A stretch of 39,150 nucleotides of DNA. Source: Planctomycetota bacterium. Lineage in GTDB: Bacteria; Planctomycetota; UBA1135. Below the pieces are notes generated by a model, which saw only the letters and a list, made by a program, of their open reading frames with translations, made no database searches and was not told the origin of the DNA. Positions within the stretch are counted from its first letter, which is position 1. The number at the start of each line of letters is the position of its first letter. The translations under genes were made by a program, and so were the position numbers. The stretch spans positions 1-39,150 of the forward strand of contig JASMKM010000035.1 in assembly GCA_030749235.1 (NCBI GenBank). The letters are read 5' to 3'. This document shows, one piece after another, positions 1 through 39,150 of this stretch.

Positions 1-1112
1 ATAATCGTGATGATAGAGGCGCCGATGGAAAACATCTGAGTCCGAAAGGCCCTTCCAGCCAATAGAGCGTGCTCCAGCGCCAACGCGGCGAAATTCGCGG
101 CTTCACCAATGATTATTAGTAACAGGACCGGAAGGTAGGGAGTAAACTCCTCCGTGTATACGAGTCTCAAGATCTCCTTGCCAAACACCTGAGCGATCAG
201 GTAACCGAGAATGCCAACGAGGCCGGCCGCAAGGGCGAGCCGCAGTCGTAGCTGACGAAACCGCAGGATTCGACCTTCCCCCAGGATATTGGCCAGGCGC
301 GGGCCGGTGGCGCGGGTTGCCGCCTCGACGACCTTCCGGCCGACTGTGGCAAGCAACAGGATGGCTCCGAAGGTGCCAACCTCTTCCTTGTGGTCGGAAG
401 CCATCATCGAGTAGTTTGGGATATTTATTTGCAGGGTGATCAGGAGTCCTGACAAGCCCAGCGGCAGACCCTCCCGAGTGAGTGACTTGATCGAATTGAA
501 GCTGGTGGTCGGAAGCAAGGAGCGGGGTTCCACGCCGACGGAGATTGTGCGTTCCGCATCGAAGACGAGGAGCAGGAGGTGTGCAGCACCCCAGCCGATG
601 AGCGCAAGGCTCAGGCTTTCTGTTTGGTGCAGGACGTAACCAAAGAAAGCAATTGACAGGACCCCCTTCAATGCCATTGAGGATGCGATGCCCCCCATGC
701 ATTCCGCCCTCTGCTGAGCTCCATAGAAGGTCTCGCCGATGGAATAGATTGCTCGGTTGGCGCCAACCAGGAGGAGGCTTGCGAAGGCCGCTTGATTGAA
801 CCCGGAGAAGATGGCCCACGCGGTCAAGGTGAGGAGTGAGACGACCTGGGCGGCCAGGCGCAGCGTCAGGAAATCACCGAACAGGTAGTGCTTCCTGACA
901 TCGAGAGCTTGGATTAGTCGAAGCTGTAGGTTACAGAAGACGATGACCGGTGCCGAAGTCGCCAGGGCAATGACCAAGTTGCTTAGGTGCTCCCCATTTT
1001 CGCTCTTGGTGACGAGCGAAACCATCAACCATTGGCAGGCTGAGTAGATGACACTGCCAGCAAGCGTGAAGTAAAAGTTCGCGCGGATGGAGCGCCTAGC
1101 AACTTGGGCCAT
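1..1112 (-). CDS. Wzx-like polysaccharide flippase / MATE-MOP superfamily membrane protein (3' end truncated by window edge)
   Basis: Manual reverse-strand translation from ATG at 1112 gives an uninterrupted hydrophobic protein, MAQVARRSIRANFYFTLAGSVIYSACQWLMVSLVTKSENGEHLSNLVIALATSAPVIVF..., running to position 1. Not in the ORF track because it is open at the edge. Sits next to a glycosyltransferase. Confidence 0.75.
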   Translation of the reverse strand, partial: MAQVARRSIRANFYFTLAGSVIYSACQWLMVSLVTKSENGEHLSNLVIALATSAPVIVFCNLQLRLIQALDVRKHYLFGDFLTLRLAAQVVSLLTLTAWAIFSGFNQAAFASLLLVGANRAIYSIGETFYGAQQRAECMGGIASSMALKGVLSIAFFGYVLHQTESLSLALIGWGAAHLLLLVFDAERTISVGVEPRSLLPTTSFNSIKSLTREGLPLGLSGLLITLQINIPNYSMMASDHKEEVGTFGAILLLATVGRKVVEAATRATGPRLANILGEGRILRFRQLRLRLALAAGLVGILGYLIAQVFGKEILRLVYTEEFTPYLPVLLLIIIGEAANFAALALEHALLAGRAFRTQMFSIGASIITI

Positions 1113-1150
1113 CTCGGTATGATACCACTGTAGGTTTAACTGGATCACGG

Positions 1151-2395
1151 ATGCACATTCTCCTTTTACGTCAGCACTTCGCGCTACCTGACCAGGCTGG
1201 CTCCGGCCGCCCTTATGAGATGGCATCCCGTTGGATTAAGGCGGGTCATCAGGTGACGATTGTGACCTCCTCGGCGAAGCTCTCGCCGCAACACAAGTCA
1301 GAAGGGGGTGTCATCCGGACCACCGTCGATGGCATCCGGATCATCGCCGTCGATGTACCTTATGAGAACCATTTTGGCTACATCCGGCGCATCTTCGCCT
1401 TCCTCTCCTTCGCCCGCAAATGCGTTAAGGCTTGCCGCGATCTCGACGATGTCGACGTCGTGCTCGGTTCGAGCACTCCGCTCACCGTGGCAGTCCCTGC
1501 AGTCCGCTTGTCTCGGAAGCTCCGTGTTCCGATGGTCTTTGAGGTGCGTGACCTGTGGCCGGAAATGCCGATCGCCATCGGCGCGATTCGTAACCCTATT
1601 CTGAAGGGGGCTGCCAGGGCGTTGGAGCGGTATGCTTATCGGCATTCCAAGCGCATCATCGCCTTGTCGCCAGGGATGGCCTCAGGCATTGCAGCCGCGG
1701 GTTATCCGGAACAGAAGATTGCAATGATCCCCAACGCCAGCGATGTGGCGAGGTTTAGGAGCCCGAACGTCTCTGCGGAGGAGTTTCTCGAGGACTATCC
1801 CATGCTGAAGGGGCGCAAGATAGTCCTCTACGCGGGCACCTTAGGGAGATTGAACGGAGTGAGCTACTTGGTGGATGTCGCGCAGGAGATGCAGAAGCTT
1901 GACCCCAAAGTGGCCTTCGTGGTGTTCGGCAACGGCGCTTGCAGGGAGGAGTTGATTCGCAGCGCCGAAAACCGTGGCGTGCTAGACAAGAATTTCTTTT
2001 TCCTCGGGTCCATCCCCAAGAACAAGATTCCCAATGCACATGCTGCGGCATCGATATGCACATCCTTGTTCGTCAACATCCCAGAAATGTGGAAGAATTC
2101 AGCGAACAAGTTCTTCGACACCCTAGCTGCCGCTCGCCCGATTCTAATCAATTATGAGGGATGGCAGCAGAACCTGATTAATGAGTGCGGCATCGGGATT
2201 AGCGTTCCGGCGAAGGACCCTATCGAGGGGGCCAAGCGCATCAATCGATCCATGTCCGACCCGGAGGAGTTGCGGCGAATTGGCAAGAGAGCGGGCGAAC
2301 TTGGCGAAGAACGGTTCAGTCTTGATGACCTTGCTCAACGAGCCCTTAATGTCCTTTGTGCAGCCACGAGCTCCGGTGATGAAAGGCATCCTTAA
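1151..2395 (+). CDS. Glycosyltransferase family 4 (WbuB-like)
   Basis: 414 aa; N-terminal MHILLLRQHFALPDQAGSGRPYEMASRWIKAGHQVTIVTS and C-terminal FVVFGNGACREEL...IPNAHAAASICTSLF typical of GT4. Confidence 0.85.
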   Translation: MHILLLRQHFALPDQAGSGRPYEMASRWIKAGHQVTIVTSSAKLSPQHKSEGGVIRTTVDGIRIIAVDVPYENHFGYIRRIFAFLSFARKCVKACRDLDDVDVVLGSSTPLTVAVPAVRLSRKLRVPMVFEVRDLWPEMPIAIGAIRNPILKGAARALERYAYRHSKRIIALSPGMASGIAAAGYPEQKIAMIPNASDVARFRSPNVSAEEFLEDYPMLKGRKIVLYAGTLGRLNGVSYLVDVAQEMQKLDPKVAFVVFGNGACREELIRSAENRGVLDKNFFFLGSIPKNKIPNAHAAASICTSLFVNIPEMWKNSANKFFDTLAAARPILINYEGWQQNLINECGIGISVPAKDPIEGAKRINRSMSDPEELRRIGKRAGELGEERFSLDDLAQRALNVLCAATSSGDERHP

Positions 2396-3320
2396 GGCAA
2401 TCAAATCTCTGGACCCGGGCTTGTTAAAGCCCTTCGAAGCACTTGCGGCCCCTCCCTTCGCCCCGAAGCGTTCTTCCGATGCCCCCTTAATCATTCTCCT
2501 CGCCACGCCGAGGTCCGGGTCGACCTATTGTTATCAGGCGATGTGCCACCGCTTCGACATCAACTATTTCTCAAACGCGGTCTACATGGGTGCCCGATAT
2601 CCATTCATGAGCACGAGGTTCGCGCGGCGATGGTGTTCACCCTACGTCTCGGACTTCAAGTCCGATTACGGCTTCGTTGCCGGGCTGAATGGGCCAGCCG
2701 AGGCCAACGATATTTGGGGTGAGTGGTTCGACCAGCATCTGGTTGAGGTCGTCCCTGCTCCAGAGGAGAAGCGCCTGACTCGAGCGTTGAACTACTTCGA
2801 TTGGTTGTGGGGTGGGACGGGCAAGCCGTTCGTGACAGGATGGGTGGGCCACATCCTTTATGCGGAGCAGATGGCGTCGTTGTTTCCGAATGCGGTTTTT
2901 GTGAATCTGGAGCGCGCCACTCAAGACGTGGCCACCTCCTTGATCCGTGCCCGCCGGCATGCGGACCAGGATTTTGGGCAGTGGTTCTCCACCCGTAGTC
3001 GGGATTGCCTCGGCGAACCTTCTTGCGATCCTTTTCACGATGTGGTCAAGCAAGTGGTTTCGTTGCAAAGCCGGGCGACAGAATTCGTACAGGCGACCGG
3101 CGACCGGGTTTTTAGATTGAATTATGAGGACCTTTGCAGGGATCCTGAGCACGAGATGAGCAGGCTATCCCGTTTCTGCCGCGAAAGGGGGATCGAACTC
3201 AACCCAAGGACAGACACTCCAGAGATCGCCGGGCATGAGCGGAGTGCCAGAATTGACGATGACTATCGCCAAGTCCAGGAAGCAATCACGAACCTGACGG
3301 GAGATGAGGATGAGGGATGA
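2379..3320 (+). CDS. Sulfotransferase family protein
   Basis: 5'-PSB-like motif LLATPRSGSTYCYQAM and downstream RVFRLNYEDLCRDPEHEMSRLSRFC. Start chosen at ATG 2379 (17-nt overlap with GT4); ATG 2325 is also possible. Confidence 0.75.
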   Translation: MKGILKAIKSLDPGLLKPFEALAAPPFAPKRSSDAPLIILLATPRSGSTYCYQAMCHRFDINYFSNAVYMGARYPFMSTRFARRWCSPYVSDFKSDYGFVAGLNGPAEANDIWGEWFDQHLVEVVPAPEEKRLTRALNYFDWLWGGTGKPFVTGWVGHILYAEQMASLFPNAVFVNLERATQDVATSLIRARRHADQDFGQWFSTRSRDCLGEPSCDPFHDVVKQVVSLQSRATEFVQATGDRVFRLNYEDLCRDPEHEMSRLSRFCRERGIELNPRTDTPEIAGHERSARIDDDYRQVQEAITNLTGDEDEG

Positions 3321-4785
3321 CTTCCAGGATTTCCTAAGGGAGTCAGGGGAACATGTCGTCACCATCGGGGACAACCCCTTCTTTCTCTATAACCGTGGCC
3401 TTATCCATGCCAATGCGCTTCCGCAGGACGGCAAGCCGGCGGGCGCAGCCGAGATGCGCAAGGCGATGGGGGGGAGTTCAGCCTTGCTCCTACGTTGGCA
3501 AGAGAAGGTGGAGGTTGAGACCGAGTGGTGGAGCATGATTTGCCGCGACACGTCTATCTCCCACATGAAGAGAAAGCACCGCCGGACCGTCCGGAAAAAT
3601 ATCGAGCAGGCTCAGTCCGACTTCTCGACACGGAAGGCGACAGCAGCGGAGGTTGTCGAGCTTGCCTATCCAGCCCACGTCGCAGCCCACGAGCGGTATA
3701 AAAATGCCTCGCCCCTGTCACCCGAGGAGTTCTCCGCCAGCGTCCTGAAATTCCAAGACACCGAGCAGGTCGAGTTCTGGTTGTGCAATTGCCAATCAAG
3801 CGGCGAAGTCGTGGGCTGGGCGATGTTCTGGCTAGATTCCTCCGGCGCCTTTCTGCACACCGTCGACATCGCGCCGGGTGCCTTAGCGCACAATGCAGGG
3901 TATGGCTTTATTTATACGTGTTTGGATGATTATGTAGAGGTAAGGGGGCTGCCAGTTTCGAACGGCACTCGGCCGGTCTCTCACGCCACCGGGATGCAGG
4001 ACTTCCTGCGCAAGCTCGGATTCCATAAGGAATATTCGATCCTCCATGTCGAGTACCCACGGTGGATGCGCCTGTTGGTGACCATACTGATGCCAGTGCG
4101 CAGCCTCGTTCCACACCTTGGCCCCCTTCATCTGGTTCGCGCCGTCTTAGATCAAGAGAAGCTCGCGCAAAATTGCCAAGGGCCGACGTTGGCGAGCAGG
4201 GTAATCAAGCGCAGTTTCGACCTGCTCGCCTCGACGGTCATGTTGCTGGCTTTGTCTTGGCTGCTTCTGTTGTGTTGGACCCTCGCCAGTGTCGATACGC
4301 GCGCCAATGGCTTCTTCCGCCAAGTCCGCGTCGGGCGCCACGGCAAGACTTTCCGCTTAATCAAGTTCCGCACGATGGTTGAGGTCGAAGGCCTGACCAC
4401 GACCGTTACCACCGCCGGCGATTGTCGCATTACTAAGCTTGGCGGCTGGCTGAGGAGGACTAAGATCGATGAGCTGCCGCAATTAATGAACGTGTTCCTT
4501 GGGCACATGAGCCTGGTCGGTCCGCGTCCAGATGTACCTGGTTGGGCAGATCAGCTGACCGGAGAGGATGCCGTAATCCTAGAGATGCGGCCGGGCATCA
4601 CGGGGCCAGCGTCGCTGCGGTTCAGGAACGAGGAAGAGTTGCTCGGCGAGCAGCAGGACCCCGAGGCCTACAATCGCGACGTGATTTGGCCGGCGAAAGT
4701 GACGGAAAACAGGGCCTACTACTATAAGCAGTCATTGTTTTTAGATTTTCAGTGCCTGCTCCGCACTTTTTTCCCGTCTAAATAG
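3304..4785 (+). CDS. Fusion protein: N-terminal GNAT/FemAB-like acyltransferase + C-terminal undecaprenyl-phosphate phosphoglycosyl transferase
   Basis: N-half: MKRKHRRTVRKNIEQAQSDFSTRKATAAEVVELAYPAHVAAHERYKN...EVVGWAMFWLDSSGAFLHTVDIAPGALAHNAGYGFIYTCLDDYVEVRG. C-half: KRSFDLLASTVMLLALSW...VGRHGKTFRLIKFRTM...RRTKIDELPQLMNVFLGHMSLVGPRPDVP, the bacterial sugar transferase signature. One continuous ORF. Confidence 0.8.
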   Translation: MRMRDDFQDFLRESGEHVVTIGDNPFFLYNRGLIHANALPQDGKPAGAAEMRKAMGGSSALLLRWQEKVEVETEWWSMICRDTSISHMKRKHRRTVRKNIEQAQSDFSTRKATAAEVVELAYPAHVAAHERYKNASPLSPEEFSASVLKFQDTEQVEFWLCNCQSSGEVVGWAMFWLDSSGAFLHTVDIAPGALAHNAGYGFIYTCLDDYVEVRGLPVSNGTRPVSHATGMQDFLRKLGFHKEYSILHVEYPRWMRLLVTILMPVRSLVPHLGPLHLVRAVLDQEKLAQNCQGPTLASRVIKRSFDLLASTVMLLALSWLLLLCWTLASVDTRANGFFRQVRVGRHGKTFRLIKFRTMVEVEGLTTTVTTAGDCRITKLGGWLRRTKIDELPQLMNVFLGHMSLVGPRPDVPGWADQLTGEDAVILEMRPGITGPASLRFRNEEELLGEQQDPEAYNRDVIWPAKVTENRAYYYKQSLFLDFQCLLRTFFPSK

Positions 4786-4888
4786 GCTGGCCAGGCCGAT
4801 CCCCCCTCACACAAGGGGTACGGGGCCTCTGATACAATGCGCCCACGCCAAGATTTAGACCTAGCCGATGTCCAGTTTTTAACCATCG

Positions 4889-6883
4889 ATGATTGACGAC
4901 CTCTCACGCCGCCAGAAGCGTCAAATTCTGGTGACGATTGACGTCGCGCTATTCGCGCTGGCGTTATGGACGACCTACGCGATTCGGCTTTCGACCTTAA
5001 CCCCGGATTTCAGTGGCAATTATCTGGTGCTGTTCTTGATTATGTTGGGCGTGAGGATTCCCGCCTTCGGCATGGTGGGGATGTATCGATTTGTCCTTCG
5101 CCACCCGAACAACCAGGTCGTGGCGGTCACCCTTAAGGGCGTCTTGATCTCTACCTTGGCCTTCGGTGCTGCCGTGTTCCTCATGAGGCTTCAGGATGTA
5201 CCGCGCTCCATCCTCCTAATCGAGCCCTTCGTCGCTACCACGCTTGTAATCAGCAGTCGTGAGGTCCTAGCTTGGCTCGTCCGCTCACGCAGCCTCAGTG
5301 GTGCCCGCATGGAGCCGGTTTTGATTTACGGCGCGGGTTCCGCCGGCCTGCAGCTGGCGCAGAGTCTGCGCTACAACACGGAGATGAGCCCAGCGGCTTT
5401 CCTAGATGACGAGCCATCGAAGTGGGGCATGCGCATGGCGGAATTGGCGGTCTATCCGCCCGCACGCATCCCTCGCTTGGTCTCGAAATACGGCATCAAG
5501 AAAGCCTTGCTCGCTGCACCAGCCTCCGATGCTGCCCACCGGCGCCAGATGATTGACATGCTGGAGAAGGCAGGCCTTACCATCCTTGAGGTCCCGAACT
5601 TCCTTGACCTCGTTAGAGGGGGCCAGAGCTTGGCCGACTTGTCCGAGGTCAAGGCGGACGACCTACTGGGACGCCGTGCAGTCTTGCCGGACAAGAACCT
5701 ACTGCGTGAAGTGATTCCAGGCCGCACGGTCCTGATCACTGGCGCTGGGGGCTCGATCGGCAGCGAACTATGCCGCCAGGTCGCTGCCCTTGGCCCCTCC
5801 CAGCTTGTCCTGTTCGAAATCAGCGAGTTCGCTCTCTACACCATCGAGATGCAGCTTGGCGAGCTCTATCCGGAGCTGAAGGTCGCGGCCGTCCTTGGCT
5901 CGGTCCTAGATGAGGATCGCCTCGAGGAGACCTACCGACGCTTCAACGTGGAATCGGTCTATCACGCGGCCGCCTACAAGCACGTGCCGCTGGTGGAGCA
6001 GAACCCGATTGAAGGCGTGCGCAACAACGTTGTCGGTACTTTGAATGCCGCACGCGCCGCTGCGCGTGCGGGAGTGAGCTCCTTCCTGTTCGTGTCCACC
6101 GACAAGGCGGTGCGGCCATGCAACGTGATGGGGGCGAGTAAACGCATGGCCGAGTTGGCTGTGTTGCTGGTCGCTGAGGAGGGCAAGCGTTCGCGCCCCC
6201 AGGCTCAGGGCAAGAACGACTCCACGCGTTTCACCATCGTGCGTTTTGGCAATGTGCTGGATAGTGCAGGCTCTGTGGTTCCACTTTTCCGTCGTCAGAT
6301 TGCGTCGGGCGGGCCTGTCACGGTCACTGATCCAGACGTGCAGCGCTACTTCATGACCATTCCAGAAGCAGCGCAGTTGGTAGTCCAGGCCTCGGCCATG
6401 GGTAGCAATGGCGAAGTCTACCTATTGGACATGGGCGAGCCGATCCGCGTGCACGACCTGGCCAAGCGCATGGTCGATTTCGCCACCCGCGGTTCCGGTC
6501 GCGAGATCCCAATCGCCTTCACCGGCCTTCGCCCTGGCGAGAAGCTGATCGAAGAGCTCTTGGTCGATCCGCGCAACAGCGAAGCCACATCACATCCGAA
6601 GATCTTCAAGGCATCCGAGGAGGGTCCCGACCACGAGACCGTGGCGCGCTTGATCCAGAAGCTGAACAAAGCCCTGGATACCGATGCGCTACCAGCCGTT
6701 TACGGCATCCTGGAGGAACTGGTCGAGGGCTACGGGCGCCCAGAAGCCTCCCAGGACGTGCTTGGCCGCTGTGATTGCAGCTATTCCTTTGCGGCGAACC
6801 ACGAAGACGCAGATGGCGAAACCAGCGAGCCGGCGCAGGGGAAACGCATGCCGGGGTCGCCGTCATCGCGTTGCGTTTCCTAG
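4889..6883 (+). CDS. Nucleoside-diphosphate-sugar epimerase/4,6-dehydratase, CapD/WbpM/PglF-like
   Basis: N-terminal TM region, then Rossmann motif VLITGAGGSIGSELCRQ, VYHAAAYKHVPLVEQNPIEGVRNNVVGT, STDKAVRPCNVMGASKRMAE. Confidence 0.9.
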   Translation: MIDDLSRRQKRQILVTIDVALFALALWTTYAIRLSTLTPDFSGNYLVLFLIMLGVRIPAFGMVGMYRFVLRHPNNQVVAVTLKGVLISTLAFGAAVFLMRLQDVPRSILLIEPFVATTLVISSREVLAWLVRSRSLSGARMEPVLIYGAGSAGLQLAQSLRYNTEMSPAAFLDDEPSKWGMRMAELAVYPPARIPRLVSKYGIKKALLAAPASDAAHRRQMIDMLEKAGLTILEVPNFLDLVRGGQSLADLSEVKADDLLGRRAVLPDKNLLREVIPGRTVLITGAGGSIGSELCRQVAALGPSQLVLFEISEFALYTIEMQLGELYPELKVAAVLGSVLDEDRLEETYRRFNVESVYHAAAYKHVPLVEQNPIEGVRNNVVGTLNAARAAARAGVSSFLFVSTDKAVRPCNVMGASKRMAELAVLLVAEEGKRSRPQAQGKNDSTRFTIVRFGNVLDSAGSVVPLFRRQIASGGPVTVTDPDVQRYFMTIPEAAQLVVQASAMGSNGEVYLLDMGEPIRVHDLAKRMVDFATRGSGREIPIAFTGLRPGEKLIEELLVDPRNSEATSHPKIFKASEEGPDHETVARLIQKLNKALDTDALPAVYGILEELVEGYGRPEASQDVLGRCDCSYSFAANHEDADGETSEPAQGKRMPGSPSSRCVS

Positions 6884-6889
6884 CCAAAG

Positions 6890-6917
6890 TTCACATTATC
6901 TTCACAGGGCGCTTATA
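6890..6917 (+). promoter_or_regulatory. Candidate Pho box: three 11-bp-spaced hexamers TTCACA-ttatc-TTCACA-gggcg-CTTATA
   Basis: Direct repeats read in sequence, 31 bp upstream of the Na/Pi symporter start. The spacing matches the 11-bp period of PhoB/PhoP sites. Confidence 0.5.
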
Positions 6918-6947
6918 GAGTCTTCCGCGAACCCTCACGGAAGGACC

Positions 6948-8102
6948 ATGGACAGCCTCTCGCCCCCCGCCGATTCCCCCGAGAATCCCAAACGCTCAGG
7001 CCTGTCGGCAGCATCTGCCCGCATCGCTGGACTGCTAGCCCTACTGTTCCTGTTCCTGGCCTCCATCAAGTTGATGGAAACCAGCATCAAGCTACTTGGC
7101 TCGGACTACACCGATAACCTGTTCCAGGGCATCTCGAATCCATTCGCCGGCTTGGCTGCAGGCATTCTGGCTACAGTGCTAGTGCAATCCAGCTCGGTAT
7201 CCACCTCGATGATCGTAGCCCTTGTGGGTTCAGGCAGCCTATCGGTGGAAGCCGCCGTGCCGCTGATTATGGGTGCCAATGTCGGCACCACCATTACCAA
7301 TACGCTGGTGTCACTCGGCAGCATCGCGCGCCGCAATGATTTCCGTCGCGCTTTCGCCGCGGCCACGGTCCACGACTTCTTCAATCTGTTGGCGGTGGCG
7401 ATCTTCCTGCCAATCCAGATGATGACCGGCTTCCTGTCCACGGGTGCCAAGGCCATCTCGGAAGTCCTGCCCGTTGGCGATGCTGGCGGCAAGTTCAACA
7501 GCCCGTTGAAGTCGGCAGTGAAATCGGCGGCCGGCAGCGTCCAAGATGGCCTGGAGGCCATCAATCTCAGCGGCGGCTGGCTGTCGATCGTGATGTTGGC
7601 TGTGGGCCTAGGCCTGATCTTTGTATCGCTTACCTCGATTACGAAGTTAATGCGCAAGGTCATCGCCGACCGCGCCGAGAAGGCCTTGAACCGAGCACTG
7701 AAACGCTCCGGCCTAATCGGCATCACCATCGGTGCTTTGATTACCTTCTCCGTGCAATCGTCAAGTATCACCACTTCCTTGCTGGTGCCACTGTGCTCGT
7801 CGGGGGTGTTGACCCTCGACAACGCATTCCCAGTCATGCTGGGTGCTAACATCGGTACAACCATCACGGCATTCCTCGCTTCACTGGCTACCGACATCAA
7901 CGGCCTCCAGATTGCACTGGTGCACATGCTGTTCAACCTTTCGGCGACCATCCTGGTCTATCCGGTCGCGGCCATCCGCCGGATCCCGATCCGACTCGCT
8001 CGCGGGCTGGCGGTGACCGCTGTGCGCAACAAGGTGATCGTCATAGCCTACGTCTTCGTGATGTTCGTCCTCATCCCGGTCAGCGGGGTCTTCCTCTTCT
8101 AA
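6948..8102 (+). CDS. Na+/phosphate cotransporter family protein (NptA/PNaS)
   Basis: Two QSSS repeats: VQSSSVSTSMIVALVGSG...GANVGTTITN and VQSSSITTSLLVPLCSSG...GANIGTTITA. Start ATG 6948 preferred over the 6684 ORF start. Confidence 0.9.
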   Translation: MDSLSPPADSPENPKRSGLSAASARIAGLLALLFLFLASIKLMETSIKLLGSDYTDNLFQGISNPFAGLAAGILATVLVQSSSVSTSMIVALVGSGSLSVEAAVPLIMGANVGTTITNTLVSLGSIARRNDFRRAFAAATVHDFFNLLAVAIFLPIQMMTGFLSTGAKAISEVLPVGDAGGKFNSPLKSAVKSAAGSVQDGLEAINLSGGWLSIVMLAVGLGLIFVSLTSITKLMRKVIADRAEKALNRALKRSGLIGITIGALITFSVQSSSITTSLLVPLCSSGVLTLDNAFPVMLGANIGTTITAFLASLATDINGLQIALVHMLFNLSATILVYPVAAIRRIPIRLARGLAVTAVRNKVIVIAYVFVMFVLIPVSGVFLF

Positions 8103-8130
8103 TTCCGAAACGCCTCACCCATACCCAACC

Positions 8131-8832
8131 ATGTTCGATTGGCTCAAACGCATTCAAACCAGCGTCACTTCCGTTGAAGAGGTGTTTCAATACTTCGAGC
8201 AGATGCTCGAGGATGGCCGTTACATGTTCGAGACGGCCTCCAACACCTTGCTTGCCGGCACCGATCCGCAGGCGGTCAAAGAAGACTTGTGGGCGACCGA
8301 CAAGCGCATCAACCGCTTGGAGCGTCGCATTCGCCGCCGCATCATCACCCACTTGACCATGCATGGCAGTGGCGCGATCTCCAGCGACCTTGTGATGATG
8401 AGTATCGTCAAGGATGCCGAGCGCATCGGCGATTACTGCAAGAACATCTTCGACCTGTCCGTGCTCGACCGCGGGTTCCCGGATGGCGTGCGCGAGGACC
8501 TGCTCGAGACCAAGTCCACGATTACCCGCCTGCTGGCCAAGGCGCGCAACATCTACAAGTCCGAGGACGAAGAAGATGCCAAGTCCTTCATAGCCCAGGC
8601 CGACGCCTTGGCCAAGCATTGCGATGAGCGTGCGGTCGCCATGGTGGTGCGCGACGATTCTGACGGCAAGTCGGCGATCAGCGCCTTAACCTACCGCTAC
8701 TTCAAGCGCATTGTCTCACACAGCATGAACGTCATCACCTCGCTAGTTGTGCCAGTCGACCAACTCGACTACTACGACGAGGACGACGAGGACGACGAGG
8801 GCCGCCAGGATATCGACGGCGACGCGGAGTAG
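8131..8832 (+). CDS. PhoU-domain protein, partner of the Na/Pi symporter
   Basis: 233 aa helical protein, MFDWLKRIQTSVTSVEEVFQYFEQMLEDGRYMFETASNTLLAG...SIVKDAERIGDYCKNIFDL; immediately follows the symporter; acidic C-terminal tail. Confidence 0.8.
   Translation: MFDWLKRIQTSVTSVEEVFQYFEQMLEDGRYMFETASNTLLAGTDPQAVKEDLWATDKRINRLERRIRRRIITHLTMHGSGAISSDLVMMSIVKDAERIGDYCKNIFDLSVLDRGFPDGVREDLLETKSTITRLLAKARNIYKSEDEEDAKSFIAQADALAKHCDERAVAMVVRDDSDGKSAISALTYRYFKRIVSHSMNVITSLVVPVDQLDYYDEDDEDDEGRQDIDGDAE
8776..8799 (+). repeat. Short 9-bp tandem repeat (GACGAGGAC) encoding the acidic DEDDEDDEG tail
   Basis: gacgaggac gacgaggac gacgag seen directly. Confidence 0.6.
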
Positions 8833-8955
8833 ATAAGGTTTTGGTCTGGGATTAATGCGAACTCGTTCGGTGGTCGGGTTTGTCTGTGGTGGTATTGGGT
8901 GGAGAACAACAGTCCAGACAAAGGGCAAAGGGGCCACGCAGGGTGGCGAAAAAAA

Positions 8956-10527
8956 TCAGGGAATCGCAAGCTCTAAACCGTTCAGTTTGGAGATTGGGCG
9001 TTGCGCATCGACCTCAATCATCCATGCGCGCAACAAGCCCTGCATATGCGCGGCAATATCCGGCTTATCCTGCAACAAGTTGTGTTGCTCACCCAGGTCC
9101 GACGCCAAGTCGTACAGCTCCCACTCGGCAGCCTCGTACCAATAGATGATCTTCCAATCACCTTCGCGTAAGGATGTGAAGGGTTCATAGCGATCGCCAT
9201 TCGGACCCCACTTATGTGGGTAATGCCAAGCAAGCGCGCGCTGTTGCGGAACCGATTCCGCGCCTTTCAACAACGGCAGGAAACTCTGTCCATGCGCAGC
9301 AGCGGCATCGATGATGGCGGCGTCGACGCCGGCAAGTTGCAGCAGACTGATATAGAGATCAGTGGACAGCACCGGACTGTGATTCTCGCTATCCGCCTCG
9401 ATCGTCATCCATCCAGGTTGATCACCAGCCCAGGCCACGATCATCGGCACGCGTGTGCCGCCCTCATAACCGGACCCCTTGCCGGACCGCAGCGGCTTGT
9501 TGTGCGTATCCTTGCCGGTTCCTGCAGGGGTGGCGCCGCGCGCATGTGCACTTAACCCGCCGTTGTCGGAGAAGAACACGATCAAGGTGTTGTCGGCGAT
9601 GTCGAGTTGCTCAAGCTTGGACCAGATCCTCCCGAGGCTGTTGTCCATGCCGGCAACCAATCCAGCGTAACGCGCTTCAGCATCATCGAGGCCTTCGGCG
9701 CGGTAGTCGGCGTAATAACGGGGATCCTTGTGGATCGGCGCATGGACTGCGTAGTGCGCCATGTTCATGAAGAAGGGGCGGCCGTCGAGGACGGCGGCCT
9801 CGATTTCCTTTTCAGCTTCAAGGGTGAGGGCTTCGGTCAAGAAAGTCTCTGTTCCGTGATACTCCTCAAGACCAGGCACGCCCCATGGCCCATCCTTTTG
9901 GTTGCCGTAATCTTTCTCGCCGAAGTAACTGCCGGGGCCACCGGCGGCATGTCCTGCCACGTTTCGTTCAAAGCCGAGCAGCAAGGGGTTTGCACCGGGA
10001 GTGGTGCGAGCACCGAAGTGCGCCTTGCCGACATGGATGGTGCGGTAACCGCGCGCGGCCATTATGTTGGTCAGCAGGTATGGGTCCGGGCCCAAGCCAG
10101 CCTTATTCCATGCCGGGTCCGACAGCTCCTCCATGCTGCGCGAAAAATCGCGATCCACATGCAAGGTCCAATCGGTGATGCGTGTGGTGGCCGGATGTTG
10201 ACCGCGCAAGATGCTGGTGCGCGTCGGCGTACAGACTGGACTAGCAGCATAGGCTTGGGTGAACTTCATGCCACGCGAAGCCAGGCGCTCCAGATTGGGT
10301 GTTTGATACTGCTTGTTGAAGCCAGTGGCTTCGCTATGCATTGGCACGCTCAAGTCCTGCCAGCCGAGATCATCCACCAAATACAAGATGATGTTCGGCG
10401 GTGTGGCCGATGCGGTTTTGCCGATGGACCCAGAACAGGAAACGGCTGCGACCGCAACCAGGAGGAATGCGAATCGCAGCCGTGAAAACAACACGTTGCT
10501 TAGGCGAGGCGCTTGATGACGTGCCAA
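8956..10527 (-). CDS. Type I sulfatase (formylglycine-dependent), probable lipoprotein
   Basis: NIILYLVDDLGWQDLSV and sulfatase signature PVCTPTRTSILRGQHPATT. Lipobox-like VAAVSC near the N-terminus. The real start may be a GTG/TTG slightly inside (about 10497). Confidence 0.92.
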   Translation of the reverse strand: MARHQAPRLSNVLFSRLRFAFLLVAVAAVSCSGSIGKTASATPPNIILYLVDDLGWQDLSVPMHSEATGFNKQYQTPNLERLASRGMKFTQAYAASPVCTPTRTSILRGQHPATTRITDWTLHVDRDFSRSMEELSDPAWNKAGLGPDPYLLTNIMAARGYRTIHVGKAHFGARTTPGANPLLLGFERNVAGHAAGGPGSYFGEKDYGNQKDGPWGVPGLEEYHGTETFLTEALTLEAEKEIEAAVLDGRPFFMNMAHYAVHAPIHKDPRYYADYRAEGLDDAEARYAGLVAGMDNSLGRIWSKLEQLDIADNTLIVFFSDNGGLSAHARGATPAGTGKDTHNKPLRSGKGSGYEGGTRVPMIVAWAGDQPGWMTIEADSENHSPVLSTDLYISLLQLAGVDAAIIDAAAAHGQSFLPLLKGAESVPQQRALAWHYPHKWGPNGDRYEPFTSLREGDWKIIYWYEAAEWELYDLASDLGEQHNLLQDKPDIAAHMQGLLRAWMIEVDAQRPISKLNGLELAIP

Positions 10528-11045
10528 CCGAATGGCGATTTCTCCTCGTCGAAGTCGGCGATGCCGACTTCACCTTCCGCCAGCGTGAAGCCGACGTCGC
10601 CGAAACCTGGCACCATCGCGGCGCGTGGGTGTGGCGTGGTGGACTGCATCTTCTCAGCCTCGGCCTGAAGCTCGGCGACGAAGGATTCCATTTGCGCTTG
10701 GGCTGCCTCCAGCTCCATGGCACCAGCATCGATGGCCTTCTTCAGCTCTTCCTCTTTGGCGGCGGCGCGACCGTTCAAATCGGAGATGACCTGGCCAAAG
10801 TCGAGGCCCTCGACGCCATTGTTGAGCAGGTGGTAAGTACCTGGCTGCGGGTGATCCTCTGGCGAGGGGTCATCCGAGAACTCGCGCACCAAGGCGTTGA
10901 AGTCCTCGCCGCCGCGGGCGCGCTCCAAAACCTGCGTGGCCAAAGCCTGTGCATCGTCTTTGCTGCGTTCGGCCTGTACAGGGGTTTCCTTGAAGGAGAC
11001 AAGGCAGTGTTGGATGGTAATTTTATCGGGCTCTGGGGCACTCAT
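10500..11045 (-). CDS. Parvulin-type peptidylprolyl isomerase with central helical insertion
   Basis: TIQHCLVSF...AQALATQVLERARGGEDFNALVREFSDDPSPEDHPQPGTYHLLNNG...MVPGFGDVGFTLAEGEVG...SPFGWHVIKRLA. Confidence 0.8.
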   Translation of the reverse strand: MSAPEPDKITIQHCLVSFKETPVQAERSKDDAQALATQVLERARGGEDFNALVREFSDDPSPEDHPQPGTYHLLNNGVEGLDFGQVISDLNGRAAAKEEELKKAIDAGAMELEAAQAQMESFVAELQAEAEKMQSTTPHPRAAMVPGFGDVGFTLAEGEVGIADFDEEKSPFGWHVIKRLA

Positions 11046-11147
11046 GGCGGCAAATTGTACAGTGGCCTGAATCCCTGTGTTTCGCCAATTGGAGGCAGTG
11101 CTGGCTGCATGACTGTGGAGTGGGCAGCTGCCAGGGCAGTAGGCGGC

Positions 11148-12143
11148 CTAGCGCTCGCGGATCAGCACCCACAGGAAGAAGGGGCCGCCGACCAGCGCGG
11201 TCAAGATACCTACCGGCATTTCCGAATGACGACCGAGGATCTCTAGGCTACGCGCGCAGAGGTCGGCGATGACCAGGAAGCCGGAGCCTGCAAGCCAGCA
11301 GGCCGGCAGCAATAGCGCATGACGCATGCCAGTGAAGCCCCGCAGCGCATGCGGCACCAACAGGCCGATGAAGCCAATCGGCCCCGTGTATGCCACGACG
11401 GCAGCCGCAAGCAAGCTAGCGGCGAGCAAGCCATTGCGGCGGATTGCCTTGGCCTGGATGCCGCGCGCTGCAGCCATTTCTGGGTCGAAGGCGAATTGAT
11501 CGAGGGCGTCGGTGCGGCGCAGTAGCAAGACCAAGCCGATGGCCAACCATGGCAGCAGGCTCAGCGGCGTGTTGAAGCCGACCACATCAAGGGATCCCAT
11601 TAACCAACGATCAAGGACAGCCAGCTTGTAAGGGTCTGCCAAGTAGCGGACCAGCATCAAGGCCGCGCCGAACAGGAAGTTGAGCGTGACCCCGGCGAGG
11701 ATGATGCCGTCGGAACGGTGGCTGCGGCGCGCCACACTGAGAACAAGGAAGGTGGCACCTAGGGCAAACAGCAGGGCGGCGAAGCGCGGCAGCACCAAGA
11801 GCCCGGCCACCGAAGGGAAGGCAAGACATAAGAAGGCACCGAAAGTGCCGGCGGTGGAGACGCCGAGCGTATAGGGAGTGGCCAGACTATTGCGCAACAG
11901 GGTTTGCATGGCAGCACCAGCCACTGCCAGTGCACCGCCGGACAACCATGCGAGCAGTACGCGCGGCAGGCGCAGGTCGAGGATGCGCGTATCGCTAGAC
12001 CAGTTGACGCGGTCGCCTCCGACCCATTCTCTGAGGGCGGTACCCATGGCGATCGGCTCCGCACCCAAGAAGGGGGCGACGAAGCCACAGCCCAATGAGA
12101 AGGCGGTCAGCCAGAACAACAACAGGCGCGGGCGTGGAGTCAC
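11148..12143 (-). CDS. FecCD/BtuC-family ABC transporter permease
   Basis: RILDLRLPRVLLAWLSGGALAVAGAAMQTLLRNSLATPYTLGVSTAGTFGAFL ... GPIGFIGLLVPHALRGFTGMRHALLLPACWLAGSGFLVIADLCAR. Confidence 0.92.
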   Translation of the reverse strand: MTPRPRLLLFWLTAFSLGCGFVAPFLGAEPIAMGTALREWVGGDRVNWSSDTRILDLRLPRVLLAWLSGGALAVAGAAMQTLLRNSLATPYTLGVSTAGTFGAFLCLAFPSVAGLLVLPRFAALLFALGATFLVLSVARRSHRSDGIILAGVTLNFLFGAALMLVRYLADPYKLAVLDRWLMGSLDVVGFNTPLSLLPWLAIGLVLLLRRTDALDQFAFDPEMAAARGIQAKAIRRNGLLAASLLAAAVVAYTGPIGFIGLLVPHALRGFTGMRHALLLPACWLAGSGFLVIADLCARSLEILGRHSEMPVGILTALVGGPFFLWVLIRER

Positions 12144-12928
12144 TTCGGGACCACCACGGGGCGACCGTCAGGATGCTGAAGGAGGGCGAAGTGGTCGCCA
12201 AAAACAGCGAACAGAATCTCTTGGGTGAGCAGTTCCGCCGGTGGCCCGCTGGCCAGGATGCGCTTTTGGTGGAGCACGGTCAACCGATCAGCGAAGCCAA
12301 CCGCCAAGTTCCAGTCGTGGGTCACGCAGCAGACACCGAGGCCCTCACCAGCCAAATGGTGCAGCAAGCCGAACAACTCTGATTGGTGCTGCAGGTCGAG
12401 CATGGCCGCGGGCTCATCGAGCAGCAGATAACGCGGCTGCTGGGCCAACACGCTGGCGATAAGCACCCGACGTCGTTCGCCGCCGGAGAGCTCATCGAGC
12501 CGTCGGTCACGCAAGGCCAAGGCGTCGACTTGGTCGAGGGCCTGGTCCACGGCGCGGGCAGCTGCACCGATCAATCCATGATCAAACCAATGTCCCAGGC
12601 CGGCCACGCGAGCGCCCAGGGCCACGGTTTCCGCCACGCTGTAAGTGAAGGCGGGGGAGACCTCCTGCGGCAGGAAGCCGATGTGGCGGGCACGCTCGGC
12701 CAGCGCCAACTCGCGCAGATCGCCTCCATCCAGGGAGACCTTTCCGCGCAGTGGGGCGAGCAGGCCAGCCATCGAACGGAGCAAGGTGCTCTTTCCTGCC
12801 CCGTTGGCGCCGACAATCATGTCGAAACGGCCGGCTTCCAGGCAGAAATCCACCCCATCCAAGACTGGCGGGTCCGAGGCGGTCCCGAAAGTCACGGACA
12901 GGGAGTGGGTGGTGAGGCTCACGGCCAA
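12140..12928 (-). CDS. ABC transporter ATP-binding protein (FecE/BtuD-like)
   Basis: Walker A GANGAGKSTLL, signature LSGGERRRVLIASVLAQQPRYLLLDEP. 4-nt overlap with the permease. Confidence 0.92.
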   Translation of the reverse strand: MAVSLTTHSLSVTFGTASDPPVLDGVDFCLEAGRFDMIVGANGAGKSTLLRSMAGLLAPLRGKVSLDGGDLRELALAERARHIGFLPQEVSPAFTYSVAETVALGARVAGLGHWFDHGLIGAAARAVDQALDQVDALALRDRRLDELSGGERRRVLIASVLAQQPRYLLLDEPAAMLDLQHQSELFGLLHHLAGEGLGVCCVTHDWNLAVGFADRLTVLHQKRILASGPPAELLTQEILFAVFGDHFALLQHPDGRPVVVPK

Positions 12929-13015
12929 ATGCTAACAATCGCGCCCAACCAGGCGTTGAGAGGCTCCTGGGGGAGGATCGGCTAGATACTCGGAAGGCTG
13001 CTAGAATCCCGCACC

Positions 13016-13594
13016 ATGACGTCCGAGACCGACGCCAAATTGCATCAGCGCCTGAAGGAGGCGCAGAAGACATACCAGGCCCTTGGAGACTCCTTTGTGG
13101 AGCATGTTCAGCAGGCCGCCAACCTCGCGATTGACGCGTTGCGTGGTGAAGGTGGGGTGTATTTGGCGGGAAACGGTGGCAGCGCGGCCGACGCCCAACA
13201 TTGGGCTGCCGAGCTAGTTGGGCGTTACCTACTGGAGCGTGACCCACTAAACGTGCATGCGCTCACGGTGAATTCAAGTACTTACACGGCGCTGGTGAAT
13301 GATTACCCCGCTGATGAGGTCTTTGAGCGTCAAGTCCGCGCCCATGTGCGCACAGGAGATGTCTTCATCGCCATCTCCACCAGCGGCAACAGCGAGAACA
13401 TTTTGCGTGCCGTTGCTGCCGCCCGCCGTCAGGGTGCCAAGATTATTGGCGTCACTGGCAAGGATGGCGGCAAACTTCGTTTCCTCTGCGACGTCGCCTT
13501 TGTTGCCCCCAGCAACGACACCCCGCGCATCCAAGAGGCACATTTGCTCTTCGGACACTGCTTCTGCGAACTCGTGGAGGCAGCATTCGCATAA
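13016..13594 (+). CDS. gmhA: Phosphoheptose isomerase / SIS-domain protein
   Basis: GGVYLAGNGGSAADAQHWAAELVGRYLLERDPLNVHALTVNSSTYTALVNDY...VFIAISTSGNSENILRAVAAARRQGAKIIGVTGKDGG. Confidence 0.88.
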   Translation: MTSETDAKLHQRLKEAQKTYQALGDSFVEHVQQAANLAIDALRGEGGVYLAGNGGSAADAQHWAAELVGRYLLERDPLNVHALTVNSSTYTALVNDYPADEVFERQVRAHVRTGDVFIAISTSGNSENILRAVAAARRQGAKIIGVTGKDGGKLRFLCDVAFVAPSNDTPRIQEAHLLFGHCFCELVEAAFA

Positions 13595-13761
13595 CAGTTT
13601 CTGTGTCAGCCTAGAACAGGACTCAGCTTTTTCCCCTCGCACCGCCATTTGCGGGGTAAACTTAACTGTCGCTCACCAAACAAGACCCCTGCAGGCTATT
13701 ACAGCACAAGGGTTTAGGTCGCTTTCCTTTGGTCTAGCTAACATCCCACACGATTGCATCG

Positions 13762-14628
13762 ATGGTCCAAAAAACTCTTAATCGAATTTTTCTAGTCATT
13801 TCGCTCGGCTTGCTGGCCTCCTGCGGTGGCGGAGGCCTTACTTCAACCAGCGGTAGTGCCGGTGCTGGCGCTGGCGACGGCGGCAACAACAATGGTGGCG
13901 GCACGCAGTTTGCCCTCGCTGACCTCGACGGCAACTGGTCCGGCGAGCTCCGGCCTTTCCTGGAAACCCGCGGTGATCGCAATCTCATTCTGCAAATGCT
14001 TGGTGGTAACCTTCTCGAGGCCTCTGAAGGTGGTGGCGGAGACTGGCGGCCAGGCACGGCCACCCTGGATGTCATTTTCACGGCAGACGGATTCCTGGAT
14101 CTGACCTTGGCCAGCACCGAGTCCGGTGTCCTGCACCTGGAAGGCGCGATGAACCTGGCACGGAATACCATCAACGGAACCTTCACCCGTAACGAACCAG
14201 AGCGTTCCACCTACGAGGGCACGTTTGAGCTGCGCCTGTCCGATGGCATCACCACCTTTAACAGCGCCTTGCTCGCCGGTGAGTGGAGTGGTGAGGCCAT
14301 GAACGCCTCGGACCGCTTCCGTCTGTCCCAGTTGGAAATCGACATCGACGGCAACCTCATCCAGGCGGCCCTGACCAAGCCATCCAGCTCGGAAATCGTG
14401 CACCACTACACCACGGATGGCTTCGGTGGCATGACCAACGAGAACGTCTTTATCTTCGGCAACGAGAACATCGGCCTGCTTCAGGGGGTTGTCCTCTATG
14501 CCACCGACGGCTCCACCCTGACCTTCAGCTACCTGTTGATCAACGACCAAGGCACATTGATGAGTGGCCCAGGTGAGGACTCGGTACTTGGCTCTGGCCA
14601 CGTGGAACTGAGTCGTCCAGCCGAATAA
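13762..14628 (+). CDS. Hypothetical lipoprotein (Gly-rich linker, beta-rich repeats)
   Basis: Signal peptide with lipobox LGLLASCGGGG; convergent terminator downstream. Confidence 0.7.
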   Translation: MVQKTLNRIFLVISLGLLASCGGGGLTSTSGSAGAGAGDGGNNNGGGTQFALADLDGNWSGELRPFLETRGDRNLILQMLGGNLLEASEGGGGDWRPGTATLDVIFTADGFLDLTLASTESGVLHLEGAMNLARNTINGTFTRNEPERSTYEGTFELRLSDGITTFNSALLAGEWSGEAMNASDRFRLSQLEIDIDGNLIQAALTKPSSSEIVHHYTTDGFGGMTNENVFIFGNENIGLLQGVVLYATDGSTLTFSYLLINDQGTLMSGPGEDSVLGSGHVELSRPAE

Positions 14629-14648
14629 ACCAAGGCACCCCTTGCTGA

Positions 14649-14682
14649 AGGGCCTCTACCGAAAGGTAAGGGGCCCTTTTTT
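14649..14682 (+). terminator. Rho-independent terminator (GAAA tetraloop)
   Basis: AGGGCCTCTACC-GAAA-GGTAAGGGGCCCT followed by T-rich tract TTTTTT. Confidence 0.8.
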
Positions 14683-15559
14683 ATTGGCGCAGCGCTGCGG
14701 CGATTGCTTGGGCGGTGCCCAACATCGATGGCCCTGGCATCAAGGCGTCCTTCTCGGTGATGGTCCGCACACGACCATCACGCACTGCTGGCATTTCCGG
14801 GAAGGCAGCTCGCCAGATATCCACTGCTTCTCTGCCGCTGGAATTGGCATCGAATTCGAGGATGACTTCGGGGGCGGCGCGAATCAGGCTTTCCTCGTTG
14901 AGGTCGAAATAGTCGCGGTCGTTGTCGGTGAAGACGTTCTGTCCACCAGCGGCAACCAGCAGCTCATCGAGGAAGCTGGCTGGTCCGGCAACGACGAGGT
15001 TGGAGGCCTCATCGGTGCGGCGCGAAACCACCAGGAGCACCCGTGGAGGAGTGGCGGTGCCATCGCTTCGTGCAGTCAGGGCGGCAAGGCCTTGGGTCAT
15101 ACGCTCTAGTTGAGCCGGCAGCCGTTTCCCGGCGCCGAAGCGGTGCGCCAGCCACTCCATCTCGTTGCGCCAATCGGCCAGCGTGTCGGTTGAGAAGGAG
15201 CGGAATTCGATGCCACTTGCAGCGCAATATTCCTCCAGCGACTTGGCCTGGCCTTGGATTAGGACCAGGTCCGGATTGAGTGCGGTGATGCGTTCGATAT
15301 TGGGGTCGAACAGGCCGCCAACGCGGGGCAAGGACTTAGCGGCTTTAAGGGTGTTGTAATCGGAAACGGCGACCACATGGTCGCCGGCGCCGAGCGCGAA
15401 GAGGTTGGCGGCAGTGGCTGGACCGATTACGACTGCGCGTTTTGGAATTCCCTCAAAAACGTGCGTTGTCGAAGGCGGCTCTGATTCGGAACATGCCGCG
15501 AGCATGAACGCGAAAATGCCCAGAAACAGGGCCGTGAAGGAGGCGCGGTGGTTTGCCAC
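14681..15559 (-). CDS. Periplasmic substrate-binding lipoprotein of FecB/BtuF type
   Basis: FTALFLGIFAFMLAACSES lipobox; RAVVIGPATAANLFALGAGDHVVAVSDYNT...RVGGLFDPNIERITALNPDLVLIQ...NVFTDNDRDYFDLNEESLIRAAPEVILEF. Start placed at GTG 15559. Confidence 0.85.
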   Translation of the reverse strand: MANHRASFTALFLGIFAFMLAACSESEPPSTTHVFEGIPKRAVVIGPATAANLFALGAGDHVVAVSDYNTLKAAKSLPRVGGLFDPNIERITALNPDLVLIQGQAKSLEEYCAASGIEFRSFSTDTLADWRNEMEWLAHRFGAGKRLPAQLERMTQGLAALTARSDGTATPPRVLLVVSRRTDEASNLVVAGPASFLDELLVAAGGQNVFTDNDRDYFDLNEESLIRAAPEVILEFDANSSGREAVDIWRAAFPEMPAVRDGRVRTITEKDALMPGPSMLGTAQAIAAALRQ

Positions 15560-15577
15560 CCCGCTATTATGAGGCCG

Positions 15578-16750
15578 ATGGACATTCAGCGCCTCAAAGG
15601 GTTGCGCGGTTGCGGTGGTGCCGGTTTTCCGGTGCACATCAAATGGCAAGCCGTCGCCGATGAAGCCACCTTGGAGGGTGGCAAGGTCATCGTTTGCAAC
15701 GCTGACGAAGGCGAGCCCGGCACCTTGAAGGATGGCTGGTTGTTGAACGAACAACCACGTCGGGTCCTGCTGGGCATGCAGCGTGCTGCGGCAATGGTTG
15801 GCGCGGTGCGGGCTTATGTTTATCTGCGCCCGGAATATACCGAGCAGTTGCGCCACCTGCAGGGGGCCATCAGCAATCTGGTCGAGGACGGATTCCTGAG
15901 TCCAGGCTCAGGTGCGATGTGGAACGGCGCCGGTTTCCCCGGTCGCGAGGTGCATCGTCCAGACTATCCCTTGCCGCCCGCAGCCATGCCGCAGATCGCA
16001 CCAGCGGCGGCAACCGGCTTGCCGTTGCGCCTTGACATTGTGCTCGGCGGGGGTGCTTACATCTGTGGCGAAGAGACGGCCTTACTCGAAAGCATGGAGG
16101 GCAGGCGCCCGCAGCCGCGCCACAAGCCGCCCTATCCCACCCAAAGCGGATTGTGGGGCCTGCCCACCTTAATGAACAACGTCGAGACTTTTTGGTGGGC
16201 CGAACGCATCCTGTCGGGAGAGGTCGACACACCAGGTTCGCATCGACTCTATTCGCTATCTGGCGACGTGGAGCGTCCAGGCGTCTATGAGGCGCCGGTC
16301 GGCATTACCGCCAGCGACCTGATTAGCCAATTCGGTGGCGGCGTGGTCAATCGCGAGCAGATCTCCTGTTGGATCCCAGGTGGTGCGGCTTCCGGGGTGT
16401 TGCCGCCGAGTTGCCTGGATACCGAACTTTCGCCGGAAGGCCTAAAGGAGGTCGGCACTTCCTTGGGTACGGCGGGCGTGGTGGTCTATGCCAAGCCCAC
16501 CCAGCCGGTGGAGGTTGCCGCCGAAATCATGCAGTTCTTTGCCGATGAATCCTGTTCGCAATGCACGCCATGTCGCCTCGGCAACCGCGCCTTCTCCGAT
16601 TGGATTAGCGGTGTGCACGATTGGCCGGAGTCGGCGGTTACCGAACGCTGGCTCGAGGCGATGGAGCTCGGTTCCATCTGCGGCCTGGGGTTCACTGCAC
16701 CTTTGGTGGTGCGACAAATGCAGCGTTGGTTCAGTGAGGCGGTAGTCTGA
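15578..16750 (+). CDS. NuoF-like NADH-binding subunit (FMN, 4Fe-4S), formate dehydrogenase-associated
   Basis: LRGCGGAGFPVHIKWQ, VCNADEGEPGTLKD, GGGAYICGEETALLESMEGRRPQPRHKPPYP, CSQCTPCRLG. ATG 15569 is an alternative start. Confidence 0.9.
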   Translation: MDIQRLKGLRGCGGAGFPVHIKWQAVADEATLEGGKVIVCNADEGEPGTLKDGWLLNEQPRRVLLGMQRAAAMVGAVRAYVYLRPEYTEQLRHLQGAISNLVEDGFLSPGSGAMWNGAGFPGREVHRPDYPLPPAAMPQIAPAAATGLPLRLDIVLGGGAYICGEETALLESMEGRRPQPRHKPPYPTQSGLWGLPTLMNNVETFWWAERILSGEVDTPGSHRLYSLSGDVERPGVYEAPVGITASDLISQFGGGVVNREQISCWIPGGAASGVLPPSCLDTELSPEGLKEVGTSLGTAGVVVYAKPTQPVEVAAEIMQFFADESCSQCTPCRLGNRAFSDWISGVHDWPESAVTERWLEAMELGSICGLGFTAPLVVRQMQRWFSEAVV

Positions 16751-19434
16751 TGAGTCACGACAAGATTACCTTCAATCTCGATGGCGAGGACATGCAAGTC
16801 GATGCTGGCACCAGCTTGTTGGATGCCTGTCGCAGCAAGGGTGCGCAAGTCCCCACCTTGTGTCACGAGGATCGCCTGGAGCCTTTCGGCGGCTGCCGTA
16901 TGTGCCTTGTGGAATTGGATGGCGCACCGCGACCCGTGCCGGCGTGCAAGACCAACGCCTCGGAAGGCATGGTGGTGCGCTCCGCTTCCGAATCCCTGGA
17001 GCGTGTGCGCGGCACGATCGCCGAGATGTTTATGGCCGAGCACCGTCCGTCGCAAGGCGGTCGACCCAATGCCATGGAGAAGGTCGCCAAACGCTTCGAC
17101 CTTGGTGCGCCGCCAATCCAGTTCCCCAAGCGCACCGAGTATCACGACCACAACCGCTTCATCGGTTTCGACACCGACGCTTGCATCCTATGCAACCGTT
17201 GCGTGCGCTACTGCGACGAGATTATGCAGGTCACCGCGCTCGAACATTTCGGCCAAGGGCCGGATGCAATCGTGCAGCCCACCGACGGCTTGTCCTTTCT
17301 TGACACATCCTGCGAACTGTGCGGTGGCTGTGTCTCGAGTTGCCCGACCGGTGCGCTTTACGAGAAGCAAGCACAAGGCATCGAGGAGTCTTCCTGCGAG
17401 ACCACCCGCACAGTCTGCACTTTCTGCGGCGTGGGTTGCGTAATCGACCTGAACACCAAGGATGGCAATGTCGTCAAGGTCACCGCTGAGGAAGGCGTGG
17501 GTCCGAACGACGGACACCTGTGTACCAAGGGGCGGTTCGCGTGGCAGTTCATCCATCACGAGGATCGCCTGAGCGAACCATTGGTGCGCGGTGACGACGG
17601 CGAGCTGCATGCCGTAAGTTGGGAAGAAGCCTATGCGCGCGTTGTCGAGGGCCTCTCGAAGGTCAAGCAGGAACACGGTGCCGACAGCATCGGCTTTCTG
17701 GCTTCGAGTCGTTGCACCAACGAGGATGTCTATGCCTTGCAGAAGTTGGCGCGCTCGGTGATCGGCACCAACAACGTGCATAGTTGCGCAGCGACGTGAC
17801 ATGGTCCGACCGTCTACGGCCTGGTCAGGTCGTTGGGTGCAGGAGCGATGACAAACTCGATTGCCGAAATCGAAGATACCGATTGTCTATTTGTGATCGG
17901 CAGCAACACTACCGAGGCGCACCCGGTGTTGGCCCTACGCATGAAGAAGGCCATGCGCCGTGGTGCCAAGTTGATCGTCGCCGACCCACGTCGTACTTGG
18001 TTGGCACAGCGTGCCGACATCCATTTGCAGTTGAAGCCGGGGACCGACATCCCGCTGGTCAACGCGATGGCCCACGTAATCTTGAAGGAAGGCCTGCAGG
18101 CACAGGATTACATTCACAACCTCACCGAGAATTACGAAGCATTCGCCAAGGCCGTCGGGGAATGGCCGCCCGAACGCGCCGCTGAGATCTGCGGAGTAGA
18201 GGCAGAGGACATTCGCAAAGCCGCGCGCGCTTACGCGACCACCGATCGTTCGGGGATCTATTACACGCTCGGCATTACCGAGCATGTTTGCGGTGTTGAT
18301 AACGTGCGCACACTTTCGAATCTGGCGCTGGCTACTGGACACCTGGGGCGCGAAGCTGTCGGCGTGAATCCTTTGCGTGGCCAGAACAATGTGCAAGGTT
18401 GCAACGACATGGGCAACAACCCGGTTTACCTGCCGGGATACCAGCTGGTCGCCGAAGAGGAGAACCGTGCGCGCTTCGAAAAGGCTTGGGGTACGCCGTT
18501 GAGTGCAGAGCCGGGCTTGCGGCTTGACCAGATGATGGACCGCATGCATACCGGCGAGCTCCGTGCCTTTTACGTGATGGGCGAGGATCCGCTAATCTCG
18601 GAGCCGAACCTGGCGCATGTCGAGGAAGGCTTCGACAAGGTCGACTTCGTGGTCAGCCAAGACATCTTCCTCAACGAGACATCCCGTCGCCATGCCGATG
18701 TCGTCCTTCCTGCGACTTGTTTCGCCGAGAAGGATGGCACCTTCACCAATTCTGAGCGCCGCGTGCAGCGCGTACGTAAGGCGGTGGAAGCGCCCGGCAG
18801 CGCGCGCCCCGACCTGGAGATCATCACCGAGATCGCCAAGCGCCTTGGTGCGCAGTGGCTACCCGCCGACCCACAGGCCTATTGGGACGAGGTCGCCGAC
18901 CTGATGCCGAAATTCTTCGGAATCCGTTACGACCGCATCGAAGAAACCGGCTTGCAATGGCCATGTCCTGACCGCGATCATCCCGGCTCGAAGTTCCTGC
19001 ACGAAGGCGCACCAATCCGCGGCAAGGGTGTGTTCTATGGCGTCGACCACGTGCCGCCTTGGGAGGAGCCGGACGAGGAATACCCATTCCTGTTGACCAC
19101 TGGCCGCACCTTGTATCACTACAACGCCGCTACCCAGACCGCGCGCAGTGATGGCTTGGTCGATAAGCAAGAATCCAACTTCATTGAGATCGCGCCGGCA
19201 GATGCGCGCGACTTGGGCGTCAGCGACGGCATGCTTGTGCAGGTGGAATCGCGTCGAGGTCAGGTCGATGCCTTGGCTGTGGTCACCGATCGCCTGTCTC
19301 CCGGCGTCATGTGGATGCCGATGCACTTCTCCGCTGCGCGCGCCAACGTGCTTACCGGCGATGGCCGTGATTCCGAGGTCGGGACTCCCGAATACAAAGT
19401 CACGGCGGTACGATTAGCAACACATGGGCATTGA
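16750..19434 (+). CDS. fdhA: Selenocysteine-containing formate dehydrogenase alpha subunit (TGA at 17797-17799 = Sec350)
   Basis: ORFs 16750-17799 and 17833-19434 are in the same frame, separated only by TGA and 11 sense codons. Across the TGA the sequence reads NNVHSCAAT-U-HGPTVYGLVRSLGAGAMTNSI, the FDH active-site motif. N-terminal 2Fe-2S and 4Fe-4S ferredoxin domains, then CTFCGVGCVIDL and LCTKGRFAW. TGATG junction with the upstream gene. Confidence 0.92.
17807..17832 (+). promoter_or_regulatory. Candidate bacterial SECIS element
   Basis: Hand fold: CGACC/GGTCG lower stem (17807-17811 with 17828-17832), bulged A17827, G12-C26, T.T mismatch, C-G, U.G, A-U, apical loop CGGCC starting 18 nt after the TGA. 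G lies in the first two loop positions. Confidence 0.6.
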
Positions 19435-21283
19435 AGGCGTCCTGGCTCTAGCGCTCGTCGCAGCAATCCTGGTCCTGCTCGTCACCGAGAAGGCCAGTAT
19501 TGATGCAATTGGAATCGGCTTATTGGTCGTACTGATTGGCGCAGGTCAAATTCTGCGCTTCTTCGACCCGAACTTTGATCCGGCCACGCAACTACTGGGC
19601 CCCCAAGATGCCATGACCCTGTTCGGCAACTCGGCGGTACTGACCATCGCCGCCTTGTACGTCATGGGCGAAGGCTTGTCGCGCACTGGCGCAGTGGAAT
19701 TCTTCGCGCGCACGGTGTTGCGCGTCTCCGAAGGCCGTGAACGCCGTGTGATTCTCGCGGTGGCCTTAATGGCCGGCATCACGTCGGCCTTCCTGAACAA
19801 CACAGCGGTGGTCTTGGTGTTCATCCCGGTCTTGGTGGACATGGCACAGAAGACGGGCATCGCGATCACGCGATTGCTGATCCCGATGGCCTTCGCCACC
19901 ATCCTCGGCGGCATGTGCACGTTGGTCGGCACCTCGACGAATTTGCTGGTGAGCGAGATGGCGGCCGAAGCCGGATATGAACCAATCGGCATGTTCGAGC
20001 TTTCGCCGATTGGCCTGCCGCTGCTGGTCATCAGCGTGATCTTCATCGCCGCCTTCGCACGCAAGTTGTTGCCTAGCCGCCAATCGCTGACCGCGATGAT
20101 GGCCAACTCCAACCACCGCGAATACGTCACCGAGCTTCAAATAGGGCCGAACTCACCGCTGCGCGATCGCACCTATAAGGAAGCCTTCGCCGACGTCCGC
20201 GCTGACCTGCTGTTTTTTGCACGCGGCGAAGAGATGGTGTGGCCGCCGTACTTCAACGAGACCATCGAAGAGGGCGACGTTGTCATGTTACGTGGCACGG
20301 TCGACCACCTTGCCGGCTTGCAGGATGAGCTTGGCCTGAAGCTCTTCAACGAGGCGCGCTTCGACCCCAAGAGCATGCAGTTCTTCGAACTGGCGGTGTC
20401 GCCGCACTCGCCGATGGTCGGGCGCACTATCGGCGACCTGCACCTGTGGCGTGATTACGGAGCGATTACCGTGGCGGTGCTGCGTAATAACCAGCACATC
20501 CGCGAGCGTGCATCCAAACAGGTGCTGCAACCTGGCGACCTGCTGTTGGTCTGTGGTGAGGAGTCGTCGCAGACGCGTCTGCGTGCCAGTACCGATTTCT
20601 TCCTACTGACTGGTGCGCATAACTGGGTCATGTTGCGCGGCTTGGCGCGGCGCTCGTTACTAATCACTATTATCATCATGGTCGCCTTCTCGATGGCGTC
20701 GCTCACCCATAACAACAGCCTGATCCCCTTCGCGGCCTTGAGCGGTGCGGTCGCGATGATCGCCAGCGGTTGCTTGACGGCGCGTCGCGCTTATCGGGCG
20801 ATCGACTGGCCGATTCTGCTGTTCATGGTCGGCACCATCGGTCTTGGCCGCGCCATGGAGAACACTGGTGCCGCTGCGGTAGTTGCGGAAGGACTTGTGC
20901 ATGGCCTGCAAGGCTTTGGTCCGATCGCCGCCCTAGGTGGATTGGCCTTATTGGGCTCAGTGATGTCCTCGATGGTCAGCAACCAGGCGGTCGCTGTCTT
21001 GCTCACCCCAATCGCCATCGGTGCGGCTGAAACGATCGCTCATGATCAAGGATTGGACCCGAGTAGTGGTCCAGGCTTGGCAATCACGCGTGCCTTCATC
21101 CTAGCCATCGCCATCAGCGCGTCGGTGTGCTTCGCCACGCCAATCGGCCATCAATCGAACCTGATGGTCTACGGCCCTGGCGGTTACCAGTGGAGGGACT
21201 TCCTGAAGGCAGGTATTCCGGTCAGCATCATTGCGATGATTGGCATCGTCATTGGCGTGCCGTGGATGACCGGCGCCTTCTAA
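19424..21283 (+). CDS. SLC13/DASS-type anion permease with RCK_C (TrkA-C) domains
   Basis: MAGITSAFLNNTAVVLVFIPVL..., GTSTNLLVSEMA, central ELQIGPNSPLRDRTYKEAF...GDVVMLRG and SPMVGRTIGDL...LQPGDLLLVCG; C-terminal SMVSNQAVAVLLTPIAIGAAE. Confidence 0.87.
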   Translation: MGIEGVLALALVAAILVLLVTEKASIDAIGIGLLVVLIGAGQILRFFDPNFDPATQLLGPQDAMTLFGNSAVLTIAALYVMGEGLSRTGAVEFFARTVLRVSEGRERRVILAVALMAGITSAFLNNTAVVLVFIPVLVDMAQKTGIAITRLLIPMAFATILGGMCTLVGTSTNLLVSEMAAEAGYEPIGMFELSPIGLPLLVISVIFIAAFARKLLPSRQSLTAMMANSNHREYVTELQIGPNSPLRDRTYKEAFADVRADLLFFARGEEMVWPPYFNETIEEGDVVMLRGTVDHLAGLQDELGLKLFNEARFDPKSMQFFELAVSPHSPMVGRTIGDLHLWRDYGAITVAVLRNNQHIRERASKQVLQPGDLLLVCGEESSQTRLRASTDFFLLTGAHNWVMLRGLARRSLLITIIIMVAFSMASLTHNNSLIPFAALSGAVAMIASGCLTARRAYRAIDWPILLFMVGTIGLGRAMENTGAAAVVAEGLVHGLQGFGPIAALGGLALLGSVMSSMVSNQAVAVLLTPIAIGAAETIAHDQGLDPSSGPGLAITRAFILAIAISASVCFATPIGHQSNLMVYGPGGYQWRDFLKAGIPVSIIAMIGIVIGVPWMTGAF

Positions 21284-21386
21284 GCGAGAGCAGGCACCGG
21301 CGGCGGCGTTCCTATTTGGCGAACCCCAGTCGAGCCCTTGCAACCGTCAGATTAGCCAAGGCTTGCCACCGAACCTGGAAGCAAAA

Positions 21387-22109
21387 CTACTTGCCGTCGC
21401 CGACGTCGGGCTCAGGGAAGTTGCCACCGCCGCGTGGAGTGTCCTGACGCAAGCGCGCCGGCTCCCCCTCGCTCTCTTCTTCGGGCGTTTCGGTACCGGG
21501 ACCTTCGCTGACCCACTGATAAAAGCCATCCTGCACCGCGTAGGCGCGACGGTCAATCGTGGCGTTCTCCATCCACCCACTGTTCGGGTCGAGGCCGAGC
21601 AAGTCGTAGTTGAGCCAGTAGTCCAGCTCGCCACGCGCCTGAATCTCGCGCATGGTGGTGGCCTGGCGCAGTAGGACGGCGGCCATCTCGACAGCTTCGA
21701 GCTGGAAGAAGGTCGAATCGTAGTTGCCGTCGCCGGTGGCATCTTCACCGCGCACGCGGGCGGTCATGAAACCATTCTCAGTGGGGTGGACGCCATCGCC
21801 GAACTGGGTGCGGGCGTCGGCCCAGCCAGCGGTCTCGATGCGTACGACCAGAATGCCCTCGTTCTTCAGGTGCAGCAGCACATCTGACATGCCTAGACTG
21901 AAAGTGGCAGCTTCAGCAGGGAATCCCCGCGAATATGGCGATTCGGTAAGAAATTGGTTTGCCATACCTACGGCCTGCTCAAGGCGGGCGTAGGAGGCAA
22001 ATTCTGCGGTGTCAGGGGCAGCCTCACGAAGGCGATAGAGGCGAACCGGCTCTGCCGAACAGGCGGCAAGAACAAGAATTGGGAGTAGTGCTAGAGGGCG
22101 GATTTTCAT
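21387..22109 (-). CDS. Hypothetical lipoprotein
   Basis: MKIRPLALLPILVLAACSAEPVRLYRLREAAPD: signal peptide plus lipobox; start placed at 22109. Confidence 0.7.
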   Translation of the reverse strand: MKIRPLALLPILVLAACSAEPVRLYRLREAAPDTAEFASYARLEQAVGMANQFLTESPYSRGFPAEAATFSLGMSDVLLHLKNEGILVVRIETAGWADARTQFGDGVHPTENGFMTARVRGEDATGDGNYDSTFFQLEAVEMAAVLLRQATTMREIQARGELDYWLNYDLLGLDPNSGWMENATIDRRAYAVQDGFYQWVSEGPGTETPEEESEGEPARLRQDTPRGGGNFPEPDVGDGK

Positions 22110-22131
22110 CGCTGAAAAGAGTCTTGTGACC

Positions 22132-22175
22132 ATTCTCGTCTTTCTCCGGGTTCCGAGCAAGACAAGAATTTTTTG
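22132..22175. repeat. Imperfect inverted repeat (11-bp arms, one mismatch) followed by T-tract on + strand
   Basis: ATTCTCGTCTT (22132-22142) / AAGACAAGAAT (22159-22169), then tttttt; inner CGG-GTT-CCG. Confidence 0.5.
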
Positions 22176-22223
22176 GGTCGAATCAGAACCATATTCTCGT
22201 TTAGGGGTTATCCTCCTCTTCTC

Positions 22224-22991
22224 ATGAATCAAATCGGACAAACCTTCCTCATCTTCGTGACCGGCCTCGCAGGCGGCATCCTTGGCTCCATTGCCCTTGG
22301 TCCAGCCGCCGATTCCACGGATCCAGGGACAAGCGGCCAAGGCCAGCCCGCGCTTACTTCCGACAGCGAGTTGTCGGCCGTCATCGATGCCATGCAGGGC
22401 GACATGGCCCAACTCGGCAACGAGATTTCCCAGCAGAAGAGCGCAATCCAGTCCTTGGATGCGCGTTTGGCCAACATCCAGGCCTTGCAGGGCAACAGCC
22501 CGAGCGGCCCCTCCTTGTCTGGCCTGGATCCCGCCGAGATTCCTTCCGGCTCCAGCTTCGACGCGGCTGTCAACGCTGCGATCGAGAAGCGTGAGGCCGA
22601 CGAAGCCGCGGAGCGGGATGCCCGCCGCGCCGAGCGTCGCGAGGAACAGATGGAGCGACGCATGGAGAACTACGTCACCGAACTGGGCCTGGACGCAGCA
22701 CAGGCGGATCAGATGAAGACCATCCTCCTGGAGACCGATACTGCGCGCAGCGATTTCTTCACCGAGATGCGTGATTCGGGCAACATGAATCGCGAGACCA
22801 TCCGCGACATGATGAGCGAGCTGAACGAAACCCAGAACGAGAAGCTGAGCGAGGTTTTGAACCCCACCCAGATGGAGCAGTACACCGAGATGTCCTCGAA
22901 TAGAGGCTTCGGCGGAGGCTTCGGCGGAGGCTTCGGCGGCCGAGGTGGTGGCAACACTGGCAGAGGCGGCGGCCGCAACAACGAGTTCTAA
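22224..22991 (+). CDS. Membrane-anchored coiled-coil/Spy-CpxP-like protein with Gly/Arg-rich tail
   Basis: N-terminal hydrophobic segment MNQIGQTFLIFVTGLAGGILG; ...RMENYVTELGLDAAQADQMKTILLETDTARSDFF...LNPTQMEQYTEM; tail GFGGGFGGGFGGRGGGNTGRGGGRNNEF. Confidence 0.65.
   Translation: MNQIGQTFLIFVTGLAGGILGSIALGPAADSTDPGTSGQGQPALTSDSELSAVIDAMQGDMAQLGNEISQQKSAIQSLDARLANIQALQGNSPSGPSLSGLDPAEIPSGSSFDAAVNAAIEKREADEAAERDARRAERREEQMERRMENYVTELGLDAAQADQMKTILLETDTARSDFFTEMRDSGNMNRETIRDMMSELNETQNEKLSEVLNPTQMEQYTEMSSNRGFGGGFGGGFGGRGGGNTGRGGGRNNEF
22905..22940 (+). repeat. 12-bp tandem repeat x3 (GGCTTCGGCGGA)
   Basis: Three adjacent copies, the last with a terminal C. Confidence 0.85.
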
Positions 22992-23032
22992 CTCGTCGGG
23001 TTTAATTCCTCAGAGCTAGTCTCACCTCAGGC

Positions 23033-23542
23033 TCATCCTTCAACCGAGGTCATGTGAATCCACATGACCTCGGTTGTTTTTCCATCCGGGTAGCTGAAGG
23101 TCATCGTGTAATCGAATTCACCCTCCCCCAGCACGCTGGTGCCGTGGATGATGACGTCAATGTTGGGGTCGATCCAATCCTGGCCAGGCGCCTTGGAATG
23201 CATGGTCTTGCTTGTGGCATCCCAATCGCCGTAGGAAATGGATTCAGGCTCTTCGGTGCTGTCCGTCCAGCTCTCTGCCCATTGGCCCCTGGCCTCGTCC
23301 CAACTGGTCACCGCATGGCCCGTGAAGCCCTCGTCGTAGGTCGAGGCGAAATCCCAAACCAGGGTGTCCTCGACACGCTTGACCACATAGGTAGCCTCGT
23401 AGGTGTTGACGTCTCCGAGCAGCTTGTGGGTGCCGCTCCAATTGCCGACGAAGCCAGAGATCTCGTCAATTGGCTCCGCCTTACCGGCGCAGGAGCAGAA
23501 GGCAGTGATGGTCAGGGCACAGGTTGCAAGCTTGAGAATCAT
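23033..23542 (-). CDS. DUF1579-like lipoprotein
   Basis: MILKLATCALTITAFCSCAGKAEPIDEISGFVGNWSGTHKLLG...DVIIHGTSVLGEGEFDYTMTFSYPDGKTTEVMWIHMTSVEG. Confidence 0.65.
   Translation of the reverse strand: MILKLATCALTITAFCSCAGKAEPIDEISGFVGNWSGTHKLLGDVNTYEATYVVKRVEDTLVWDFASTYDEGFTGHAVTSWDEARGQWAESWTDSTEEPESISYGDWDATSKTMHSKAPGQDWIDPNIDVIIHGTSVLGEGEFDYTMTFSYPDGKTTEVMWIHMTSVEG
23041..23081 (+). terminator. Perfect 16-bp-stem rho-independent terminator
   Basis: CAACCGAGGTCATGTG-AATC-CACATGACCTCGGTTG-TTTTT. Lies entirely within the 3' end of the minus-strand CDS 23033-23542. Confidence 0.9.
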
Positions 23543-23559
23543 GGTGGCTCCTATTTTGA

Positions 23560-24147
23560 TTAACGTGAACTAAGTTGCGCGGCGACGCGGTCGATCATGG
23601 GCCGCGGAATCGGACGGCAGCCTTCATTGGCGGCGACTTCAGCGGCCTCTTCAGGGCTCAAGCCTTCGGCAATGCCGCGGGCCAGAGCCCACACTGCGCT
23701 AACGCGTCCGCCGGAGCGGCAGTGGAGCAAGGTGTGGCCAGGACTCTCGGCCAAGGCAGCAGCCACCCGGTAGCCATCTTCCAGAGTGAAGTTGCTGCCG
23801 CTGCATGGGATCGAGACATAGTTCAATCCGGCGGCTTCCGCTGCGGCGCGTTCTTCCTTCACACCATCTTCGCGCTCGAATTGCAGGTTGATGATGGTGG
23901 TGTAGCCCAGGTCAGGAAGTTGGGCGACCTGTGCGGCGGAAATCTTGCCTCCGCCAGCGACCTTGCCGCTGAGTGCGGTGAAATTAGGAATATCGAGCAG
24001 GGCAGGAGGTGCAGAATCAGGATCGGTTGCCACGGGAATGTTGACTTTAGCACCTGCGGCGCCATCGTTTCCGGAGCCGAAGCCAGGGAAAGATGAACAG
24101 GAGGCGCAGAAAACTAGGGTTGGGAGCAAGAGGAGCTGCGTTTTCAC
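23560..24147 (-). CDS. DUF442/protein-tyrosine-phosphatase-like lipoprotein
   Basis: Signal peptide with CASCS; NFTALSGKVAGGGKISAAQVAQLPDLGYTTIINLQFE...LLHCRSGGRVSAVWALARG. Confidence 0.75.
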   Translation of the reverse strand: MKTQLLLLPTLVFCASCSSFPGFGSGNDGAAGAKVNIPVATDPDSAPPALLDIPNFTALSGKVAGGGKISAAQVAQLPDLGYTTIINLQFEREDGVKEERAAAEAAGLNYVSIPCSGSNFTLEDGYRVAAALAESPGHTLLHCRSGGRVSAVWALARGIAEGLSPEEAAEVAANEGCRPIPRPMIDRVAAQLSSR

Positions 24148-24206
24148 CGTCGAACCCTAGCAGCATTCAGCAACGCCAGTCCCGGGATTTTCGATATGCT
24201 CACGGC

Positions 24207-25007
24207 ATGAAACGGATTGCTCTCCTCGTCGCCCCGGCCCTGTGCCTATCGATTCCATTACTGGCGGGTGATGATTCCGCCACCCAAGATCCAGCGAAGA
24301 AGAGCCCTGGCTACGACGACACGCCGGTCTTGCCGGGCCAAGAATGGCGCGTGCATGACAGCAAACGACCTCAGCCCCCGAAGGTCGCAGCAGCGAAAGT
24401 AGTCGGCGGCGCCCCTTCCGATGCGGTCGTGCTGCTGGGTGGAAATGACCTTTCGATGTGGCAGCGTGGCAACGGCGATGCTGCGGTGTGGAAGCTGGAA
24501 GATGGCATCATGGAGGTCAACGGCACCGGCAGCATTCGTACTCGTGACGAGTTCGGGGATTGCCAACTGCATGTCGAATGGGCTACGCCAGCCGACAGTG
24601 ATGGTGATTCACAAGGCATGGGCAATAGTGGTGTGTTCTTGATGGGGCTTTATGAAATCCAGGTATTGGATTCACATAGCAACGTCAGTTATGCCGATGG
24701 TTCGGCGGGCGCCATCTATGGCCAATACCCGCCCGACGTGAACGCAAGCCGCGCACCAGGTGAGTGGCAGGTCTACGACATCGTGTTCACCGCACCGCGG
24801 TTTGATGACGAAGGTAAGCGCATCAGTGCTGCGCGATTTACCGTAATGCACAACGGCGTTTTGATTCACAACAACCGTGAAATTCTTGGCCCAACGACGC
24901 ACCGCAACTTACCGCCAAAGGGCGGTACGGCAGTGAAGGGCCCGGTAAGTTTGCAAGACCACGGCAATCCGGTGCGCTACCGCAACATTTGGATTCGTCC
25001 GCTGTAG
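24207..25007 (+). CDS. 3-keto-disaccharide hydrolase domain protein (DUF1080), secreted
   Basis: DAVVLLGGNDLSMWQ...AAVWKLEDGIMEVNGTGSIRTRDEFGDCQLHVEWATPAD...GNSGVFLMGLYEIQVLDSHSN...NIWIRPL. Confidence 0.9.
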   Translation: MKRIALLVAPALCLSIPLLAGDDSATQDPAKKSPGYDDTPVLPGQEWRVHDSKRPQPPKVAAAKVVGGAPSDAVVLLGGNDLSMWQRGNGDAAVWKLEDGIMEVNGTGSIRTRDEFGDCQLHVEWATPADSDGDSQGMGNSGVFLMGLYEIQVLDSHSNVSYADGSAGAIYGQYPPDVNASRAPGEWQVYDIVFTAPRFDDEGKRISAARFTVMHNGVLIHNNREILGPTTHRNLPPKGGTAVKGPVSLQDHGNPVRYRNIWIRPL

Positions 25008-25026
25008 CTGCGTCGCAATGTTGGCT

Positions 25027-25419
25027 TTATGGCAACAACTTAATGCCCACAGCTGAAGACGCCAAAGTTGGGTGTCGTGGGATTGGAATCACCACGGCAA
25101 TCCAATACATGGTTTCGCCGATGAAGCCTGAGTGGCCACCAGCTGGCAGCGCGAGGTCGGCGGAGGCATCGCCGTTGGCGTCAAGTATGCCGACCTGTCC
25201 GGCCATGCCATGAATCGGGGCACCCATGATGACTTCGCGCAGGACGCGTGAGTCACCAAGTCCATAGGCGGTTCCGAGGAAGTCACTGCGGACGACCCCC
25301 CAGGTAGGCGACGGGAACAGCTGGTAGCTGCGGCCAGCTTCGCTCACTGGGAAATCGATTTGCCAATGCACATTTCCGCCGCCACTGATCGAGAGGCTCT
25401 GCGGAGAGACGAAGATCGT
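25027..25419 (-). pseudogene. Orphan C-terminal domain fragment related to the FG-GAP protein C-terminus
   Basis: Frame reads TIFVSPQSLSISGGGNVHWQIDFPVSEAGRSYQLF...GILDANGDASADLALPAGGHSGFIGETMYWIAVV...SSAVGIKLLP. Resembles the C-terminus of the 33639-35327 protein. No own signal peptide or N-terminal part; starts directly after the stop of the 25420 gene in the same frame. Confidence 0.6.
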
Positions 25420-26178
25420 TCAATCCCAATGCGCACGTTCGAACAGCTGCTCGACGCGTGCTTGCGCCTCGAAGGCCAAGGGCTTGCGCTCCATGCCTGC
25501 CGGAATCGGCTCACCGAAGATGATCTTCAGGCGGTGGGTGGGGCGCCCGAGTTGGCGGAACATGTGCACCACGAAGGGTGTGTCGTCGGCCCATGCGGTG
25601 GCCGGGTACTTGTAGACCAGGGCCATCGGATGGGTGGGCAGGCCCAAGTCGGCAGGTACGGCGAATAGCGATCGCTTAAACGGCAGCACCCGATCCCCTT
25701 CTCCGGTTTGACCTTCTGGGAAAAGCGAGATTGTGGCGCCCTCACGCAGGTAGCCGCTCAGTTGCGCGACTGTGCCGGCAGTCTTGTCGCGGTCGCCACG
25801 ATCCACGAAGACCGTGCCGACTGCCGCTGCCATGAATCCGATCACCGGCCACTTGCGGATTTCCTTCTTCGACACCAAGGAGGTCGGGAACATGCGCGCG
25901 ATAATCAACACGTCGAAATGCGAGATGTGATTGCATACCGCGAAGCTACCCCGCGGCGGTGGCGTACCTTCACTCTCAATCCGTAAGCCGAACAGGAAGC
26001 AATAGGTCGTTGCCCAGATATGCGAAAAGATCGCGCCGACACGAGCGCGTCGATAGACATTGCCGATGGTGAACAGTAGCACCAGTAGGGCGAAGGGGAA
26101 GCCCAGCAAAAGAACAACCACCGCCATCAGTATTCGAAGAATACCGAGGGCGGTGGCGAACGGATGGCCCAAGGGCAA
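25420..26178 (-). CDS. Lysophospholipid / 1-acylglycerol-3-phosphate acyltransferase (PlsC-like)
   Basis: NHISHFD motif and FPEGQTGEGD, with N-terminal TM segment. Confidence 0.9.
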   Translation of the reverse strand: MPLGHPFATALGILRILMAVVVLLLGFPFALLVLLFTIGNVYRRARVGAIFSHIWATTYCFLFGLRIESEGTPPPRGSFAVCNHISHFDVLIIARMFPTSLVSKKEIRKWPVIGFMAAAVGTVFVDRGDRDKTAGTVAQLSGYLREGATISLFPEGQTGEGDRVLPFKRSLFAVPADLGLPTHPMALVYKYPATAWADDTPFVVHMFRQLGRPTHRLKIIFGEPIPAGMERKPLAFEAQARVEQLFERAHWD

Positions 26179-26181
26179 GGC

Positions 26182-27630
26182 TTAGGCTTCTTTGAGCTCG
26201 TTCACGACATCGACGATGAACGCCTTGCCGTCGCCGAAACACATATAGGTGTTGTCGCGCTCAAACAGCGGGTTCTTGATGCCTGCGTAACCCGCGGACA
26301 GAGAGCGCTTGATCATCAGCACAGTGCCGGACTCGTGGGCATTGAGGATCGGCATGCCTGCGATGGGGCTCTGCGGATTCTCGATTGCTTCCGGGTTCAC
26401 CACGTCGTTGGCGCCAATGATGACGGTAACGTCGGTGGTCTTGAAATCGCCGTTGATGCGCTCCAATTCCCACAGCTGCTCGTAAGGCACATCGGATTCA
26501 GCCAACAACACGTTCATGTGGCCAGGCATGCGGCCGGCGACAGGGTGGATGGCGTAACGCACTTCAGCACCACGCTTCTCCATCTCCTCGCCGAGTTCCT
26601 TGACGATGTGCTGCGCTTGCGCGACAGCCATGCCGTAACCAGGGATGAAGATGACCGAGGTCGCGGCTTCGAGGATCATGGCAGCCTCTTCTGGGCCAGC
26701 CGACTTGACGCCGGTGTACTCATCAGCACCGCCACCGCCAGCTGCCGGAGCGTCGCCGCCGAAGCCACCGATCAGCACGTTGCCGAGCGAACGGTTCATC
26801 GCCTTACACATGACCATGGTGAGGATCAGGCCAGCGGCACCGACCAGTGCACCAGCCACGATCAACAAGGAGTTGCCGATCACGAAGCCTGCCATCGAGG
26901 CGGCCAGACCCGAGTAGGAGTTCAAGAGCGAGACCACGACGGGCATGTCCGCGCCGCCGATCGGCAGCACCGAGATGATGCCGAACAGACCCGCGCCGAG
27001 CGCTAGCAAGCCAACCATCATGACAGCAGTGTTGCCCTCGCAATAGAATGTGCCGTAGACACCGGCGACAATGCCACCGATTAATAACACCGCAGTGATC
27101 AGGTGACGACCAGGCAGAATGACAGGGTTACCGGAGATCTTGCCCGATAGCTTGCCCATTGCAATCAGCGAGCCGGTGAAGGTGACGGTACCAATCAGTA
27201 CCGACAGCACGATGGCGATGGCCCAGACACTGCCGCCGAGGACGACGTCACCCGCGGCGTCTACAGGGGTACCGATGTCCACGTTACCGAAGCGGCCCCA
27301 GAACTCGGTGACCGCGACGAAGGTCGAAGCCAAACCGCCGAAGCCGTTGAACAGCGCGACGAGTTCCGGCATGCCGGTCATCTCGACTCGCTTGGCCAAC
27401 ACGCCACCGACCAATCCACCGAGGATTAGGCCAACCGCGACGGTGGTCCATCCAAGGTCGACGCCGCCTTCCGGTGACACCAAGGTCACCACGATGGCGA
27501 GCAACATACCGATAGCTGCGAGCTGGTTACCCGAGCGCGCGGTACGTACCTTTGACAAGCGCTTAATGCCAAGGATGAACAGGAAGGTGGCTACGAGATA
27601 AAGCAGCCCTTCAGGAGTGAATCCGTCCAC
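26182..27630 (-). CDS. pntB: NAD(P) transhydrogenase subunit beta
   Basis: GNPVILPGRHLITAVLLIGGIVAGVYG...IIPGYGMAVAQAQHIVKELGEEMEKRGAEVRYAIHPVAGRMPGHMNVLLAESDVPYEQLWELERINGDF (canonical PntB). Confidence 0.96.
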   Translation of the reverse strand: MDGFTPEGLLYLVATFLFILGIKRLSKVRTARSGNQLAAIGMLLAIVVTLVSPEGGVDLGWTTVAVGLILGGLVGGVLAKRVEMTGMPELVALFNGFGGLASTFVAVTEFWGRFGNVDIGTPVDAAGDVVLGGSVWAIAIVLSVLIGTVTFTGSLIAMGKLSGKISGNPVILPGRHLITAVLLIGGIVAGVYGTFYCEGNTAVMMVGLLALGAGLFGIISVLPIGGADMPVVVSLLNSYSGLAASMAGFVIGNSLLIVAGALVGAAGLILTMVMCKAMNRSLGNVLIGGFGGDAPAAGGGGADEYTGVKSAGPEEAAMILEAATSVIFIPGYGMAVAQAQHIVKELGEEMEKRGAEVRYAIHPVAGRMPGHMNVLLAESDVPYEQLWELERINGDFKTTDVTVIIGANDVVNPEAIENPQSPIAGMPILNAHESGTVLMIKRSLSAGYAGIKNPLFERDNTYMCFGDGKAFIVDVVNELKEA

Positions 27631-27924
27631 CTACTTACCCTCCTTCTTCTTCTTGCTACTGAACATAGCGAGCATGCGGTCGGTGACCATGAAGCCGCCC
27701 ACCACATTAATGGTCGCAAGCGCGATGGCGATGACGCCAAGGACTTGCGAGGGCAACCCGTCTGTGAACTGTGCGCACATCAATGCACCCACAATGGTGA
27801 TTCCCGAAACAGCATTGGCACCCGACATCAATGGCGTGTGCAATGTAGGTGGGACCTTCGAGATGAGTTCATTGCCTACCGCAATGGCAAGCATGAATAC
27901 GAAGAGCATCAGAAGCAGAATCAT
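27631..27924 (-). CDS. pntAB: NAD(P) transhydrogenase subunit alpha part 2 (membrane domain)
   Basis: VPPTLHTPLMSGANAVSGITIVGAL...QVLGVIAIALATINVVGGFMVTDRMLAMF. Confidence 0.95.
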   Translation of the reverse strand: MILLLMLFVFMLAIAVGNELISKVPPTLHTPLMSGANAVSGITIVGALMCAQFTDGLPSQVLGVIAIALATINVVGGFMVTDRMLAMFSSKKKKEGK

Positions 27925-27945
27925 GGTTCTGTTTGGGGTAATCGC

Positions 27946-29103
27946 CTAGGCGGTTGCAGGCTGCAGCACTGCTGCGGTGGGTTCGTGACGAACTTCGCCG
28001 CCATGCACGGCAATCGAAGCTCCAATGATCTCGTCCTCGAAATCGAGGCGCATTTCGAGGTCGTCGTTCTCCTTGGTGGGAACCAAGTGATCGACGACAT
28101 GCTGCACGTTACGTGCATAGAGTTCCGAAGCGTGTACCGGAACTGTGGAGGGCAGGTTCGTCGTGCCGACCAAGACAACGCCATGCTTGATGACAACCTT
28201 GCCTTCCTCGGAGATGTCGCAGTTGCCGCCCTGTTCTACCGCAAGGTCGACAATCACCGCGCCATGCTTCATGGTCTTGACCATGGCTTCCGGCACCAGG
28301 ACCGGTGCCTTCGCGCCCGGCACCTGTGCGGTGGTGATTACCACGTCGGCATTGGCGACACTGGCGCCGACGGCTTCCGCTTGGCGCTTCTTATATTCAT
28401 CGGAAGCTTCCTTAGCGTAGACGCTTGGCTCGGCGGAATCGTCATCCGACTCGACTTCGATAAACTTGCCGCCGAGGGACTCGACCTGCTCCTTCACTTC
28501 TGGGCGGATGTCCGTTGCCTCAACAATCGCACCGAGGCGTTTGGCAGTTGCGATTGCTTGCAGGCCGGCGACACCAACGCCGAAGATGACGACGCGCGCG
28601 GGCTTCACGGTTCCTGCTGCGGTCATCAGCAACGGAAAGTAACGGCCAAGTTCACATGCACCAAGAAGCGCAGCCTTGTAGCCGGCGATGTTGGCTTGCG
28701 AGGACAGTGCGTCCATCTTTTGCGCGAGCGTGGTGCGCGGTACCAACTCCATCGCGAATTGCGACCCGCCACCACCGAGGATGCCTTGCACCGCTTCGGG
28801 CTCCATGGCGGATTGCATGAAGGAAATCAGGACTGCTCCCTTCTTGATTGCAGCACCCTCTTCCTTGGTCGGGCGAGCGACCTTCAACACCAGATTTGCC
28901 TTGCCGCATCCAGTCGCGTAATCGGCGACGATCTCGGCACCAACATCGGTGTATTCCGTATCGGCAATGAAGCTGGCGTTGCCAGCACATGCCTCAACAA
29001 AAACGGAAAAGCCGCGCTTCACGTAGCGGCTGACAGTCTCGGGAGTTGCAGCGACGCGGTTCTCGCCGGCGCGACTCTCTTTGGCGACAAAGATGGAAGT
29101 CAT
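27946..29103 (-). CDS. pntAA: NAD(P) transhydrogenase subunit alpha part 1
   Basis: FVAKESRAGENRVAATPETVSRYVKRGFSVFVE...VVIFGVGVAGLQAIATAKRLGAIVEATDIRPEVKEQVESLGGKFIEV. Confidence 0.95.
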   Translation of the reverse strand: MTSIFVAKESRAGENRVAATPETVSRYVKRGFSVFVEACAGNASFIADTEYTDVGAEIVADYATGCGKANLVLKVARPTKEEGAAIKKGAVLISFMQSAMEPEAVQGILGGGGSQFAMELVPRTTLAQKMDALSSQANIAGYKAALLGACELGRYFPLLMTAAGTVKPARVVIFGVGVAGLQAIATAKRLGAIVEATDIRPEVKEQVESLGGKFIEVESDDDSAEPSVYAKEASDEYKKRQAEAVGASVANADVVITTAQVPGAKAPVLVPEAMVKTMKHGAVIVDLAVEQGGNCDISEEGKVVIKHGVVLVGTTNLPSTVPVHASELYARNVQHVVDHLVPTKENDDLEMRLDFEDEIIGASIAVHGGEVRHEPTAAVLQPATA

Positions 29104-29190
29104 GGTTAGAGCAGTAGGATCCGAACAGGATGCTCAATAAGGTAACGTTGCCCCTCTCTTTTTGAGCCCCTTCCCGGCTATCCTTAGCGC

Positions 29191-30087
29191 GTGGATTCCT
29201 TCGCCTTCCCCGGCCTCGATGGCTACCAATTGCTCGATTCTGGCCATGCCGAGAAACTCGAGCGGTTCGGCCCCTACGTGTTGCGGCGTCCGGATCCGCA
29301 GGCCTTGTGGCGGCCCCGATTGGCCGAATCCGAGTGGGGAAACGCCGATTTCATCTTTGTCCGCGAGGACGATCGTGGTGGCAAGTGGCGCAAAAAGCGC
29401 TCGAATCAGCCAATCGAGTGGCAGATGGAGGTCGGTGACGCGAGTTTTCGTATTCACCCCACGCCGTTCAAGCATGTCGGGCTGTTCCCGGAGCAGGCTA
29501 GCAACTGGGCCTGGGTGGAGGAGCGTCGGCAAGAGCTCGCCCCGCAGCTGGCCGGCGAGCGGCCCAAGCTGCTGAACCTTTTCGGCTACACCGGCGCGGC
29601 CTCGATCCTGGCCGCCAAGGCAGGTTGGTTCGTCACCCATCTGGATGCATCGAAGGCGTCGCTGGATTGGGCCAACGTCAACGCCCAAGCAAGCGGGACC
29701 CCTTCCGACGGCATCCGCTGGCTGCTAGAAGATGCGCTCAAGTTCACCGAGCGTGAGGTGCGTCGCGGCAACCGTTATCACGGCATCCTGGTCGACCCGC
29801 CACATTATGGTCGCGGCCCCAAAGGCGAGAAGTGGCAGTTCCAAGATGGCATTGCACGCCTGCTGGAGGCTTGCCATCGCCTGCTCGAGGATTATTCAGG
29901 CAGCTTCCTGGTGTTGTCCACCTATGCAATCGGCTTCTCGCCGATGGCCTTCGAGAACATGTTGAACGAGTTCGAGGGCGGCGAGGTCCAAAGCGGGGAA
30001 CTGTGGTTGCCCGAGGGCGATGGTGCGCGCCGCTTGCCATGCGGTTTCTGTTCGCGTTGGAAGCGCGTTGGAAGCGATGAAGTTTGA
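29191..30087 (+). CDS. Class I SAM-dependent methyltransferase (RlmI-like, COG1092)
   Basis: LLNLFGYTGAASILAAKAGWFVTHLDASKASLDWANVNAQ...ILVDPPHYGRGPKGEKW. Confidence 0.88.
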   Translation: MDSFAFPGLDGYQLLDSGHAEKLERFGPYVLRRPDPQALWRPRLAESEWGNADFIFVREDDRGGKWRKKRSNQPIEWQMEVGDASFRIHPTPFKHVGLFPEQASNWAWVEERRQELAPQLAGERPKLLNLFGYTGAASILAAKAGWFVTHLDASKASLDWANVNAQASGTPSDGIRWLLEDALKFTEREVRRGNRYHGILVDPPHYGRGPKGEKWQFQDGIARLLEACHRLLEDYSGSFLVLSTYAIGFSPMAFENMLNEFEGGEVQSGELWLPEGDGARRLPCGFCSRWKRVGSDEV

Positions 30088-30739
30088 GATCCTGCATGTC
30101 GACAATCACCTGCTCGTGGTCCATAAACCAGCGTGTATGCCGATCGTCCCCGACAGCAGCGAGGACGAATCCTTGTTGGACTTGGCCAAGGCGTGGGTTA
30201 AGCACGAATACGACAAGCCCGGTGAAGTCTACTTAGGGGTTGTACATAGGCTCGACCGGCCGGTTTCGGGCGTGGTTGTTTTTGCGCGTACATCGAAGGG
30301 GGCCTCGCGTCTGTCTGCATCATGGCAAAAACATGATGTGCAGAAGACCTATGTCGCGCGCAGCAAAGGGCGCCTGCCCAGCGGTGCGCCACGCTCCGGC
30401 GAATGGCGCATGTGGTTGACCAAGGATCACAAGCGCAACATCGTGCGTGCCGGCAAGACCAGCAAGGCAAAGCTCGCCATCACCAAGTGGAGGGTCATGT
30501 CCGAAGACAAGGAGGGCACGTCTTTGGAGCTCGAGCCGCTTACTGGTCGCCCTCACCAGCTGCGCGTGGCATGCGCTAAAGCAGGCCTGGTCTTGCTAGG
30601 TGACCTGAAGTATGGGGCCGACGCACCGTTGCCTGACCGGTCGATTGGCCTACACGCATCTAGTCTGGAATTCCCGCACCCGACGCTACGCGAGCGGCAG
30701 CGTTTTTGCGCCGAAGATCCTGATTGGCTGCCGCGTTAG
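30077..30739 (+). CDS. RluA-family pseudouridine synthase
   Basis: ILHVDNHLLVVHKPACMPIVPD...YLGVVHRLDRPVSGVVVFARTSKGASRLS; 11-nt overlap with upstream methyltransferase. Confidence 0.93.
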   Translation: MKFEILHVDNHLLVVHKPACMPIVPDSSEDESLLDLAKAWVKHEYDKPGEVYLGVVHRLDRPVSGVVVFARTSKGASRLSASWQKHDVQKTYVARSKGRLPSGAPRSGEWRMWLTKDHKRNIVRAGKTSKAKLAITKWRVMSEDKEGTSLELEPLTGRPHQLRVACAKAGLVLLGDLKYGADAPLPDRSIGLHASSLEFPHPTLRERQRFCAEDPDWLPR

Positions 30740-31595
30740 GCAACCCCAATTCGCTCTCCAGCCAGTCGTGGATGCGTGCGGCGGTGAGCGCATGATCGGG
30801 CTCCATCATCAGGTCGTGTCCGGCCTCGGAGCACATCATGAAATCGGCTCCATAGACCTTGGCAGAATCCCGGGAAGCTTTAGCAGGAATCAACCTGTCG
30901 CGACCTGCAGCCATCCACAACATGGGAGTCTTCGTGCCTATGGGGGGTGACCATAAGGCGCGGCAATGTTGAAGTGGAAGCAGGATCGACTCCGGTCCAA
31001 GTTTGGAATGCAGCTCCTCTGGAGTGCAGGTCGCGCGCTTGGACAGAAAGATGTTGGCCGCACGTTGGGGGGTGCGAATCGCGGGGGTCGCGGTAAGACC
31101 AAGGAAGCTGGCCAAGCCACCCAAAAAATCATGGTGGAAGTAGCGTCCGACCGGCCCGAGCATGCTGTGCGCCAACCAAGGAGCGAGCATGACTGCCGCC
31201 GGCAAATCGCCGACCTCCTTCAGGTAGCGCATGGTCAAGGCGGTGCCTAGACTGTGCCCCACAACGACTGGAGGTTGTTTAAAGCGTTCAATTTCCTTAA
31301 TGAGAAACTCGGTGTAGTAACCCAAGGTGCACCAGCGGATCGGACGCTGCACCGGCGAACCGGCGTGGCCTGGCAGGCTGAAGGACACGCTGTCCCAGCC
31401 CCAAATGGCGAAGAGCTCCTGCCATTGTTCCCAGCACCATGCACCATGCCACATGCCATGAGCGAAAAGCAACTTGTGCTTATGTTGCGGATTGGCTGCC
31501 TTATAGGTGATGCGCTCGATGCCATCGGCAACCTCGGAAACCCGTTTGAATGAGATTTCTTCGGGAAATGCAGAGGTGCTGGCACCAGGCGTCAT
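30660..31595 (-). CDS. Alpha/beta hydrolase
   Basis: KLLFAHGMWHGAWCWEQW...PPVVVGHSLGTALTMRYL...DFMMCSEAGHDLMMEPDH. Confidence 0.88.
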   Translation of the reverse strand: MTPGASTSAFPEEISFKRVSEVADGIERITYKAANPQHKHKLLFAHGMWHGAWCWEQWQELFAIWGWDSVSFSLPGHAGSPVQRPIRWCTLGYYTEFLIKEIERFKQPPVVVGHSLGTALTMRYLKEVGDLPAAVMLAPWLAHSMLGPVGRYFHHDFLGGLASFLGLTATPAIRTPQRAANIFLSKRATCTPEELHSKLGPESILLPLQHCRALWSPPIGTKTPMLWMAAGRDRLIPAKASRDSAKVYGADFMMCSEAGHDLMMEPDHALTAARIHDWLESELGLPNAAANQDLRRKNAAARVASGAGIPD

Positions 31596-31684
31596 ACAGT
31601 CTCTATCGGCCTCTCAGCGCCCTCTCATTGAGAGTTGGAGGCAAGAAATGCTGTCAAGGCATCTCTTTGGGGTGCTCTGCTGAC

Positions 31685-33397
31685 CTACTCCGCCACGATT
31701 GCAGCGGCCACACGCGCGCCATCCAAAGCCGCAGAAACAATGCCACCGGCGAAACCGGCGCCTTCTCCGCATGGATATAGGCCAGACACCGTGGGGCTCT
31801 GCAGGCTTTCGGCATCGCGTGCGATGCGCACTGGCGACGAAGTCCGCGTTTCCACGCCGACCATCTGGCCATTTGCACCGGCGAAGCCAGGCAGATGCTC
31901 CTCAAACTCCCACAGTGCTTCACGCAGACGCGTGGCGATTCCGCGCGGCAGGATGCCATGTAAGTTGGTGGGAGTGAGCCCAGGCAAGTAAGAGGTTGGC
32001 AGGACAACTCCTGGGTTCTCTGAGGCTTCGGCGTAGAGATCGCAGCGTTGCGCTGGAGCCCGACCTTCCCCTCCACCGGCGTCGGCCGCAACCACTTCCA
32101 TAGCCAGTTGCAAGCGTACGCCGAACAAGGGGTCGATGTCGGGGTGAATTGGCAGGCGACCTTCGGCCACCGGGAAGGGGTCGCCGCCGCGAGGATCTTC
32201 GATTACCTCATGCAGCAGTGGATGGTCGCTCAGTCGAGCGGCATGTTGCAGTAGCTCCGGCCACCCCCAACGCCAACCGCGCTTGCCGCACCAATCCTTC
32301 GGTTCAATCGAGACCACCAGGCCGCTGTTGGCGTAGGGAGAGTCGCGCTTAGCCATCGACATGCCGTTGACCACCAAGGTGCCTGGTGAGGATTGCGACG
32401 GCACGATCCAACCACCAGGGCACATGCAGAAACTGAAGACGCCGCGCTCATGGACCTGTGCAGATAGTTCATAGAAGGACGGCGGCAAGCTGTTCTCCAG
32501 ACGTGTTCCGCGGTACTGGATGTTGTCCAACCAGTCCTGTGGGTGCTCCACGCGCACGCCCATTGCAAACCCCTTGGCTTCGAGCTTAGCGCCGACGGCC
32601 TGCGCCATCTGCAAGGCGTCGAGGGCACTATGACCGGTGGCGAGTACGACGGCATCGGCATCCAATTCAGTGCCGTCGCCAAGGCGCACGCCGCGGATTG
32701 TCGAATCGTCGTTGGCGAGCAGGGCATCGACGCGCGCATCGAAGCGCACTTCGCTGCCGGCCTCACGGATGGTGTCACAGATGGCCGTGACCACGCGCGG
32801 CAACATGTTACTGCCGATGTGTGGACGCCAAGCGATTAGGATGCGTTCGGGTGCGCCATGCGCCACCAAGGTCTCCAACACATGTTGGATGTTGCCGCGT
32901 TTGCTGCTGCGGGTGTAGAGTTTGCCGTCACTGAAGGTGCCAGCACCACCCTCACCGAAGGCGTAGTTGCTCTCGGGATTGGTGTCCTCACCACGGTTAA
33001 GGTTGGCGATGTCCTTGCGTCGATCTTGCACCGCCTTGCCACGCTCGCATACAGTCACGCGCACGCCCTTGGCGATTAGTTCCAAGGCGCAGAACAAGCC
33101 AGCCGGCCCACTGCCGACCACCACCACATGCCTAGAGTCGGCAGCCGGCGGCTCGTACCGCGGTGGCTGCAGCTCAGCGATCGGTGGTATCTCCTCGCCG
33201 GCATGCCAGACCTCGACGGCGACGTTCCACAACATGTGGCGTACGCGGGCATCAAAGCTGATTCGCTTGATGCGCACCCCTTCTAGGTCGTCGACGGAAC
33301 ACTCCAATGCCTCGCTAGCGAGGCGGAGGAGTTGCTCGGCGGTGAGGGATTCAGGATCCTGCTCAGGAGTGAGCAGGAGGACTAGGCTACTAGACAT
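31685..33397 (-). CDS. FAD-dependent dehydrogenase (COG2509-like)
   Basis: VVVVGSGPAGLFCALELIAKGVRVTVCERGKAVQDRRKDIANLNRG...YAFGEGGAGTFSDGKLYTR...GLYPCGEGAGFAGGIVSAALDGARVA. Confidence 0.93.
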   Translation of the reverse strand: MSSSLVLLLTPEQDPESLTAEQLLRLASEALECSVDDLEGVRIKRISFDARVRHMLWNVAVEVWHAGEEIPPIAELQPPRYEPPAADSRHVVVVGSGPAGLFCALELIAKGVRVTVCERGKAVQDRRKDIANLNRGEDTNPESNYAFGEGGAGTFSDGKLYTRSSKRGNIQHVLETLVAHGAPERILIAWRPHIGSNMLPRVVTAICDTIREAGSEVRFDARVDALLANDDSTIRGVRLGDGTELDADAVVLATGHSALDALQMAQAVGAKLEAKGFAMGVRVEHPQDWLDNIQYRGTRLENSLPPSFYELSAQVHERGVFSFCMCPGGWIVPSQSSPGTLVVNGMSMAKRDSPYANSGLVVSIEPKDWCGKRGWRWGWPELLQHAARLSDHPLLHEVIEDPRGGDPFPVAEGRLPIHPDIDPLFGVRLQLAMEVVAADAGGGEGRAPAQRCDLYAEASENPGVVLPTSYLPGLTPTNLHGILPRGIATRLREALWEFEEHLPGFAGANGQMVGVETRTSSPVRIARDAESLQSPTVSGLYPCGEGAGFAGGIVSAALDGARVAAAIVAE

Positions 33398-33638
33398 GCG
33401 TTGGCAATGGACTCGGGTGGCCGTTCATATAGGCGAGAGCCGTCAGGTGAACGACGTCGCTGACTCCACAGCAATGAGGTTGCAGCGTGTGGGCAGGCTT
33501 CTCGATCCCCAACATCACCAAGCCGACGACTTGCGTCTCTGCCAATGTGCGGACTAGGTTGAAGCCGATGTTTGCGAACACCAGGATGTTGGCGCGTTTG
33601 CCCTTTAGTTTACCGTCTGGGTAGCGGGCTTGGATATT
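33390..33638 (-). pseudogene. C-terminal remnant of phosphate acetyltransferase (or MaeB-type malic enzyme PTA domain)
   Basis: Frame reads NIQARYPDGKLKGKRANILVFANIGFNLVRTLAETQVVGLVMLGIEKPAHTLQPHCCGVSDVVHLTALAYMNGHPSPLPTHV*. The KGKRANILVF..N and VGLVMLGIEKPAHTL...VSDVVHLTALA blocks match the PTA family C-terminus as recalled; the rest of the enzyme is absent. Confidence 0.65.
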
Positions 33639-35327
33639 TTAGGGCTCTAAAAGCACCCCAATCGCGTTCGAGACCAGCCTCGGTGAGGTTGCTCCGGAGA
33701 AGCTCACGGCGGCAAAATAGGCGGTCGAGCTGATCAGTCCGGGGACGGTTCCCGGAGGCATATTTAGCTGCGACGAGGCGTTGCCCGACGCATCCAGGAT
33801 GCCACTCGCGTTGCTGAAAACTGGTGGTGCTCCGACGCGCATTAGGTCGAACAAGGGGTCGATCGTGAGCGGCACGGAGACGCCATAGGCTTGGGTCGGA
33901 CCGCGGCCGCTGAACGACGCCAACAGGATGTAACGAAAGCCCGCCTCGGAGGGGGGGAAGTTCATCGTGAAGTCGATCGTGCCGCCAGCGCTGGAAGAGA
34001 TCGTGTCGATGGTGGCATCGAGGATCGGCACCAGGCTTTGTAATTCAGCGAGGCCTGCCAGGGGGTTGCCCAATGGGTCGGCGAAAGGTGCGCCATAGAT
34101 GACCTCATTGGAACCATCGCCGTCGATGTCGCGTCCGGAGGCGACCGCACGGCCGACATTGTCGAGTGCGGCGGTGCCGTCAGTGCGAAACAGCAAGGAG
34201 CCGTCTTGGCCACTAAACACCAGAACAGAGCCCGCATCAGACATTCCGCCGACATCGGACAAGCGTGCTCCGACCACGAAATCACCGAAGGCGTCGCCAT
34301 CGACGTCGCCGGCTAGGGCGCAGGAGGAGCCGAGGTTGTCAATCGCGGCCTGGCCATCCACCTGATAGAGCAAGGCTCCATTAATCCCGGAATAAACAAA
34401 GGCCGAACCGGCCGCTAGGTTGCCGCCGGGGTTCGCAAAGGGTGCGCCGACGATGACGTCGGGTTGGTCATCCAGGTTGACATCGAGGCCACCGCTGACG
34501 GCATAGCCGAAGTGGATGTCGTCGTCGGCGCCATCAAGCTGCAGCAACAACGCGGCAGTGGCCCCAGAGTAGATTTCGGCCCGACCGTTGTCTGTGAAGG
34601 TCAGGCTGTCAGCATCGGGGCTTCCGATGAGCACGTCTGGCACGGTATCGGCGTTGAGGTCGCCGGCACAGGAGACCGACCAACCCATAGCCGAACCGCT
34701 GGAACCGTTGATGGTGTGGATGACCAAACCGGTTAATCCGGAGTAAACCATCACCCGTCCGCTGAAATTATTGAAGCCACTTTCACCGACGATGAAGTCC
34801 GGGATCGTGTCGCCATCTATGTCGCTGCAACCGGCCACCGCGCGACCAAAGAATCCGTAGTCGACGGTGCCATCTATGTGTAACAAAGAAAGACCATCGG
34901 CACCGGAAAAGATATCAATTTGACCTGCCTGCGTGAGGCCCGTCGGGCTCGCTTCCGGAGAGCCGACCAGGATGTCATCGTGACCATCATTGTTGATGTC
35001 CCCGACTGACGCAATCGATGTGCCAAACTTCTCGAAGTCCGCATCACCATGAAATTGGTAAAGCAGGCCGCCGGTCGCACCGGAATGCACGAACACCGAA
35101 CCGTTACGATTGAAGCCGAAGCTGCTCGCGAACTCGGCACCAATCAGGATGTCCGGCGTGCCGTCGGCATCGACGTCTCCAGCAAGCGCTACCGCCTCGC
35201 CTATGCGGTCACTTGGCGCGCCGCTATCGAAGCGCAACAGAGTGACGGCATCGCCTCCTTCTTGCGCATGCAGAGAGCCGCAAACGAAAAAAGAAGCGAG
35301 AACAAGAGAGCCAGGGAAAATTCTCAT
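33639..35327 (-). CDS. Secreted FG-GAP/integrin-alpha-like repeat protein with conserved C-terminal domain
   Basis: Signal peptide MRIFPGSLVLASFFVCGSLHAQ; repeated GDVDADGTPDILIGAEFA, GDINNDGHDDILVGSPEA, SDIDGDTIPDFIVGES, GDLNADTVPDVLIGSPDA, LDVNLDDQPDVIVGAPFA, GDVDGDAFGDFVVGARLS. Confidence 0.93.
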   Translation of the reverse strand: MRIFPGSLVLASFFVCGSLHAQEGGDAVTLLRFDSGAPSDRIGEAVALAGDVDADGTPDILIGAEFASSFGFNRNGSVFVHSGATGGLLYQFHGDADFEKFGTSIASVGDINNDGHDDILVGSPEASPTGLTQAGQIDIFSGADGLSLLHIDGTVDYGFFGRAVAGCSDIDGDTIPDFIVGESGFNNFSGRVMVYSGLTGLVIHTINGSSGSAMGWSVSCAGDLNADTVPDVLIGSPDADSLTFTDNGRAEIYSGATAALLLQLDGADDDIHFGYAVSGGLDVNLDDQPDVIVGAPFANPGGNLAAGSAFVYSGINGALLYQVDGQAAIDNLGSSCALAGDVDGDAFGDFVVGARLSDVGGMSDAGSVLVFSGQDGSLLFRTDGTAALDNVGRAVASGRDIDGDGSNEVIYGAPFADPLGNPLAGLAELQSLVPILDATIDTISSSAGGTIDFTMNFPPSEAGFRYILLASFSGRGPTQAYGVSVPLTIDPLFDLMRVGAPPVFSNASGILDASGNASSQLNMPPGTVPGLISSTAYFAAVSFSGATSPRLVSNAIGVLLEP

Positions 35328-35460
35328 GACAGAGGAGGGGTTCACAAGCGGCATATCGCCCGCAACAACTCTAGCGGTTTTTGCCGAAACCGCTTGGGGA
35401 AATTGCCCAATCACCACGGAAATTCCGCGAAAAAACAATACTTAACCGCAATGCGGAAAC

Positions 35461-36450
35461 CTAGCCTTGTGCCTCTGCAGCGGCCAATCCGGCTACGACC
35501 GCATCGTGCACCGCGCCACCGCAAGTGGCCAGCACGCCGCGGTTCTCGAGCAGCTTCTGGCCGAGGGTGAAGTCGAGGTCTTTGCCGTCGACATCGGTCA
35601 CGCGTCCGCCAGCTTCCTCGCAAACAATCACTCCGGCAACGTGGTCCCAGATATTCTCACGGTAATCGGGCTTGGATCGCGGACGCACGTAGATCTCGCC
35701 GGCGCCGTTGGCCACGATGCCGTACTTCACTTGTGAGTCGTAGCGGACGAAACCGCCACCGACTCCGGCATGCTCCATCATGGCGACGACCAACTTCGGA
35801 TCGCCATGGGCGGACTCCACTGAACCGAGCACGCGCCAGTCGCCTGGGTCGTTGGACTTGCTGACCGAGATTGGCGTTTCCTCGCCGCCATCGATTGGCA
35901 CGCTGACCGCCCCGTGCCCCTTGGCCGCGGCGAACATCACGCCGACTTGACTGTCAGGCTCATTCATGTCGAGCGGAAGGTTCGGGCAGACCATCACGCC
36001 GGCGAAAGGAACACCGTTGCGCAACAGGCCGATCGCAATCGCATATTGCTGGCGGCGCAGGAAACCCTTGGTGCCATCGATCGGGTCAATCGCCCATGTG
36101 TACTCGGCGCCGTCGGCGCCGGAGTGGTCAATCCAGCTACAGACCTCATCGAAGTTCGACTCCGAACCGATGACGTCGGAGACCAACTTGACGATTTTGG
36201 CGGCCCCCTCCTCCCCGGCACTCTCGCGCAGGTGTTCACTACCCTCTTCGGAAATCACGCCGTGATCAGGGAACGCTGCTTGAATCTGGCGCAGGATGAC
36301 GGCCTGCGAGCCATAGTCGGCGATGGTGACCGGGGACTTGTCGCCCTTGTCCATCGACTCAGGGGTATCGGCATGAACAGCGCGACATAGCAGAGCAGCT
36401 TGACGGCCGGCTTCGCGACCCACCTTGAGGATATGTTCGATGCTAGTCAT
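35461..36450 (-). CDS. 3'(2'),5'-bisphosphate nucleotidase / inositol monophosphatase family
   Basis: KGDKSPVTIADYGSQAVILRQI...VISEEGSEHL...YTWAIDPIDGTKGFLRRQQYAIAIGLL (HAL2/CysQ-like). Confidence 0.87.
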   Translation of the reverse strand: MTSIEHILKVGREAGRQAALLCRAVHADTPESMDKGDKSPVTIADYGSQAVILRQIQAAFPDHGVISEEGSEHLRESAGEEGAAKIVKLVSDVIGSESNFDEVCSWIDHSGADGAEYTWAIDPIDGTKGFLRRQQYAIAIGLLRNGVPFAGVMVCPNLPLDMNEPDSQVGVMFAAAKGHGAVSVPIDGGEETPISVSKSNDPGDWRVLGSVESAHGDPKLVVAMMEHAGVGGGFVRYDSQVKYGIVANGAGEIYVRPRSKPDYRENIWDHVAGVIVCEEAGGRVTDVDGKDLDFTLGQKLLENRGVLATCGGAVHDAVVAGLAAAEAQG

Positions 36451-36556
36451 GGGCGGGATTGTAGCGGGGCGGCCTGGCCCTGAAGGTGACAGCAATGCCT
36501 AGGCTGCTAGGTAAAGTTGGGTGAGGATCGCGTCGAGCGATCGCGCCTCCAATAGC

Positions 36557-36588
36557 AAAGAAAAAACACTCTATCGGGGACGATAGAG
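36557..36588 (-). terminator. Rho-independent terminator for the SDR gene
   Basis: On minus strand: CTCTATCG-TCCC-CGATAGAG-TG-TTTTTTCTTT; perfect 8-bp stem plus T-tract. Confidence 0.8.
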
Positions 36589-36653
36589 AGGATCTCATAG
36601 ACAATCGTATGGAAGCTAAAGAAAGGGCCTAAAACACCTTCGAAATCGTGTAA

Positions 36654-37424
36654 TCAAGCCCGGTACCCGCCGTCTACGGACAGGTCCACGCCGGTGATCC
36701 AGGACGATTCCGGGCTGCACAAAAACCACGCCGCGTTGGCAATGTCTTCCGGCTTGCCGAGACCCAGCGGATGACTCGCGTCGAGCTCCTTACGCTGATC
36801 CCGAGGTAGGCTCTCGACCCACTCGCGGCAGATGTCGGTGATCACAAAACCGGGGCAAATGCAGTTGGCGCGGATGTTGTACTTGGCGTAATCCACCGCC
36901 AGGTTCTTGGTGTAGAGAATCACTCCAGCCTTGGTCGGACCATAAGCCGTGCGCGCCTTCATGGCGGCTTGTCCGGCGATCGAACCGAGCGTGACGATGG
37001 CGCCCGACTCCTGCTCCATCATGTAGGGCAGCACCGCAGTTGCCGAGCGATGCACCCCGGTCAAGTTGACGCGAATGGTCTCTTCCCAGTGTTCATCATC
37101 AGTCTCCAGGGCCGCCGCGCGCTGTGGATTGATGCCGGCGTTGGCCACCAATACTTCGACGTGGTTGTAGCTGGCCGCGAATTGATCGACCGCTGCTTCG
37201 ATTGCACCGGGCTCGGCTACGTCCAGCGGAGCGATGCTGCATCGTTGTCCGTTCAGGCTCTCGCGTTCGATTATGGCGACGGTCTCGAGCAGGGCTTGCT
37301 CACGACGGCCGACCAACAACAAACGACAACCTTCGGCGGCAAAGCGAAGTGCGGTGGCACGACCGAGGCCGCTACCGGCGCCAGTGATGACGGCAGTGTT
37401 TGGGGCTGTCAACATGGATGGCAT
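36654..37424 (-). CDS. SDR family oxidoreductase
   Basis: AVITGAGSGLGRATALRFAAEG...VLVANAGINPQ...AYGPTKAGVILYTKNLAVDYAKYNIRANCICPGFV...WITGVDLSVDGGY. Confidence 0.93.
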   Translation of the reverse strand: MPSMLTAPNTAVITGAGSGLGRATALRFAAEGCRLLLVGRREQALLETVAIIERESLNGQRCSIAPLDVAEPGAIEAAVDQFAASYNHVEVLVANAGINPQRAAALETDDEHWEETIRVNLTGVHRSATAVLPYMMEQESGAIVTLGSIAGQAAMKARTAYGPTKAGVILYTKNLAVDYAKYNIRANCICPGFVITDICREWVESLPRDQRKELDASHPLGLGKPEDIANAAWFLCSPESSWITGVDLSVDGGYRA

Positions 37425-37456
37425 TATCCTATTGCACCCCTTCTCACCGAACTATC

Positions 37457-38023
37457 CTAGTCGTTGCCGCCGAGCAGGCCGAGGCTCTCAAGAATCTCGT
37501 GTGCTTCCATGTCGGAAGAGGCGATCTCCTGCAACACCGCCTTGCCCATGTCCTGCATGTTCATGCGGAACATCTCCAGCTGGCGATAGGCCCCGCGAAC
37601 CTCGTTGATTTTGCGCTTAGTCTCGTCAAAACGAAGCGCCAGCGACATGGCCTGTTCGCTGATGCCTGCGCCACCGAAGGAGCCAGCATGCGGATTCGCG
37701 GTGCCGTGCTCAGCGAGAATCTCGGCCTTCTTGCGCCGCTGGTAGGTGGGTTTCTCGACGCCCCTGGTGGCCTTCAACGCGCGGCCATACAGCGGTCGCG
37801 ACACCTTGAAACCCTCGTCGGATACGTTGCGACCATCGTGGGTGGCATGAATTTGCCACTGGTCAATAAGCACCTTGCCATCGATGGGGTCGGTGGGAAT
37901 CAAGTCCTGATCCCGACACCAGATGGCATACAGCTCATTCACGGTGTAGCCGGGATAATCTTCCTTGAGGGAAGTTAATGTCGAAGAGTAGTTCTCTTCC
38001 GACCAAGTTTCGTCGCGGGTCAT
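37457..38023 (-). CDS. Hypothetical protein
   Basis: 188-aa ORF in a gene-sized gap, same strand as neighbours, soluble charged composition; no family recognised. Confidence 0.6.
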   Translation of the reverse strand: MTRDETWSEENYSSTLTSLKEDYPGYTVNELYAIWCRDQDLIPTDPIDGKVLIDQWQIHATHDGRNVSDEGFKVSRPLYGRALKATRGVEKPTYQRRKKAEILAEHGTANPHAGSFGGAGISEQAMSLALRFDETKRKINEVRGAYRQLEMFRMNMQDMGKAVLQEIASSDMEAHEILESLGLLGGND

Positions 38024-38052
38024 CTATTGTTTGGAGGCAGGGGATGAATGGT

Positions 38053-38083
38053 CGCGAATAATAACAGAAAACTATTATTCGCG
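38053..38083. repeat. Perfect 11-bp inverted repeat, 9-nt loop
   Basis: CGCGAATAATA-acagaaaac-TATTATTCGCG in the gap between aconitase and the hypothetical gene. Confidence 0.85.
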
Positions 38084-38097
38084 GTTGCGATTATTCC

Positions 38098-39150
38098 TTA
38101 AGCCTCTACACCTAACGAGTTCAGCGCGGAGCCAGCCTTCCACCACTCGACTTGCTCGGTGTTCAGCGTGTGCTTCAGTGGCGCACTGTCAGAGCTTCCG
38201 TCCTCGTGAGTGAAGACTGCGGTGACAGCGCTTCCTGGAGCCAGCGACTCCAAGCCCTCAAGCGAAACCTTGTCGGTCTCTTGCACCTTTTCCCAATCGG
38301 CTGGGTCGGCGAAGGTAAAGGGCAGCACACCTTGTTTCTTCAGGTTGGTCTCGTGGATACGTGCGAAACCTCGCACGATTACGGCAGCGGCACCAAGATG
38401 ACGCGGGCACATGGCGGCGTGCTCGCGGCTGGAGCCTTCGCCATAGTTCTCGTCACCGACGACCACCCAGACCTGGCCATCGGCTTTCAGCTCGCGAGCC
38501 ACATCCGGCACGGGCTGGTTCAGGCCGGAGATTGGATTGCGCGTGGTGCCGGTGCCGCCAGTGAAGGCGTTGGTCGCACCGGTGAACATGTTGTTCGAAA
38601 TGTTGTCGAGATGACCACGGAAGGTCAGCCACTTGCCGGCCGGCGAGATGTGGTCGGTGGTGGTCTTGCCACGCGTCTTCAGCAGCAGGGGCATGCCTTG
38701 ATAACGCTCAAGCGCAAGTGCTTCGAATGGCGTGAGCAGTTGCAGGCGACGTGACTCTAGAGACACGATGACTTTCACGGCGGAAGCGTCGTCGGCCGGG
38801 CCTTGATAACCATCGCGGGTCAAGACGAAACCATCTTCAGGAATGTCCGGCGCGATTTCAGGCGCGTCGAGCTTCCACTCGTTGCCGTCCTTGTCGGCCA
38901 ACGTATCGGTCATCGGATTGAAATCCAGGCGACCACTCAAGCCAAGCACCATCACCATCTCCGGTGAGCCGATGAAGCCGTGCGTCTCAGGATTGGCGTC
39001 GTTGCGCGCCTTGAAGTTACGGTTGAAGCTGGTGACGATTGAGTTGACCGTGCCAGGCTCTAAGTCCTCGCGTTGCCACTGGCCGATGCAGGGGCCGCAA
39101 GCGTTGGTCAGCACGGTGGCGCCGACGCTCTCGAGGGTATCCAGTTGGCC
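38098..39150 (-). CDS. Aconitate hydratase, C-terminal part (5' end beyond window)
   Basis: Open to the edge: GQLDTLESVGATVLTNACGPCIGQWQREDLEPGTVNSIVTSFNRNFKARNDANPETHGFIGSPEMV...ITDHISPAGKW-type TTDHISPAGKW...NYGEGSSREHAA. Confidence 0.96.
   Translation of the reverse strand, partial: GQLDTLESVGATVLTNACGPCIGQWQREDLEPGTVNSIVTSFNRNFKARNDANPETHGFIGSPEMVMVLGLSGRLDFNPMTDTLADKDGNEWKLDAPEIAPDIPEDGFVLTRDGYQGPADDASAVKVIVSLESRRLQLLTPFEALALERYQGMPLLLKTRGKTTTDHISPAGKWLTFRGHLDNISNNMFTGATNAFTGGTGTTRNPISGLNQPVPDVARELKADGQVWVVVGDENYGEGSSREHAAMCPRHLGAAAVIVRGFARIHETNLKKQGVLPFTFADPADWEKVQETDKVSLEGLESLAPGSAVTAVFTHEDGSSDSAPLKHTLNTEQVEWWKAGSALNSLGVEA

Follow-up and report, generated by a model that had tools for sequence, protein, structure and literature searches.

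The window analyzed here, a stretch of 39,150 nucleotides from the Planctomycetota bacterium contig JASMKM010000035.1, belongs to a planctomycete genome (G000) of 2.4 Mb that is 89.8% complete. Near its left end, a single open reading frame joins an unclassified N-terminal domain to a small monotopic phosphoglycosyl transferase (PGT) among genes for polysaccharide synthesis. The features are listed below, all in window coordinates except the last, which lies in another planctomycete genome (G185):

3–1226, minus strand: flippase-like ORF that runs off the contig, with an orthologue in locus L006
1151–2395, plus strand: GT4 glycosyltransferase of the same cluster (domain search)
2181–3320, plus strand: sulfotransferase (PF13469, domain search), overlapping the start of the fusion by 17 nt
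3304–4785, plus strand: fusion ORF of 493 aa, unclassified N-terminal domain plus small monotopic PGT (uninterrupted reading; conserved in L006 and L007)
3304–4059, plus strand: N-terminal domain, residues 1–252, proposed sugar-nucleotide N-acyltransferase, possibly GNAT/FemAB-like (distant standalone homologue; no library match)
3574–3597, plus strand: basic motif KHRRTVRK, residues 91–98 (alignment with the standalone homologue; HHalign register)
3982–4008, plus strand: HATGMQDFL, residues 227–235, the most conserved block of the N-terminal domain (alignment with the standalone homologue)
4060–4170, plus strand: linker of two predicted helices, residues 253–268 and 273–289, leading from the N-terminal domain to the PGT (AlphaFold model)
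4207–4773, plus strand: monotopic PGT catalytic domain (PF02397), residues 302–490 (Pfam Bac_transf; PDB relatives WbaP and PglC)
4210–4293, plus strand: expected reentrant membrane helix, RSFDLLASTVMLLALSWLLLLCWTLASV (sequence and clade alignment)
4468–4473, plus strand: catalytic Asp-Glu dyad, D389 and E390 (sequence; dyad per PMC10519829)
4889–6883, plus strand: PglF/WbpM-like membrane nucleotide-sugar 4,6-dehydratase (Polysacc_synt_2, E 2.5e-111, and CoA_binding_3)
L010 7821–8708, minus strand: standalone homologue of the N-terminal domain (profile match, E 2.5e-24)

The fusion ORF reads through 493 codons with no internal stop and places about 290 residues ahead of the PGT, which confirms the sequence-only reading that a single frame joins an N-terminal region to a full monotopic PGT. 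The two-part layout of that reading stands, but its border near position 4195 is better moved to around residue 300 (window 4207). The window has no ATG close to the border, and an in-frame TTG is found at 4189. Neither a stop nor a frameshift, which had been named as the finding that would undo the fusion, separates the domains, and all three genomes with the fusion, which span two genera, keep the reading frame across the junction. A second species of the genus has the same fusion (L004/L006; CALFOT010000127.1, ORF 5602–7137), with 76% identity to the window protein in the N-terminal half and 79% in the PGT. The third example comes from a different genus in the family (L005/L007; JAPKEZ010000138.1, ORF 2–874) and is 63% identical in the PGT and 70% in the N-terminal half, which is partial there as the contig starts within it. 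The architecture is rare: 3 of 101 near relatives carry it, as do 3 of 154 genomes from the order or class. Every fused sequence comes from a many-contig draft assembly, a point in favor of an assembly or annotation artefact; against this, assemblies made independently from different species and genera share the same in-frame junction with 63–79% identity on both sides. Because the fusion is conserved in L006/L004 and L007/L005, neither chance nor a frameshift or assembly artefact can explain it. We therefore rule out the artefact, to which we attach a vanishingly small probability, and regard the fusion as genuine.

The C-terminal half is, on its sequence, undoubtedly a small monotopic PGT. 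It matches Bac_transf with an E-value of 2.3e-47 (161 bits; cut-off 27), and its nearest solved relatives are WbaP and the PglC of C. concisus. The motifs KFRTM, KIDELPQL and GPRP (residues 406–409) were found; KIDELPQL contains the D389-E390 dyad, a catalytic feature of PGTs (PMC10519829), and both this dyad and GPRP are invariant across the PGT alignment. The half begins with a hydrophobic helix in which Ser-Trp occupies the position of the Ser-Pro kink that bends the reentrant membrane helix of PglC (PMC10519829). This Ser-Pro is replaced by Ser/Gly-Trp (e.g., LSWLLLL, TGWIIIL) in 12 of 13 PGTs of the clade and the proline is kept only in G006, in a comparison that covered the PGTs of the window, L006, L007, L010, L044–L049, L050 and L024. 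Membrane topology in the clade may differ from the PglC model. The GLLP motif, which marks diNAcBac-specific PGTs when present in the mobile loop (PMC10942596), is absent from the window PGT (loop VEVEGLTTTVTTAGDC) and from every member of the clade; the substrate is therefore probably not diNAcBac itself, and we disfavored that sugar.

A tree of the PGTs groups the three fused ones together (97/94), with a clade (99/99) that contains the PGT of G185 as their sister (98/97). All 13 sequences constitute a single group (100/100) separate from other small PGTs, and most other sampled members of this group adjoin a LegC/PglE-like aminotransferase. The fused PGTs have their nearer relatives in distant planctomycetes (G185, G333), ahead of PGTs from the same genus (G000/G002 compared with G003–G006). 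The aminotransferases, by contrast, follow host family, so the two enzymes differ in their history. In a separate example of a bifunctional planctomycete PGT, a small PGT is followed in one ORF by a SAM-dependent methyltransferase-like domain (L040 1435–2943, G359; EVLEVACGSGIG).

The surrounding genes are those of a surface-polysaccharide locus. The GT4 glycosyltransferase, sulfotransferase and flippase are common to the window and L006, and in both the PglF-like dehydratase lies directly 3' of the fusion. The sulfotransferase and fusion are probably co-transcribed because their ORFs overlap by 17 nt. In L006, a Wzy/ligase-like protein and then an aminotransferase come after the flippase orthologue; the Wzy/ligase-like and aminotransferase genes are also adjacent in the window's genome, on contig C62 (L117). 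The aminotransferase is present in all three fused genomes, at varying positions: directly after the fusion in L007, at the opposite end of the locus in L006, and on another contig in the window's genome. Its best PDB relatives include 1o61 (1.7e-95) and PglE (4ztc, 8e-95) and its best NCBIfam model is that of the LegC family (TIGR04181), below cut-off; judged by these matches, it is PglE/EpsN/LegC-like. No NeuD/PglD-type protein (TIGR03570) scored above cut-off in the genomes containing the fusion or the standalone homologue. The apparent lack of PglD is weak evidence, given that the fused genomes are 84–90% complete. Sulfotransferases of PF13469 adjoin these PGTs repeatedly (window 2181–3320, L006 4632–5669, L048 6866–7750, L049 5510–6400), a recurrence that suggests that planctomycete polysaccharides are sulfated. 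The window also has a sulfatase-like gene on the minus strand (8956–10527).

The sequence-only reading had assigned the N-terminal half to the GNAT/FemAB fold, and our searches did not establish this. Neither Pfam, NCBIfam nor the PDB, the last searched by sequence and profile, gave a significant match for the N-terminal half. With its relatives included, only DUF6151 (E 0.15) was returned by Pfam up to E 10, and no GNAT or FemAB model matched the half even at that threshold. HHalign of the domain against 23 planctomycete PF13480 proteins scored 15.2, which lies inside the null from 60 shuffles (mean 12.9, maximum 19.7). In the register of this alignment, which followed 124 columns at that within-null score, K-R-K-H-R-R-T-V-R-K was placed on the R/K-rich helix of PF13480; the KHRRTVRK motif resembles the R/K-rich helix of FemAB/GNAT_6 proteins, and its K91, R93, R97 and K98 are unchanged in the standalone homologue. 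A left-handed beta-helix (LbH) acetyltransferase was rejected as the identity of the domain, since the fusion protein matched neither LbH models nor TIGR03570.

AlphaFold2 models, built from three-row alignments, reached a pLDDT of 38 for the full protein and 40 for the N-terminal domain alone, too low for fold assignment; the linker helices are the best-scored part (block-mean pLDDT 55–80). The predicted order of elements in the domain (helix 114–134, helix 140–147, strands 156–159, 171–177 and 183–189, helix 198–213, helix 227–237) is, with low confidence, that of the GNAT core. A Foldseek search of the PDB with the domain model (pLDDT 40) returned nothing significant (best E 0.8), though three weak GNAT matches (7wx5, 3tt2, 7kps) were among the hits of higher probability. 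On the predicted order of elements, GNAT/FemAB is a plausible assignment, which we treat as a reasonable guess.

A profile search across 392 genomes from the phylum identified one further relative of the N-terminal domain, encoded by a separate gene for 295 aa in G185 (E 2.5e-24, 27% identity). Viral contigs, phages, plasmids and several hundred planctomycete genomes yielded no relatives beyond this protein and the three fusions. About 60 positions of the domain, many charged or polar, are invariant down to 27% identity. The G185 cluster encodes, on one strand, a GT4 glycosyltransferase, the N-domain homologue, an ordinary GNAT (PF00583, E 2e-13; L010), a PGT 54% identical to that of the window, and an aminotransferase. 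The order of N-terminal domain, PGT and aminotransferase is alike in the fused and unfused arrangements. Acylation of the 4-amino group in G185 could thus fall to the homologue or to the ordinary GNAT, since both are encoded there.

Sister clusters without the fusion contain other candidates at this place. In L045, a 213-aa GNAT-like protein (6983–7621; motif CGRGLGRYL; PF00583 at E 0.014, below cut-off) is encoded just upstream of the sister PGT. Pairs of ATP-grasp and HAD-hydrolase genes lie upstream of the sister PGT-aminotransferase pairs in L044 (8749–10547, minus strand) and L046 (6124–8021), and possibly represent an alternative N-acylation module. No evident acyltransferase was found near the PGT-aminotransferase pairs of G003–G006, the closest such pairs in the genus and family of the window's genome; for this reason, loading may be possible without 4-N-acylation.

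The C-terminal domain of Neisseria PglB2 is an ATP-grasp, and the fusion has no domain of this type. PglB2 differs from PglB in its C-terminal domain and makes a glyceramido sugar, GATDH, indicating that the acyl-modifying module on such a PGT is exchangeable (PMC6959607). Neisseria PglB itself combines 4-amino-sugar acetylation with a PGT in one protein (PMC6959607). The fusion resembles it in joining a small monotopic PGT with what we propose to be a sugar 4-N-acyltransferase, and in having PglF- and PglE-type partners in its locus. It differs in that the domain order is reversed, the modifier coming first; that this modifier matches neither LbH models nor TIGR03570, whereas that of PglB is PglD-type (LbH); that the PGT lacks the GLLP diNAcBac loop; and that its neighbors are the Wzx/Wzy and sulfotransferase genes of a polysaccharide cluster. 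Bifunctional PGTs (Bi-PGTs) are a recognized class with extra domains at either end of the monoPGT (PMC10942596). The fusion shares with them an additional domain on a monoPGT core within an uninterrupted conserved ORF, although this domain matches no described family in Pfam, NCBIfam or the PDB. In B. subtilis and Campylobacter, a dehydratase, an aminotransferase and an acetyltransferase supply UDP-diNAcBac to the PGT EpsL or PglC (PMC10653937). The same dehydratase, aminotransferase, acyltransferase and PGT steps are expected here, but EpsC/EpsN/EpsM/EpsL and C. jejuni PglF/PglE/PglD/PglC are all separate proteins, with an EpsM/PglD-type acetyltransferase and another PGT fingerprint. Caulobacter HfsK and GNAT/FemAB-like proteins of polysaccharide loci provide a precedent for a GNAT/FemX-type N-acyltransferase at the membrane (PMC5362036), to which the likeness of the fusion domain is putative; in contrast, HfsK has no PGT fused to it. 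Most simply, the fusion would be another bifunctional PGT, with an N-terminal domain for acyl transfer that would come from an unrecognized family.

We propose that the fusion is a PglB-like bifunctional enzyme that would initiate synthesis in a Wzx/Wzy-type surface-polysaccharide cluster, acting like Neisseria PglB, and we give this explanation an even chance of being correct. The PglF-like dehydratase and PglE/EpsN-like aminotransferase of the locus would produce a UDP-2-acetamido-4-amino-2,4,6-trideoxyhexose, the N-terminal domain would acylate (or aminoacylate) the 4-amino group so formed, and the fused PGT would then transfer the acylated sugar-1-phosphate to undecaprenyl phosphate. The glycan would be finished by the GT4 glycosyltransferase, sulfotransferase, flippase and polymerase. 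What the sequences show directly is the fusion, the PGT domain with its catalytic residues, the gene context and the standalone homologue next to a sister PGT; the acyltransferase role of the N-terminal domain, its donor, the sugar and the sequence of steps are inferred. The dehydratase, the aminotransferase, the lack of a PglD-type protein above cut-off and the occurrence in G185 of the standalone homologue next to an unfused sister PGT fit well with the earlier suggestion that acylation is coupled to lipid loading in the manner of PglB, although the available sequences did not establish the fold name attached to it. The other acyl-transfer candidates upstream of the PGT in sister clusters (L045, L010, L044/L046) also favor the proposal, as do the conservation of the fusion in three genomes, the grouping of its PGTs with aminotransferase-linked relatives, the Neisseria precedents and, with low confidence, the GNAT-like order of elements. 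Against it, no acyltransferase matched the N-terminal domain significantly in sequence or in fold, and in G185 the 4-N-acetyltransferase might instead be the ordinary GNAT encoded beside the homologue.

Alternatively, the N-terminal domain might be an acyl- or aminoacyltransferase that works once the PGT has acted, modifying the undecaprenyl-diphosphate-linked sugar or some later intermediate at the membrane surface, in the way FemX-type enzymes work on cell-wall precursors; fusion would then serve to recruit it to the membrane. The FemAB-like basic motif, the helical linker adjoining the membrane helix and the existence of PGT-aminotransferase pairs without any acyltransferase are consistent with such a role, as is HfsK, a GNAT with FemX as its closest solved homologue that acts at the membrane in holdfast biogenesis (PMC5362036). 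We consider this rather unlikely: kinship to FemAB is without statistical support, and for the known fusions PglB and PglB2 the described target is the UDP-sugar or the 4-amino group on it (PMC6959607).

The predicted GNAT-like order of elements, the acyltransferase-type proteins that fill the slot upstream of the PGT in several sister clusters, and the lack of another candidate for the expected 4-N-acylation step in the fused clusters all argue against the domain being a sugar-modifying enzyme of a different kind and of unassigned fold; we hold that option to be unlikely, though it would account for the domain being recognized by none of Pfam, NCBIfam and the PDB. A catalytically dead domain, with a regulatory or scaffolding part in PGT function, is in our view very unlikely. 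Large PGTs normally carry accessory domains of unclear role (PMC10942596) and same-genus PGT-aminotransferase pairs do exist without the N-terminal domain, but a dead domain would hardly keep some 60 invariant positions, many charged or polar, at 27% identity, nor would it be expected to exist as a gene of its own, as it does in G185.

The first sugar placed on the lipid carrier commits the cell to a glycan, and the PGT chooses that sugar. A PGT with a modifying domain of its own, drawn from an unrecognized family, would reveal acyl decoration of the first sugar to be an exchangeable module, and the N-terminal domain would be a possible new acyltransferase for the synthesis of rare amino sugars. 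The existence of separate and fused versions makes the proposed coupling directly testable. The locus would, moreover, provide a handle on the poorly known surface polysaccharides of planctomycetes.
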